This document shows, one piece after another, positions 1 through 64,000 of a DNA stretch of 64,000 bases. Position numbers and translations under genes: made by a program. The DNA comes from Stenotrophomonas maltophilia (GTDB lineage: Bacteria; Pseudomonadota; Gammaproteobacteria; Xanthomonadales; Xanthomonadaceae): positions 13,761 to 77,760 of the forward strand of contig DGIP01000338.1 of assembly GCA_002386405.1 (NCBI GenBank). The letters are read 5' to 3'. How positions within the stretch are numbered: the stretch's first letter is position 1; each line of letters begins with the position of its first letter. Under the pieces are notes generated by a model that was not told where the DNA came from, searched no databases, and was given only the letters and a program-made list of their open reading frames with translations.

Positions 1-678
1 GCCGGCGCGCACCAGCTCGGCATCACTGCGGAAGCAACCGCTCAGCACCAGCGCCAGGTTCGCGCTTTGCGTGACGAACTCGGAGAGCGCGTAGCTGCCC
101 TGCAGGGCCGCGCGCGCGCGACGCGTTTCCAGCACGGCGTCCGGATGCACCAACAGGCTGTGCCACCCGGCGGGCACCGGAATGCTCACCAGCCGATCCG
201 CCGTGCTGAGCACCAACCCGCCCAGCAGCATCGGCCCGAGGTTGTCGCCGTGCCGGCCACCGCTGGCCACCGCCTCACCGGTCAGCGCAAACGGATACAG
301 CGCTTCGCGCGACAGCGGCGCATCCAGCAGTGCATTGGCCGCCACCAGCGCAGCCACGCACGACGCCGCCGAGCCGCCCATGCCCGAGCCAAGCGCGATG
401 CCCTTGTCGATCTCCAGTTCGAAGCCGAACGGCAACGCCAGCGCGTCGATCATTGCCAGCAGCGCTGCACCTGCGGTGTTGTCGGCCGCTTCCAGCGGCA
501 GATCCACCGTGGTGCCCCGGATCGCCAGGATCCGCACGCCCGGCGCGTCACTGCGGCGCACGGTCACGGTGTCGCCCACGCCCGCGATGACATGCCCCAG
601 GATGTCGAACCCTACGGCGACATTGCCCACCGATGCCGGTGAGAACGCGCGTGCTTCCCGCACCTGGTCTGGACTCAC
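1..678 (-). CDS. thrB: Homoserine kinase, C-terminus beyond window edge
   Basis: Phosphorylates homoserine on the way to threonine in the cytoplasm. The visible 226 codons include the GHMP-kinase ATP loop ([14 protein letters not shown], about residues 87-100) and an N-terminal [12 protein letters not shown] stretch typical of ThrB. The chosen start is GTG at 678, which overlaps the thrA stop codon (GTGA arrangement), so the two are translationally coupled in the thr operon. The 3' end runs off the left edge of the window. No defect is seen in the part present. Confidence 0.93.
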
Positions 679-3197
679 AGGCGCGCTCCTTCACCCGCCG
701 CGACCCGCAGCACATCGGCGAACACACCCGCAGCGGTCACTTCCGGACCGGCACCCGGGCCCTGCACCACCAAGGGGTTTTCGCAGTAGCGGCGCGTGGT
801 GAACTGCACCACGTTGTCGGTCAGGCGCAGGTTGGCAAACGCGTGGCCGAGCGGCAGCTCCACCAGCCCCACCTCCGCGGCATCCGCTGACAACCGCGCC
901 ACGTAGCGCAGCACCGCACCGCGTGCGCGCGCCTGCTCCAGCCGTTCGGCGAACGCGCCATCCACCGATGCCAACCCGCTCATGAAGTCGTCCACGCTGG
1001 CCTGGCGCAGTGCCTCGGGCACCAGGCTTTCCACGCTGACCTGTTCCAGGCTCAGTTCACGGCCGGCCTCGCGCGCCAGGATGACCAGCTTGCGCGCGAC
1101 ATCCACGCCGGACAGATCGTCGCGCGGATCCGGTTCGGTGTAGCCCATGCCGCGCGCCTGCGCGACCAGCTCGGAGAACGGCACCTGGCCGTCGTACTTG
1201 TTGAACAGCCAGGCCAGCGTGCCGGAGAAGATGCCATCGACGGCCAGCACTTCATCCCCGGTATCGACCAGGTCGCGCAGCGTGGTGATCACCGGCAGCC
1301 CGGCGCCTACCGTCGCCTCGTAGCGGAAGCGCGCGCCGGTAGCGGCGGCTGCTTCGCGGATGGCGTGGTAGCGCTGCAACGGACCCGCGCCAGCCTGCTT
1401 GTTGGGGGTGACCACATGGATGCCGGCCGCCAGCCAACCGGCATAGCGGTCGGCGACATCGGCGCTGCCGCTGCAGTCGACGATCAATGCGTGCGGCAGG
1501 TGCGCCGACAGCAGGTGCTCGGTGAACTGGTCCAGGTCGGTCGCCTGCGCCTGCCCAGCCAAGGCGGCGCGCCAGTCGCCCTGCACGCCACGCGCATCCA
1601 GGTGCATGCGGCTGCGCGATGCCACCGCCCGCACCCGCAGGTCCACGTTGGCCCGGGTCAGCAGCGTGGGCTGCGCGACCAGCAACTGGTCCAGCAGCGC
1701 CGCGCCGACGTTGCCAGGACCAATCACGCCGACCGAGAAGGTCTGCGGCGACAGCCAGAATCCGGCGTGTGCCGCGCGCAGCGCCTTGGTCGCGTGGCGG
1801 CTGTCCACGGCCACTGAGATGTTGCGTTCGGACGAGCCCTGCGCGATGGCCAGGATGTTCACCTGCGCACGCCCCAGCGATTCGAACAGGCGCGCGGCCA
1901 CGCCCGGCTGCCCGGCCATGCCATCGCCCACCGCTGCCAGCACGCTGACATTGTCGGTGAGCTGCACGCGCTGCACCTGGCCCAGGCTGAGTTCGTGCGC
2001 GAACGCGTGCAGCAGCGCATCACGCGCCCGCTGCGCCTCGGCCTGGCGCACCACGCAGCAGATCGAATGCTCCGACGAACCCTGCGAGATCATCACCACC
2101 GATACGTGCGCGTTGCGCAGCGCGGCGAACACGCGTTCGGCCGTGCCCGGCACGCCGATCAGGCCGGTGCCTTCCAGATTGAGCAGCGCCAGCTCCGGGC
2201 TCAGGGTGAGTCCCTTGATCGGGCCCGAGCTGGTGCGTTCGGCGGTGATCCGGGTCCCGGGGTGATCCGGATGGAAGGTATTGCGGATGATGATCGGCAG
2301 GCCGCGCTCGATGGCGGGCGACATGGTCTGCGGGTGCACCACCTTCGCGCCGAAATACGCAAGCTCGCAGGCCTCGTCGTAGCTGAGCGCCTCCAGCTGC
2401 ACGGCTTCGGGCACCACCCGCGGGTCGGCCGAGAGCACGCCGTCCACATCGGTCCAGATGTGCAGTTCGTCGGCATTGAACAGCGCCGCGAAGATCGCGC
2501 CGGAATAGTCGCTGCCGTTGCGCCCCAGCGTGGTCACACGGTCACGGCGGTCGCGCGCCACGAACCCGGTGGCCACCACGCGCGCGGCCGCATGTGCGTC
2601 GCGCCACACCGCCAGACGCTGCGCGCTCTGCACCCAGTCCACGTCCACGCCCAGTTCGCCGCGGTCCACCACCAGCACCTCGCGCGCATCCAGCACTGCG
2701 CAGTCCTCGCCGATGCTGCGCAGGTAGTGGCCCAGCAGGTGCGCCGAATACACCTCGCCCAGCCCCTGCACGCGGTCGAGCACCTCGTTGGGCAGCTCAC
2801 CGATCACCGCCAGCGCGCCCAGCACTTCGGCCAGGTGGTCGAAGCGCGCGTCCAGCCATTCCACGGTGTCGCCCGCGTGCTCGCCCAACAGGGCCACCGC
2901 GGCACCGCGATGGCGCGCGCGCAGTGCATGCCAGTCGTCGCGCCATTGCGGCGCGTTGTCCGCAGCGGCACCGGCCAGCGCGATCAGCGCGTCGGTCACG
3001 CCCTTCATGGCCGACACCACGGTGACCTGCACCGCTTCGTCGCGGGCCAGCAGCAGTTGGGCGACATGGCGGTAGCGGTCGGCATCGGCCACGGAGGTGC
3101 CGCCGAACTTGTGCACGACCGTCGAGGTGGCCGCACGCAGCGGTGCGGAGGATGCAGGCGATGCAACGGCATCGGGTGAAGCGGCGACAGAAGACAT
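675..3197 (-). CDS. thrA: Bifunctional aspartokinase / homoserine dehydrogenase
   Basis: Catalyses the first and third steps from aspartate to threonine. The 840-residue protein starts with an aspartokinase domain ([11 protein letters not shown] near residue 30), has central ACT regulatory domains (around 330-480) and ends with an NAD(P)-dependent homoserine dehydrogenase whose nucleotide loop is [14 protein letters not shown]. Size and domain order match ThrA/MetL of E. coli. The frame is open up to 3251, but ATG at 3197 (MSSVAASPD) is preferred because GAGGTC lies seven bases before it and family proteins begin near here. Its Shine-Dalgarno lies in a small hairpin and a Thr-rich leader peptide lies upstream, so threonine-dependent attenuation is likely. 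Confidence 0.95.
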
Positions 3198-3202
3198 GCT
3201 GA

Positions 3203-3215
3203 CCTCGATTCGAGG
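3203..3215 (-). promoter_or_regulatory. Hairpin covering the thrA ribosome binding site
   Basis: On the minus strand CCTCG AAT CGAGG forms a five-base stem whose 3' arm contains the GAGG of the thrA Shine-Dalgarno. Two bases of the 5' arm are shared with a GCGGGGCC segment (3214-3221) that can instead pair with GGCCCCGC at 3263-3270 further upstream. The leader therefore has mutually exclusive folds that could open or close thrA translation. This is an inference from pairing only. Confidence 0.4.
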
Positions 3216-3243
3216 CCCCGCGTCATTCAGGCTGAAGGAGATC

Positions 3244-3268
3244 CCCCGCAACCTGATCTGGTGCGGGG
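3244..3268 (-). terminator. Attenuator-like hairpin between leader peptide and thrA
   Basis: CCCCGCACC and GGTTGCGGGG pair with one bulge around a six-base loop, starting about 17 bases after the leader-peptide stop. The placement is that of a transcription attenuator in an amino-acid operon. There is no clear T-run after it (GATCTCCTTC follows), so it may act on translation or need another factor rather than being a classical intrinsic terminator. Confidence 0.5.
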
Positions 3269-3284
3269 CCGTTGTTTTCGGTAG

Positions 3285-3422
3285 TTACGCGAAGACGACG
3301 GGCCGCACCAGGCGAGTGGTGACGGTGGTAATGGTGGTGGTACCGGTGGCCAGGGCAACGCTGCGCATGCCGCCGGTAGGGGCGGTGGAGCGAAGCGTGA
3401 CGGTGGCGGCGGCAAGGACCAT
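3285..3422 (-). CDS. thrL: thr operon leader peptide
   Basis: This is a 45-codon open frame just upstream of thrA, ending in TAA, with a central run read as TGTTTITTVTTR: eight Thr codons and one Ile within twelve positions. Enterobacterial thrL leaders have the same Thr/Ile enrichment, and ribosome stalling there senses charged tRNA-Thr and tRNA-Ile. A hairpin follows directly. The start could be ATG 3422, almost at the predicted transcript start, or the internal ATG 3368 (27 residues), which lacks a good ribosome site. The codon bias, the position and the hairpin together make a leader peptide far more likely than chance. Confidence 0.75.
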   Translation of the reverse strand: MVLAAATVTLRSTAPTGGMRSVALATGTTTITTVTTRLVRPVVFA

Positions 3423-3431
3423 GGACCAAGA

Positions 3432-3459
3432 AAACTACGCCGACCGGGTGCTTGTCAAG
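3432..3459 (-). promoter_or_regulatory. Predicted sigma-70 promoter of the thr operon
   Basis: On the minus strand a perfect TTGACA (3459-3454) is followed after 16 bases by TAGTTT (3437-3432). Transcription would begin near 3425, only a few bases before the leader-peptide ATG at 3422, implying a leaderless or nearly leaderless leader-peptide mRNA. The surrounding 3423-3548 holds nothing else recognisable. Confidence 0.55.
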
Positions 3460-3548
3460 TGTTGCAGCGCAAAAATTCAAACGCGACGAACAGCAGGCAA
3501 CGTCGGCCAAAAAGTTGCGAATGTGACCATCCAGGCCCCGCAACGGCA

Positions 3549-4517
3549 TCAGCCGGCGTGCTCGGCCACCATCCGCGGCGGGCGGTGTGCATGCGCGCAC
3601 AACAGCACGCCGGAGACCAGGCAGACGATCGCCACCGCTTCCATCAGGGTCGGCCAGCGCCGCTGCCAGCCGAAGCCGTACAGCAGCGCGAACAGCGTCT
3701 CGAACACGATCATCTGCCCGGTCAGGGTCAGCGGAAGGTTGCGGCTGGCGCGGTTCCAGCACGCGTTGCCGAACACCGAGGCGACCACGGCGACTCCGGC
3801 GCTGATGACCCAGAACCACATCCAGTCGACCGGCGCGTGCGACGGGCCTGAGACGACAAACGCGCTGGGCACCAGCAGCAGCGCCAGCGCACCGGTGGCC
3901 ACGCCGGTCAGCAGCGACCAGTCGTGGCCGGAAATGTCCGGGCGCCGCGCCAGCCAGCGGCTGTTGCCGATGGAGTACAGCGCCCACGAAAACAACGCGC
4001 CGAACGCGCACAGCAGGCCCAGCAGGCGCTGGTTGGCCGAGCCCTGCGCATGCTCGGACTGCAGCGCCTCATAGCCCACCAGCCCTACCCCGAACAGGCA
4101 CAGGGTCAATGCAGGCGCGAGCTGGCGCAGCGGCACTGCGCCTTCCTCGCGCACGCCGGCCACCGTCACCACCACGGGAATCAGCCCGACAATCAGCGAC
4201 GCCGCCGCCCCGCCCGCCCACTGCACCGCATGGGCCAGCAGCACGAAATACACCAGGTTGCCCGCCAGGCTCAGCCACAGCAGGCCGCGCCATTCGGCCA
4301 TGCCGATCCGCTCGCGCAGCTCGCGCCAGCGCGGCGCCAGCAGCACCACGGCGATCAGCCCATAAATCAGGTAACGGCCGGCTGACAGCTGCACGGCGCT
4401 GAAATGACTCAGCACCGCCGGTGCCAGGAACACCACGCCCCACAGCGCGCCGGCAGCGACGCCATTGGCGATACCCACGCCCATCGAACGATTCATCAGC
4501 AACCACATGCCCGGCAA
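3549..4517 (-). CDS. EamA/DMT-family transporter
   Basis: An inner-membrane protein of about 322 residues with some ten hydrophobic helices and the twofold repeat expected of drug/metabolite exporters. The first repeat has the typical opening ANGVAAGALWGVVFLAP and FSAVQLSAGRYLIYG. Substrate cannot be read from sequence. Start is uncertain: ATG at 4517, 4508 or 4496 are all in frame and none has a strong ribosome site; the MNRSMGVG start at 4496 fits the family best. The gene stands alone between the thr operon and an AraC regulator. Confidence 0.8.
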   Translation of the reverse strand: MPGMWLLMNRSMGVGIANGVAAGALWGVVFLAPAVLSHFSAVQLSAGRYLIYGLIAVVLLAPRWRELRERIGMAEWRGLLWLSLAGNLVYFVLLAHAVQWAGGAAASLIVGLIPVVVTVAGVREEGAVPLRQLAPALTLCLFGVGLVGYEALQSEHAQGSANQRLLGLLCAFGALFSWALYSIGNSRWLARRPDISGHDWSLLTGVATGALALLLVPSAFVVSGPSHAPVDWMWFWVISAGVAVVASVFGNACWNRASRNLPLTLTGQMIVFETLFALLYGFGWQRRWPTLMEAVAIVCLVSGVLLCAHAHRPPRMVAEHAG

Positions 4518-4569
4518 CAGAAAGTCCGCGCCAGTGTAGGCGCCGTGCGGTGGACGATCTTGACCGAGA

Positions 4570-5298
4570 CTACTGCGCGGGACGGTAGCGGCGGCGGTAG
4601 TCGGCCGGGGTCATGCCCCACTCCCGGCGCAGTGCGCGGGTCAGCGCGCTCTGCTCGGAATAGCCGGCGTGCTGGGCGATGTCGGCAATGGACGCATCGC
4701 TGGCCGCCAGCCGCCCCCGGGCCCAGCGCAACCGGCTGGCGCTCAGCCAGGCCTGCGGGCTGAGCCCGAACGCCTGGCGGAACAGCGCGTGCAGGCGACT
4801 GCCGCTCACCCCGACCTCACTGGCGATGCGCTCCACCGGCCAGGCCTGGCCGGGTGCGCACTCGATCCGCGCACATACCGCCTGCAGGCGGGTCGCACTG
4901 CCCGCCAGCGAGAACGCCTGCAGCAAACCGGGCAGCTCGCAGCGAACCGTATCGTCATTCACGCGTTCGTGCGGCGTTCCCCCGACCCGCTGTGCCATGG
5001 CGCGAACCTGTGCCGGAAGCGCCAATACGGGCTGGCGATGCAGGCGTTCGAGCGTGTCGTCGTCGAACATCTCCGCCGGGCAGTCCACGATCAGGAAGCG
5101 GTCCTCATCACCGGCGGTCTGCGCATGCCCGGCCATGGGCGCCACGAAGGCGCCCTGCAGCGCATCCAGGCGCGCGACATGCCCCTCCAGCTCGAACGCC
5201 AGTTCGCCACGCACCGGCACCACCCACTGCGCGAACGCGTGGTGGTCCACGCTCGACGAGCGGCCATAGCGGCGAAGGTTGAAGGCGGGTGAAGACAT
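4570..5298 (-). CDS. AraC-family transcriptional regulator
   Basis: A 242-residue regulator with an N-terminal cupin-like ligand domain (about 1-110) and a C-terminal double helix-turn-helix (SRLHALFRQAFGLSPQAWL and IADIAQHAGYSEQSALTRALRREWG, about 165-235). The ATG at 5298 (MSSPAFNLRRYG) is chosen because the longer frame adds an unrelated stretch. It is divergent from the acetyltransferase at 5442 and lies next to the EamA exporter, either of which could be a target. Ligand unknown. Confidence 0.85.
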   Translation of the reverse strand: MSSPAFNLRRYGRSSSVDHHAFAQWVVPVRGELAFELEGHVARLDALQGAFVAPMAGHAQTAGDEDRFLIVDCPAEMFDDDTLERLHRQPVLALPAQVRAMAQRVGGTPHERVNDDTVRCELPGLLQAFSLAGSATRLQAVCARIECAPGQAWPVERIASEVGVSGSRLHALFRQAFGLSPQAWLSASRLRWARGRLAASDASIADIAQHAGYSEQSALTRALRREWGMTPADYRRRYRPAQ

Positions 5299-5441
5299 CG
5301 TGAGCACAGGCGTGACCGAAGTTCCAAGTCTGCGCGCGGTGCTCAAAACCTGCAACGCGTCACGGCAAGGGCCCATTACCCCGGTGGTATAACGGGGGTG
5401 TAGTCATGGGAAGTACCGTCGCGCCGTACAGGGAGTACCCG

Positions 5442-5927
5442 ATGCCGTTTCTGACCCTGAGCCATGCCCCGCACTTGTTGCCCGTTGTTGCACGCTGGTA
5501 TTTCGACACCTGGGGCCACCGGGTGCCCGGCTGGACGCTGGAAGACGAACAGCAGCGGCTGGAAGTGTTCCTGCACGACAACGAGCTGCCCGTATTGTTG
5601 ATGGCCACGGACAACGACGTGCCCGTTGCCGCCGCGCAGCTCAAATTCCACGAACGTACCGAGCGCCCCGAGCGGCTGCACTGGCTGGGTGGCGTTTACG
5701 TGAGCCCATCGCACCGTGGCCATGCGCTCGCCAGCGACTTGATCGCGGCACTGATGCATAAGGCGCAGGGCTACGGCGTGCGCGAAGTGTTCCTGCAGAC
5801 CGAGCACGATGATGGCGGCCTCTATGCGCAGCTCGGCTGGGAGCCACTCGAGCGGCAGACACATCGCACGGGCGTGCCAGTACGCATCATGCGCCGGGTA
5901 CTGCCCCTCTCTCGCCAGGCAAGGTAG
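5442..5927 (+). CDS. GNAT-family N-acetyltransferase
   Basis: A 161-residue single-domain acetyltransferase. The acetyl-CoA loop region reads GGVYVSPSHRGHALASDLI, followed by a helix and a C-terminal GLYAQLGWEPLERQ strand typical of the fold. ATG 5442 is chosen because GGGAG lies six bases upstream; an earlier in-frame ATG at 5406 lacks this. The substrate is not evident. It is transcribed away from the AraC regulator, with a 140-base shared upstream region containing an imperfect ACCCCG/CGGGGGT inverted repeat near 5382-5400. Confidence 0.85.
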   Translation: MPFLTLSHAPHLLPVVARWYFDTWGHRVPGWTLEDEQQRLEVFLHDNELPVLLMATDNDVPVAAAQLKFHERTERPERLHWLGGVYVSPSHRGHALASDLIAALMHKAQGYGVREVFLQTEHDDGGLYAQLGWEPLERQTHRTGVPVRIMRRVLPLSRQAR

Positions 5928-5933
5928 CCTGGC

Positions 5934-6218
5934 TCAGCGGAACCGCGCCGGCTGCGGTGCCGGGCGATCGGCCAGCGAGCCCATGGTGAAGGTGTAACCC
6001 GCCTTTTCCAGCAGCTCGCGCATGCGCAGCTCGGCCCGCTTCGGGTACGCAAGCGACGTCGGCGCATGCAGCGCATAGGCCGTCGATCGGCCGTCGGTAT
6101 CGCGGGTCACCGACGACTGGTTCGTCTCGCACGCGTTGGACCATAGTTCTTTGAGAACCAATGGCCCGATGGACTGGTTGTTGCCAAGACGAAGCGTGAG
6201 CCAACGCATGTGTTCCAT
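5934..6218 (-). CDS. Hypothetical protein, 94 residues
   Basis: Starts MEHMRWLTLRLG and ends with a Pro/Arg-rich tail. It has no signal peptide or membrane segment, and I recognise no family. The start at 6218 is preferred to the frame's earlier ATG because GGGA lies upstream at a usable distance. It is convergent with the acetyltransferase gene, with only six bases between stops. The codon pattern and clean frame suggest a real gene, but this is not certain. Confidence 0.6.
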   Translation of the reverse strand: MEHMRWLTLRLGNNQSIGPLVLKELWSNACETNQSSVTRDTDGRSTAYALHAPTSLAYPKRAELRMRELLEKAGYTFTMGSLADRPAPQPARFR

Positions 6219-6307
6219 GAGCAATCCCAACGGTACCTGTGATCGAGTATGCACCATATCCAGGACACCCGTACGCGGCAGTCTGGAATCGCGCTTGCCC
6301 CTGATAC

Positions 6308-6339
6308 GCAGACGCCCCGGGCGGAGCCGGGGCGTCTGC
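6308..6339 (-). terminator. Strong GC hairpin downstream of the DUF2383 gene
   Basis: A perfect 13-base stem (GCAGACGCCCCGG with its complement) closes a six-base loop, 36 bases past the stop of the gene at 6375. No T-run follows, so it may be a weak intrinsic terminator or an mRNA-stabilising element. Confidence 0.5.
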
Positions 6340-6374
6340 TGGCGGGTGCTGGCGGCCTGAGCCGCCGCAGCCGC

Positions 6375-6824
6375 TTAGTGCTTCATGGCGTGCTTGCGGG
6401 CACGCATGACCTGGTGGGTTTCCTCGACGATCGGCAGCAGGCTGGTAACTTCCTGGCGCGCGGCAGGCGGCGTATCGCTGTCATTCGCGGCGTCCCTGAA
6501 GGCCTTCAGCAGGCGATCTTCGGATTCTTCCAGTTCGGCGACATAGCCATACTGGGTATCGCCCAGGGTGGCGCGGACCTTGCCGTAGAACTGCTGCATG
6601 GTGCCCACCACGGTGCCATGTTCGGCCGGCTTTTCGCCGGTCGCCCGCACGGTGCTGCTCAGTCGGGTGACGATATCGGCCTTGACGCCGGCAATGCGGG
6701 TGAACAGCGCGGACAGCTCGGCATCTTTCACCTTGGTGGCGGCTTCGGTGTAGAAGTCCTTGCCATCACGGGCGATCTCGATGAGGTCATTGAGGGTGTG
6801 CGCGGTCTTGGATTCGGTGCTCAC
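6375..6824 (-). CDS. PA2169-family four-helix-bundle protein (DUF2383)
   Basis: A 149-residue, highly helical, charged protein. The pattern LNDLIEIARDGKDFYTEAA near the start and DRLLKAFRDAA later fits the DUF2383/PA2169 ferritin-like bundle. Such proteins are usually stress- or stationary-phase-induced; their exact role is unknown. It starts at GTG 6824 with AGGAG nine bases upstream. It is monocistronic, with a strong hairpin downstream. Confidence 0.8.
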   Translation of the reverse strand: MSTESKTAHTLNDLIEIARDGKDFYTEAATKVKDAELSALFTRIAGVKADIVTRLSSTVRATGEKPAEHGTVVGTMQQFYGKVRATLGDTQYGYVAELEESEDRLLKAFRDAANDSDTPPAARQEVTSLLPIVEETHQVMRARKHAMKH

Positions 6825-7008
6825 TGATTTCTACTCCTAAAGGGAATTCGTGTTGACCCGTGTCGGGGTGAATCCACTTTTCCGCATGCGCAATGAAGTC
6901 GTCGTGAGCTTGAAATCGCAGTGTTAAGTGATGTCTGCACAGCGCAAACACGATGTTGTCGACCAGTGTTGACGATGCGACGCAACCGTCACATGCGATG
7001 TACTCCGG

Positions 7009-7041
7009 AAAACGAAAACGCCGCGCAATGCGCAGCGTGTT
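7009..7041 (-). terminator. Intrinsic terminator after the proline-rich gene
   Basis: On the minus strand CGCTGCGC ATT GCGCGGCG is followed by TTTTCGTTTT, a hairpin with one mismatch and a T-rich tail just past the stop at 7046. Confidence 0.65.
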
Positions 7042-7045
7042 GAAT

Positions 7046-7258
7046 TCATTCCTGCTTCGAAGGCTCGGGCGCCTCCAACGGAGGTTGCTCTGCTGGAGGA
7101 TCACGTTCCGGTGGAATTTCGCCGGGAGGATCCTGTGCCGGCGGATCGTGCGCCGGAGGCGACTCCACGGGCGGCGATGGTGCCTCCGGCGAGGCATCTG
7201 GTGCTGGCACCTGCGCTGCCGGCTGCCAGGGAAACTCGAGGCGATGTTCAATGGACAT
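7046..7258 (-). CDS. Small proline-rich protein
   Basis: A 70-residue protein beginning MSIEHRLEFPWQP, followed by about 45 residues of Pro/Glu/Asp low-complexity sequence in which PP doublets recur every 5-7 residues (PPAHDPPAQDPPGEIPP type). There are no membrane segments. ATG 7258 has AGGA eight bases upstream. It has its own terminator. Function unknown; such tails are usually disordered and may bind partners. The low complexity leaves some doubt that it is translated. Confidence 0.55.
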   Translation of the reverse strand: MSIEHRLEFPWQPAAQVPAPDASPEAPSPPVESPPAHDPPAQDPPGEIPPERDPPAEQPPLEAPEPSKQE

Positions 7259-7368
7259 GGGGGTGTTCCTGGGCAGTGGCGTTGCAGCAACCCTGACAGG
7301 CAACTCGTCAATGCACGGCGACGGCAGCGTGCAGGCCTCGTCCGTTCGTGATCCACGAAAGTGGGCGA

Positions 7369-7445
7369 TGGTGACCCCGGCCCGATTCGAACGGGCGACC
7401 TTCCCCTTAGGAGGGGGACGCTCTATCCAGCTGAGCTACGGGGCC
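7369..7445 (-). tRNA. tRNA-Arg (anticodon CCT)
   Basis: The minus strand folds into a 77-base cloverleaf: acceptor GGCCCCG/CGGGGTC, D-arm AGCTCAGCTGGATAGAGC, anticodon loop CTCCTAA with CCT at positions 34-36, T-arm GCCCG TTCGAAT CGGGC, and a genome-encoded CCA end. It reads the AGG codon. No integrase or att duplication is seen nearby. Confidence 0.95.
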
Positions 7446-7569
7446 ATGTGCGGGCCAGGCAAGCGTGCCTGGCCGCAGGCTGCGCGCACATTGCGTGCAT
7501 GCAGCGGTGAAGGATACCCACATTCAGCGACAGGACCAAGGCCGACGGCGCCGCGCGGGTACGCCCGGG

Positions 7570-8415
<846 letters not shown>

Positions 8416-8594
8416 TCAGATTCCTGGGGGCGAACAATGGTGTCCATTCTAGCGGTCGGCGCGACCCGGCGGGCAGCGCCGTGTGGCGTTGCGGCAATGC
8501 CGGCTGGGCGCTCCTGATAGAATGACGGGTCTGCACGCCGCACCCCCACCCTGCCAGCGGCTGCGCCCTTTTTCGATCCGCAACAGGAGTTTGC

Positions 8595-10127
8595 ATGTCC
8601 TCTGACCTGCTCAAGGCGCTCGGCCTCGACGCGACCAACGCTGGCACCTACCTTGGCAACGGCGAGTGGTCGTCGGCCACCAGCGCGGGCGTGATCACCT
8701 CGGTCAACCCGACCACCGGCGAGGCCATCGCCCAGGTGCACGCCACCACCGACGCCGACTACGAAACCATCGTGGCCCGTGCCCAGGAAGCCTTCAAGGT
8801 GTGGCGCACGACCCCGGCCCCGCGCCGTGGTGAAGCCGTTCGCCTGTGCGGCGAAGCACTGCGTGCCAACAAGGATGCGCTGGGTTCGCTGGTGGCACTG
8901 GAAATGGGCAAGAGCAAGCCGGAAGGCGACGGTGAAGTGCAGGAGATGATCGACATCGCCGACTTCGCCGTGGGCCAGAGCCGCATGCTGTACGGCTACA
9001 CCATGCATTCCGAGCGCCCCGGCCACCGCATGTACGAGCAGTACCAGCCGCTGGGCCTGGTCGGCATCATCAGCGCGTTCAACTTCCCGGTGGCGGTGTG
9101 GGCATGGAACTCGTTCCTGGCCGCTATCTGCGGTGACGTGTGCCTGTGGAAGCCGTCCAACAAGACCCCGCTGACCGCCATCGCGTCCATGCGCATCTGC
9201 AATGAAGCGCTGCGTGGCGCCGGCTTCCCGGACATCTTCTTCCTGGTCAACGACGCCGGCACCGAGCTGTCGCAGAAGCTGGTGGCCGACAAGCGCGTGC
9301 CGCTGATCAGCTTCACCGGTTCGACCCAGGTCGGCCGCCAGGTCGCCGAGAAGGTGGCCCACCGCCTGGGCCGCTGCCTGCTGGAACTGGGCGGCAACAA
9401 CGCCATCATCCTGGATGAAAGCGCGGACCTGAAGCTGGCCATCCCGGGCATCGTGTTCGGTGCGGTCGGCACCGCCGGCCAGCGCTGCACCACCACGCGC
9501 CGCCTGATCGTGCACGAATCCATCCATGACAACGTGCTGGCCACGCTGGTCAAGGCGTACAAGCAGGTGGAAGGCAAGATCGGCGATCCAACCGATGCGG
9601 CCAACCTGATGGGCCCGCTCAACAGCGACAGCGCCGTGCAGCAGTTCCTGGCCTCGATTGAAAAGGCCAAGGCCAGCGGCGGCACCATCGAAACCGGCGG
9701 TACCCGCATCGACCGCGCCGGCAACTTCGTGCTGCCGGCCATTGTCACCGGGCTGAAGAACAGCGACGAAGTAGTGCAGCACGAAACCTTCGCGCCGATC
9801 CTGTACGTGATGAAGTACAGCACGCTGGACGAGGCCATCGACATGCAGAACGGCGTGCCGCAGGGCCTGTCCTCGTCGATCTTCACCCAGAACCTGAAGG
9901 TGGCCGAGCGCTTCCTGTCGGCGGCCGGTTCGGACTGCGGCATCGCCAACGTCAACATCGGCACCTCCGGTGCGGAAATCGGCGGTGCGTTCGGCGGCGA
10001 GAAGGACACCGGCGGTGGCCGTGAGTCCGGTTCGGATGCATGGAAGGTCTACATGCGCCGCCAGACCAACACCATCAACTACTCCGATTCGCTGCCGCTG
10101 GCCCAGGGCATCAAGTTCGACCTGTGA
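8595..10127 (+). CDS. amaB: Aldehyde dehydrogenase, antiquitin (ALDH7) type
   Basis: A 510-residue NAD-dependent dehydrogenase. The catalytic Cys lies in [12 protein letters not shown] (about 298), the general-base Glu in LLELGGNN (about 262), and the cofactor loop in [10 protein letters not shown]. The whole-length pattern, including the N-terminal [13 protein letters not shown] and the [19 protein letters not shown] end, is that of the ALDH7 family, which oxidises 2-aminoadipate semialdehyde / piperideine-6-carboxylate in lysine catabolism. AGGAG lies five bases before the ATG. It overlaps the next SDR gene (TGATG), so the two are co-translated. The gene symbol is by family; the substrate is inferred. 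Confidence 0.88.
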
Positions 10128-10894
10128 TGGTTGAACGCCCCAGCCTGGATTACACCGGCCGCCACGTACTGGTGGCCGGTGGCAGCAAAGGCATCGGCCG
10201 TGCGATGGCACTGGCCTTTGCCGCGGCGGGTGCCCGTGTATCGGTGTGCGCCCGCGGCGAAGCCGGCCTGGTCGCACTGCGCGATGACGCCGCGGCCCAG
10301 GGGCTGTCGCTGCACACCGCTGTCGCCGACCTCTCGCGCCTGGCCGATATCGAGCACTGGCTGGCCAGTGCGGCCGACGCGCTCGGCGGTATCGATGTGC
10401 TGATCAACAACGCCACCGGCTACGGCATGACCGACGACGAGGCCGGCTGGGAAGCCAGCCTGGGCGTGGACCTGATGTCGGCGGTGCGCGCCTCCCGCCT
10501 CGCCCTGCCTTGGCTGAAGCAGTCGGCCGATGCCTGCATCCTCAACCTGGCCTCGATCGCCGCCCAGCAGCCACGCCCCGGCGCCGCCCCGTACGGCGCC
10601 GCCAAGGCCGCGCTGATGCACTACACCACCTCGCAGGCGCTGGGGCTGGCCCCGCACCGGATCCGGGTGAACGCCATTGCCCCCGGCTCGATCGAGTTCG
10701 AGGATGGGCTGTGGGCACGCCGGCGCGAGCAGGACCCGGACCTCTATCACGGCACCCTGGCCAAAATCCCGTTCGGCCGCTTCGGGCAGCCACGGGAAAT
10801 CGCCGATGCCGCCCTGTTCCTGTGCTCGCCGATGGCGCGCTGGATCACCGGGCATACCTTGAATGTCGACGGCGGCCAGGTCCTGATGGGATAA
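10127..10894 (+). CDS. SDR-family oxidoreductase
   Basis: A 255-residue short-chain dehydrogenase with the cofactor motif GGSKGIGRA (about 19-27), NNATGYG at about 90, catalytic Ser in LNLASIAA and YGAAK (Tyr/Lys) at about 157-161, and a C-terminal GHTLNVDGGQ, as in 3-oxoacyl-ACP reductase-like enzymes. The ATG overlaps the stop of the preceding aldehyde dehydrogenase, so they form one operon and may act on the same metabolite. Substrate not known. Confidence 0.9.
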   Translation: MVERPSLDYTGRHVLVAGGSKGIGRAMALAFAAAGARVSVCARGEAGLVALRDDAAAQGLSLHTAVADLSRLADIEHWLASAADALGGIDVLINNATGYGMTDDEAGWEASLGVDLMSAVRASRLALPWLKQSADACILNLASIAAQQPRPGAAPYGAAKAALMHYTTSQALGLAPHRIRVNAIAPGSIEFEDGLWARRREQDPDLYHGTLAKIPFGRFGQPREIADAALFLCSPMARWITGHTLNVDGGQVLMG

Positions 10895-10945
10895 ACCCCT
10901 CGCTGGCCCTATGATTCCCTTGTCCCACCTTCCCCCAGGAGCCGC

Positions 10946-11230
10946 ATGAGCCTCCCGCCCCGCCAAACCAGCGCCATGGCCCTGATCAGCCTGATAGCCG
11001 GCATCCTGGGTTGGACCGCGCTGCCGTTCCTGGGCAGCGTGGCGGCCATCATCACCGGCCACTAGGCCCGCGCCGAGATCCGCCGCCGCCCGCTGGAGCT
11101 GGAAGGGGACGGCATGGCGCTGGCCGGCCTGATCCTGGGCTATGTGATGGTGGTGACCAGCTTCCTCGCGGTCCTGCTGTTCATTCTGTTCCTGGGTGGA
11201 CTGACCCTGCTGATCCCCCAATTCTCCTGA
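10946..11230 (+). pseudogene. DUF4190-type membrane protein interrupted by TAG
   Basis: AGGAG precedes ATG 10946, and the frame encodes a 94-codon protein with two hydrophobic helices (about 10-36 and 56-90) around a charged linker. The pattern GxxAxITGH...AEIRRRP...GDGMALAGLILGY is that of DUF4190 proteins. Codon 40 is TAG (11063-11065), right after the GH of the motif, and the frame stays intact on both sides to TGA 11228. A single C-to-T change of a CAG codon would explain it. It could also be a sequencing error or suppressed in vivo. Confidence 0.75.
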
Positions 11231-11237
11231 GGTGCGC

Positions 11238-12008
11238 ATGAGCCCATCGGACGCAACCGAGCGTTTCAGCAACCGCGTGGCGGACTATGTGCGCTACCGG
11301 CCCGACTATCCCCCGGCCCTGCTCGACTGGCTGCACCACGAAATCGGCGTGCCCACCGAAACCCTGGTCGCCGACATCGGCGCCGGCACCGGCATCTCCA
11401 CGCGCCTGTTCCTGGCCACCGGGCATCCGGTAATCGCGGTGGAACCCAACGCGGCCATGCGCGAGGCGGCCGAAGCGCTGCTGGCCAAAGAGTACCTGCG
11501 CCTGAAGCTGGTGGACGGCACCGCCGAAGCCACCACGCTGGCCGACGACAGCGTCGGCCTGGTTGCAGCGGCACAAGCCTTCCACTGGTTCGACACCGAC
11601 GCGGTGCGCACCGAATGGAAGCGCATCCTGCACCCGGAAGGCCTGGCGCTGGTGTTCTGGAACTCGCGCCTGCTCGACGCCTCGCCCTTCCTGGTGGGCT
11701 ATGAGCAGCTGCTGCTGGAGTTCGGCACCGATTACACCCAGGTCGCCGAGCGCTACCAGGACGACGATGCCATGCGCGCGTGGTTCGGCCCGGGCCTGCG
11801 CGGCATCGCCCGGTTCCCGAACGCGCAGTACATGGACGCCGATGGCCTGCGCGGCCGCCTGCTGTCGTCATCGTATGCCCCGCCGCCGGGCCACCCGCGC
11901 CACGCCCCGATGCTGGAGGCGCTGCAGCAGCTGTTCGATGCGCACGCGGTAGATGGCAAAATTGCTTTTGAATACCAAACCCGTGCCTTCGTCGGCACGC
12001 TGGACTGA
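11238..12008 (+). CDS. Class I SAM-dependent methyltransferase
   Basis: A 256-residue Rossmann-fold methyltransferase. Motif I is VADIGAGTGISTR (about 45-57), the acidic strand-2 end is VEPNAAMREAA, and the post-I loop is AQAFHWFD, which resembles UbiE/trans-aconitate-like enzymes (Methyltransf_11). ATG 11238 has GAGG five bases upstream; GTG 11232 is an alternative. It lies just after the DUF4190 remnant and ten bases before pyrD. Acceptor molecule unknown. Confidence 0.85.
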   Translation: MSPSDATERFSNRVADYVRYRPDYPPALLDWLHHEIGVPTETLVADIGAGTGISTRLFLATGHPVIAVEPNAAMREAAEALLAKEYLRLKLVDGTAEATTLADDSVGLVAAAQAFHWFDTDAVRTEWKRILHPEGLALVFWNSRLLDASPFLVGYEQLLLEFGTDYTQVAERYQDDDAMRAWFGPGLRGIARFPNAQYMDADGLRGRLLSSSYAPPPGHPRHAPMLEALQQLFDAHAVDGKIAFEYQTRAFVGTLD

Positions 12009-12017
12009 CTGGACGCC

Positions 12018-13073
12018 ATGTACTCGCTTGCCCGACCCTTCCTGTTTTCCCTGGACGCCGAACGCGCCCATGGCCTGGGCCTGAGTGCGCTTGAGCTCGC
12101 CTACCGTACCGGCACCACGCCGCTGGTGGCACGCCGCCCTGCCCCGTTGCCGACCAACGTGTTCGGGCTGAGCTTCCCCAACCCGGTCGGCCTGGGTGCC
12201 GGCCTGGACAAGAATGGCGAGCACATCGACGCGCTGTTCGCGCTGGGGTTCGGGTTCGTGGAAATCGGCACCATCACGCCGCGGCCGCAGGAAGGCAATC
12301 CCAGACCGCGCCTGTTCCGGCTGCCTGCCCACCACGCAATCATCAACCGCATGGGCTTCAACAACCTTGGCGTGGATGCGCTGGTGCGCAATGTCGAACG
12401 TTCGCGGCGCCAGGGCGGCCTGCTTGGCATCAACATCGGCAAGAACAAGGACACCCCCAACGAGCAGGCGTTCGACGATTACCAGCACTGCCTGCAGAAG
12501 GTGTATCCGCTGGCCGATTACATCACCGTCAACATCTCCTCGCCCAATACCGCCGGCCTGCGCGAACTGCAGGAAGAAACCGCGCTGCGCCAGCTGGTAT
12601 CGCAGCTGCGCGAAAGCCAGGAAGCACTGGCCGCCAAGCATGGCAAGCGGGTCCCGATGCTGGTCAAGGTCGCCCCGGACCTGAGCGACCGCGACATCGA
12701 TGCCGCAGCGCGCGTGCTGGGCGAACTGAAGGTGGACGGCGTGATCGCCACCAACACCACCGTCGACCGCAGCGCGGTGGCCGGTGACCGTAACGCCAGC
12801 GAAGCCGGCGGCCTGTCCGGCGCGCCGCTGCTGGGCCAGTCCACCCTGGTGCTGCGCCGCCTGCGCGCGCGCCTGCCCGAATCCACCCCGTTGATCGGCG
12901 TCGGCGGCATCCTGTCCGGTGCCGATGCCGTGGCCAAGATGGCCGCAGGTGCTGCCCTGGTGCAGTGCTACAGCGGCCTGATCTTCCGCGGCCCGGCGCT
13001 GGTGCACGACTGCGTCGAGGCGATCCGCCGACGCCGCGAAGCACCGAGCCGTGGCGCGGTGGCCCCCCTATGA
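12018..13073 (+). CDS. pyrD: Dihydroorotate dehydrogenase (quinone), class 2
   Basis: Oxidises dihydroorotate to orotate in pyrimidine synthesis and passes electrons to quinone at the inner membrane. The 351 residues carry the N-terminal amphipathic helix of class 2 enzymes ([19 protein letters not shown]), the FMN site [13 protein letters not shown], the catalytic Ser region [14 protein letters not shown] and [11 protein letters not shown]. Length matches the family. It overlaps the murB start (ATGA). Confidence 0.95.
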
Positions 13074-14119
13074 GTACTGCAATGCCTGCCTGGTCGCTGA
13101 CCGAAAACGCCTCACTGAAGGCCCTCAACACCTTCCACGTCGACGCGGTTGCAGAACAGCTGCTGGAGCTGCACGACGCCACCCTGCTGCCAGATGTGCT
13201 GGCCCTGCCCCAGGTGGCCGGCCACCCGCTGCTGGTGCTCGGCAGCGGCAGCAACGTGCTGATCGCCGACGACGTGCCCGGCACCGTGCTGGTGTTCGCC
13301 AACCGCTCCATCGAAGTGCTGGAACACCGTGCCGACCACACCGTGGTGCGTGCCGGCGCCGGCGTGAACTGGCACGGGCTGGTGATGTGGTCGCTGCAGA
13401 ACGGCCTGTCCGGGCTGGAGAACCTGGCGCTGATTCCCGGCACGGCCGGCGCGGCGCCGATCCAGAACATCGGCGCCTATGGCGTGCAGGTTGATGAGTT
13501 CATCCAGGCGGTGGACGCCTGGGACCGCCAGAACAACGAATGGGTGCGGCTGGACGCCGACGCCTGTGCCTTCAGCTACCGCGACAGTGTTTTCAAGCAC
13601 GATGCGGACCGCTACCTGATCAGCGCCATCGAGCTGCGCCTGCCGCTGCTGCATGACCTGCGCCTGGGCTATGCAGGCATTGCCGAAGAGATGCAGGCGA
13701 TGGGCGTGGAGTTGCCGGTGGCCGCCGACGTGGCCAATGCGGTGATCGCAATCCGCCGGCGCAAGCTGCCCGACCCGGATGTGCTCGGCAATGCCGGCAG
13801 TTTCTTCAAGAACCCGGTGCTGCCGCTGGAACAGGTGGAGGTGCTGCTGCAGCACTTCCCCGGCCTGCCGGTGTACCCGGCCGACCAGGACGACCGGCGC
13901 AAGCTCTCGGCCGCCTGGATGATCGAAGCCTGCGGCTGGAAGGGCTTCCGCGAGGGCGATGCCGGCGTGGCGCCCCAGCACGCACTGGTGCTGGTCAACC
14001 ACGGTAATGCCACCGGTGCCGAACTGCTCGCGCTGGCGCGGCGCATTTCCGCCTCGGTGCTGGAGACGTTCGGCGTACCCATCGAACCGGAGCCGCGCCT
14101 GATCGGCGCACAGTGGTGA
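13070..14119 (+). CDS. murB: UDP-N-acetylenolpyruvoylglucosamine reductase
   Basis: Reduces the enolpyruvyl group to make UDP-MurNAc for peptidoglycan. The 349-residue protein has the FAD motifs [14 protein letters not shown] and [17 protein letters not shown], the catalytic region RDSVFK, the [11 protein letters not shown] serine motif and the C-terminal [20 protein letters not shown]. It is type I, like the E. coli enzyme. ATG 13070 overlaps the pyrD stop, and the gene's own stop overlaps the next gene's GTG, so all three are coupled. Confidence 0.95.
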
Positions 14120-15039
14120 CCGTCCAGCTCGCCCTTCCAGCGCCGACACCAATGCGTGCGGCGCTGCTGATGCTGGGCAGCACCCTGGCATTCGGGTTGA
14201 TGGCCGTGGCGATCCGCTATGCCACCCGCTATGTGCCCACCCAGGAAGTGGCGTTCTTCCGCAATGCGTTCGGCCTGCTGGCGCTGCTGCCGTTCCTGTT
14301 GCGCCCGGGCAGCTCGCCGTTCCGCACGACCCAGTTGCCCCGCTATTTCGTGCGCAGCCTGATCGGGCTGGCCTCGATGCTCTGCGCGTTCTGGGCGATC
14401 GGCCACCTGCCGATGTCGCAGGCGATCTCGCTGTCGTACTCCACGCCCCTGTTCGTCACGATTGCCGCGGTGCTGTTCCTTGGCGAGAAGGTACGCGCGC
14501 GCCGTTGGGCCGCCGTGGTCTGTGGCTTCATCGGGGTGCTGATCATCGTTCGCCCCGGCGCCGACACGTTCAGCCCGGGCGTGCTGGTGGCGGTGCTGGC
14601 CGCCGTGCTCAGTTCGCTGGTGGCCATCCAGATCAAGCAGCTGACCCGCGTGGACGGGGCCGACACCGTGGTGTTCTACACCTACGTGTTCTGGGTACCG
14701 CTGTCGCTGGTGCCTGCCCTGTTCGGCTGGGTCTGGCCAAGCGGCGTTGCGTGGGTCTGGCTGGCCGCTACCGGCGTGCTGGGCACGCTGGGCCAGCTGT
14801 TGTGGACCCGCGCGTTGCGCTTGGGCGAAGTCTCGGCGCTGACCCCGATCAGCTTCATGCAGTTGCCACTGGTCAGCCTGCTGGGCTGGCTGCTGTTCGG
14901 TGAAACGCTGGACCGCTGGACCGTCATCGGCGCGGGCATCATTCTTGCCGCCAACGCCTACATCGCGCACCGCGAAGCGGTTCTGGTGCGTCGCGCGGCA
15001 TCGAAAGCCGCCACGGCCGGCGCGAAGCCGGGCGAGTAA
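14113..15039 (+). CDS. EamA/DMT-family transporter
   Basis: A 308-residue inner-membrane protein with about ten helices in two EamA repeats. The second half of repeat one reads [27 protein letters not shown], the first EamA signature; the matching one in repeat two is [26 protein letters not shown]. The start is GTG at 14113 or 14116, overlapping the murB TGA; ATG 14152 is a shorter option. Substrate unknown. Last gene of the pyrD-murB run. Confidence 0.82.
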
Positions 15040-15058
15040 GCACGGTCGACCACCCGCG

Positions 15059-16084
15059 CTACGCCACGGCAGCCCAACTTCGGCCAGCCGCGTCGATCAC
15101 ATTGCCCGGCGCGAACTGCTCCTCCATGAAACGCAACGCCTGCCGGCGCTGGCTGGGCGGACGCGATGCCGCACCGGGCTCCAGCAACAGGTCGTGGAAC
15201 TCCTGCAGGTCGTGCAGGATCCGCCAATGGCGGTAATACGCCAGCCGGACCGGGTCCAGGGCGATCGCGCCGTACCCTTCATGGAACCGCGGCGGATCAT
15301 CGCGCCCCCAGCGACCGCCTACGCCGGCGCCGACGAACATCAGGTCGCGCTCGCGTGGCGCCAGCACCATGTCGTCCCAGTCGATCAGGTGCAGCCCGCC
15401 ATCGGCGCGCAGCAACAGGTTGCCCGCGTGCAGGTCGCCATGGCACAGCCCGCGCGACCAGCGCTGCCCGGCCAGGCGCTCACGCAGCGCCACGCAGTGC
15501 TGCCATACCTCGGCCACCCGCGCCTGCCGTTGCCGCCAGGCACGCCGGTATTCCTCGGCCAGGGCATCGGAAATGGGCCAGCGCTCATCGCCGCGCTGCA
15601 GCCATGAGCCCACCCGCTCCACCGCCGTGTCATCGTCGAATCCCGGTTGCGCCAGACCGGACGCCAACCGGGCCGGCAACGCGGTGTCATGCACCTGGCG
15701 CAACACCTGGCCCAGCCGGTGCCACTGCGCCTGCGACAGGGCCACTTCGAACCCCGACTCGCCCTCCACATAGGCAAACAGGGTCCACTGCAGGCCCTCG
15801 GCGTGCGTGGCCGGGGCGCCATCTAGCGCAGGCTGCGGGGCCACCACTTCGTCCAGGCCGAGCGCGCCGCGCAGGTGCTGCACGACCTCCCACACGGCAT
15901 CGGCCACGGCATAGCGGCGGCACTTCAACCACCAGCGCGTTCCGTCATCGGAGGTGACCTGGTACACCGTGGCGCCCGCATCGGCCCCCGCCGGCCGCTG
16001 CATGACATGGCTGACGTGCAGGCCATAGGCCTGCGCCAGCACGGCGCCAATCTGCGAAGAAGACAATTCCTGTGGATGCAGCAT
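15059..16084 (-). CDS. APH-fold phosphotransferase
   Basis: A 341-residue kinase-fold protein with the aminoglycoside-phosphotransferase signature: ATP Lys in WWLKCRRYA, catalytic loop CHGDLHAGNLLL and metal site HLIDWDDM, then a helical C-terminal domain. The family includes spectinomycin and choline/sugar kinases, so a resistance role should not be assumed. ATG 16084 has GGAG just upstream; a longer start at 16108 is possible. It is convergent with the EamA gene and lies downstream of the membrane ATPase gene, 113 bases away. Confidence 0.82.
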   Translation of the reverse strand: MLHPQELSSSQIGAVLAQAYGLHVSHVMQRPAGADAGATVYQVTSDDGTRWWLKCRRYAVADAVWEVVQHLRGALGLDEVVAPQPALDGAPATHAEGLQWTLFAYVEGESGFEVALSQAQWHRLGQVLRQVHDTALPARLASGLAQPGFDDDTAVERVGSWLQRGDERWPISDALAEEYRRAWRQRQARVAEVWQHCVALRERLAGQRWSRGLCHGDLHAGNLLLRADGGLHLIDWDDMVLAPRERDLMFVGAGVGGRWGRDDPPRFHEGYGAIALDPVRLAYYRHWRILHDLQEFHDLLLEPGAASRPPSQRRQALRFMEEQFAPGNVIDAAGRSWAAVA

Positions 16085-16197
16085 TACTCCGCCGTGGCGC
16101 ACGAACATCGCACCACTATCCCAGAATCGCGTCGATACACACAGGGAATTGCGTCACGAAGAGACGTAATTTCTCATTCGTTATCCTGACACCGGAG

Positions 16198-18402
16198 TCA
16201 AACCCCCGCGCCCGCCGCCAGCGCCTGCAGTTCGCGCTGCAGCAGCGCCTGCACTTCCTCGCGCTGGAACTGGGTAACGAACACCGGCACCGCAAACACG
16301 TACGGCAACCCATCGGCCTCGCGGCGAACGACATACGCCAGCTGCAACCGCGCCAGCGCGTGGCGGACCTGCTCCGGATCGACCCGCGCACCCGCCTGAT
16401 CGAATGCAGCCAGCAGTTCCACCAGGGTGATGCCACGCTCGCCGCTCCCGACCAGCTGCGCACCTGCTACCTGGTACACCACGATCCGGTCGATGCGGCA
16501 CGCCAGGGGATCGGGACTCAGCCGCGCCCACCCGGCCAGTGCATCGAACATCGGCTCGCTGACCAGCGCCGCATGTACCTGCGTGGCATCCAGCACGCGC
16601 AGGCCCCGGTCCAGCTGGCCCAGCAGCTGCTGGCAGGCAATGGCGACCAGGTTGGCGCGGCGACCGCACGCCGCCACCAGCCGCTGTGGCAGGTCCGGGC
16701 TGGCGAAGTGCACGCCCAGGCGCGCCATCGGTTCGGTGGCCAGCGCCAGGCAGGCGTCCTGTTCCAGCCCGCCGATATGGATCACTTCGCCGAAGTTGCG
16801 CAGCGGTGAGGCGAAATCCAGGGTAACCGCTTCATACAGGTCCCAGAACCCGGCCAGCATGAAGTGGCAACGCCCCTCTTCGCTCAGCGCGCGCAGTGCC
16901 GCCAGTTGCGGGTAGCCATGTGCCGCTTCAGCGCGCAGGAACAGATCGGTCTCGTCGATCAGCAGCAGCAGGCCACGCCCCTGCGCGCGCGAAGACAGCT
17001 CGGCGACCAGCGCATCGATCCCGGTGTCCTCGGCCAGGCCCAGTTCCAGCGCCAACCGCATCGTCAGCCGATGGTCGCGCAGCGACAGGTACACGCAGTG
17101 CACGCGCGGGTGGCCGACAAAGCGCCGCTCGATCGCCTTCATCAGGCTGGTCTTGCCCAGCTGCCGACCGCCCACCAGCAGGTAGTTGCCGGGCTCGCGG
17201 TTGAGCACCCGCGCCAGCAGCGACTCGCGCCCAAAGAAGGCCGCCGGGCGGGTGATGCCGCCATGGGTCTGGTAGGGCGAGATGCGGGTTACCCGGAGCT
17301 GCCGGGCCAGCAGCCCTGCCAGCGCATCGAGCGCGCCAGGCTGCAGCAGCCAGCGGGTCTGTGCGGCCTGGCCAAGGCATACGCACAGGTTGGCCGGATC
17401 GTCGGCGTACGCCGCCAGTTCGGCTTCGACCGCCAGCGAGGGGCTCACCACCAGCACCACGTCCTGGCCATTGGGCATGGCGCGCAACTGCTGCACGATG
17501 GCATCGGCCGCCAGCGCCGGATCGGGCTGGTACAGCCACAACCGCTCCAACGCCAGCGGCAGCTTGTCCGGCAGGTTCCATTCGCGGACCAGGCCGGTCA
17601 GCGCCCAGCCCGGTGCCGGCGCGTCGATCGCACCGATGCGCGCGGCCAGCTGAAGTGCGCGTGTCAATGGCGTGGCCTGCAGGTGCCGCAGCGCGTCGCG
17701 CCAGCGCACCGTGGCAATCCCGGCACCGGCCAGGACGCGATCCTTGAGCCGCAACCATCCCAGCTGGCGGTCGATGACGGGCAGCGCCTGCAGCGGCTGG
17801 GCAAGCAGCCGCTGTGGCTCGCGCACGATGTCGGCCACCGCCGGTCGCACCCAGTACCAGAGCATGCCAAGCCCGGCCAGGCCCAGTACGGACAACCCCA
17901 GCACCACCGACAGCCACTGCACGATGCCCCACGGCGCCTGCGCGTGGCAGTTGGCCGGCAACCAGCGCGACGGTGGCGCAGGATCGCCGGGGCGGCAACG
18001 CCAGTACTGGGTGCGCGGCTCCAGCGTCTGCTCGATGGCCGCACCGCGCAGCCCGCTGTTGGCCGGGAAGCGGTCGGTGAAGCGCAGGCGCAGCACGAAC
18101 GGCTGCGGCAGTTCGGCAACGACCAGGGTTTCTTCGCGGTCGTGCACGCCGGGCACGTGCACCTGCTGCGGCCAGCGTTCGTGCTGCAGCCAATACGACA
18201 ATGCTTCTTCGCGCAGGAACATCATGTCGATGTTGGCCTGCTGCATGAGCATCATGCTTTCGCGGTCGCGCTGCATGCGCAGCAGCTGCACGGGGTTGAG
18301 CCACGGCACGAACAGGTAGCTGCCCACGAACCAGGTCAGGCCGGCCACCAGCAGCAGCCACCACCAGCGCAGTACCGGCTGCCCGCGCGGTGGCCTGCTC
18401 AT
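16198..18402 (-). CDS. Membrane AAA ATPase with pilin-like periplasmic domain
   Basis: A 734-residue protein. A short cytoplasmic start is followed by a membrane helix (about 11-34), a periplasmic region (35-158), a second helix (161-185), a helical linker, and a cytoplasmic AAA NTPase with Walker A GGRQLGKTS (411-419) and Walker B LLLLIDETD (478-486), then a winged-helix-like C-terminus. The periplasmic part looks like a type IV pilin head: an amphipathic helix running on from the membrane helix, an E-RWP step, then LRG...LEP...YWRC...WLPANC, the W-x-C and LP-x-x-C disulfide end of pilins. ATG 18402 overlaps the stop of the HTH gene. The nearest NTPase family is AAA_35/STAND-like. Function is unknown; a surface-signal-sensing ATPase is my inference. 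Confidence 0.75.
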   Translation of the reverse strand: MSRPPRGQPVLRWWWLLLVAGLTWFVGSYLFVPWLNPVQLLRMQRDRESMMLMQQANIDMMFLREEALSYWLQHERWPQQVHVPGVHDREETLVVAELPQPFVLRLRFTDRFPANSGLRGAAIEQTLEPRTQYWRCRPGDPAPPSRWLPANCHAQAPWGIVQWLSVVLGLSVLGLAGLGMLWYWVRPAVADIVREPQRLLAQPLQALPVIDRQLGWLRLKDRVLAGAGIATVRWRDALRHLQATPLTRALQLAARIGAIDAPAPGWALTGLVREWNLPDKLPLALERLWLYQPDPALAADAIVQQLRAMPNGQDVVLVVSPSLAVEAELAAYADDPANLCVCLGQAAQTRWLLQPGALDALAGLLARQLRVTRISPYQTHGGITRPAAFFGRESLLARVLNREPGNYLLVGGRQLGKTSLMKAIERRFVGHPRVHCVYLSLRDHRLTMRLALELGLAEDTGIDALVAELSSRAQGRGLLLLIDETDLFLRAEAAHGYPQLAALRALSEEGRCHFMLAGFWDLYEAVTLDFASPLRNFGEVIHIGGLEQDACLALATEPMARLGVHFASPDLPQRLVAACGRRANLVAIACQQLLGQLDRGLRVLDATQVHAALVSEPMFDALAGWARLSPDPLACRIDRIVVYQVAGAQLVGSGERGITLVELLAAFDQAGARVDPEQVRHALARLQLAYVVRREADGLPYVFAVPVFVTQFQREEVQALLQRELQALAAGAGV

Positions 18403-19610
18403 GCGGTCTGCACCTGCATGCCGTCGATGACCTGTCGCACGGCGCGGCGGATCGCCTCGCAGCGCCATTCCAGGCATTGCCCCTGCGGGTGCGGTCGCGC
18501 GGCCAGCAGGTTGTTCCAGTACAGGTGGCGCAGCAGCGGATCGGCCAGGTAGGGCCGCGCCGGTGCCACCACCTGGTGCGCCAGCCATCCCTGCACCGCG
18601 ATACGCGCAGCGTCATCGCGCAACAGCGGTACCAGTGCCTCCCACAGGCGTGGATGGCTGGACAGCGTATCGGTGACCGCCTCGTCGTCGAGAGCGGTGT
18701 CAACGAGCAACGTCAGCGCGGCCTGCGCCAACAACGGGTGCCCGCCGGACAACCGCAGCGCGCGCGCAAGCGTGTCATCGCCAATGCCGGGGGCACTGCG
18801 CCGCAGGTCCTCGATTCCCAGCTCCGGCCAGCTCTCGCTGGCGGCAATGTTGAGCAGCGAAAGATCGCCGCCCTGGTACTTCAGGTCGGCCAACGCGGCC
18901 CCGCCACAGATCAGCAGGTGAAGCTTGCCGCTGTACATCTCGCTGAGGCTGCGCAGGATCCCGGCCAGCACATCGCGCGGCCCTGATTCCCCCTGCTCGA
19001 ACCGGCTGACCAGGCAGAACAGCGCACCGGGCTGCTGCAGCCGGCGCGCCAGCGCCATTTCGAAACTGGCGTCCGAGCCAACGCCCTCCAGCCCGCACTG
19101 GGCGGCCAGCAAGGCAAAGTAGTCCTGGTCGCCCTCGCCCGACCGGAACGGCGGCTGCAGATGCAGCACGCGCTCCTGCCCATAGCGTGCCGCTGCCTCA
19201 GCAAGGATCGCGGCGCGCTCGGGCGGCTGCCCCCAATGGGCCTGGGTCAACAGCAGGCTCACCGGGTACGGGCGCAGCGACTGCAGGCGGTCGAACAGCC
19301 GGGTGACGGTGGGCGGCACTGAAACCCTAGGGGGGTCCTGCTCGTCCCGTGCCGACACCGGCTCCACCGGGAACTCCGGCTCGAACCCCACCGACTGCAG
19401 CAATGCATTGCATTCGGTTTCGGTCAGGCGCAGGTAGTTGGCGCAGGCCAGGACCCGGTCGCGATGTCGGCGACTGGGCCGCGAGGTACCGGCGCGCCAG
19501 TTGTTGACCGCCTCGCGGCTGATGCCGATCTCGGCGGCCACCCCGCCGGCACTGGCCCGGATCCGCCGCATGTGTCGAGACAGCAGGTCCGCGAACTCAG
19601 GGGCAGGCAT
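18399..19610 (-). CDS. XRE-type HTH protein with degenerate NTPase domain
   Basis: A 403-residue cytoplasmic protein. Residues 1-60 form a lambda-repressor-like helix-turn-helix (AAEIGISREAVNNWRAGTSRPS). After a Pro-rich linker comes an AAA/STAND-like domain (about 105-330) with the GGHPLLAQAAL motif but no Walker A lysine: the expected P-loop position reads LTQAHWGQPPERAA. It is co-transcribed and overlaps by four bases with the active membrane ATPase downstream. The promoter at 19642-19669 rules out the longer reading of this frame, so ATG 19610 is used. Probably a DNA-binding partner or regulator of the ATPase. Confidence 0.75.
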   Translation of the reverse strand: MPAPEFADLLSRHMRRIRASAGGVAAEIGISREAVNNWRAGTSRPSRRHRDRVLACANYLRLTETECNALLQSVGFEPEFPVEPVSARDEQDPPRVSVPPTVTRLFDRLQSLRPYPVSLLLTQAHWGQPPERAAILAEAAARYGQERVLHLQPPFRSGEGDQDYFALLAAQCGLEGVGSDASFEMALARRLQQPGALFCLVSRFEQGESGPRDVLAGILRSLSEMYSGKLHLLICGGAALADLKYQGGDLSLLNIAASESWPELGIEDLRRSAPGIGDDTLARALRLSGGHPLLAQAALTLLVDTALDDEAVTDTLSSHPRLWEALVPLLRDDAARIAVQGWLAHQVVAPARPYLADPLLRHLYWNNLLAARPHPQGQCLEWRCEAIRRAVRQVIDGMQVQTA

Positions 19611-19641
19611 GGGAAACGACCAGAACGGGAGGGAGTCGCAC

Positions 19642-19669
19642 ACCCTACCGTGACCGTATGGACTGTCAA
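19642..19669 (-). promoter_or_regulatory. Predicted sigma-70 promoter of the HTH-ATPase operon
   Basis: On the minus strand TTGACA (19669-19664) and TAGGGT (19647-19642) are separated by 16 bases. The start of transcription would lie about 25 bases before ATG 19610. Confidence 0.5.
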
Positions 19670-19676
19670 CCATGGC

Positions 19677-20201
19677 TCAGGCCGCAGGAACCGCAGCGCC
19701 CTGCCGCACGAACAGCTTGCGGGTCACCAGCAGGTGCACTACGAAGGCCAGGATCGCCAGCATGCCCAGCGCCACGATCACCCGGCCCAGCACCGACCCC
19801 AGCCCCTTCTGGCCTTCAAGGCGATCAAGCCGATCAAACTGCGCGGGGTTGCTGCGTGCGTAAGCCACGTCGACCTGCGGCGCTTCGCCCAGGTACGGCG
19901 TTGCGTTGTCTTCGGAGGTGGAAAAGTGGCCGGTATATTCAACGCCATCGACGCTGAAGTCGTAGCGGAAGTGGTACTGGTAGGACACCCGCCCCTTGCG
20001 GCGTTTTTCCTCGATGTGGTCGACCTGTACCGGTGCCTGCACGGTCACCGCATCCTTGAGGATGGCTTCGGCCTGGCGATGCCCGCTCAGGGCCGACCAG
20101 GCAAAGAACACCGCAAGCGCGGCGTAGCCGATGCAGCACAGCCAGCGGGACACGCGGGACAGGCGGGCGTGGGAGGTGTCTGAAACTGGAATGCTGATCA
20201 T
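19677..20201 (-). CDS. DUF3592-type membrane protein
   Basis: A 174-residue protein with a helix near the start (about 18-38, WLCCIGYAALAVFFAWSAL), a soluble beta-rich middle with the DUF3592-like pattern VSYQYHFRYDFSVDGVEYTGHF and VAYARSNPAQ, and a C-terminal helix (about 140-160). The chosen start is ATG 20201; ATG 20234 (MTQTTT) is an alternative. It lies directly upstream of the HTH-ATPase operon on the same strand, but that operon has its own promoter. Function unknown. Confidence 0.7.
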   Translation of the reverse strand: MISIPVSDTSHARLSRVSRWLCCIGYAALAVFFAWSALSGHRQAEAILKDAVTVQAPVQVDHIEEKRRKGRVSYQYHFRYDFSVDGVEYTGHFSTSEDNATPYLGEAPQVDVAYARSNPAQFDRLDRLEGQKGLGSVLGRVIVALGMLAILAFVVHLLVTRKLFVRQGAAVPAA

Positions 20202-20385
20202 CTGGTTTTCCCCGTAAGTGGTCGTTTGCGTCATCAGCCAGGTCGCCGTGACTTCGGGATCCAGTGTGGGTGGCTGCGCCTCGTTGCTGAACGGGCAGCC
20301 TGTCAAGTCGGGGCCTGCGGCACCTGACAATCCGTCAACCGGGCGTTCCGGGGCGCATCCAGGAACGCCATACTGCAATGCGTCA

Positions 20386-20399
20386 TGTAACCGGTTACA
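20386..20399. promoter_or_regulatory. Perfect palindrome, LacI-family operator type
   Basis: TGTAACCGGTTACA is an exact 14-base palindrome with the central CG typical of LacI/GalR-family operators. It lies about 58 bases upstream of the glycosidase ATG, where it could block its promoter. No LacI-type gene is in the window. The rest of 20202-20456 shows no gene. Confidence 0.6.
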
Positions 20400-20456
20400 A
20401 CCACTGCTAGGGTTGGCCGGCCTCACTGGCGAGGCCGTAGCAGGAGGGTTGTTTTG

Positions 20457-23400
20457 ATGGGGGTGTATGTACGTCGGCGCATGGTGCTGCTTCCCGTGCT
20501 TGGCCTCGCGTTTGCTTCAGCCTGTTTCGCCCAGGACGTGCCTGACCGCAGCCAATGGCGCGCCGGCAGCTCCTCCCAGCAGGTGCCCGCCATGGCGGTG
20601 AGTCACCTCATCGACGGCGATCCAAAGACCGTCACCGGTGGCGCCTTCAGCCCCGGCCACTGGTTCCAGATCGATCTGGGCAAGCCCAGCACCCTGAGCG
20701 GCGCACGCCTGACCTGGGATGTGTCCAATCCGGAGGGCTACAGCCTGCAGACCTCGCTGGACGGCAGGCAGTGGCAGACCGCTTACACCATGCGCGATTC
20801 GCTGGGCGGTATCGAGACGCTCTACTTCGCGCCGCGCCAGGCCCGCTACCTGCGCCTGGCCAGTCCGGAGCGCACCTCGGACTGGGGCGTGTCGATCTTC
20901 GAACTCGAACCACTGGACCGGCGCGCAACGGCCCGCATTTCCGGGCTGGATGCCACACAAGCGGCGACGCTGTGGCAAGGCGGCAGCGCGGTGGCCATTC
21001 CTGCGGACAAGGACAGCAGCCATGTGTTGACCATCGCCCTGCCAAAGGCCCTCTCTACCACCGGCTTGGCAGTGGACTGGGCGGGCGCGCACGGCAGCGC
21101 ACGGCTGCAGGTACAGGATGCACAGGGGCGCTGGACCGACCTGGCGCATGACCCACAGGCCGGCAGCCGGCAGCAGAGCTGGCTGGCCGGTACCGCGCCG
21201 GTCAACGCACATGCGCTGCGTCTGCTGGTGGAGGGCGAGGCACCGAAGATCGCGCGGCTGCGCCTGCTCGGGCCGGCCGCGGTGATGACGCCGATGAAGC
21301 GCTACCAGACCGCCGCCAGTGGCGCGCAGCGCGCCCTGTTCCCGGCCTCCCTGCACATGCAGCAGACCTACTGGACGGCCGTGGGCGTGCACGGTGGCCT
21401 GCAGAAATCGATCTTCGACGAGTTCGGCAACATCGAGGCGTTCAAGGGCGCACCGCTGGTACAGCCGATCTGGCGCAATGCCGATGGCAGCGCGGCCGGC
21501 TCCGCCGACCAACCGGTGCAGCATGCGCTGCGCGACGGTTGGAAGCCGATGCCGTCGGTCACGTGGCAGCCGCAGCCTGGCCTGGAACTGAAGAGCGAGG
21601 CATTTGCGGTGGAACTCGGCGGCCAGCCGGTCACGCTGGTGCGGCACCGTCTGCACAACGTTGGCACGACCCCCATCGCCGGCACTCTGTCGCTGGTCAC
21701 GCGCCCGATGCAGATGAATCCGCCGTGGCAGAACGGCGGCCTCTCGCCGATCCGTTCGGTGGCCATCCATGGCACCACGGTGCGGGTCAACGGGCGCTCA
21801 CTGCTGCATTCGCTGACGCCGGTGGATGCATCGGGCGTGGCGCCGTTCGGCCCCGATGGCCGTACCGAGATCACCACCGCGGTGGCGCAGGGCGAACTGC
21901 CCAATGCGCAACAGGCCGATGATCCGGATGGCCTGGCAGCGGCCGCCCTCGCCTACCGCATCGAGCTCGCCCCGGGTGCCACCCAGTCGGTTGTGGTCGC
22001 GTTCCCGCTGGGTATCGCGGCTGCCGACAGTGACGGCGCGCTTCCGGAGCCGCCAGCGATAGCCTTCGGCACGAAAACGCAGGATCCGGATGCGATCTTC
22101 GACGCCCTCGCTACCCGCGTTTCCAACGACTGGCAGGCGCGCCTGGGCCAGGTCGGCCTGCGCCTGCCCGACCCCTCCCTGGTGGACATGCTGCGCGCCC
22201 AGGCGGCCTACATGCTGATCAACCAGACTGGCCCGGCGATGCAACCCGGCCCACGCAACTACAACCGCTCCTTCATCCGCGACGGCATGGCCACCTCGGC
22301 GGTGCTGCTGCGCATGGGCGAATCGCGCATCGCGCGCGACTACCTGGCCTGGTACACCGGGCACGGCGTGCACGCCAACGGCCTGGTGTCGCCGATCCTC
22401 AACAACGACGGCAGCGTCAACACCGGGTTCGGCTCGGATATCGAGTACGACAGCCAGGGCCAGTATGTTGCGCTGGTGGCCGATGTCGCGCGGCTGGATG
22501 GCGGCCCGGAATCGGTACGCGCCTACCTGCCGAAGGTGAAGGCCGCGCTGCGTTTCCTGCAGGAGCTTCGCGAGCGCACGCTGGTGCCCGGTTACATGGC
22601 CAGCCAGCCCGCGCCGGAGCGGTTCGCCGGCATCCTGGCACCGTCGATCAGCCACGAAGGCTACCCCTCGCCGACCCACAGTTACTGGGACGACTACTGG
22701 GGCCTGAAGGGCTGGCACGACGGCGCGTGGCTGGCCGAATCGCTGGGTGATCACGAAACCGCCGCGTGGGCGCGCGAACAGTACCGCCTGCTGCACGATG
22801 CGCTGGCCGCTTCGATCCGCGCCACCATGGCGTGGAAGGGCATCGACTTCATTCCCTCCTCCGCCGACCTGGGCGATGGCGACCCCACCGGCGTGTCGAT
22901 CGCGCTGGACCCCACCGGCGCGCAGGACGTACTGCCCGAGCAGGCCCTGCGCACCACCTTCGCGCGCTACCTGGATGACGTGCGCAAGCGCAACCAGCCG
23001 GACGCGCTGTACGCCTACACGCCGTATGAAATCCGCAACGTGCTCAGCTACGTGCACCTGGACCAGCCCGAAGCCGCCGATGAGCTGCTGCAGGGCCTCC
23101 TGCGCGACCGCCGCCCGCTGGAGTGGCAGGTGCTGGCCGAAGTGGTGCACTCGCGGCTGCGCTTCCCGCGCTACCTGGGCGACATGCCACATACGTGGAT
23201 CGGCGCCGAGTATGGGCGCACGTTGTTCGGCATGTTGATGCGCGAGGACGATGATGCGCTGTCGCTGCTGCCGGGTACGCCGCCGTCGTGGCTGGTGGGC
23301 GACGGGTTGGCGGTGGAGCGGCTGCCCACCGCGTTCGGCACGCTGCAGATGGACGCCGTGCAGCGTGGCAATACGCTGAAGGTGACGTTGGGCAAGGGGC

Positions 23401-23546
23401 TGCGGAAAGACGCTGCGGTAAGGGTGTGGTGGCCTTCGCGCACCCGGCCCAACCACGTGCGTGTGGATGGGCGGGTTGTGCAGGACTTTGATGGGAAGAG
23501 CGTGTTGATCAGCAAGCCGTTCCGGACGCTTGAAGCGGTGTGGTGA
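20457..23546 (+). CDS. Secreted discoidin-domain glycoside hydrolase
   Basis: A 1029-residue protein with a signal peptide ending near ACFA-QD (about residue 25). Two N-terminal F5/8-type (discoidin, CBM32-like) domains follow: one at about 30-155 with SHLIDGDPKTVTGG and FQIDLGKPSTLSGARL, and a second, weaker one to about 280. The remainder (about 580-950) is an alpha-helical toroid with acidic clusters such as YNRSFIRDGMATS and HSYWDDYWGLKGWHDGAWLAE, as in GH15/GH63/debranching-like enzymes. AGGAGGG precedes ATG 20457. A LacI-type palindrome upstream suggests sugar-controlled expression. The exact glycan is not predictable. Confidence 0.78.
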   Translation: MGVYVRRRMVLLPVLGLAFASACFAQDVPDRSQWRAGSSSQQVPAMAVSHLIDGDPKTVTGGAFSPGHWFQIDLGKPSTLSGARLTWDVSNPEGYSLQTSLDGRQWQTAYTMRDSLGGIETLYFAPRQARYLRLASPERTSDWGVSIFELEPLDRRATARISGLDATQAATLWQGGSAVAIPADKDSSHVLTIALPKALSTTGLAVDWAGAHGSARLQVQDAQGRWTDLAHDPQAGSRQQSWLAGTAPVNAHALRLLVEGEAPKIARLRLLGPAAVMTPMKRYQTAASGAQRALFPASLHMQQTYWTAVGVHGGLQKSIFDEFGNIEAFKGAPLVQPIWRNADGSAAGSADQPVQHALRDGWKPMPSVTWQPQPGLELKSEAFAVELGGQPVTLVRHRLHNVGTTPIAGTLSLVTRPMQMNPPWQNGGLSPIRSVAIHGTTVRVNGRSLLHSLTPVDASGVAPFGPDGRTEITTAVAQGELPNAQQADDPDGLAAAALAYRIELAPGATQSVVVAFPLGIAAADSDGALPEPPAIAFGTKTQDPDAIFDALATRVSNDWQARLGQVGLRLPDPSLVDMLRAQAAYMLINQTGPAMQPGPRNYNRSFIRDGMATSAVLLRMGESRIARDYLAWYTGHGVHANGLVSPILNNDGSVNTGFGSDIEYDSQGQYVALVADVARLDGGPESVRAYLPKVKAALRFLQELRERTLVPGYMASQPAPERFAGILAPSISHEGYPSPTHSYWDDYWGLKGWHDGAWLAESLGDHETAAWAREQYRLLHDALAASIRATMAWKGIDFIPSSADLGDGDPTGVSIALDPTGAQDVLPEQALRTTFARYLDDVRKRNQPDALYAYTPYEIRNVLSYVHLDQPEAADELLQGLLRDRRPLEWQVLAEVVHSRLRFPRYLGDMPHTWIGAEYGRTLFGMLMREDDDALSLLPGTPPSWLVGDGLAVERLPTAFGTLQMDAVQRGNTLKVTLGKGLRKDAAVRVWWPSRTRPNHVRVDGRVVQDFDGKSVLISKPFRTLEAVW

Positions 23547-23568
23547 TTGCGCTTGAACCGGTTGGTGC

Positions 23569-23591
23569 AGCCACGCAGGGCGTGGCTCTAC
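23569..23591 (-). repeat. SMAG-type REP element
   Basis: On the minus strand GTAG is followed by AGCCACGC CCT GCGTGGCT, a GTAG-headed hairpin. It lies between the convergent glycosidase and binding-protein genes, 22 bases past the glycosidase stop. The same core recurs at 44034-44102. Confidence 0.8.
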
Positions 23592-23600
23592 GCGGGTGCG

Positions 23601-24569
23601 TCACAAGGTGCGTAAACCCGGCGGATTGGTTTCCGAGCGCGCTACCGCTTCTTCGCCTACGTTCCAGCGCTTCAGCGCCTGGGCGTAGGTGCCGGAGTCG
23701 ATCTGCGTGTTGAGGGCCTGGGTGATGGCGGTGGCCAGGCCACTGCCCTTGCGCGTGGTCACCGAGATGGCCGCCGCGTCCGGCCAACCGCCGGGAAACA
23801 GGCCGATGCGCCGCACCTTGCCATCGCGCGCGGAGTACGCGCCGGTGGCATTGGGTTCGAACGACACATCCGCGCGCCCGGTGATCACCGCCAACCGGCC
23901 CACCACGGCGTCGTCGAAGTACTGGTACTCCACCGGCTTCAGACCGGCGGCGATGTTCTGCCTGTCCCACTGGCGCAGGATCTGGTCCTGGTTGGTGCTG
24001 GCGCCCAGCACCACCTTCAACCCTGCCACGTCGGCGGGCCGCTCGATCTTCTGCAGCGGTCCATCGGTGCGGGTATAGATGCCCAGCAGGTCGAAACGGT
24101 AGCTCGAGAAATCGAACTTTTTCTTGCGCTCTTCGGTGACCGTCACGTTGGACAGCACCGCGTCGTACTTGCCCGACTCCAGCCCCAGCGGCCAATCCGC
24201 CCAGGCGACCGGTACCAGGACCAGCTTCAACCCCAATCCATCGGCGATGAGCTTGGCGATGTCCGGCTCGACCCCGATGATCTGCCTGCTGTCGGCACCA
24301 TAGTCTGCGAGCGGCAGCTGCCCGGGATGGGTGGCCACGGTGAGCGTGCCCGGGGTGACGAATGCGTAGCCGGCCGGAATCAGCGCCTGTGCCTTGGGAT
24401 CGGGCGTACCGACCAGTGCGGCCAGATCGGCCTGTCGCGATGCAGCCGCTGCGGTGGGTTCCGGAGCGGCGGTCACGCGCGAATAGACGATCGCGCCGAC
24501 ACCGGCAATCAATGCAGTGGCGATGACGACGGTGCTGACGGGAAGACGGCGGGTTCGCGTGCTGCTCAT
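23601..24569 (-). CDS. Amino-acid ABC transporter substrate-binding protein
   Basis: A 322-residue periplasmic binding protein of the polar-amino-acid type (SBP family 3). After an N-terminal hydrophobic export segment (about 12-30) comes the mature fold with PDIAKLIADGLGLKLVLVPVAWADWPLGLESGKYDAVLSNVTVTEERKKK-like pattern: ligand carboxylate and Asp sites are in place. ATG 24569 has AGGA at a good distance. It is the last gene of the organosulfur cluster, 22 bases after the permease-ATPase gene. By context it may bind cysteine S-conjugates, as Bacillus YxeM does. Confidence 0.87.
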   Translation of the reverse strand: MSSTRTRRLPVSTVVIATALIAGVGAIVYSRVTAAPEPTAAAASRQADLAALVGTPDPKAQALIPAGYAFVTPGTLTVATHPGQLPLADYGADSRQIIGVEPDIAKLIADGLGLKLVLVPVAWADWPLGLESGKYDAVLSNVTVTEERKKKFDFSSYRFDLLGIYTRTDGPLQKIERPADVAGLKVVLGASTNQDQILRQWDRQNIAAGLKPVEYQYFDDAVVGRLAVITGRADVSFEPNATGAYSARDGKVRRIGLFPGGWPDAAAISVTTRKGSGLATAITQALNTQIDSGTYAQALKRWNVGEEAVARSETNPPGLRTL

Positions 24570-24591
24570 GGGGATTCCTGGAAGTTGACGG

Positions 24592-26331
24592 TCATAGCGT
24601 CTTGGCAAGGAACTCGGCGGTACGTTGCTGGCGCGGCCGGTCGAACACCTGCTCCGGCGGTCCCTGCTCGATCACCCGTCCCTGGTCCATCATCACCACG
24701 TGGTCGGCTACCCGCCGCGCGAAGCCCAGCTCATGGGTGACGATGACCAGCGTGGTGCCCGACTGCGACAGTTCTTCGATCACCCCGAGCACTTCGGCGA
24801 CCAGCTCCGGGTCCAGCGCCGAGGTCGGCTCGTCGAACAACAGCACCTTCGGCTGCAGCGCCAGCGCACGGGCAATGGCCACGCGCTGCTGCTGCCCGCC
24901 GGAGAGCTCGCGCGGATAGGCGTTCGCCTTCTCCGTCAGCCCCACCCGATCCAGCAGGTCATGGGCCTGCTGTTCGGCCTGCGCACGCGGGATGCCACGC
25001 ACCGCAATGGGCGCTTCGATGATGTTCTCCAGCACGGTCAGGTGCGGGAACAGGTTGAACGCCTGGAACACCATGCCCACCTCCGCGCGACGGCGGCGGA
25101 TTTCGGCTTCGGGCAGCTCGTACAGCGTGTCCCCATCACGGCGGTAGCCCACCAGTTGCCCGCCGACGGTGATGACGCCGCCGTCAGCGCGCTCCAGGTG
25201 GTTGATCAGCCGCAGCAGGGTGGACTTGCCGGCACCCGACGGCCCCACCAGCACGGTGACGCTGCCCGCCTTCAGTTCCAGCCGCACGTCGTCCAGCACC
25301 GTGGTCTCAGCAAAGTGTTTGCTCACGCCTTGCACCGACACGGCCGCGCCCTGCCCGGCCGCCACCGGGACGGAATGCTCCCGCCGCGTGGCGACACCCG
25401 GCGTGGCCGCTGGCGTGCTGCGCGGTCGTGACACCACCCGCGAAACGCTGCGCTCACGCTGCAGTTGTCCGCGCGCGAAGCGCCGCTCGATGCGGTGCTG
25501 GGCCAGCGACAGCGCGGTCAGTATCACCAGGTACCAGATCGTGGCCACCATCAGCAGCGGCACCACTTCCAGGTTGCGCCGGTAGATCACCTGCACGGTG
25601 TAGAACAGCTCGGGAAGGGCCAGCACATAGACCACCGAGGTGCTCTTGGCCAAGCCGATCACATCGTTGAACGCCGCCGGCAGGATCGAGCGCATTGCCT
25701 GCGGCAGGATGATGCGGCGGATCTGGCGCGCGCGGGGCAGCCCCAGTGCGGCGGCCGCCTCGTACTGGCCGTGATCCACCGACAGGATGCCGCCGCGGAT
25801 GACCTCGGCGGAAAACGCGGCCTGGTTGAGGGTCAAGCCGAGCACCGCGGCGGTGAACACCCCGATCAACTGCGTGGTGGGATAGGAGAACAAGGTGATC
25901 GCGGTAAACGGCACCTCCAGCGCGATGGTGCTGTACAGGTACCCCAGGTTGTTGAGCAGCAACAGCAGCACCAGCAACGGAATCGAGCGGAACAGCCACA
26001 CATAGCCCCACGACACCGCCGCCAGCAGCGGCGAACCGGAGACCCTGGCCAGCGCCAGCAGGGTGCCCAGCGCGAAGCCGAATGCGGTACCCAGCGCCGT
26101 CAACCACAGCGTGCGCGCCAGGCCTTCCAACACCGGCCGTGCAAAGAACCATTCCGCGAACGTGCCCCAGCCCCAGCGCGGGTTGCCCAGCACCGACTGC
26201 ACCGCAAGCAGGATCAGCGACAGCGCCAGCAGCGTGCCGAACAGCTGCAGCGGGTGCCGCGCGGGCACGATGCGCAATGCCGACGGGGTCGCCGTTGCCA
26301 CCCCGCCCAACGCAGACGAAGGAGTGCTCAT
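24592..26331 (-). CDS. Fused ABC permease and ATPase, amino-acid type
   Basis: A 579-residue single protein combining two ABC subunits. Residues 1-280 are a HisM-type permease with five or so helices and the EAA loop EAAAALGLPRARQIRRIILPQAMR; residues 330-579 are a HisP-type ATPase with Walker A GPSGAGKST, signature LSGGQQQRVAIARAL and Walker B VLLFDEPTSALD. A Pro/Arg-rich linker joins them. Such fusions are less common than separate genes. It partners with the binding protein at 23601, and its start overlaps the acetyltransferase stop. Confidence 0.92.
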   Translation of the reverse strand: MSTPSSALGGVATATPSALRIVPARHPLQLFGTLLALSLILLAVQSVLGNPRWGWGTFAEWFFARPVLEGLARTLWLTALGTAFGFALGTLLALARVSGSPLLAAVSWGYVWLFRSIPLLVLLLLLNNLGYLYSTIALEVPFTAITLFSYPTTQLIGVFTAAVLGLTLNQAAFSAEVIRGGILSVDHGQYEAAAALGLPRARQIRRIILPQAMRSILPAAFNDVIGLAKSTSVVYVLALPELFYTVQVIYRRNLEVVPLLMVATIWYLVILTALSLAQHRIERRFARGQLQRERSVSRVVSRPRSTPAATPGVATRREHSVPVAAGQGAAVSVQGVSKHFAETTVLDDVRLELKAGSVTVLVGPSGAGKSTLLRLINHLERADGGVITVGGQLVGYRRDGDTLYELPEAEIRRRRAEVGMVFQAFNLFPHLTVLENIIEAPIAVRGIPRAQAEQQAHDLLDRVGLTEKANAYPRELSGGQQQRVAIARALALQPKVLLFDEPTSALDPELVAEVLGVIEELSQSGTTLVIVTHELGFARRVADHVVMMDQGRVIEQGPPEQVFDRPRQQRTAEFLAKTL

Positions 26332-26873
26332 GCGTGTGCCCCAAGCTCGAGCGCCTGCGCAACGGCGGCAACCGGCTGCGCCTTGCCCAGATGCTTCTCG
26401 AAGGGAAGATGCGCCACCGTCTCCGGGTCCGCCTGCAGGTCGAACAACGCGGTGTAGCCGTGGGTCAGGTACAGACCCACCGCTTCTGGCTGGCGGAAGC
26501 CGGTGGTCAGGAACACGCGCCGGTAGCCCTGTCGCAGTGCCTGGTCCTCCAGCTCCTGCAGCACCCGGCGCGCGATACCCTGGCGGCGCAGGCCGGGCAG
26601 CGTCCAGATCCGCTTGAACTCGGCGGTATCCGGGTCGCGGTGCGGCATGAACGCACCACCGGAGATGGCCTGGCCATCGCGGAGCAGCAGCACGAAGGCG
26701 CCCACCGGCGCGGCGAAGGCGTCGGCCGGATAGCGCTGCAGTTCCTCGCGGGCGGTGCCGCCGATCCGGCGCTGCACGTCGGCGTAGCGGTTCTCGTACT
26801 CGTGCTCCAGCCCGTCGAACAGCGGCTGCGCCAGCGGGTCGTTCACCGAGGTGTACAGGAAGCGCTCGCTCAT
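26328..26873 (-). CDS. GNAT-family N-acetyltransferase of the organosulfur cluster
   Basis: A 181-residue acetyltransferase with the acetyl-CoA loop LPGLRRQGIARRVLQELE and a C-terminal AVGLYLTHGYTALFDLQ strand. It overlaps both neighbours by four bases, so it is translationally coupled to the deacetylase upstream and the transporter downstream. By gene-set match it corresponds to YxeL/SnaA of Bacillus, which acetylates the amino group of S-substituted cysteines before oxidation. That role is inferred from context. Confidence 0.85.
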   Translation of the reverse strand: MSERFLYTSVNDPLAQPLFDGLEHEYENRYADVQRRIGGTAREELQRYPADAFAAPVGAFVLLLRDGQAISGGAFMPHRDPDTAEFKRIWTLPGLRRQGIARRVLQELEDQALRQGYRRVFLTTGFRQPEAVGLYLTHGYTALFDLQADPETVAHLPFEKHLGKAQPVAAVAQALELGAHA

Positions 26874-28081
26874 GTCGTGGACTCCACCAGGTAGTGTTCG
26901 GCCAGCCGCGCCCACAGGCTGGCCGCTGGCGCTATCGCCGCGTCGTTGAACACGTAGCGCGGGCTGTGCAGGGGCGCGCTGTCGCCGTTGCCGACGAACA
27001 CGAAGCTGCCCGGCCGTGCCTGCAGCAGGAATGCGAAGTCCTCGCTCGCGGTGCGCGGCGCGAAGTCCTCCACCACCTGCCCGCGCCCGAACGCGGCGTG
27101 TGCCACGTCGCGGACCAGCGCGGTCTGCTCGGGATGGTTGATGACGCTGGGGAAGCCACGCGGGAAGGAAATCTCCGCACGCGCACCAAACGCGGCAGCG
27201 GTCTGCTCGGCGATGTCGATCACCCGCCGGCGCAGCGTGTCGCGCACCTCGGGTAGGTAGGCGCGCACGGTAAGGGTCAGCTCCACCACGTCGGGAATAA
27301 CGTTGGCGGCCTTGCCGCCATGGATCGAGCCCACCGTCACCACGCCCATCTGGCGCGGATCCACGTTGCGCGACACGACGCTCTGCAGGGCGGTGACGAT
27401 GTGCGCGGCCGCCAGGATCGGATCCACCGCATGCTGCGGCTCGGCACCATGCCCGCCATTTCCCACCACCCGCAGCTGCGCCCAGTCCACCGACGCCATT
27501 GCCGGTCCATCCACGAAGCCGAAGTGCCCGGCCGGCACGCCGGGCCAGTTGTGCAGGCCGTAGATCGCATCCACCGGAAAGCGCTCGAACAGGCCGTCGT
27601 CGATCATCTTCGTGGCGCCGGAACCGGTCTCTTCCGCCGGCTGGAACACCAGCTGCAGGGTGCCTTCGAAGCGTCCGTGCCGTGCCAGGTAGTGGGCAGC
27701 CGACAGCAGGATGGCGGTGTGCCCGTCGTGGCCGCAGGCGTGCATCAAGCCGTCGCGCTGGCTGGCATAGGCCAGCCCGGAGTCTTCGTGGATGGGCAGC
27801 GCATCGATGTCCGCACGCAGGCCCAGGCGGCGCGTACCCTTCCCGCGCTGCAGCGTGCCGACCACGCCGGTGCCACCGAGTCCCGTGGTGACCTGGTAGC
27901 CCCACTGCTGCAACAGCTCGGCCACGCGTGAACTGGTGCGGTGTTCCTCGAAGGCCAGCTCCGGGTGCTGGTGCAGATCGTGGCGGATGGCGATGGCATC
28001 ATCGATGCGTGCCGCGATCTGCGGCAGGACGCCAACGGTCGTTGCGGAAAGATCCAACGGGGGCCGGTGCAGGACGGTCAT
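26870..28081 (-). CDS. M20-family amidohydrolase (probable N-deacetylase)
   Basis: A 403-residue metallohydrolase with the M20D motifs: ADIDALPI, HACGHDGHTAILL (two His ligands), FQPAEETGSG (catalytic Glu), GGHGAEPQH in the dimer domain, and the C-terminal TASEDFAFLL. GAGGAG precedes ATG 28081. The family cleaves N-acyl amino acids. In this cluster it most likely plays the YxeP/SndA role, removing the N-acetyl group after the monooxygenase step. Coupled to the downstream GNAT gene by ATGA. Confidence 0.9.
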   Translation of the reverse strand: MTVLHRPPLDLSATTVGVLPQIAARIDDAIAIRHDLHQHPELAFEEHRTSSRVAELLQQWGYQVTTGLGGTGVVGTLQRGKGTRRLGLRADIDALPIHEDSGLAYASQRDGLMHACGHDGHTAILLSAAHYLARHGRFEGTLQLVFQPAEETGSGATKMIDDGLFERFPVDAIYGLHNWPGVPAGHFGFVDGPAMASVDWAQLRVVGNGGHGAEPQHAVDPILAAAHIVTALQSVVSRNVDPRQMGVVTVGSIHGGKAANVIPDVVELTLTVRAYLPEVRDTLRRRVIDIAEQTAAAFGARAEISFPRGFPSVINHPEQTALVRDVAHAAFGRGQVVEDFAPRTASEDFAFLLQARPGSFVFVGNGDSAPLHSPRYVFNDAAIAPAASLWARLAEHYLVESTT

Positions 28082-28091
28082 TGCGCTCTCC

Positions 28092-29435
28092 TCAACCGGC
28101 CTTGCGCGCGGGCACGGCATCGGCCGCGTAGCGGCTGGCCTTGCGCGGCAGGCCCAGGTGATCGCGCAGCGTGGCGCCTTCCAGCGTGCCACGGTGGTAA
28201 CCGCGCGCAGCCAGGATCGGCAGCACCAGGCCGACGAAATCATCCAGGCCCTCGCGCTGCACGGAGAAGCCCAGAATGAAACCATCGCTGGCCCCGGCCT
28301 CGAACCAGCGGATCAGTTCATCGGCCACCTGCTCCGGCGTACCGATGAAGTTCGGCCGCGGGCTCACCACCTGCAGCGCCACCTGGCGCAGGGTGAGTCC
28401 CTGCTCGCGCGCATCCTGCTTGATCTTGTCGGTGGTGGAGCGGAATGAATTGCTGCCGATGTCGCCCAGCGCCGGGAACGGCGCATCCGGTGCGTACTGG
28501 GTGAAATCGTGGTGGTCGAAGAAGCGGCCCAGGTAGGCCAGCGCGTCATCCAGGGTGGCCAGTGCCGCAATGGCCTGGTATTTCGCTTCGGCTTCTTCCG
28601 CGGTGCGGCCCACGATGGGGCCGATGCCGGGGAATATCTTCACATCGGCCGCGCTGCGGCCATGCGCGATTGCCGCGTTCTTCACCTTCTGGGTGAACGC
28701 ACGCGTTTCCTCCAGCGACGGCGCATGGGTGAACACCGCATCGGCGTACTTGCCGGCCAGTGCGATGCCATCATCGGAGGCGCCGGCCTGGAAGATCACC
28801 GGCTGGCCCTGCGGCGAACGCTGGATGTTGAGCGGGCCTTCGACCTGGAAGAACTTTCCCTTGTGGTCGAGACGGCGGAACTTACCTGGATCGAAGAACG
28901 TGCCGCTGTCGCGGTCGCGCACGAAGGCATCGTCGTCCCACGAATCCCACAGGCCCTGCACCACCTCAAGGTACTCATCGGCGATCTGGTAGCGCAGCGC
29001 GTGCTCGGGGTGCGCGCGCCCATAGTTGCGGCCGGAGCCTTCCAGTGGCGAGGTCACCACGTTCCAACCGGCGCGCCCGCCGCTGATCAGGTCCAGCGAC
29101 GCGAACTGGCGCGCCACGGTGAACGGGTCGCTGTAGGAGGTGGACAGCGTGCCGGCCAGGCCGATCTTCGAGGTGGCCGTGGCCAGCGCCGACAGCAGCG
29201 TGATCGGCTCGAAGCGGTTGAGGAAGTGCGGAATGGATTTCTCGTTGATGTACAGCCCATCGGCCACGAAGCCAAAGGCGATGCCGTGGTTCTCGGCGGT
29301 GCGCGCCACGTCGATGTAGTACTCGAGATTGACGCTGGCATCGACCACGTTGGAGGGGTGCTTCCAGGCATGCATGTGGCTGCCGGGGCCCTGCAGCATG
29401 ATGCCGAAGGGAATGGGACGCGGGGTCCTGCTCAT
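28092..29435 (-). CDS. LLM-class flavin monooxygenase, NtaA/SnaA/DszA type
   Basis: A 447-residue FMNH2-dependent luciferase-like monooxygenase. Typical stretches are [70 protein letters not shown] and [15 protein letters not shown]. The length and these motifs place it with NtaA/DszA and with YxeK/YtnJ of Bacillus, which oxidise cysteine S-conjugates. Reduced flavin could come from the FMN reductase at 30982. It lies in the same run as the deacetylase, 10 bases apart. Confidence 0.9.
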
Positions 29436-29452
29436 GGCGACGCTCCTGGGGG

Positions 29453-30448
29453 TCAGGCCACCGCCGCGCGCGGCGCGGGCGACAGCAGTTCAAGGGAAGT
29501 GAGGCGTGCATCGACGTCGGCCACCGGCGCATCCAGGATGAATTCGCCGACACCGAAACGCTGGTGCAGCTCGTCCAGTGCACGGCGCACCTGGTGGCCA
29601 TCGCCGCACAGCACGCTGGGATGGGTTTCCTCGATGCGGTAGTCGACCACGCCGACCTGGCGCGCGTACTCGGCCGCCGCTTCGGCGCTGGGCAGGTTCA
29701 CGGTCTGCCCCGGCCCGAGGTGCAGCTTGTAGATGCGCAGCGCGCCCAGCTGCGCGGCCGCGGCATCGGCACTGCGCGCGGCGAAGGCCACCGTGGCCAG
29801 CAGCGGTGCCTGGGATGACACCTCGCGATAGGCGTTGAAGGCGGTCTCGATGCTGCGCGGATCGCCATCGAAATGCGCCGCGTACACGAAGCCCCAGCCC
29901 AGCTCCCCGGCCAGCCGCGCACTCTGCGCGCTGGCCCCGAGCAGGAACCGCGCCGGCCCGGTCTGCGGCAGCGGCCGCGCCTGCGCGTTGGCATGCGGGT
30001 GATCGACCGCCAGCGTGCCCGACAGGAAGCCTTCCAGATCGTGCAGCTGCTGTTCGAACGGCCCCACCGGCGGGCGTCCCGCGGCCAGTGCCGCCGTGGA
30101 CGCGGGAAGCCCACCCGGTGCCTTGCCCACGCCCAGATCCACCCGCCCCGGTGCCAGGCTGGCCAGCAGGTTGAAGGTTTCGGCCACCTTGTACGGCGCG
30201 TAGTGGCGCAGCATCACGCCACCGGTACCGACGCGGATCCGCCGCGTCTGCGCCAGTACCCAGGCCGCCAGCACTTCCGGTGCGGGGCTGGCCAGCTGTG
30301 GCGCGGCATGGTGCTCGGCAAACCAGTAGCGGTGGTAGCCCAGGTGCTCGGCATGCAACGCCAGGCGCAGGCTGTCGCGCAGCGCCTGCTCGGCGGTGCC
30401 GCCTTCCCGCACGGGGCTCTTGTCGAGCACGCTGATCAGGTAGCTCAT
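29453..30448 (-). CDS. LLM-class flavin monooxygenase, MsnO8 type
   Basis: A 331-residue luciferase-like protein beginning [15 protein letters not shown], with [50 protein letters not shown] and [13 protein letters not shown], the MsnO8/YhbW-like subgroup of short single-domain LLM oxidoreductases. ATG 30448 follows GAGGA. Its substrate is unknown; a second monooxygenase in the same operon suggests two oxidation steps or a wider substrate range. Confidence 0.88.
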
Positions 30449-30458
30449 CGCATCGTCC

Positions 30459-30821
30459 TCAGGGGTGGGCCACGGGAATGCCGAGCAGGCCGTTGAGCGC
30501 GGCCAGGATCGGCTCGGCGCCGGACACCACCTGGCGGTCGTGGTGGGTGCCGGTGGCATGCGTCGACTGCACGCCCTGCGGCAGCACCAGCTTGGGCAGC
30601 GACTGGTCCTGCTCGCCGATCTCGGCGATCACTTCGCGGCGCGGCCGGGCAAAGCCAATGCGGCGCACATCCAGCTGGGTATCCAGGCCATCAATGCTCG
30701 ACAGCGCCCCCTCCAGCAGCAGGCTGTGCCGACAGAAGAAGCGCTGCCCGGGCAGCTGGCCGTCTTCGAACTCACGATCCAGCAGGAACAGGATCGGCTT
30801 GTGGGTGGGCTGTGCAGACAC
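30459..30821 (-). CDS. DUF3088 family protein
   Basis: A 120-residue protein with the pattern PILFLLDREFEDGQLPGQRFFCRHSLLLEGAL and a C-terminal LPKLVLPQGV stretch; I recognise it as DUF3088, a family of unknown function with a thioredoxin-like look and one Cys (FFCRHS). It starts at GTG 30821 (VSAQPTHKP) with GGAG six bases upstream. The frame is open further upstream, but that part has no family resemblance. It is embedded between the FMN reductase and the monooxygenases. Confidence 0.75.
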   Translation of the reverse strand: MSAQPTHKPILFLLDREFEDGQLPGQRFFCRHSLLLEGALSSIDGLDTQLDVRRIGFARPRREVIAEIGEQDQSLPKLVLPQGVQSTHATGTHHDRQVVSGAEPILAALNGLLGIPVAHP

Positions 30822-30948
30822 GAAACGCTCCTCGATCTGGCCGGCACTGCGGTGCCGTTGGACTATCGATGCTAGAGAAGGACCGGCGCGGGGCTGCGCC
30901 GCAATTCGACAATCGGCGGTCGGATCCGGCCACGCAAATGCGCGTTGG

Positions 30949-30975
30949 CCATAACCAGACTGCTGGCGGTTATGG
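30949..30975. promoter_or_regulatory. Inverted repeat between FMN reductase and DUF3088 genes
   Basis: CCATAACC and GGTTATGG are perfect eight-base arms around 11 bases. It begins six bases after the FMN reductase stop, inside the only long gap (160 bases) of the cluster. It could be a regulator site or an RNA hairpin; no T-run follows on the minus strand. Confidence 0.45.
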
Positions 30976-30981
30976 CGTTGC

Positions 30982-31554
30982 CTAGGCAATCCGCCGCAGC
31001 AGCACCGGCGGTGCGGCCTGCAGGTGGCTGGCCGCACGTTCGGCGGCCAGCTCGATGCGTGCCTGCAGCGCGACACTGCGAATCTCGACGTCGTCGAAAT
31101 CAGCCGGCGTGGCATACACCCCGATCGGAAGTGTGTGCGCCTGCAGGAAACTGAACAGCGGCCGCAGCTGGTGGTCGATGACCAGCGCGTGGCGTTCGCT
31201 GCCGCCGGTGGCGGCCAGCAGCACGGGGGTATCCACCAGCGCATCCAGTCCGATGAAATCAACCAGGTGCTTGAACAGCCCGGGGTACGAGCCGCGATAC
31301 ACAGGCGCGGCGGCGATCAGCAGGTCGGCCGCTTCGATCCGCGCAAGCGCCTGCTCGATGCGCGGCTCCACTTCGTCACGGGTAAGCGCCTGGCCCAGTG
31401 ACCGCGCGATGGGCGCCAGTTCGATCAGCTGCACGTCCATGTGCAACCGAAGCCGAAGCTGGTCAAGCAGGTGGCGCACCAGCAACAGCGTGCGCGAGGT
31501 GGTCGAGGAGGTCGGCGAACCGACCAGGGCAACAACGTTCAAGGCGGTGGACAT
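30982..31554 (-). CDS. NAD(P)H-dependent FMN reductase (SsuE/MsuE type)
   Basis: A 190-residue flavodoxin-like protein with the FMN phosphate loop GSPTSSTTSRTLLLVR near the start and AAPVYRGSYPGLFKHLVDFI, the SsuE/MsuE signature. It would supply FMNH2 to the two luciferase-like monooxygenases downstream, as in sulfonate and alkylcysteine desulfuration systems. It follows the TonB-receptor remnant directly on the other side (11 bases between the receptor stop at 31566 and this start). Confidence 0.9.
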   Translation of the reverse strand: MSTALNVVALVGSPTSSTTSRTLLLVRHLLDQLRLRLHMDVQLIELAPIARSLGQALTRDEVEPRIEQALARIEAADLLIAAAPVYRGSYPGLFKHLVDFIGLDALVDTPVLLAATGGSERHALVIDHQLRPLFSFLQAHTLPIGVYATPADFDDVEIRSVALQARIELAAERAASHLQAAPPVLLRRIA

Positions 31555-31565
31555 GCAGCTCTCCC

Positions 31566-34121
31566 TCAGAAGCGGTAATGGACGCGGCCGTACCAGAACG
31601 CGCCGATGGTGCTCAGCACATCGCCGGTGTCCCAGGTGGTTTCGATGCTGGCCACGTCGGTGGCGCTGCGCGCGTACTCGGGCACCTTGCGGGTGCGTTC
31701 ATCGAACAGGTTGTTGATGCCCAGCGTCGCGCTCCAGCCGCCGCCCAGTTCGACCCCGCCGGACAGGTTGGTGACCAGCACCGGCGGCTGCCGGTACTCC
31801 ACCCCGTTGTTGAGCCGCTTGATCGGGCCGTAGTAGGTGAAATCCAGGTTCGAGCGCCAGCGCCCCTGCTGCCAGCCCAACCCCGCCACCTGCGTGTAGG
31901 ACGGCGTGCGGAAGCGCAGCGCGTACTCGCTCGACCTGGTCAGCAGGTTGATGTTGGGCAGGCCCTGCAGCACCACCGGGATGTCACGCACCTTCTGGAT
32001 CGTGGTGCGGCCGACGTTGGCGGCATAGCTCCAGCGCAGCTTGCCCCAGCCGGTTTCCTGGTTCGCTTCCAGGGTCAGTTCCAGGCCGCGCGTGCGGGTG
32101 TCGCCGACGTTGGTGAAGTAGCTGGCGTAGAACGCGTCGCCCGGCAGGATGCTGATGCCGGCGCTGGCCAGCAGCGTATCGATCGTCTGTATCTGCGCGG
32201 GCGTAAGTACCGTGCCGCTGTTGTCGGTGATGCGGCTGGGGTCCTGCGCGTTGTAGCCGATCTGGCTGGACTGGCCGAGCTGGCCCCGGATGTCGATCTG
32301 GTACGCATCCAGCGCCAGGTGGAAGGCCGGGTTCGGGTCCCAGGTCACGCCGAGGCTGTAGTTGTTCGCCTTTTCCGGCTGCAGCGGCGTGGCACCCAGC
32401 GCGATGGCAGCGGGCGATGACACCTGCGCCACCAGCGTGGTGCCGCACGGGCAGCTGCCGGTAGCCTGGTAGTACTGCGCACCCAGGCTCGGCGCATGGA
32501 AGCCGTTGCTCGCCGTCGCGCGCACGCCGAACGCATCGGTGAAGTCGAAGCGCGTGGTGAGGCGCCCGGTCGACACGCTGCCGAAGTCGGAGTGGTCCTC
32601 CCAGCGCGCCGCCGCATCCAGGTACCAGCGCGAGGTGACGTTGGTGGCCGCGCCGGCGTACACCGCCTTGCTGTTGCGGGTCGCCTCCACCGCATCGGCG
32701 GTGGAATAGCCGACGAAGGCGGCTGCGCCAAAGCCTGTGTACGACTCCCACTGCCCTGCCCCGCGCTCGTACTTCTCGTGCTGGTACTCGGCACCGGCGC
32801 TGACCTGGAGCGGCGAGGCAAACGCGGCGACATCGAACCCGCGGCGCAGGTCGAGGTTGGCGATGCGCTGCTGGTAGTCCAGGCGGCCTACGTAGAAGTC
32901 GGTGGGTGCACCGGGATAGATCAGTGAGAAGTTGGCCGAATCGCGGGTGTAGGTGCGCACCGTGCTGCGGTTGGCGGTCAGGCTGGTGTCGTACTCCCAT
33001 CCTGCCCAGCTGCCCTTCACCCCGGCGGTGCCGGTGGTCTGCTTTTCCTTGGTCTGCAGGATCGGCAGGAAGCCATCCGGCCAGACGTTCAACACCGTGG
33101 GCGCCTTGTAGGTGCCGAAGATCGTCGCCGGCAGACGGAAGTTCTGGATCGCCTGCGCGGTGCGGTCGCTGGCCGTGGCGGTGGCGTAAAACTGCGCGTT
33201 CTCACCCAGGCCATGGCCGACATTGGCCGCCAGTGCCTTGAGTGTGTACGACGGCGAACTCAGGATGGTGTTGGCCTCCGGGTTGCGCGTGGCCTCGGCA
33301 GGGTTCTCCGTCGTGTTGGGCGGCAGCCGGTTGTTCGGGCGCAGCGCCACCAGGTTGCCGTTGGCATCGATGGCCGGATAGCTCAGATAGTCGTCGACGT
33401 AACGGCGCGGCCGGATCGCATGGTGCTGGCGGGTGTATTCGCCGGACAGGTTCACGAAGCCATCCGCGCCCCACGGCAGGCCGATGTTGGCGCGCACGCT
33501 GGTGCGGGTGCCATCGCCGTCGATGCTCTGCCCGCTTTCCACCGAGACATCGCCGCCCTGCGCCTGTGACTTCAGGATCACGTTGATCACCCCGGTGATC
33601 GCGTCGGAGCCATACAGCGCCGACGCGCCATCGCGCAGCACTTCGATGTGGTCCACGGCGGCGACCGGAATCAGCGCCAGGTCGGTCCACGCGTAGCCCG
33701 GGAAACCGCCGCCGTTGGCGCCACTGACATAAGCGCTGGCATTGCGGCGCTTCCCGTTGACCAGCACCAGCGTTTAGCCCGGCGACAGGTTGCGCAGCTG
33801 GTAGCCGCGAATGAGGCTTTCCTGGTCGCTCTGGTAGCCACCGATCTGGCTCAGCGACGGCAGGCTGCGCTGCAGTGCTTCGAGCAGGTTGGCCTGCCCG
33901 GTGGCCACCAGGTCCTCGGCCGACACCACATCGATCGGCGTCGAGCTGTTCTTCACCGTGCGGTTGCTGGTGCGCGAGCCGGTCACCACCACCGCATCCA
34001 GCGTGGAAGCGGCAGCCACTGACGCGCTGGCCAAGGCCTCGGGCGGAGTATCGGGACCGGCGGCCATGGCAGGGGCGGCAAGGACGAAGGCGATCATCAC
34101 GGAAAGCGGACGCAGCAGCAT
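31566..34121 (-). pseudogene. TonB-dependent outer-membrane receptor split by TAA
   Basis: Signal peptide MLLRPLSVMIAFVLAAPAMA, plug domain with VVVTGSRTSNRTVKN, YQSDQESLIRGYQLRNLSPG, then TLVLVNGKRRNAS and IEVLRDGASALYGSDAITGVIN, and a beta-barrel ending in VHYRF. The full frame would be 851 codons. Codon 116 is TAA (33774-33776), exactly where receptors have Gln in SPGQTLVLVNGKR, so one C-to-T change of CAA explains it; the frame is unbroken on both sides. It heads the organosulfur cluster and would import its substrates. Either a recent mutation or a sequencing error. Confidence 0.88.
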
Positions 34122-34240
34122 GTCGGGACCTGATCGAGGACAGGCCCCCATTCAACAAACAGCGCTCATCCGGCAACAGCCACCAACACGCCACCCGCAC
34201 CCCACATCCCGCCACCCACATGACCACAGGGAATAACGAG

Positions 34241-34266
34241 GTAGCGACACGCCATGCGTGTCCCAC
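34241..34266 (+). repeat. SMAG-type REP element
   Basis: GTAG followed by CGACACGCC ATG CGTGTCC, a GTAG-headed hairpin; the same core occurs at 45352-45445. It sits between the divergent TonB receptor and GlxA-type regulator genes, 23 bases before the regulator start, so it may interfere with promoter spacing there. Confidence 0.75.
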
Positions 34267-34289
34267 GTAGAGCTGGATAGCATCACCTC

Positions 34290-35283
34290 ATGCCAGCCCC
34301 CCAAGCGCCCCCCACCATCGCCATCGTCGCCGCCCACGGCCAAGGCCTCTTCGAATTCGGCTGCGCAGTAGGCCTGTTCGCCCCGATCCGCCCCGAACTC
34401 GACGTCCCCTGGTACACCACCCAGCTCTGCGCCGCAGAACCCGGCGCCCTGCGCATGCTCGGCAGCACCCAGGTACAGCTCCCACACGGACTGGAAGCGC
34501 TCGACCATGCCGACACCATCATCGTGCCGGGCTGGCGCGACCCCAGCGAAACGCCCGCCGCAGCCGCTGCTCGATGCACTGATCCGCGCGCACAGACGCG
34601 GCGCACGCATCGCCTCGATCTGCTCCGGCGCATTCGTACTCGCCTGGGCCGGCCTGCTCGACGGCCGCAGCGCTACCACCCATTGGCGCCTGACCGAAAC
34701 CCTCGCCCGCGAATTCCCCGCCATCACCGTGCGCGAGGATGTGCTGTACGTCGACACCGGCACGGTCATCACCTCCGCAGGCTCGGCCACCGGCATGGAC
34801 ATGATGCTGCACCTGGTGCGCAAGGATTACGGCGCGCACGTGGCCAACCTTGTGGCCGAACGGCTGGTCCTGGCACCGTGGCGCGATGCCGAACGCAGCC
34901 AGCGCGTGGTGCGTTCGATTCCCAACGGCGAGCCCACGCGGCTGGCCCGCCTGATGGAATGGATCCGCCGCAACCTGCGCGAAGAGCACTCGCTGCGCAG
35001 CCTCTCCGAACATGCCTCGCTCAGCCAGCGCACGCTGCAGCGGCAGTTCCTGGAAGCCACCGGGCTGTCACCGATCGACTGGTTGATCCGCGAGCGCGTG
35101 GCCTTCGCGCGCGAACTTCTCGAAACCACCGACCGCCCGTTGCACTGGGTGGCCGAACAGGCGGGGTTTGGCTCACAGGAGTCGTTCCGCCGGCATTTCC
35201 GTGGGCAGACCGAACTCAGCCCCACCACGTATCGCGAGCAGCACCGCGGCAGCACCAACGCCTATGCGTTGACAGGCTGCTGA
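34290..35283 (+). pseudogene. GlxA-type AraC regulator with one-base frameshift
   Basis: The first frame encodes a DJ-1/PfpI-like N-terminus (FEFGCAVGLFAP, HADTIIVPGWRDPSETP); the next frame continues it with LLDALIRAHRRGARIASICSGAFVLAWAGLLDG, TTHWR, a LYVDTGTVITSAGSATGMDMMLHLVR segment and an AraC HTH (LSEHASLSQRTLQRQFLEATG and WVAEQAGFGSQESFRRHF). The switch occurs at about 34556, where one extra base in ACGCCCGCCGCAG breaks ETP-PQPLLDAL. Downstream 242 codons could still be made from an internal start. It is divergent from the TonB receptor, so it may control the organosulfur cluster. Confidence 0.85.
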
Positions 35284-35288
35284 CGGCG

Positions 35289-35789
35289 TCAGCGCTGCGC
35301 GCGTTTACTGCGCGCATGGATCATCCAGCCCTGTGCGGTGATGCCGATGAGGAACACGACAAAGCAACCCAGCAGGGTCTGCAGCACTACCGGCGCCATC
35401 GGTGCGGCGGCAAGCGGATGCGACACCGGCAGTCGGGTCAGCGATTCATTGACGGCAGGCACCAACCCGAGCAGGAAGCTGAAGGACAGTGCGAACGCGG
35501 ACAGGTAAGGCCGCAGGCGCCCTAGGAAGCGCAGTTTGTTCACCAGCACCCCGCCGAACGCCACCAGCAGCACCACGATGCCGAAGGCGTGGCCGGGATT
35601 GAGGCCACCGGTGCTGGAGACGGTGATCGAGGTCGCCACAGCAAGCACCAGGCCGATCAGATAGAGCTTGCCGGCCCCGGTGGCGGGGTCGATCTTCCGG
35701 TGGCGCACGAAGCCGTACAGACCGGCAAAGACGGGAATGAGGCTGATGGCGGTGTGCAGTACACCGAGTGCCGAGAGCGGATGTGTCAT
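35289..35789 (-). CDS. Small integral membrane protein
   Basis: A 166-residue protein with five hydrophobic helices (near 5-25, 42-62, 68-86, 98-118 and 130-156), the first reading LGVLHTAISLIPVFAGLYGF, and a basic C-terminus HARSKRAQR. I recognise no named family with confidence. It lies just downstream of the TetR gene on the same strand but has its own copy of the TetR-type operator 20 bases before the ATG, so it is very probably a TetR target. GGAGGG lies before the ATG. Confidence 0.8.
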   Translation of the reverse strand: MTHPLSALGVLHTAISLIPVFAGLYGFVRHRKIDPATGAGKLYLIGLVLAVATSITVSSTGGLNPGHAFGIVVLLVAFGGVLVNKLRFLGRLRPYLSAFALSFSFLLGLVPAVNESLTRLPVSHPLAAAPMAPVVLQTLLGCFVVFLIGITAQGWMIHARSKRAQR

Positions 35790-35808
35790 TGGAGGGTCCT
35801 CAAGTAAA

Positions 35809-35824
35809 CCTACTAGTTGGTAGG
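35809..35824 (-). promoter_or_regulatory. TetR-type operator before the membrane-protein gene
   Basis: CCTACTAGTTGGTAGG; read on the minus strand it shares CTACC(A/T)ACTAGTAGG with the site at 36470-36484 upstream of the tetR-type gene. Two such matches in front of both neighbouring genes indicate one shared repressor. Confidence 0.7.
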
Positions 35825-35837
35825 CGCGATGGCCATG

Positions 35838-35860
35838 AAAAAACCCGCGCGAGGCGGGCT
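35838..35860 (-). terminator. Intrinsic terminator after the TetR gene
   Basis: On the minus strand CCCGC CTCGC GCGGG is followed by six T bases, 14 bases past the stop at 35874. Confidence 0.75.
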
Positions 35861-35873
35861 TACGAAATACGGT

Positions 35874-36461
35874 TCAACGCTGCGCAGTCACCCGCGCAAC
35901 CGACAGCCGCGCCAGGGCTGCGAACGTCTGCGCATCACCCAACCCACGCGCGGCCAGCATCGCCCCGTGCACGGAGGCCATGAAGGCCTTGGCCTCGTCC
36001 GACGGTGCGCCCTGCAGCTGGAACTGCCCCTGCGCCACGCCCTTCTCCAGCGTGGCGGTCAACCAGCCGCTGAGATCCTCAAAGTGCCCGCGCACTTCTT
36101 CGGCGATTTCCGGCGGGATCATCGGCGACTCCGCCGCCAGCATCGCGCAGATGCAGAACGAGGCCGTGCCCCCTGCGATGCAGCTGGACCAGTAGTCGAC
36201 GTAGGCGTTGAGCTCCTTCAGCGGATCACCCAGCTCCCGGTCCAGCATGGCCAGCCCTTCACGGGCCTCGGCGCGGTACAGCGCCACCACCGTACGAACC
36301 AGCTCGGCCTTGCTGGGAAAATGATGATGGATGCTGGCCTTGCTGATGTTCACCCTGGCCGAGATATCGGCATAGCTGAAACCGTTGTAGCCGCCCGCCT
36401 CCAGCAACGTGCGGGCGTGGGCGACGATTTCAGCGGCTTTGGGGGAGAGGACGGGATCCAT
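35874..36461 (-). CDS. TetR-family transcriptional regulator
   Basis: A 195-residue repressor with an N-terminal helix-turn-helix (YADISARVNISKASIHHHFPSKAELV, about 28-55) and a helical ligand domain of the TetR_C type containing a Cys pair region (ASFCICAMLA). One operator overlaps the region 9-23 bases before its own ATG (autorepression), another precedes the membrane-protein gene. Ligand unknown. Confidence 0.9.
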   Translation of the reverse strand: MDPVLSPKAAEIVAHARTLLEAGGYNGFSYADISARVNISKASIHHHFPSKAELVRTVVALYRAEAREGLAMLDRELGDPLKELNAYVDYWSSCIAGGTASFCICAMLAAESPMIPPEIAEEVRGHFEDLSGWLTATLEKGVAQGQFQLQGAPSDEAKAFMASVHGAMLAARGLGDAQTFAALARLSVARVTAQR

Positions 36462-36469
36462 TAACCAAT

Positions 36470-36484
36470 CCTACTAGTAGGTAG
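36470..36484 (-). promoter_or_regulatory. TetR-type operator before the regulator gene
   Basis: CCTACTAGTAGGTAG, read on the minus strand as CTACCTACTAGTAGG; differs at one base from the site at 35809-35824. It begins nine bases upstream of the regulator ATG. Confidence 0.7.
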
Positions 36485-36512
36485 ACCCAGAGGTCAAGCG
36501 ACGGGGCAGCGC

Positions 36513-36537
36513 GTATCGACCAACGGTCGATACCTAC
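36513..36537 (-). repeat. SMAG-type REP element
   Basis: On the minus strand GTAG GTATCGACC GTT GGTCGATAC, a GTAG-headed perfect hairpin, in the gap between the TetR gene's upstream region and the guaA terminator. The GACCGTTGGTC core recurs at 39840-39917. Confidence 0.75.
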
Positions 36538-36550
36538 CCGGTTCCCCAAT

Positions 36551-36580
36551 AAAGAAAGGCGCCTTGCGGCGCCCTTCTTT
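36551..36580 (-). terminator. guaA terminator
   Basis: AAAGAAAGGCGCC TTGC GGCGCCCTTCTTT forms a long stem; on the minus strand the 3' side is T-rich (CTTTCTTTATT). It starts five bases after the guaA stop. Confidence 0.8.
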
Positions 36581-36584
36581 CAGC

Positions 36585-38150
36585 TCATTCCCACTCAATC
36601 GTAGCCGGCGGCTTGCCGGAGATGTCATACACCACCCGCGACACCCCGCGCAGCTCATTGATGATCCGGTTGCTCACCGTGCCCAGGAAGTCATACGGCA
36701 GGTGCGCCCAGTGCGCGGTCATGAAGTCGATGGTTTCCACCGCGCGCAGCGCGATCACCCACTCGTAGGCACGTGCGTCGCCGACCACGCCCACCGACTT
36801 CACCGGCAGGAACACCGCGAAGGCTTGGCTGGTCTTGTCGTACAGGTCGGCCTTGCGCAGCTCATCGATGAAGATCGCATCGGCCTTGGCCAGCAGCTCG
36901 GCGTATTCGCGCTTCACTTCGCCCAGGATGCGCACGCCCAGGCCCGGGCCCGGGAACGGATGGCGGTAGACCATGCTGCGCGGCAGGCCGAGTTCGACGC
37001 CGAGGCGGCGCACTTCGTCCTTGAACAGTTCGCGCAGCGGTTCCACCAGGCCCAGCTTCATGTGCTCCGGCAGGCCGCCCACGTTGTGGTGGCTCTTGAT
37101 CACGTGGGCCTTGCCGGTCTTGCTGCCGGCCGACTCGATCACGTCGGGGTAGATGGTGCCCTGCGCCAGCCACTTGGCGTTGCTCAGCTTGTTGGACTCT
37201 TCATCGAAGATGTCCACGAACAGGTTGCCGATGATCTTGCGCTTGGCTTCCGGGTCGCTCACGCCTTCGAGCTTGCTGAAGTAGCGGTCCGCCGCGTTCA
37301 CGCGGATCACCTTGACGCCCATGTGCTCGGCGAACATCGCCATCACCTGGTCGCCTTCCTGCCAGCGCAGCAGGCCGGTGTCGACGAACACGCAGGTCAG
37401 CTTGTCGCCGATCGCCTTGTGCAGCAGCGCGGCTACCACCGACGAATCGACGCCGCCGGACAGGCCCAGGATCACTTCGTCATCGCCCACCAGTTCGCGC
37501 ACGCGGGCGATCTGGTCGTCGATGATGTTGGCCGCCGTCCACAGCGTCTGGCAGCCGCACACGTCCACCACGAAGCGGCGAAGCAGCGCCTGGCCCTGCA
37601 GGGTGTGGGTCACTTCCGGGTGGAACTGCACGCCGTACCAGCGCTTTTCCTCGTTGGCCATCGCGGCCACCGGAATGCGGTCGGTGGTGGCGGTGATGGT
37701 GAAGCCCGGGGGCGCCACCGACACGTGGTCGCCGTGGCTCATCCACACGTTCAAGCGCGGCTCGCCGCCGTGGTCGCTCAGGCCCTTGAACAGCGCATCG
37801 GGGTGCACCACGTTGACTTCGGCATGGCCGAATTCGCGCTGGTCGGCCGCTTCGGTGGCGCCGCCCAGCTGTGCGGCCAGGGTCTGCATGCCGTAGCAGA
37901 TGCCGAAGATCGGCAGGCCGCTGTCGAACACTTCCTGCGGCGCGGCGGGCGCATCCGGCAGCGTGGTGGATTCCGGGCCGCCGGACAGGATGATGCCCTT
38001 GGCGCCGAACGCGGCGATCTCGGCCGGGTTGTGGTCCCACGCCCAGATTTCGCAGTACACGCCGAGCTCGCGGATGCGGCGCGCGATCAGCTGGGTGTAC
38101 TGCGCGCCGAAATCGAGGATGAGGATCTTGTCGTTATGGATGTTGGTCAT
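36585..38150 (-). CDS. guaA: GMP synthase (glutamine-hydrolysing)
   Basis: Converts XMP to GMP using glutamine. The 521 residues comprise a glutamine amidotransferase (catalytic Cys in [10 protein letters not shown], His/Glu in QFHPEVTHT), an ATP pyrophosphatase domain with the P-loop [15 protein letters not shown], and a dimerisation domain with [13 protein letters not shown] and the C-terminal PPATIEWE. Complete and normal in length. It lies 110 bases downstream of guaB, the usual gua order. Confidence 0.97.
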
Positions 38151-38211
38151 GGCGCCCGGAAATGCAGGTTGAAAACGGAGAAACGGAATTCAGAACGGAG
38201 GGCAGATAGAG

Positions 38212-38247
38212 AAAGAGGAACGGGAATCAGCTTCCTCGTTCCTCTTT
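38212..38247 (-). terminator. Long hairpin between guaB and guaA
   Basis: AAAGAGGAACG pairs perfectly with CGTTCCTCTTT, with an inner GGAA/TTCC step and a bulged T. On the minus strand it lies 14 bases after the guaB stop and its 3' arm continues into CTCTATCT. It may terminate or set the ratio of guaB to guaA transcription. Confidence 0.6.
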
Positions 38248-38260
38248 GCTCACCGGCCCA

Positions 38261-39748
<1,488 letters not shown>

Positions 39749-39839
39749 TTACCCTGATTTCGCCCCGTTGGGCAGGGGGCGGATGCGACGCTGTGTCGCG
39801 CCCGCGCGGGGCGTTCATGCAGCGGTTCGGCGGCCCGGC

Positions 39840-39917
39840 CGCACGACCAACGGTCGTGCGCTACCGCCTCCGGTCAATGCGGTGGCCGGCCGGTAGGTGA
39901 CGACCGTTGGTCGTCAC
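39840..39917. repeat. Pair of opposed SMAG-type REP elements
   Basis: One element on the minus strand (39864-39840: GTAG CGCACGACC GTT GGTCGTGCG) and one on the plus strand (39893-39917: GTAG GTGACGACC GTT GGTCGTCAC) stand head to head with 28 bases between the GTAG heads. They lie between guaB and the folD end. Confidence 0.8.
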
Positions 39918-39929
39918 AGCGGGCCTGCG

Positions 39930-40805
39930 TCAAGACGCTTCGGCGGCCTCGATGGTGTTCTGCATCAAGGTAGCCACGGTCATCGGCCCTACCCCACCCG
40001 GGACCGGGGTGATCCAGCTGGCCCGTTCGGCCGCCGCCTCGAAGCCCACGTCGCCGACCAGGCGGCCGTCGTCCAGGCGGTTGATGCCCACGTCGATCAC
40101 CACCGCACCCGGCTTGACCCATTCGCCCGGCACGATGCCCGGGCGGCCTACCGCCACCACCAGGATGTCGGCGTTGCGCACCGACTGCTCCAGCACGTCC
40201 TTGGGGGTGAACTTGTGGCAGCTGGTCACGGTGCAGCCGGCGATCAGCAGTTCCAGGCCCATCGGCCGGCCCACGTGGTTGCTCACGCCCACGATGGTGG
40301 CGTTGCGGCCACGCACCGGCTGGTCGGTGTGGCCCAGCAGCGTGGTGATGCCACGCGGGGTGCACGGGCGCAGGCCGAACTCGCGCAGGGCCAGGTGGCC
40401 GACGTTCTCCGGGTGGAAGCCGTCCACGTCCTTGCGCGGGTCGATCCGGTGGATCAGGCGGCTGGCGTCGGGGATGCCCGGCAGCGGCAGCTGGACCAGA
40501 ATGCCGTGGATCTTGGGGTCCGCATTGAGCTGGTCGATCAGGGTCAGCAGCTCGGCTTCGCCGGTGCCGGCCGGCAGGTCGTAATCGAACGCCTCGATCC
40601 CGACCTTCTCGGCGGCACGGCGCTTGTTGCGCACATACACGGTCGAGGCCGGGTCGCCGCCCACCAGCACCACGGCCAGCCCCGGCCGGCTGCCACCGGC
40701 GGCCAGGCGGGCGTCAACGCGCACCTTCAGGCTGTCCAGCAGGTCTTCGGCGATGCGGCGTCCGTCCAGGATGCGGGCGGAATGACGGGGGGCGGAATCG
40801 TTCAT
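39930..40805 (-). CDS. folD: Methylenetetrahydrofolate dehydrogenase/cyclohydrolase
   Basis: Interconverts methylene-, methenyl- and formyl-tetrahydrofolate, supplying one-carbon units, including for the purine pathway beside guaAB. The 291 residues carry [23 protein letters not shown] (catalytic Lys), [10 protein letters not shown], the NADP site [15 protein letters not shown] and the C-terminal [22 protein letters not shown] 40805 is chosen; the frame is open 21 codons further without homology. Confidence 0.96.
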
Positions 40806-40870
40806 CGAATGCGGGGCGTGGGGCGGCGGAAGGGTATTGTCCCCGATTAACGTGCCGCCGAACACCATCG

Positions 40871-40894
40871 CAGCCGGGCATGGCCCGGCCCTAC
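40871..40894 (-). repeat. SMAG-type REP element
   Basis: On the minus strand GTAG GGCCGGGCC AT GCCCGGCTG; it lies in the 111-base gap after the Kef-type gene and before folD. Confidence 0.7.
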
Positions 40895-40916
40895 GCTGCG
40901 GTCGCGCTCACCCGCG

Positions 40917-42743
40917 TCATTCCTCTTCCGGCACTTCATCCGCGTTGAGGGTGCGCGCCTTGCGCTTGGGTGCGGTGAACGGGGTCGGCGTGGGCACGCC
41001 GGGCAGCGCGGTACCGAACACCATGTGGGCGCCGGCACGCAGGTCGCCGCCGGCCATCTCCAGCTCGAAACGCTCGGCGTCGCGTTCGCGGATCTGCTCG
41101 GCGATGTCGCGTGCGTCGTCTTCCTCCGCCCCCAGTTCCACCAGCGCGGCCTGGCCGAACAGCAGCGCAGACTCGAAGGTCTCGCGGATCTGGAAGTCCA
41201 CGCCCGCATGGATCAGGCGCAGCGAATGTTCGCGGTCGAACGAACGCACCAGCAGCTTGGCCTGCGGGAACTCATGCGCGACCAGCTCGACGATGCGGTC
41301 GGCATCCTGCGCGTTGTTGACGCACACCGCGATGGCCCGCGCGGTGGCCGCGCCCGACGCATGCAGCACGTCCAGCCGGGTACCGTCGCCGTAGTAGATC
41401 TTGAAGCCGAAGCGCTCGGCGTTGTGGATCATGTCCACGTCGTTGTCGATGATGGTCACGTCCACGTCGCGCGCCAGCAGCGACTGGCTGGCCACCTGGC
41501 CGAAGCGGCCGAAGCCGATCATCAGCACGCTGCCGGACATGCCCTCGGCGGTATCCACGCCTTCCAGCGAGACCTCGCGCGCCGGCATCAGCTTGTCGTG
41601 CAGCAGCACGAACAACGGGGTGAGCGCCATTGACAGCACCACGATGGCGGTCAGGTTGGCGTTGACCTCGATGCCGATCACCCCGGCGGTGGCCGCGGCC
41701 GAGAACAGCACGAAGGCGAATTCGCCGCCCTGTGCCATCACCACGCCGCGATCCAGCGCCTGGCGATGGTCGCTGCCCAGGATGCGTGCCACGACATAGA
41801 TGCACACCGCCTTGGCCAGCATCAGGGCCAGCACGCCCGACACGATCAGCGGCCAGTTGTTGGCCACCACGGTGAGGTCCAGGGCCATGCCCACGCTGAG
41901 GAAGAACAGCCCGAGCAGGATGCCGCGGAACGGTTCGATGTCGGCTTCGATCTGGTGGCGGAAGGTGGACTCGCTCAGCAGCACGCCGGCCAGGAACGCG
42001 CCCATCGCCATCGACAGCCCGCCCAGCTGCATCAGCAGCGCTGCGCCCAGCACCACCAGCAATGCGGCGGCGGTCATCACCTCGCGCGCCTTGGCGGCAG
42101 CCAGGATGCGGAACAGCGGGTTGAGCAGGAAGCGGCCGACCAGCACCAGCCCGATGATCGCGCCGGCGGCGATGGCCACGCTGATCCAGCGCGAGCCGGT
42201 ACCGGCATCGGCCTGCACCGGCGCCATGAAGGCGACCACCGCCAGCAGCGGCACGATCAGCAGATCTTCGAACAACAAGATCGAGACGATCTTCTGCCCG
42301 GACGGCAGCGCGATATCGCCGCGCTCGGCCAGCAGCTGCATCACCACTGCGGTGGACGTCAGCACGAAACCGGCCGCACCGATGAAGGCCACCGGCAGCG
42401 GGAACCCGAACAGCATGCACACCCCGGTGAGCACGGCACCGCAGACCACGATCTGCAGTGTGCCCAGCCCGAAGATTTCCCTGCGCAGGCTCCACAGGTG
42501 CGAAGGCCGCATTTCCAGTCCGATCACGAACAGGAACATCACCACGCCCAGTTCGGCCGTGTGCAGGATCGCCTGCGGATCGGAGAACCAGCCGAAGCCG
42601 AACGGACCAATCGCCAACCCGGCCGCGAAGTAGCCCAGCACCGAGCCCAATCCCAGCCGGCGGAACAACGGCACCATCACCACTGCCGCACCCAGCAGGG
42701 CGACTACTTTCACCAGTTCACTGGCACCTGCTTCCACCGCCAT
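40917..42743 (-). CDS. Kef-type K+/H+ antiporter (CPA2) with TrkA-N domain
   Basis: A 608-residue inner-membrane antiporter. About the first 385 residues hold twelve or so helices of the Na_H_exchanger fold (GYFAAGLAIGPFGFG, GVVMFLFVIGLEMRP, FLAGVLLSES); then a cytoplasmic RCK/TrkA-N domain with the dinucleotide loop VLMIGFGRFGQVASQSL (about 405-520). E. coli KefB/KefC have this plan and protect against electrophiles. No KefF/G ancillary protein is adjacent, though an old yellow enzyme is nearby. ATG 42743 preferred over 42761. Confidence 0.9.
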   Translation of the reverse strand: MAVEAGASELVKVVALLGAAVVMVPLFRRLGLGSVLGYFAAGLAIGPFGFGWFSDPQAILHTAELGVVMFLFVIGLEMRPSHLWSLRREIFGLGTLQIVVCGAVLTGVCMLFGFPLPVAFIGAAGFVLTSTAVVMQLLAERGDIALPSGQKIVSILLFEDLLIVPLLAVVAFMAPVQADAGTGSRWISVAIAAGAIIGLVLVGRFLLNPLFRILAAAKAREVMTAAALLVVLGAALLMQLGGLSMAMGAFLAGVLLSESTFRHQIEADIEPFRGILLGLFFLSVGMALDLTVVANNWPLIVSGVLALMLAKAVCIYVVARILGSDHRQALDRGVVMAQGGEFAFVLFSAAATAGVIGIEVNANLTAIVVLSMALTPLFVLLHDKLMPAREVSLEGVDTAEGMSGSVLMIGFGRFGQVASQSLLARDVDVTIIDNDVDMIHNAERFGFKIYYGDGTRLDVLHASGAATARAIAVCVNNAQDADRIVELVAHEFPQAKLLVRSFDREHSLRLIHAGVDFQIRETFESALLFGQAALVELGAEEDDARDIAEQIRERDAERFELEMAGGDLRAGAHMVFGTALPGVPTPTPFTAPKRKARTLNADEVPEEE

Positions 42744-42868
42744 GCGGTCTGTTCCTTGCAACTCCGATCAGCCATCACGATAGGACAAGTTGACGCAGGG
42801 ACATAGCACGCAGGTGCGCATGATCGTGCCGGGAATGGAACGATCGGTCAGTAAATCACCATATCGTC

Positions 42869-44008
42869 CTACGGGCCCGCACAGAACGCGGCGTAGTCGA
42901 TGTAACCCGGGAAGCCCTGGCCGGGTGCACACAGTGGGCAGGCGGGATCCGGCCCGAGGCGGATCTCACGGAACCGCATGCCCAGCGCGTCGAAGGTCAG
43001 CAGCCGCCCCACCAGCGGTTCACCGATACCCAGCAGCAGCTTGAGCACTTCGGTGGCCTGCAGCAGGCCGACCATGCCCGGCAGCACGCCCAGCACCCCG
43101 GCCTCGGCGCAGTTGGGCGCGAACTCGGGCGGTGGCGGTTCCGGGAACAGGCAGCGGTAGCATGGCGCCTCACCGCGATGGCGGCCGGCGTCGAACACCG
43201 ACACCTGGCCGGTGAAACGCTCCACCGCGCCGTAGACCAGCGGGATCGCGTGCTGGATGCAGGCATCGTTGAGCAGGTAGCGCAGCGGGAAGTTGTCCGA
43301 CCCGTCCAGCACCACGTCCACGCCGTCGAGCAGCGCGTCGATGTTGTCCGAGGTCACCCGCGCCTGCACCGCTTCGACGTCCAACCCGGGGTTGAGCGCC
43401 CGCAGCCGTTCGCGGGCCGAATGCACCTTGGGCTCGCCGATGCTGGCTTCGGTATGCAGGATCTGCCGCTGCAGGTTGCTGCGGTCCACCACGTCGTCAT
43501 CGGCGATGCGGAGGTGCCCTACCCCGGCGGCGGCCAGGTAGAAGGCGGCCGGTGAACCAAGGCCGCCAGCGCCCAGCAGCAGCACCCGGGCGCCGAGCAG
43601 CGCCTGCTGGCCGGCAACCCCGACCTGCGGCAGCAGCAGGTGGCGTGAGTAGCGTTCGTTGAAATCGCGCTCGTCGTCGCTCTGCAGCGGCTGCACGAGC
43701 GGCAGCCCCGCAGCACGCCAGGCGGTGGTGCCGCCGTGGACGGAGGCGATGTGGGTGTAGCCGAGCTCGGCCAGCGCCTGCGCGGCTTCCAGGGAGCGCT
43801 TGCCGCTCTGGCAGATCAGGATGAGTTCGCGGTCGTGTGTCGGGAGGTGGGCAGACGGATCTGCCTGGAGCTCGCCTTTCGCGATGCCCAGTGCGCCCTC
43901 GGCCATGCCGGTGGCGCGCTCGTGCGCCTCACGCACATCGATCAACAAGGCGCCGTGGGTGACGCGCTGGCGCGCCTGGTCGGGAGATATCTCAGGGATG
44001 GGGCTCAT
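42869..44008 (-). CDS. Rhodanese-ThiF adenylyltransferase (MoeB/MoeZ-like)
   Basis: A 379-residue protein with an N-terminal rhodanese domain (about 1-105, active Cys in LICQSGKRS) followed by a ThiF/E1-like domain (about 115-379): NERYSRHLLLPQVG, ATP loop GAGGLGSPAAFYLAAAGVG, RSNLQRQILHT and a zinc site formed by CYRC and CPLC. It should adenylate and sulfurate a ubiquitin-like sulfur carrier (MoaD or ThiS type) in cofactor synthesis. The domain order is the reverse of eukaryotic MOCS3/MoeZ, where rhodanese is C-terminal. ATG 44008 is used; the open frame upstream runs into REP sequence. Confidence 0.9.
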   Translation of the reverse strand: MSPIPEISPDQARQRVTHGALLIDVREAHERATGMAEGALGIAKGELQADPSAHLPTHDRELILICQSGKRSLEAAQALAELGYTHIASVHGGTTAWRAAGLPLVQPLQSDDERDFNERYSRHLLLPQVGVAGQQALLGARVLLLGAGGLGSPAAFYLAAAGVGHLRIADDDVVDRSNLQRQILHTEASIGEPKVHSARERLRALNPGLDVEAVQARVTSDNIDALLDGVDVVLDGSDNFPLRYLLNDACIQHAIPLVYGAVERFTGQVSVFDAGRHRGEAPCYRCLFPEPPPPEFAPNCAEAGVLGVLPGMVGLLQATEVLKLLLGIGEPLVGRLLTFDALGMRFREIRLGPDPACPLCAPGQGFPGYIDYAAFCAGP

Positions 44009-44033
44009 TGCCCCATTATCGCGCGCCCGCCGC

Positions 44034-44102
44034 GTAGAGCCACGCCCTGCGTGGCTGCGCCTCGTTCCGGCGCCGCGAAGCCACGCAGGGCGTGGCTCTA
44101 CA
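44034..44102. repeat. Inverted pair of SMAG-type REP elements
   Basis: GTAGAGCCACGCCCTGCGTGGCT (44034-44056) and its inverted copy at 44080-44102 flank about 23 bases and could fold into one large cruciform. It lies between the rhodanese-ThiF gene and the OYE gene. Same core as 23569-23591. Confidence 0.85.
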
Positions 44103-44126
44103 CGATCCGGCACCAGGAATGCGGAT

Positions 44127-45239
44127 TTACGCCGGCACTTCTTCGGCGGCCGGGTAATCAGTAAATCCGGCTTCAGCCCCACCAAAGTACGTGGCCTTGT
44201 CAGGCGCGTTCAACGCCAGGCCCTGCTGCAGGCGAAGCGGCAGGTCGGGGTTGGCGATGAACGGTCGGCCGAAACCGATCAGGTCGGCCCAGCCCTTGGC
44301 CAGTGCTTCCTCGGCGCGCTCGACCGTGTACTTGCCCGCGTAGATCAGGGTGCCGCGATAGATCATCCGCAGCGCTTCCTTGAACGCTACCGGCATCACC
44401 GGGGCGTCTTCCCAGTCCGCTTCGGCGATGTGCAGGTAGGCCACGCCGATGCTGTCCAGGATGTGCGCGGCGGCCAGGTAGGTGGCCTGCGGGGTGTCGT
44501 CCACGGCGCCCTGCAGGGTGGTCAGCGGGGCCAGGCGCACGCCGAGGCGGTCAGCGCCTACTTCTGCGGCGACCGCTTCGGCGACTTCGCGCAGGAAACG
44601 CAGGCGGTTCTGCAGCGAGCCACCGTAGCCGTCGGTGCGCTGGTTGGCCTGGGAATCGATGAACTGGTTGATCAGGTAGCCGTTGGCGCCGTGCAGTTCA
44701 ACGCCGTCGAAGCCGGCGTCGATGGCGCGGCGGGCGGCCAGCGCGTAGTCGCGCACGATCTGCGGGATTTCGCTGATGTCCAGGGCGCGCGGCATGGAGT
44801 GCTGGACCATCTCGCCTACCCCGCCCTGCGGGCCGGTGCCGGCGACGTCGACGAAGACCTTGACGCCGTCGGCCTGCAGGGCCGAGGACGAGACCGGTGC
44901 TTCACCGTTCGGCTGCAGGTCCACGTGCGAGACGCGGCCCACGTGCCAGAGCTGGGCGAAGATGCGGCCGCCAGCGGCGTGCACGGCGTCGGTGACGCCG
45001 CGCCAGCCGGCGACCTGGGCGTCGTCGTGGATGCCGGGGGTCCAGGCGTAGCCCTGCCCCTGCGGGCTGATCTGGGTGCCTTCGCTGACGATCAGGCCGG
45101 CCGAGGCGCGCTGGGCGTAGTACTGGGCCATGAGCGGGGTGGCCACGTTGCCGGTGGCGGCGCGTGAGCGGGTCATCGGCGGCATGACGATGCGGTTGGG
45201 CAGGGTCAGCGGGCCGAGGCGGTAGGGGGTGAAGAGCAT
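44127..45239 (-). CDS. nemA: Alkene reductase, old yellow enzyme family
   Basis: A 370-residue FMN enzyme using NAD(P)H to reduce activated double bonds or nitro compounds. Signatures: LPNRIVMPPMTRSRA at the start, AQLWHVGR, the substrate His/Asn in FDGVELHGANGYLINQFIDSQANQRTDGYGG-type motif, and the C-terminal GFGRPFIANPDLPLR. Gene symbol by family similarity to E. coli NemA. It may detoxify electrophiles together with the nearby Kef-type antiporter. Confidence 0.9.
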   Translation of the reverse strand: MLFTPYRLGPLTLPNRIVMPPMTRSRAATGNVATPLMAQYYAQRASAGLIVSEGTQISPQGQGYAWTPGIHDDAQVAGWRGVTDAVHAAGGRIFAQLWHVGRVSHVDLQPNGEAPVSSSALQADGVKVFVDVAGTGPQGGVGEMVQHSMPRALDISEIPQIVRDYALAARRAIDAGFDGVELHGANGYLINQFIDSQANQRTDGYGGSLQNRLRFLREVAEAVAAEVGADRLGVRLAPLTTLQGAVDDTPQATYLAAAHILDSIGVAYLHIAEADWEDAPVMPVAFKEALRMIYRGTLIYAGKYTVERAEEALAKGWADLIGFGRPFIANPDLPLRLQQGLALNAPDKATYFGGAEAGFTDYPAAEEVPA

Positions 45240-45351
45240 GGGGGTTCCTTGCTAGAGACTGTGGCAAGGATGGGGATGGCGGGCCGTGGGGAACAGGCCT
45301 TTGCCGGCAATAGTGTTGTGACGCCGGTGCAATGATCGGATGCCAGGGATC

Positions 45352-45445
45352 GTAGCGACACGCCATGCGTGTCCCACGCGAACCGGCCGAAGCTGGCGTA
45401 TCGGCTGCGGATGCACCGCCTGGGACACGCGTGGCGTGTCGCTAC
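45352..45445. repeat. Inverted pair of SMAG-type REP elements
   Basis: GTAGCGACACGCC ATG CGTGTCCC (from 45352) and an inverted copy ending GGCGTGTCGCTAC at 45445. The minus-strand GTAG of the second copy supplies the TAG stop codon of the EcsC gene (45442-45444). Confidence 0.85.
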
Positions 45446-46311
45446 GGGATCTCGCCTGCCAGTTGGTTGTAGGCGGCACGCACTGTTTCGTAGCCGTACT
45501 GGCGTTCCAGGCGGCGCACGATGAAGTGGCCGCGCGCCATGTCCTGGTAGTAGTCGGTGAACATGGTGTTCAACGTGGCGCCGGCGACCGCGCCGATGAT
45601 CGGCACTGCCTGGGCGGCGAACTTCTCGGTGACCACCACGCCGAAACGGGCGGCGACCTTTTCGACGATCTTGGCCAGCCACTTGCCGGCTTCCTTCGGG
45701 GTCAGGCCGATCATCACGCCACCGCCGCCGACCGCCGCGCCGGCCAGTTCGGCCGACAGGTGGCGCATCACTTCGGCGGTGAAGCCACGGGTGATGTAGT
45801 AGCCGGTCTCGCTGGCGTCGTCCTGGCCGGAGTTGCCGCCCAGCGCGAATACTTCCAGGCAGGCGTGGCGGGTGCCCATCTCGCTCAGGTCGAAGCCTTC
45901 GCTGCGGGCCACGTCGGCGACCGAACGCATCATGATGGTGGTCGACACCGGCAGTTCCAGGAACAGCGCGGTGAACCCGAACGCACCGCCCAGCGCACCG
46001 GTGGTGGCGGCGGCCACCTTGTGCCAGCGCGTGGACGCGGCCTTGCCCGGGGTGTTGTCCATGCTCCACAGCGCGGCCTGCGCGGATTTGAACAGCGCCG
46101 CCTCCACCGCGCCGTGGATCCGCCGCGACACCGACTGCGGCAGCTTCTTCACCGCGAACTCCAATGGCGAACCGATCAGGTTCGCCATCTTGGCGGTGAG
46201 CGTGGGCGATTCGAGCAGGCCCACCGCCCGCTGCAGGTCGGCCCAGTCCTGCGAGGTCGGCAGGATCTGCGCTTCCAGCGGCGGCGGCACGATACGGACG
46301 ATATGGCTCAT
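45442..46311 (-). CDS. EcsC family protein
   Basis: A 289-residue protein with Ala/Gly-rich amphipathic segments: TGALGGAFGFTALFLELPVSTTIMMRSVADVAR and a second glycine-rich stretch GAAVGGGGVMIGLTPKEAG, plus MARGHFIVRRLERQYG near the end. This is the EcsC family, membrane-associated and of unclear function. The start MSHIVRIVPPP is not strongly supported by a ribosome site. Its stop codon lies inside a REP element. Confidence 0.85.
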   Translation of the reverse strand: MSHIVRIVPPPLEAQILPTSQDWADLQRAVGLLESPTLTAKMANLIGSPLEFAVKKLPQSVSRRIHGAVEAALFKSAQAALWSMDNTPGKAASTRWHKVAAATTGALGGAFGFTALFLELPVSTTIMMRSVADVARSEGFDLSEMGTRHACLEVFALGGNSGQDDASETGYYITRGFTAEVMRHLSAELAGAAVGGGGVMIGLTPKEAGKWLAKIVEKVAARFGVVVTEKFAAQAVPIIGAVAGATLNTMFTDYYQDMARGHFIVRRLERQYGYETVRAAYNQLAGEIP

Positions 46312-46364
46312 GCCCGGATCATAACCCTGTCCGGTTGAACGTCATGTGCCCGACGGCGCGCAGG

Positions 46365-46934
46365 TCAGGCCGGCAGGCCGGACAACGCGCCCATGAACTG
46401 CCGATAGTGGCGCAGTTCGGCGATCGAATCGTGCACATCGCTCAGCGCGGTATGGCTGGAGGTCTTGCCTACTCCGGCAGCAACCGAAGGGGCCCAGCGC
46501 CGGGCCAGCTCCTTGACCGTGGACACGTCCAGGTTGCGGTAGTGGAAGTACTTCTCCAGGCGCGGCATTTCACGGTGCAGGAAACGGCGGTCCTGGCAGA
46601 TCGAGTTGCCGCACATCGGCGAGGCGCCGGCCCTGATCCACTGTGCCAGGAAGTTCACCGTCTGCGCCTCGGCCTGCGCCAGGGTGACCTGGCTGTCGAC
46701 CACGCGCTGCCACAGGCCCGAACGGCGGTGCTGGTTGCGGTTCCACTCGTCCATTGCCTCCAGGCGCTCCACCGGGTGGTGGATGGCGAACTCCGGGCCT
46801 TCGGCCAGCACGTTCAACTGCGCGTCGGTGACGACGGTAGCGATCTCGATGATCGAATCGTTGTCGGTATCCAGACCGGTCATTTCCAGGTCGATCCAGA
46901 TCAGTCGTTCGCCTTCGGCGCCGTTGTCCGCCAT
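46365..46934 (-). CDS. orn: Oligoribonuclease
   Basis: A 3'-5' exonuclease that degrades very short RNAs and pGpG left from cyclic-di-GMP breakdown. The 189 residues carry all DEDDh residues: [33 protein letters not shown] and [11 protein letters not shown]. Complete; usual length about 180. It links functionally to the EAL phosphodiesterase elsewhere in this window through pGpG removal. Confidence 0.96.
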
Positions 46935-46975
46935 GTCCTGCCCTTGTGCAGAGAGTAATGCGACATGATACCGCC

Positions 46976-46999
46976 TTCACGGTGTGGCCCTGCCGTGAA
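46976..46999 (-). terminator. Inverted repeat after tadA
   Basis: TTCACGG and CCGTGAA are seven-base arms around ten bases, starting two bases after the tadA stop. There is no T-run, so it is only a weak terminator candidate. Confidence 0.35.
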
Positions 47000-47000
47000 A

Positions 47001-47525
47001 TCACTCCAGCAGCAGCGGCGGCTTGCCTCGTTTGGCCCGGAAGTAATTGGTCAGCCGCGTGCTGGCTTCTTTCGCCAGCACCCCCGCGTGCAGCTCAACG
47101 CGGTGGTTGTGGCGGGCATCGCCAAGCAGGTCGAACACACTGCCGCAGGCACCGGTCTTGGGATCGGTAGCTGCATAGACCAGCCGCGCCACCCGCGCAT
47201 GCACCACCGCCATCGCGCACATGGCACACGGTTCCAGCGTCACATACAGGGTACTGCCCAGCAGGCGGTGGTTGGCCAGTGCCCTGCCCGCCTGGCGCAT
47301 CGCCACGATTTCAGCGTGGGCGCTGGGGTCGTGGTCGGCGATGTTGAGGTTCCAGCCTTCGCCGAGAACCGTGCCGTCGGCGCCGACCAGCACCGCGCCT
47401 ACCGGGATTTCGTTGAACTCGCGCTCGGCACGTTCGGCCAGGCGCAATGCATGCTGCATCCAGTATTCGTCCTGGTCGTGCACCGGCACGCCCAGCGGCG
47501 GGGGCGGCGGCAGGCGCTCAACCAC
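47001..47525 (-). CDS. tadA: tRNA-specific adenosine deaminase
   Basis: Deaminates A34 to inosine in tRNA-Arg(ACG). The zinc deaminase motifs are [10 protein letters not shown] (His, Glu) and [11 protein letters not shown] (two Cys), and the N-terminal part [28 protein letters not shown] matches E. coli TadA. The GTG at 47525 overlaps the mntR stop and gives 174 residues with a Pro-rich lead; GTG 47480 or ATG 47459 would be shorter. Coupled to mntR. Confidence 0.93.
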
Positions 47526-47976
47526 GGCCGTCGGCCTTGCGTACGAACGCCTCGAACGCGGCCAGGGTGGCCTCGCTGACATGGTGTTCGATGCCTTCGG
47601 CATCGCGCCGGGCCGAATCGGCATCCACGCCCAGGGCCAGCAGGAAGCGCTCCACGGTCTGGTGGCGGGCGCGCATTTCCACCGCCAGCTGCTCGCCGGC
47701 CGGGGTGAGGAACACGCCCCGGTACGGGCGCTGGATCGCCCAGCCTTCCTTGACCAAACGCTTGAGCGCCTTGGCCACGGTTGGCTGGGCCACGCCCAGG
47801 CGGGTGGCGATGTCCACCTGGCGGGCCTCGCGGCCATCGGCGATCAGGTCCGCGATCAGCTCCACGTAGTCTTCGACCAGCTCCGAGCGGCGCGCCTCGC
47901 GCACCTGCACGAACCCCTCCACGTGCACCTGGGCATCGATCAGCGGGGTGGGCGGCTTGGCTCGGGTGGGCGACAT
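47518..47976 (-). CDS. mntR: Manganese-responsive regulator, DtxR/MntR family
   Basis: A 152-residue repressor with a winged helix ([23 protein letters not shown]) and a dimerisation domain carrying metal-ligand candidates in [14 protein letters not shown] and [11 protein letters not shown]. The proteobacterial MntR has this length and lacks an SH3 domain. It has an unusually long N-terminal stretch before the HTH, as in E. coli MntR. It starts ten bases after the sensor-kinase gene end and overlaps tadA. Confidence 0.9.
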
Positions 47977-47985
47977 GCGCCCAGT

Positions 47986-49101
47986 TTAACGAACCTGCCG
48001 CTGCAGCGGGGTCTCGAACAGGACCACGCCTTCCAGGTTGCGCGCCGCCAGCAGGCCGCCATGCGCCCGGGCGAACTCGTGGGCAATGAACAGCCCCAAC
48101 CCCAGCCCGCGGCTGTCGTGGAAACTGGCCTTGAACGGCTCGAACAGGCGCGGCAGCAGGGTTTCCGGAATCTGCCCGGCATTGCGCACCTGCAGCCGCA
48201 GCGAATCGCCGGGCAGGCCACGCACCAGCACCTGCACCGGCGCATCGCCGCCATGCAGCACCGCGTTGCCGATCAGGTTGGAGAGCAGCTGCGCCAAGCG
48301 ATCCGGATCGCCCTGCAGGCGGGTGTCGCCTTCCACGTGCAGCTCGATCTTCGCCTTCGGGTGCGCGCGACCGACCTCGTTGACCACCACGGCCGCCACT
48401 TCGGCCAGGTCGCATTCCTCGGTCTGCAGGCGCAGGCCGCCGCTCCGGATCCGCGAGAAATCCAGCAGCTGCTCGACCATCCGCGCCATCCGCACCGCGC
48501 TGTTTTCCAGGTGCACCAGGGTCTGCTGCGCGGACGGGTCGTCGGGCAGGTCCAGCGACAGCTTGTCGGCGCAGAGCAGGATCGCCGACAGCGGCGTGCG
48601 CAGGTCGTGGGTGAGCACGGCCATCATGGTTTCATTGAGCTTGAGCGCGTGCTCCAGCGCCTGGTTGCGCGCCTTGAGCAGCTGCTTCTGCTGGTAGAGC
48701 TCGATGAACACGTTGACCTTGCTCATGATCACCTGCGGCTCGATCGGCTTGTGCAGGAAGTCCACCGCGCCGCTTTCGTAGCCCTTGAACGCGCGCACCG
48801 GATCGTTCGGCGAGGCGGTCAGGAAGATGATCGGCACATCGCGGCTGCGCTGCGAGCCGCGCATCAGCTCGGCCAGCGAAAAACCGTCGATCTCCGGCAT
48901 GTGCACGTCCAGCAGCGCCAGCGCCACTTCGTGTTCGAGCAGCAGTTCCAGCGCTTCGGCACCCGAGGCCGCGCACAGGATGTCCAGGCCGTCGCGGCGC
49001 AGCAGCGCCTCCATGGCGACCAGGTTCTGGGGTACGTCATCGACGATGAGCAGGTTCACCCGCTCGTTGGCCGGCGTCGTGGTGGACTCGATAAGGTTCA
49101 T
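47986..49101 (-). CDS. Receiver-histidine kinase hybrid
   Basis: A 371-residue cytoplasmic protein with an N-terminal receiver domain (about 14-130; phospho-Asp in LALLDVHMPEIDG, Lys in FLHKPIEP) followed by a HisKA helix pair (VLTHDLRTPLSA, His about 160) and an HATPase domain (NLIGNAVLHGG, GLGLGLFIAHEF). It is the last gene of a four-gene run with overlapping starts and stops. It probably takes phosphate on its receiver from the large hybrid kinase at 50503. Confidence 0.92.
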   Translation of the reverse strand: MNLIESTTTPANERVNLLIVDDVPQNLVAMEALLRRDGLDILCAASGAEALELLLEHEVALALLDVHMPEIDGFSLAELMRGSQRSRDVPIIFLTASPNDPVRAFKGYESGAVDFLHKPIEPQVIMSKVNVFIELYQQKQLLKARNQALEHALKLNETMMAVLTHDLRTPLSAILLCADKLSLDLPDDPSAQQTLVHLENSAVRMARMVEQLLDFSRIRSGGLRLQTEECDLAEVAAVVVNEVGRAHPKAKIELHVEGDTRLQGDPDRLAQLLSNLIGNAVLHGGDAPVQVLVRGLPGDSLRLQVRNAGQIPETLLPRLFEPFKASFHDSRGLGLGLFIAHEFARAHGGLLAARNLEGVVLFETPLQRQVR

Positions 49102-49682
49102 CGGGCAAGGCCTTTCATGCGCGAGCATAGGGAGGTGAGCGTCAGCACCGCATCGGCGCCGGCATGTGCCAGCGCAGCCGCTGGCATGATCGGGGAATAG
49201 GCATCGTCGGGGCACTGGATCCAGGCCTGGCCACCGGCGTTGCGGACGGCGGCCACGCCGGCACTGCCGTCGTTGCTGGCCCCGGTGAGCAGGATGGCCA
49301 GCACGCCGCTGCCGAACACCTCGGCGGCGCTTTCGAACAGCGGGTCGATCGCCGGTCGCGAGAACAGCACCGGCGCGTCCACCGACAACGCCAGGGTACT
49401 GCGGCTTTCCACCAGCAGATGGTAGTCCGGCGGCGCGAAGGTGACCGTGCCGGGCAGCAGCGGCTGCTTGTCCTCCGCTTCGCACACCGGCAACGGGCAG
49501 CGCAGCCCGAGCAGGTCGGCAATCCGGCTGGGGCGGTCGCGCGGCAGGTGCAACACCACCAGTACCGGCATCGGCAGGTCGGCGGGCAGCGCAGCCAGCA
49601 GCTGCTGCAGCGCGCTCACGCCGCCGGCGGAAGCGCCGACCACGATGACCTCGATCTCGGGCAGCTCGGGGGTCGCGTTCAT
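49098..49682 (-). CDS. CheB-type methylesterase domain protein
   Basis: A 194-residue stand-alone CheB catalytic domain with no receiver: catalytic Ser in VVGASAGGVSAL, His in LVVLHLPRDRPS and the Asp region LLTGASNDGSAG. In chemotaxis it removes methyl groups from receptors; here no methyl-accepting receptor is near. It overlaps the REC-kinase by four bases and the CheR gene by one. Confidence 0.9.
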   Translation of the reverse strand: MNATPELPEIEVIVVGASAGGVSALQQLLAALPADLPMPVLVVLHLPRDRPSRIADLLGLRCPLPVCEAEDKQPLLPGTVTFAPPDYHLLVESRSTLALSVDAPVLFSRPAIDPLFESAAEVFGSGVLAILLTGASNDGSAGVAAVRNAGGQAWIQCPDDAYSPIMPAAALAHAGADAVLTLTSLCSRMKGLAR

Positions 49683-50502
49683 CAGGCCAGCTTCCGGTAC
49701 AGGCGCTGTTCGCGCGCGCAGGCTTCAAATTCATCGGCATGCTCGCCGAACTGCAGCGATTCCTTGCTGCCCAGCCCGAGGAAGCCACGGTGCACCAGCG
49801 CCTCGTGGAACAGGCCGATGGCGCGGTCCTGCAGGGCACGCTGGAAATAGATCAGCACGTTGCGGCACGACACCAGGTGCACTTCGGAAAACACGGTGTC
49901 GGTGGCCAGGCTGTGGTCGGCGAACACGATGTTGCGCTTGAGCCGGCGGTCGAACACCACGCTGCCATAGCCGGTGCTGTAGTAGTCCGACAGCGAGCCG
50001 GTGCCGCCCGCTTCCAGGTAGTTGCGGCTGAACTGGGCCAGCCGGTCCAGCGCGAACGCGCCGGTTTCGGCGGCTTCCAGCGCATCGGGGTTGATGTCGG
50101 TGGCGTAGATGATGGCGCGGTCCAGCAGGCCTTCTTCCTGCAGCAGGATCGCCAGCGACCACACTTCCTCGCCGGTGCTGCAGCCGGCGATCCACAGTTT
50201 GATGGACGGATAGGTGCGCAGCACCGGGATGGCGTGCTCGCGCAGCATGCGGAAGTAGGCCGGGTCACGGAACATCTCCGAGACCTGCACGGTGAAGTAC
50301 TGCATGGCCAGCGAGAAGGTTTCCGGCTCATGCAGCAGCCGGTGCTGCAACGCGCCCATGTTGTCGCACTCGAAGCGCGCCATGGCATGGCGCATGCGCC
50401 GGCGCAGCGACGCCAGCGCGTAGTCGCGGAAGTCGTAATGGTAGCGCTGGTACACCGCCTCCAACAGCAGGCGCAGTTCCAGGTCGAACAGCTCGGCGTC
50501 GT

Positions 50503-50506
<4 letters not shown>
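49682..50506 (-). CDS. CheR-type protein-glutamate methyltransferase
   Basis: A 274-residue CheR with an N-terminal helical domain (YQRYHYDFRDYALASLRRRM) and a SAM-binding domain (LWIAGCSTGEEVWSLAILL, YATDINPDALEAAE, LVSCRNVLIYF). Start ATG 50506 overlaps the stop of the hybrid kinase. Together with CheB it forms a methylation pair joined to sensor kinases and not to a chemoreceptor. Confidence 0.92.
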
Positions 50507-53601
<3,095 letters not shown>

Positions 53602-53677
53602 GCACACGGTTCCAGCGTGAAAAGGGGTTCGATGTTAACCGAACTGTGAATTCGGGCGTTATACGCCAAATGGCGGC

Positions 53678-54916
53678 GTGTTCAGAACCGATGTTGACAC
53701 TATCTTCACATCCCGCCTCCTACGGTTCAGCCCCTTAAAGGGGAGTAAAACCGCCGCCGTGGTCCAGGCAGTCACCGATATCGCGCCGCTCGCTGACGAT
53801 CGTCTGCAATTGCAGCTGTTGATCGATCACGTATCCGATCACGCGATTTACCTGCTCGACGCACAGGGCTGCATCCGCAGCTGGAACCGGGGCTGTGAGC
53901 GGGTCAAGGGCTACTCCGCCGCGGAAGTGATGGGCCAACACGTGCGGCTGTTCTACGCCCCCGACGAGCGCGCCTCCGGCAGCGCCGAACACACCCTGGC
54001 CGAGGCTGAACAACATGGCCGCTACGCTGGCGAAGGCTGGCGGGTGCGCCGCAGCGGCGAGTGCTTCCGCGCCAGCGAGGTGATCGAAGCCGTGCGCCAG
54101 GACGGCGCCCTGCTCGGCTTCGTCAAGGTCACCCAGGACGTCACCGAGCGCTACCACGCCCAGCGCCTGCTGCAGGACGCCCAGCGCGCCCGCGAGCAGT
54201 TGCAGCAGTTCGAGGGCGTAGGCCGGCTCACGCGCGGGCTGGCGCACGAATTCAACAACCTGCTGACCACCATCGGCAACGCGCTGGACCTGATCTCTCT
54301 GCAGCCGGGCGCCGATGCGCGCACCCGCGAACTGACCGAACTGGCCCAGGCCGCCGCCGACCGAGGCTCGCTGCTGACCCGCCAGCTGCTGGCGTTCTCG
54401 GCTGACCAGACCCTGGTACGCGAGCCCCTTCAGGTAGCGCGGCTGTTCGAACAGGAACTGCCGGTTCTGCAGCGGGCCTGCCCGGACAACATCCGGCTGC
54501 GTCTGGAAGTGCCTTTCGACCTACCTCGAATCACCACCGATGGCGTACAGTTGCATACCGCAGTCTTGAACCTGCTGCTCAACAGCTGCGAGGCCATGCC
54601 GCAGGGCGGGACCATCACCATCAGTGCCACGGCCGAACACCGCCTGGCCCCGGACCTGGCCAACCCCACGCAGCGCCGCTATGTGGCCATCGCGGTGACG
54701 GACCAGGGCAATGGCATGCCGCCGGATGTGGCCGAGCGTGCCAGCGAACCGTTCTTCACCACCAAGGAAGTCGGCAAGGGCAGCGGTCTGGGCCTGAGCC
54801 AGGTATTTGGCTTCGTGTCCCAGTGCGACGGGTTCGTCGATGTACAGACCGCCCCCGGACGCGGCACCACTGTCCGTTTGTTGTTACCTGCCTTAGAGGA
54901 AGTCGCGCATGTCTGA
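53678..54916 (+). CDS. PAS-domain sensor histidine kinase
   Basis: A soluble kinase of about 412 residues: PAS domain (about 45-160, IYLLDAQGCIRSWNRGCERVKGYSAAE), His box GLAHEFNNLLTTIGN and HATPase motifs NLLLNSCEAMP, DQGNGMPP and GSGLGLSQVFGF, as in FixL/NtrB-like kinases. Start is unsure: GTG 53678 gives the longest form, but a TTGACA lies inside it at 53694, so GTG 53759 after GGGGAG is possible. It is divergent from the hybrid-kinase operon and overlaps its own receiver gene. Confidence 0.88.
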   Translation: MFRTDVDTIFTSRLLRFSPLKGSKTAAVVQAVTDIAPLADDRLQLQLLIDHVSDHAIYLLDAQGCIRSWNRGCERVKGYSAAEVMGQHVRLFYAPDERASGSAEHTLAEAEQHGRYAGEGWRVRRSGECFRASEVIEAVRQDGALLGFVKVTQDVTERYHAQRLLQDAQRAREQLQQFEGVGRLTRGLAHEFNNLLTTIGNALDLISLQPGADARTRELTELAQAAADRGSLLTRQLLAFSADQTLVREPLQVARLFEQELPVLQRACPDNIRLRLEVPFDLPRITTDGVQLHTAVLNLLLNSCEAMPQGGTITISATAEHRLAPDLANPTQRRYVAIAVTDQGNGMPPDVAERASEPFFTTKEVGKGSGLGLSQVFGFVSQCDGFVDVQTAPGRGTTVRLLLPALEEVAHV

Positions 54917-55277
54917 GCCCCTTCGTGTGTTGATGGTCGAAGACCAGGAAGACCTGCGCGAGCTGATCGGACAGGCGCTGCGTGATTTCGGCATCGACGT
55001 GCATACCGCCGACGACGGCCCGACCGCCATCAAGCTGATCGATGAAGCCGGCGGCTTCGATGTGGTGTTCAGCGATGTCAACATGCCCAACAACATGAGC
55101 GGCCTGGAACTGAGCGCACATGTCGCCAATGCCCTGCCAAACGCGCGCATGATTCTCTCTTCCGGGTTTGCGCGCTCGCAGCTGCCGCCACTGCCCGCGC
55201 ACGTTGAATTCCTGCCAAAGCCCTATCGACTCAAGCAGTTGCTGTCGATCCTGAAGGAATCCTCGCCCGCACATTGA
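54909..55277 (+). CDS. Single-domain response regulator
   Basis: A 122-residue CheY-like receiver: acidic pair MVEDQEDL, phospho-Asp in VVFSDVNMPNNMSG, Thr/Ser site LSSGFA and Lys in FLPKPYR. It has no output domain. The ATG overlaps the kinase stop by eight bases, so it is the cognate partner of the PAS kinase and may relay phosphate to another protein. Confidence 0.92.
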   Translation: MSEPLRVLMVEDQEDLRELIGQALRDFGIDVHTADDGPTAIKLIDEAGGFDVVFSDVNMPNNMSGLELSAHVANALPNARMILSSGFARSQLPPLPAHVEFLPKPYRLKQLLSILKESSPAH

Positions 55278-55381
55278 GGCGGCGCGATGTGAATGCTTCA
55301 TCCCTGAACGGCCCACTTCACACCGGCACTGCAAACGCGGCGGGATAGTACCTGCGTACTCCGTTTGACAGGACGCACGGA

Positions 55382-57172
55382 ATGCTCGACCGCAGCCAGG
55401 ATCTGGAACGCATCGCGCTGATTGAAGCGCTCAACGTGATGGATCCCGCCTTGGGGCGCTCGCTGGACCCGGTCACCGAACTGGCGGCGTTTACCTTCGG
55501 CACCGCCATTGCGCTGATCTCCATCGTCGATGCCGACTCGCAGCGCTTCATCTCGCGGGTCGGGCTGGCACTGGAACGCACCGACCGCCACCACTCGATC
55601 TGCTCGTGCGCGCTGCAGTCCAGCGGGATCCTGCAGATCGAAGACCTGCGCCAGGATCCCCGCTTCCACGACAACCCGCTGGTGGCCGGCCCCGAGCAGA
55701 TGCGCTTCTACGCCGGCGCGCCGCTGGTGACCCGAAACGGCATCGCGCTGGGCACGCTGTGCCTGATGGACCGCACCCCGCGCGTGTTGACCGCCGACGA
55801 GCAGCGCCAGCTGCAGACCCTGGCGCGGATCGTGGTCAACCAGATGGAGCTGAAGATGTCGCTGGGCCGGCGCGAGCCGATCAGCGGCCTGCCCAACCGC
55901 CAGCAGTTCCAGGCCGATTTGAGCGTGCTGGGCCGCCAGGAGGGCAGTAACCAGTTCACCGGCGTGCTGCTGGATGTGTTCGACCTGCAGAGCGCCAATG
56001 ACGCCGGCCAGGCGCTGGGCCTGAAACCGGTGGAATCCCTGCTCCGGCAGGCGTCGCTGCGCGTGCAGGAAGTGCTGACCGAAGACGTGCAGGTCTACCA
56101 CGTGGCCTCCACCCGGTTCGCGTTCGTGCTGCGCAACCAAGACCACGCGCAGGTCGAGGCGCTGATGCAGCGGCTGCGCGAGCGCATGCGGCGGCCGCTG
56201 ATGGTCGGCAGCATTCCGATGTCGCCGCAGTTCCACGCCGGGCTGTGCGACTTCCGAGCCGATCCGGATGAAGCCGGCGACCTCGTGCGCAAATGCATGG
56301 TGGCGCTGAACCACGCGCTGCAGACCGACGCCTGCCTGTGCTGGTACTCGGCCGACCGCGATGCGCACCTGCGCCGCCGTTACCGGCTTGCCTCCGATGC
56401 CGCGCGCGGGCTGGCCCAGGAGCAGTTCAGCCTGGTCTACCAACCGCGCTACGACCTGCGCGATGGCCAGCCGGTGTCGGCCGAAGCCCTGCTGCGCTGG
56501 ACGCACCCGATGCTGGGGCCGATCACCCCGGGCGAGTTCATTCCGGTGCTGGAGTGCACGGCGCTGATGCCGGCGCTCAGCCAATGGGTGATCGAGCACG
56601 CGTTCGCGCAGGCGGCGCGCTGGCAGCAGCTGTTGCCGGGATTCACGTTGTCGATCAACCTGTCCCCGCGCGATTTCGACAATGCCAACCTGTGGACCGG
56701 CATGGCCGAGCGCCTGCAGGCAAACGGGCTGGTGCCCTCGCAGATTGAAGTGGAGATCACCGAAGGCCAGTGGCTGCACAGCCACCCCGCCGCCCTGCCC
56801 CAGCTGCGCGCAATGGCCGCCGCCGGCGTGCGCATCGCCATCGACGACTTCGGCAGTGGCTACAGCAACTTCGGCTACCTGAGCGAAGTGCCGATCAGCC
56901 ACATCAAGGTCGACCAGAGCCTGGTCACCGGCCTGGCGCGTTCGCGCACCGCGCGCCTGAAGGTGGAAGCCATCATCCGGCTCGCCCAGCAGCTGGGTTA
57001 CCGCACGGTGGCCGAGGGCGTGGAGCACGAGTCCGAACTGTCGCTGCTGCGGCTATGGGACTGCAATGAGGCGCAGGGGTATTACCTGGCGCGGCCGATG
57101 AGTGCCGATGCCGTCACGCAGTTGGTGCTGGCCTGTCGCGCGGGGCCGCCGAGCGATATCGACAGCGACTAG
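55382..57172 (+). CDS. GAF - degenerate GGDEF - EAL phosphodiesterase
   Basis: A 596-residue cytoplasmic protein. A GAF domain (about 15-155) is followed by a GGDEF-like domain whose signature is replaced by ASTRF, so it cannot make cyclic-di-GMP. The EAL domain (about 335-585) is complete: AEALLRW, SINLSPRDF, VEITEGQ, IAIDDFGSGYSNF, HIKVDQS, AEGVEHESEL and AQGYYLARPM keep the metal and base residues, so it should hydrolyse cyclic-di-GMP. It follows the receiver gene by 104 bases with its own likely promoter. Confidence 0.93.
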   Translation: MLDRSQDLERIALIEALNVMDPALGRSLDPVTELAAFTFGTAIALISIVDADSQRFISRVGLALERTDRHHSICSCALQSSGILQIEDLRQDPRFHDNPLVAGPEQMRFYAGAPLVTRNGIALGTLCLMDRTPRVLTADEQRQLQTLARIVVNQMELKMSLGRREPISGLPNRQQFQADLSVLGRQEGSNQFTGVLLDVFDLQSANDAGQALGLKPVESLLRQASLRVQEVLTEDVQVYHVASTRFAFVLRNQDHAQVEALMQRLRERMRRPLMVGSIPMSPQFHAGLCDFRADPDEAGDLVRKCMVALNHALQTDACLCWYSADRDAHLRRRYRLASDAARGLAQEQFSLVYQPRYDLRDGQPVSAEALLRWTHPMLGPITPGEFIPVLECTALMPALSQWVIEHAFAQAARWQQLLPGFTLSINLSPRDFDNANLWTGMAERLQANGLVPSQIEVEITEGQWLHSHPAALPQLRAMAAAGVRIAIDDFGSGYSNFGYLSEVPISHIKVDQSLVTGLARSRTARLKVEAIIRLAQQLGYRTVAEGVEHESELSLLRLWDCNEAQGYYLARPMSADAVTQLVLACRAGPPSDIDSD

Positions 57173-57222
57173 GCCGCCGTCGGGTTGCGATAATGGCGGC
57201 CTTCCATTGCCTGGCGCTTCCC

Positions 57223-57459
57223 ATGTCCGACCTAACCCCTCTGCCCGTCCTTGCCCCGGGTCACTACCGCCATTTCAAGGGCGGCAATTATCTGGTGATC
57301 GACGTGGTGCGCCACAGCGAGACCTTGCTGCCAATGGTGCTGTATCGCCCGTTGGATGAGGACCTGGGACTGTGGGTGCGGCCGTATGACATGTTCACCG
57401 CGCAGGTCGAGGTGGACGGTGTGCTGCGGCCACGGTTCGCGTTGGTGGGCCAGGGCTAA
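57223..57459 (+). CDS. DUF1653 family protein
   Basis: A 78-residue protein with the DUF1653 pattern: GHYRHFKGGNYLVIDVVRHSETLLPMVLYRP and LWVRPYDMFTAQVEVDG. Small, soluble, function unknown. ATG 57223 matches the family start. It ends at the shared terminator at 57487. Confidence 0.88.
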   Translation: MSDLTPLPVLAPGHYRHFKGGNYLVIDVVRHSETLLPMVLYRPLDEDLGLWVRPYDMFTAQVEVDGVLRPRFALVGQG

Positions 57460-57486
57460 GCAGGCCAGTTGCCGCCGCACGCAAAA

Positions 57487-57512
57487 AGAAAGCGCCCCGA
57501 GGGGCGCTTTCT
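57487..57512. terminator. Bidirectional terminator
   Basis: AGAAAGCGCCCC and GGGGCGCTTTCT pair perfectly around two bases, with A-rich and T-rich flanks, between the convergent DUF1653 gene and the gene at 57537. Confidence 0.85.
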
Positions 57513-57536
57513 TGCTACGAGGCCAACGCCATGGAC

Positions 57537-58718
57537 TCAAGGTGTCGCGGTCACACCCTGGGCCGAGCCGCCGACCACGATGAACGGGTCGCGCCCGGCA
57601 TCGGCGTAGGCACCGCAGCTGGCGTCGCCCGGTGCCACCGGATCACACGGCCATGCAGCGCGCGGCACGGTATCGCGTGGCTCGAAGCGCTCGCCATTCC
57701 AGACCGCGAAGCCCATGTGCAACCGGCCCCATTCGCCGTAGCTGCGCGGCTCGGGTTTCTCGGTGGCGCCGACGTCCACATACCAGCGCACCGCCGGGCC
57801 GAACTGAAGCTTGCCCGCATCCAGCTGCACGCGTGCGCCGTCGGCGCCATAACGCTTCCGGTCGGCGTCGGACAGCAACGGCTCCGCCGGCAGCGCCTGC
57901 TGGGTGATGTCCACCGGGGCCGCGCCCGCGCTCACGCGGTAGACGCGCTGCTGCACCAGCCCCTCGCGGCAGCTGCCGGCCGGCAGACGCACCGTCTTGA
58001 CCGGCTCGGCGTCGGGGCCGCGGTTGTCGGCACACGCGAACGGGCCGGACACCAGGTACACCGTGGTGGACGGGTCAGCGCCTTCGAACGAGCGCACCCA
58101 GACATCGCCCTGCACCGCCAGGAAGTCCGGGCGCAGCCCGTAGCCGGGCACGGCCTTGAACCAGCCCTTCTGCCCGACCTGGCGTTCGCGCCAAACGCGC
58201 GGGAGAAGCAGTTGCTGCTCCGGAATGGCCACCAGCAACGCCGAGAGGTGCGCCGGCAGCGTGCCTTGGCATGCACCGATCAGCAGGTCCGCCTGGGTCG
58301 CCAGACGCGCTGCCAGGTCGTTCGGACACCGCGCACCGAGCTTACGCTCGATCTGGTTGTTGTCATTGGCGAGCGTGGGAATGTGCAGCGGGGGCGGGGC
58401 GACCGGCGCATCAGCCTTTACTTCGTCAACCGCAGTTGTTGGACTCGAGGGCGCCACCTCTACCGGCCTCGGCTCGATGCCCGGAGTAACCGTCGCAGGC
58501 AGGTCGACCAAGGCAGACTCACCGACAGTGGCCACCTCTTGCCCAGTGGTCGGTGCAGCAGCAGCGGGGACATCGACCGGAGTTTCAGCACCGCCCCCCT
58601 TGTGCGCCACGGTTGATGTCTGGGCATGAGCGGAGCAAAACGCAATCGGCAACAGCACCAGGAAGCATGCCGGAAAACGGACAGCCGAACCCCGAGAAAA
58701 AGGCAGAGAATTTCGCAT
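57537..58718 (-). CDS. Exported protein of unknown function
   Basis: A 393-residue protein with a signal peptide (about 1-33, cleavage near AHA-QT), an Ala/Pro-rich low-complexity stretch (about 35-115), then a folded domain with five or so Cys residues (GARCPND, IGACQG, FACADN, GSCREG, AWPCDP, ASCGAY), consistent with periplasmic disulfides. I recognise no family. It is transcribed away from the T4SS genes' upstream side but on the same strand, as the gene after the DUF4189 pair, separated by an A/T-rich gap, so a link to the secretion system is possible but unproven. Confidence 0.7.
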   Translation of the reverse strand: MRNSLPFSRGSAVRFPACFLVLLPIAFCSAHAQTSTVAHKGGGAETPVDVPAAAAPTTGQEVATVGESALVDLPATVTPGIEPRPVEVAPSSPTTAVDEVKADAPVAPPPLHIPTLANDNNQIERKLGARCPNDLAARLATQADLLIGACQGTLPAHLSALLVAIPEQQLLLPRVWRERQVGQKGWFKAVPGYGLRPDFLAVQGDVWVRSFEGADPSTTVYLVSGPFACADNRGPDAEPVKTVRLPAGSCREGLVQQRVYRVSAGAAPVDITQQALPAEPLLSDADRKRYGADGARVQLDAGKLQFGPAVRWYVDVGATEKPEPRSYGEWGRLHMGFAVWNGERFEPRDTVPRAAWPCDPVAPGDASCGAYADAGRDPFIVVGGSAQGVTATP

Positions 58719-58822
58719 GATGTCGTCCTTGAACCTGAAAAATTAAACTACGAGAAACATTTCTCAGAAATCTTCAAAACGCGGCTCGGCGCACGCCGAA
58801 TATATCCTGCGACTACCAGAAA

Positions 58823-59362
58823 TCAGTAGGACTTGAAGACCGGGTCCGAGCATTCCGAGTAGATGACCTCACAGCCCTGTCCGCCCTTTGACTTGCAGTC
58901 ATCGAGTGCTACGCCATTGGCCAAGGGCTCAGTTGCGCCGGTTCCAAAGCGCGTACCCTTGAAACCATCTGAAGCAATAGCGGCTGCAACACACTGATTC
59001 TTGTAGGTGAAGGACACCCTGCACCCTGCCGCTCCAGAGGAATTGCATTGTTTCAGAGCTTCTTTCCCCGCTTCAGACTTACTCAGCTTTCCAGCAGCCG
59101 TTCCCGAAGCCCCATTGGGGGCCATCGAAATTGCACCCCATGTCTTGATCCAATATCCAGTGGCACGAGGCTCACCAGTTGATTCCCCACCCGAGGGAAT
59201 GGGTGCACAACCGCCAACGCCCTGCCCGCCAATCGGATACTGGCCAGGCGGGCACCTTCCTTCGGCGCCTGCGGGGGGCACGAACCCTGTCAACAACAGG
59301 AGTGCCGTGAACAGAGCCGCCGTGGATTTGCTTCGGACTTCAGCAGTGTCTACCACCACCAC
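58823..59362 (-). CDS. Secreted DUF4189 protein, copy 2
   Basis: About 179 residues: signal peptide (ALFTALLLLTGFVPPAGA), then the Cys/Gly-rich motif GRCPPGQYPIGGQG and GGCAPIP, a linker and a DUF4189 domain with GKEALKQCNSSGAAGCRVSFTYKNQCVAAA and DDCKSKGGQGCEVIYSECS. It starts with one of three consecutive GTG codons; GTG 59356 best fits the GAGGGG site. A near-duplicate lies just upstream, six bases away. Position after virB6 equals that of immunity-type genes in the Xanthomonas system, which is only a positional argument. Confidence 0.8.
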   Translation of the reverse strand: MVVVDTAEVRSKSTAALFTALLLLTGFVPPAGAEGRCPPGQYPIGGQGVGGCAPIPSGGESTGEPRATGYWIKTWGAISMAPNGASGTAAGKLSKSEAGKEALKQCNSSGAAGCRVSFTYKNQCVAAAIASDGFKGTRFGTGATEPLANGVALDDCKSKGGQGCEVIYSECSDPVFKSY

Positions 59363-59367
59363 CCCTC

Positions 59368-59940
59368 TTAGCGGAATGACTTGAACTCAGACAAGCTGCA
59401 TGCTGAGTAGATGATGCGGCACTGCTGCCCGCCGTCAAGACCTTCACATCTCTTCAGCGCCAGCGCCTTTGCATCTTCATCGGTCTTTGCGCTGTATCCA
59501 GTCGACTTACCACCGCGCGCCTTCAGTTGCTCCAGCGTCGGATCCGCCAGCGCAACACACTGGTTGTGATAGGTGATGGAAATAGTGCACTTCTTTCCAC
59601 CCACCTTCTTGCATTCTTCCAGCGCGACCGAGTTTGCCTCTCGTTTTGATCTCCGGGATTCCGAGACGCCCGTCGCAAGAGGAGCGCCTGCAGCGCGAGG
59701 AGCTGAGTCTTCAGCGACCGCGCCCCATCGGGTCTCCCACTTTCCAGTGGGTACGGGAGCGCTGCTTTCGGAACCGCCTCCGCCCGAGCCTGGAATCGGG
59801 GCGCAACCGCCAGCGCCTTGCCCGCCAATCGGATACTGACCTGGTGGGCATCTGCCTTCCGCAAACACCAGACAAGGAGCTGAGACCAATAGGAACATCA
59901 GAACTAAGCGCATTGCGACCTCGCTGAACTTCGTAGACAT
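59368..59940 (-). CDS. Secreted DUF4189 protein, copy 1
   Basis: About 190 residues with signal peptide MRLVLMFLLVSAPCLVFA, the same GRCPPGQYPIGGQG / GGCAPIPG motif as its neighbour and a DUF4189 domain (ALEECKKVGGKKCTISITYHNQCVALA, RCEGLDGGQQCRIIYSACS). ATG 59913 (after CGAGG) fits the signal peptide best; ATG 59940 (after GAAGGG) is also plausible. The base composition is visibly more A/T-rich than the housekeeping genes of the window, which hints at transfer or fast evolution. Confidence 0.82.
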   Translation of the reverse strand: MSTKFSEVAMRLVLMFLLVSAPCLVFAEGRCPPGQYPIGGQGAGGCAPIPGSGGGGSESSAPVPTGKWETRWGAVAEDSAPRAAGAPLATGVSESRRSKREANSVALEECKKVGGKKCTISITYHNQCVALADPTLEQLKARGGKSTGYSAKTDEDAKALALKRCEGLDGGQQCRIIYSACSLSEFKSFR

Positions 59941-59955
59941 CGAACCCTTCTCTCG

Positions 59956-61116
59956 TCAACGCGTAGGCGCGTTGCCCATCTGGCCGGAAGCAGCTGTCTG
60001 ACCACCGCCGCCTGCACCGCCGCCTCCAATAACACGGGTTCCATGATCCTGCACGTGGGTATCGGCCGGCACGGTGTTGGCGTTGGTGGCCTGCTGCGGT
60101 GTGTACGAACCCGGCGGCTGGCCTTGCGGACCCGGTTGCGCCAGTGGTGAACCACCTATCTGCGAATATGCCATGAAGCTACCCAGCGTTCCCTGGAAGA
60201 ACATCGCGGCCATTGGGGGCGCAGTCAGGATCAGCGTCGTGAGGATCAAGCCCATGCCGCCCTGCTGCATGGCCTGGCTGGTCAAGCCATCACTCATTGC
60301 ATCTGTCAGGAAGAACTTGTTGATCAGTGCCGATGTCCAGAATGCTGCGGAGACGCGTATGACCATGTCCAGCGCGATGGAGACCATGGCGGACAGCACC
60401 GCCATCGAGAACATGGTTCCTATGCCGTAGAACAGCCACTTCTGGAAGAACTGTTTTGTCTGGTCAAACAGCAGGCAAAGTATGAACAGTGGCCCGAAAC
60501 CAATGAACAGCGAAATGGCCACTTGGTAGAGCAGCAGCATCGAACCGGCAGTTACCGCAGGGCCACCAGTGCCGAGGCCGATGAACCACATGGCGCGGGT
60601 CTTCTCTTCACGCAGCCCCCCGTCGTCCAGCACCTTGATGGCATCTACGCTGGACAACGCCACCTGCATCCAGGCCAGGCTCTTGTCGATCTGGTCTTCG
60701 GCCGTTCCGCTCTTGCCAGTCACGACGCGGGTAATCAGGCCGCCGACGTCCTTGGTCAGGAAGTCGCTGACGCTGCTACCGAACATCGCCATGGACGTGG
60801 CCACGCTGATGATCAGCGCGGCTCTGGCCATGTTGGTGACCAGCACCATCATCGAATCGCGGCTCTGGCCAGTAACGATGCGGTAGCCCTGTACGAGCAC
60901 CCACAGCGTCATCAGGATCAGGGCAATGCCACCGACCCAGGCCATCATGCGGCCCATCATCTCGATGCCGAAGAGGTTGATGCGCTCGCGCAGGTAGTCG
61001 AGGATCAGCTTGAAGAACACGAAGTCGCCGATCGACTGGACACGCACCGCGTAGCCCAGCAGATCCTGCAATCCGCCTGAGAAATCAAAAACGTTGGCAA
61101 TCGACCTGATCGACAT
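59956..61116 (-). CDS. virB6: Type IV secretion protein VirB6
   Basis: A 386-residue polytopic inner-membrane protein of the TrbL/VirB6 family, with about six helices in two groups (MMAWVGGIALILMTLWVLVQGYRIVTG; GSMLLLYQVAISLFIGFGPLFILCLLFD; LILTTLILTAPPMAAMFFQG). It forms part of the secretion channel. The last 80 residues are a Pro/Gly/Gln-rich soluble tail. ATG 61116 is preferred to GTG 61122, given the AAGGG site. Between virB5-like and the DUF4189 genes. Confidence 0.9.
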   Translation of the reverse strand: MSIRSIANVFDFSGGLQDLLGYAVRVQSIGDFVFFKLILDYLRERINLFGIEMMGRMMAWVGGIALILMTLWVLVQGYRIVTGQSRDSMMVLVTNMARAALIISVATSMAMFGSSVSDFLTKDVGGLITRVVTGKSGTAEDQIDKSLAWMQVALSSVDAIKVLDDGGLREEKTRAMWFIGLGTGGPAVTAGSMLLLYQVAISLFIGFGPLFILCLLFDQTKQFFQKWLFYGIGTMFSMAVLSAMVSIALDMVIRVSAAFWTSALINKFFLTDAMSDGLTSQAMQQGGMGLILTTLILTAPPMAAMFFQGTLGSFMAYSQIGGSPLAQPGPQGQPPGSYTPQQATNANTVPADTHVQDHGTRVIGGGGAGGGGQTAASGQMGNAPTR

Positions 61117-61194
61117 TTCCACAATCCCTTGGTGATGCTGCTACTGCATTGGGTCCGGCAGTACCTTGCAGACCCGCTGTACCTGCGTGAGTGC

Positions 61195-62028
61195 TTACTT
61201 GACGCTGAGCGCGCCCTTCAGCGCGGCGGTCTTGACCAGATCGCCGATGACATTCTTGGTGGTGTCGCCCTTGAGCGCGTTCTGGGCTACCACCTTCTGG
61301 TTGCCCTCCATCACCTCGATGTAGGCGTCGTACGACCGCATGCGCGACTGCCAGATCTGCGACTGGACGGCCAGGTCATTGGCCATGCGCAGCGATTCGC
61401 TGTCAGTGCCCTGCACGTTGCCCTGGTTGTTGTTCAGGATGCGCAGCTTGAAGATGCGGTTGAGCGAGGACTCCATCTTCGGCACCGAGTAGGTCATGAA
61501 CATCACCGCTTCGTTGTACTTGCGGTTCTGCATCATGCGGATGTTCACGCAGATCTGGGTCTGCTGTTCCTTGAAATCGTCCTGCGGGTTGAACACGAAG
61601 GTCTTGAACAGCCCCATCGGGCTGAAGTCCGCCTTGCTGCCACAGGTTTCCCTGACCAGGTAGTTCTCACCCACCGGGGTCAGTTCGACGCCCTGGGGCA
61701 TGCCGAAATCGTTCAACACCGCCTGCACTTCCACCAGCGCCTGCGCGTACTGCTGCAGGGTGCGGATCCAGCGGGTGCGTTGTTCCACGTACTCGGCCGC
61801 ATCCTGCGCCTTGGAGGCGTACGCGGTGATCTCGGCCTTATAGGTGTTGATCTGGTTCATGATCTGCTGGTACACGCTCGGGCCAACTTCAACCACGGGC
61901 ATCGTGTATGCCGGAGCCGGTGCGTTGCACATCAGCACGGTCACCAGCGACAAGGCCGCCAGGCGGAAGCTGAAATGACGGCGGCGCGTCTTCTTCGGGT
62001 TCATAGCGGTATCCATAATTGTCTCCAT
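61195..62028 (-). CDS. VirB5-like type IV secretion protein
   Basis: A 277-residue exported protein: signal peptide (FRLAALSLVTVLMCNAPAPAYT), then a long helical, coiled-coil-prone region (YQQIMNQINTYKAEITAYASKAQDAAEYVEQRTRWI), a Cys pair and a helical C-terminus. The position between virB4 and virB6 and the helical fold agree with VirB5/TrbJ minor pilus proteins. Three in-frame ATG starts (62028, 62016, 62004) are possible; MNPKKTRRR at 62004 gives the cleanest signal peptide. Confidence 0.7.
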   Translation of the reverse strand: METIMDTAMNPKKTRRRHFSFRLAALSLVTVLMCNAPAPAYTMPVVEVGPSVYQQIMNQINTYKAEITAYASKAQDAAEYVEQRTRWIRTLQQYAQALVEVQAVLNDFGMPQGVELTPVGENYLVRETCGSKADFSPMGLFKTFVFNPQDDFKEQQTQICVNIRMMQNRKYNEAVMFMTYSVPKMESSLNRIFKLRILNNNQGNVQGTDSESLRMANDLAVQSQIWQSRMRSYDAYIEVMEGNQKVVAQNALKGDTTKNVIGDLVKTAALKGALSVK

Positions 62029-62069
62029 CGAATGCGGCGAAAGCCTGTCCCTGATCGGCCGGGGGACCG

Positions 62070-64000
62070 TCAGGCAACGGCATCCTGTCGTGTCCCGGCG
62101 GGCTTTCCAGAGCCCTTGCGCTTCCTGTAGAACTCACTGAGCCACTGGTCCGGGGTGAGGTCGGCCTGCGATACCTTCTCGCGCTGGGCGGCGTCGAGCA
62201 GGACGCGGTGCATCACGTCGATATTGTCGGTGGAGGCCGAAATCACCGACAGGATGTCATCCATGCCACGCAGGTTGAGCTGGCACACGCTGGCGGCGTG
62301 GCCCTGCTTGACCAGGAAGCAGCGCGAGCGCTCGTCCAGGGCGGTGACCACCTTGAACTCGGACTCGGTCAGCTTCAGGCCGTCGATGTAATCCGAGCGG
62401 CTGGCATTGGGGTTGGGCAGCAGGATCAGCGTGGCGGTCTGCTCAATCAGGGCCGCGGCGATGTCGCTCTTGAGCGCATCTTCCGGGCTCTGGGTGGCGA
62501 AGATGCCCATGCCGTTCTGCTTACGGATGGTCTTCTGCTTGTTCTTGGCGAACTCCTTCAGGCCGCCCTCGCCGTCCAGGATCTTCCAGAATTCGTCCAT
62601 CACGTAGATCAGCGGGCGGCCGTCGATCAGCGATTCCAGGCGGTGCAGCAGGTAGTTGATGACCGGCACGCGCACTTCGGGGTTGTCGATGATGTCGGTG
62701 TAGTCAAAGCCGATGATGTTGGCGCGGCTCAGGTCCACCGTGTCCACCGGGTTGTCGAACACCCAGCCCAGCGAGTTGCCCGAGGTCCACTTGCGCAGGC
62801 GCGCATACAGGCCATCGTCGCCCATGTTGGGCAGGCTCTTCTGGAAGTTGGTCATGCTGCGCAGGTGCATGGGGGTGTCGAGCATGTTCTCGACACCGCG
62901 GAAGATGTCCTCTTCCTCGCGGGCGCTGTACTCGTTCTTGTTGGCCAGCACCTTGATCAGGTCGGCCAGGAACTGCACGTTGGCTTCGTTGTTCTCGCAC
63001 TGGAACGGGTTGAAGCCGGTGGCCTGGCCGTTCTCCAGCGCCAGGTAGTTGCCGCCGCAGGCGCGCACGAAGATCTCCGCGCCGCGGTCCTTGTCGAAGA
63101 AGAAGATGGTCGGCGACGGGTCGTACTTCTGCACCTGGCTGAGCAGGAAGTTGATCAGCGCGGTCTTACCGGTACCGGACTTGCCGATCACCATGGTGTT
63201 GGCGATGGCCTTCTCACCCAGCGAGTTCTCCGATGGGTGGGTGGCGTGGAAGTTGAAGTAGTACGGCTGGCCGTTGGTGGTCTGCAGCGTGGTCACGCAG
63301 TCGCCCCACGGGTTGTTGTGCTGCTTGCCGGTGGCGAAGTTGTGCAGCGGCGACAGCCCCAGGAAGTTCAGCGAGCTGATGTTGGCCAGGCGGGTGCGGT
63401 AGCGCCAGTTGGCCGGGAACTGCGAGTAGAACGAGGCGGTGACGGCCAGGTCTTCCTTGGTCGAGACGAACCCGGCGTTGGACAGCTCGGCGCGGGTGGT
63501 GGCGATGTTCTGCGACAGCTTTTCCTGGCTGTCTGCATAGACGGCCATTATGAAGTGGTACTCGCCCAGCACGAAGTTGCCGGAGGACAGCTGGTCCATG
63601 GCCTGATCGAGCTCGACGATCTGGCTGACCGCCTTGTCGCCGGAGGAGATCATCATGCCCTTGGTGCGGTCGAGCACCTTGAGCGCGTCCTGGCGGCCCA
63701 TCGGGCTGAAGGAATGGGTGATGACGTACTCGAAGTCGAGGTACTTCAGGCCGTTAAGAACACCCGGATAGGTGCCCTCGGCGTATTCCTTGATGTTGAG
63801 GATGGCGCCGAAGTGATTGACGCCGTTGGGCGTGCTGATCACGAAATCGCCGGTCTTGGCCGAGAACATGTGGCGGCTGATCGGCAGGTAGTCCTTGACC
63901 GGCGCGGACAGCACCGGCACCGGCTCATCCACACGGTTGAGCAGGTAGCCGAAGAACTCCAGCGTCTCCGAGAACACCATGCCGTTCTTGGCTTCGTACA
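62070..64000 (-). CDS. virB4: Type IV secretion ATPase VirB4, start beyond window
   Basis: The visible 643 codons contain the CagE/VirB4 N-terminal region and the ATPase: Walker A IGKSGTGKTALINFLL, Walker B PLIYVMDEFWKILDGEGG, FFDKDRGAEIFVRACGGNYL and FATQSPEDALKSDI. It powers substrate transfer and pilus assembly. The frame continues through the right edge (64000), so the N-terminus is not in the window. It ends 41 bases before the virB5-like gene. Confidence 0.95.
   Translation of the reverse strand, partial: YEAKNGMVFSETLEFFGYLLNRVDEPVPVLSAPVKDYLPISRHMFSAKTGDFVISTPNGVNHFGAILNIKEYAEGTYPGVLNGLKYLDFEYVITHSFSPMGRQDALKVLDRTKGMMISSGDKAVSQIVELDQAMDQLSSGNFVLGEYHFIMAVYADSQEKLSQNIATTRAELSNAGFVSTKEDLAVTASFYSQFPANWRYRTRLANISSLNFLGLSPLHNFATGKQHNNPWGDCVTTLQTTNGQPYYFNFHATHPSENSLGEKAIANTMVIGKSGTGKTALINFLLSQVQKYDPSPTIFFFDKDRGAEIFVRACGGNYLALENGQATGFNPFQCENNEANVQFLADLIKVLANKNEYSAREEEDIFRGVENMLDTPMHLRSMTNFQKSLPNMGDDGLYARLRKWTSGNSLGWVFDNPVDTVDLSRANIIGFDYTDIIDNPEVRVPVINYLLHRLESLIDGRPLIYVMDEFWKILDGEGGLKEFAKNKQKTIRKQNGMGIFATQSPEDALKSDIAAALIEQTATLILLPNPNASRSDYIDGLKLTESEFKVVTALDERSRCFLVKQGHAASVCQLNLRGMDDILSVISASTDNIDVMHRVLLDAAQREKVSQADLTPDQWLSEFYRKRKGSGKPAGTRQDAVA

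Follow-up and report, generated by a model that had tools for sequence, protein, structure and literature searches.

Pilins are known as subunits of filaments, and the sensing of PilA in the inner membrane by PilS is a precedent for sensing at the level of the pilin. ExeA/GspA and MshM are AAA_22-type ATPases, of which ExeA/GspA is anchored in the inner membrane and has a periplasmic domain. In ToxR-like and further transmembrane regulators of transcription, a periplasmic sensor is connected with DNA. The role of ExeA and ExeB is a subject of PMC4098917. Modular pilins such as PilB and PilC of Streptococcus sanguinis were included in a survey that took proteins with an N-terminal IPR012902 motif and an extra domain presented by the filament (PMC8179133).

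These systems were compared with P0001, a protein encoded in the window, i.e., the whole analyzed stretch of 64,000 nucleotides. In contrast to the type IV pilins (PF00114; PAK and K122-4 PilA, gonococcal PilE), P0001 does not contain a prepilin cleavage motif with Glu5, and its head is followed by a second transmembrane (TM) helix and about 550 cytoplasmic residues. With its AAA_22-like ATPase, P0001 resembles the AAA_22-type ATPases ExeA/GspA and MshM. However, ExeA/GspA has a peptidoglycan-binding domain and ExeB as partner, whereas P0001 has a pilin-like head, no Pfam match to a peptidoglycan-binding domain, and as putative partner P0002, an XRE-STAND DNA-binding protein. STAND NTPases like MalT, CED-4, and the NLRs differ in that P0001 is membrane-anchored and has an extracytoplasmic pilin-type sensor and that P0002 has no P-loop. 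The link from a periplasmic sensor to DNA would be shared with ToxR-like regulators, but here the sensor/ATPase and the DNA binding reside on two proteins. Modular pilins and P0001 both combine a pilin module with another functional module, but a motif test found no N-terminal IPR012902 signal in P0001, and its extra module is cytoplasmic (PMC8179133 for the definition of the modular pilins).

No description of a pilin-headed ATPase was found in the literature searched (the top-ranked papers in the case of longer result sets), and the term "pilin" occurs zero times in PMC7159879 and in PMC8195603. P0089, one of the homologues, has the name "Pilin (bacterial filament)" in one database, and the precomputed domains of P0105 include PF00114 together with PF13401. 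The parts of the system are of known kinds, but to our knowledge their combination is not known. P0001 looks like an undescribed sensor through which an envelope signal reaches a small membrane-protein gene. The pilin fold seems to be used here as the fixed periplasmic sensor of a signaling ATPase, which is paired with a pseudo-ATPase that would bind DNA and with a palindrome that is conserved. If this is right, the two genes represent a directly testable route from the envelope to transcription, and the result is relevant to the question of how pilin levels or pilus contact are read by cells.

A preliminary description of the window had proposed that P0001 consists of a pilin-like domain between two membrane helices and a cytoplasmic ATPase, and this reading was supported by sequence, homology, and the fold model. 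The order is TM helix, pilin-type head, second TM helix, and AAA/STAND-like ATPase (Table 1). The two helices that bracket the head were recovered both by hydropathy (windows above 1.6 at residues 14-35 and 157-185) and in the model (helices at 9-31 and 160-185). Basic residues outnumber acidic residues in the short N-terminus (3:0) and in the stretch past the second span (5:3), which fits a topology with the N-terminus inside, the head outside, and the ATPase inside. The closest named relatives of P0001 in the homologue search were from Stenotrophomonas.

Table 1. Positions in the window of the P0001/P0002 operon and its predicted features
Feature	Position	Strand	Basis or remark
P0001, pilin-headed membrane STAND/AAA ATPase (predicted), 734 aa from ATG	16198..18402	(-)	ORF, homologues, alignment
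P0001 TM helix 1, residues 13-31, counterpart of pilin alpha-1N	18310..18366	(-)	hydropathy, model helix 9-31, alignment with full-length pilins
P0001 predicted periplasmic pilin-type head, residues 45-155	17938..18270	(-)	PF00114 in homologues, hhalign, model and PDB matches
P0001 Cys136 to Cys152, W-x-C ... LP-x-x-C loop	17947..17997	(-)	both Cys in 120/120 sequences
P0001 TM helix 2, residues 160-186	17845..17925	(-)	hydropathy and model
P0001 AAA_22/nSTAND1-like ATPase core, residues 403-518	16849..17196	(-)	Pfam, alignment
P0001 Walker A; Walker B	17146-17172; 16951-16968	(-)	within ATPase core
P0002, XRE-type HTH and P-loop-less STAND/AAA-like fold (predicted), 403 aa from likely start	18399..19610	(-)	open frame reaches 19673
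P0002 HTH domain, residues 1-76	19383..19610	(-)	
Promoter-like TTGACA-N16-TAGGGT before P0002 gene	19642..19669	(-)	conserved
First operon gene, for a DUF3592-like small membrane protein of 174 aa with two hydrophobic spans	19677..20201	(-)	
Half-site TTGACA (20301-20306), weak -35-like TTCAGC (20286-20291), -10-like CACACT (20263-20268)	20263..20306	(-)	
Palindrome TTGACGGATTGTCAG, candidate operator	20324..20338	(-)	one mismatch to TTGAC-N5-GTCAA

The assignment of the periplasmic part of P0001 as a type IV pilin-type head is supported by motifs, profiles, and the model. All motifs named in the preliminary description are present, i.e., FLREEALSYWLQ, WP (77-78), LRG, LEP, YWRC (W134, C136), and WLPANC (C152). 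W77, P78, W134, C136, and C152 were invariant in 120 of 120 full-length sequences among the homologues listed, and therefore the motif set represents more than chance. This set comprised the window protein and 119 of the 120 homologues listed (173 hits), several of them near-duplicates; the fragment P0055 is without this region and was dropped from the count. The LP of LP-x-x-C was frequent, yet not invariant, and apart from W, WP, and Cys, conservation was lower in the head than in the ATPase. Both cysteines were also retained in all five very distant g43 N-termini and in L038 (W-T-C, LP-E-I-C), which is without the WP step. The pair corresponds to the C-terminal cysteines of type IV pilins with W-x-C and LP-x-x-C and may form a disulfide. 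The alignment A3 was not used as conservation evidence, since its rows were chosen by a motif pattern and its W, WP, and Cys columns are bound to be invariant; the pattern missed L038 and included a false row, the reverse-strand L018, which was dropped.

Five homologues were scanned for PF00114 (Pilin), and the score exceeded the gathering cut-off in four of them (P0089, P0098, P0100, and P0105) and also in the distant L044, and it was below the cut-off in the window protein, P0113, L039, and L040. Comparison of the head profile with 22 pilins by hhalign resulted in a Prob of 96.8, and controls did not exceed 0.8. These 22 were the PF00114 loci, from 32, in which a prepilin motif was found; 10 were dropped. 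The head structure was predicted with a pLDDT of 90, the first 26 VIA rows for the model were pilins only, and the predicted fold is the alpha-beta roll of pilins, as the preliminary description had expected. With Foldseek alone, no PDB entry matched the head at E below 0.001, and a PDB search with the single P0001 sequence gave no match. Profile searches of PDB sequences retrieved exclusively pilins, with six of six matches for the head profile (E 0.29-0.68) and two of two for the whole-protein profile (E 0.31-0.54), which is supporting, but not decisive. Full-length pilins align from residue 1 with model residues 11-16, indicating that TM helix 1 itself replaces the pilin alpha-1N.

A role of P0001 as a pilus subunit was rejected. 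The pattern of a Class III prepilin signal with Glu5 is absent from the window protein, and the second TM helix and the ATPase that follow the head make it unlikely that P0001 is built into a filament. A loose prepilin pattern was found within the first 45 residues of 2 of the 120 sequences, and by reading neither of them continued with a normal alpha-1N.

The ATPase behind the second helix was found to be intact, as had been proposed. It contains the Walker A (GGRQLGKTS) and Walker B (LLLIDE) motifs typical of STAND/AAA_22 NTPases, and G411, G412, R413, Q414, L415, G416, K417, D483, and E484 were invariant in 120 of 120 sequences among the listed homologues. The AAA_22 score of the window protein was 26.7 (cut-off 27); AAA_22 was above the cut-off in P0089 and P0113, and nSTAND1 was above its own cut-off in P0105. 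An NCBIfam search of P0001 gave nothing useful. Sequence and model thus support the view of P0001 as an inner-membrane STAND/AAA-type signaling ATPase with an uncleaved pilin head between two TM helices.

The P0002 gene overlaps the P0001 gene by 4 bp and was located directly upstream of it in 21 of 21 loci. The occurrence of the system was sporadic, with both genes present in the same 7 of 41 related genomes. P0002 is predicted to be a soluble protein with an XRE-type HTH DNA-binding domain on an NB-ARC/STAND-like fold. The P-loop motif GxxxxGK[ST] is absent from P0002, and the strand-1 loop reads AHWGQPP. The model also matches the AAA+ proteins ORC/Cdc6 and MuB, and thus "STAND" is the best of several related fits. 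Sequence homology between the ATPase region of P0001 and P0002 is not claimed (hhalign Prob 8.9 and E 0.0037, compared with Prob 2.7 and E 0.017 for the best shuffle). The fixed gene pair and the model support that P0001 and P0002 work as a pair, and the two proteins may form a physical complex.

An alignment of upstream regions brought out the palindrome TTGAC-N5-GTCAA. The window does not contain an exact copy, and 0.02 exact sites were expected from window shuffles. Conservation was quantified in 20 long loci of at least 13 kb each (290,021 bases), two WD40-type loci, in which no P0002 was found, being left out. In all 20 loci the palindrome was present at the operon with at most one mismatch (13 exact, 7 with one mismatch). 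In total, the loci contained 14 exact and 10 one-mismatch palindromes; the four that were not at the operon were located just downstream of the ATPase gene (L061), inside it (L060), and, in two cases, elsewhere. In 21 carrier genomes, an exact palindrome was found at the locus in 10 cases and a one-mismatch palindrome in 7, and in G002, G186, G278, G255, G309, and G459, the locus site was the sole exact palindrome of the whole genome. G117, G224, G132, and G087 did not contain an exact palindrome, and the one-mismatch search covered part of their upstream regions. Exact palindromes also occurred in 7 of 15 genomes without the P0001 system. A search for a genome-wide regulon did not yield support for one: in most of 36 genomes, exact palindromes were about as frequent as, or rarer than, a reversed control pattern. 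As the counts were generally not above the control, no regulon is claimed, and the palindrome seems to act as a switch of local range.

The order of the elements was fixed in 9 of 10 DUF3592-type loci, i.e., palindrome, 16-17 bp, TTGAC[AG], 9 bp, a TTC-type hexamer, 17 bp, and a -10-like hexamer. We read the TTCAGC and CACACT elements behind the palindrome as a putative promoter, and the weak -35 downstream of the palindrome might hint at activation, not repression. TTGAC[AT]-N16-TAnnnT preceded the P0002 gene in 15 of 15 loci. A 15-bp site is usual for an XRE dimer, and P0002, judged from the linkage and its HTH fold, would be the binder of the palindrome.

The palindrome usually precedes a small membrane-protein gene from one of three dissimilar families. 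These are the DUF3592-like family with two hydrophobic spans (window, L008-L016), a family of about 240 aa with mostly three spans (L017-L021, L060, L061), and a family of about 270 aa with two spans (L058, L059). Identity within each family was at least 34%, and the best BLAST E value between families was 0.004; for the DUF3592-like set, 4 of 10 loci were included in the BLAST, and the others were assigned by locus clustering and reading. The PF12158 score was 22.9 bits for the window's protein (cut-off 25.3) and 27.3 bits for a relative in L055, and Pfam gave no match for one member each of the 240-aa and 270-aa families. In L054, L055, and L095, a DUF3592 gene (34-38% identity to that of the window) is located downstream of the ATPase gene, with the palindrome in between. 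In L034 and L035, the palindrome lies shortly before P0002, and in L056 it was found where the ATPase gene ends, and the stretch covered there showed no DUF3592 gene. The gene behind the palindrome is exchangeable among loci.

The sensor module of the ATPase is exchangeable as well. In two far relatives (L050 and L051; two genomes, one genus), WD40 repeats and a TM-like segment stand in front of the same ATPase core, and the L050 protein (read as L052:5103-7910) had Pfam scores of 161.9 bits for WD40 and 44.5 bits for AAA_22. The surrounding region (L052:5103-13909) also contains a guanylate cyclase-PilZ gene, SiaC, and SpoIIE genes.

Taken together, the architecture, the pilin fold (by model and homology), the fixed gene pair, and the conserved palindrome are well supported. 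The earlier proposal that the protein senses and signals inward gained support from the adjacent gene for a DNA-binding partner, the conserved operon palindrome, and the replacement of the head by WD40. We consider it fairly probable that P0001 and P0002 form a modular envelope-to-DNA switch that acts on the neighboring small membrane-protein gene. A change in the envelope would be read by the pilin head and alter the nucleotide state of the ATPase, this state would change the binding of P0002 to the palindrome, and P0002 at the palindrome would switch the neighboring gene, which is DUF3592-like in the window. The state of pilins or pili is a plausible, though speculative, input, because the head could pack with membrane-resident pilins. 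A further-reaching version is tentative and holds a lesser chance of being correct: a new transmembrane signaling class in which a pilin-headed STAND ATPase among the inner-membrane pilins reads pilin supply or pilus state via head and helix contacts and signals to a pseudo-STAND XRE protein, which switches one membrane-protein gene through TTGAC-N5-GTCAA. Part of this version is that input and output are both plug-in modules, as suggested by the WD40 sensor on the same core and by the unrelated small membrane proteins that are found behind one and the same palindrome and partner.

P0001 could instead serve, in the manner of ExeA/GspA, as a factor for the assembly of a type IV pilus or a type II secretion-like machine, with the ATPase driving envelope remodeling and the head docking onto the machine. 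This is unlikely, although ExeA/GspA, likewise membrane ATPases of the broad AAA_22 type, also possess a periplasmic domain, PilB was above the TIGR02538 cut-off in 22 of 26 carriers (at E 0.001 in 26 of 26 carriers and 13 of 14 control genomes), and PF00114 genes were present in 19 of 19 carriers searched. PF00114-domain genes were found in 39 of 41 relatives, with or without the P0001 system, and some of these matches are fusions and not pilus subunits; their near-universal presence means that the co-occurrence of P0001 with pilins says little, and P0001 itself was found in 7 of the 41. G144 has a pilin-type P0001 relative (L041), but no PilB above the cut-off in its assembly of 530 contigs, and its two PF00114 matches sit in non-pilin fusions. 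In addition, no pilus gene was recognized in or beside the P0001 operon, the neighbor is a predicted DNA-binding protein, the palindrome is conserved, and the two far relatives have WD40 in place of the head.

The lower conservation of the head outside W, WP, and Cys would also suit a purely structural or oligomerization element, in which case the signal would have another source, such as the small membrane protein, which could itself hold, or signal to, the complex. However, the two-Cys motif was kept over deep divergence, and WD40 in place of the pilin head suggests a ligand-binding role for this position, so that we regard a structural role alone as quite improbable. Least probable is a STAND-type immune sensor in which the pilin head would lure phages, or their proteins, that target type IV pili and in which the outputs would be effectors: the STAND-like folds, the patchy distribution, the gene upstream of and overlapping the WD40-TM-AAA gene in L052 (CHAT and TPR above their cut-offs, NACHT below), and the use of type IV pili as phage receptors in Stenotrophomonas (PMC6024842) would fit, but PADLOC gave no good match for P0001 (best E 0.088) and no match for P0002, no effector domain was recognized in the operon, and the head is predicted to face the periplasm, where it would hardly be encountered by a phage that binds pili.

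Several minor observations were made at or around these loci. An APH-family kinase gene (PF01636, 15059-16108), located downstream of P0001 on the same strand, is common to some Stenotrophomonas loci only and was set aside. L014 contains, at 10170-10397, a second and short region with 54% identity to the C-terminus of P0001, perhaps a duplication remnant. In G174, a copy of the ATPase gene was found in two pieces on different contigs (L043 and L044), and one match contained an internal stop.

Pilin heads were also found in other fusions. L023:1020-1808, from the window's own genome (G000:C160), encodes GYF_2 (59.1 bits), a Pro-rich stretch, a TM-like helix, and a pilin head (61.0 bits); the fusion was alike in seven related loci chosen by frame length, and an FTLIE-type prepilin motif was not seen. 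Eleven frames of 715-821 residues (L091-L094, L096-L102) have a lipobox-like N-terminus and a C-terminal complete alpha-1 with pilin head (PF00114 39.3 bits in L100). A TM helix, a coiled-coil-like stretch, and a pilin domain are encoded by L054:2673-3449 (49.4 bits) and L095:5271-6017, both within about 3 kb of the gene for the pilin-headed ATPase. In view of the GYF_2, lipoprotein, and coiled-coil fusions, pilin heads may be used more generally as an envelope module in this bacterial order.
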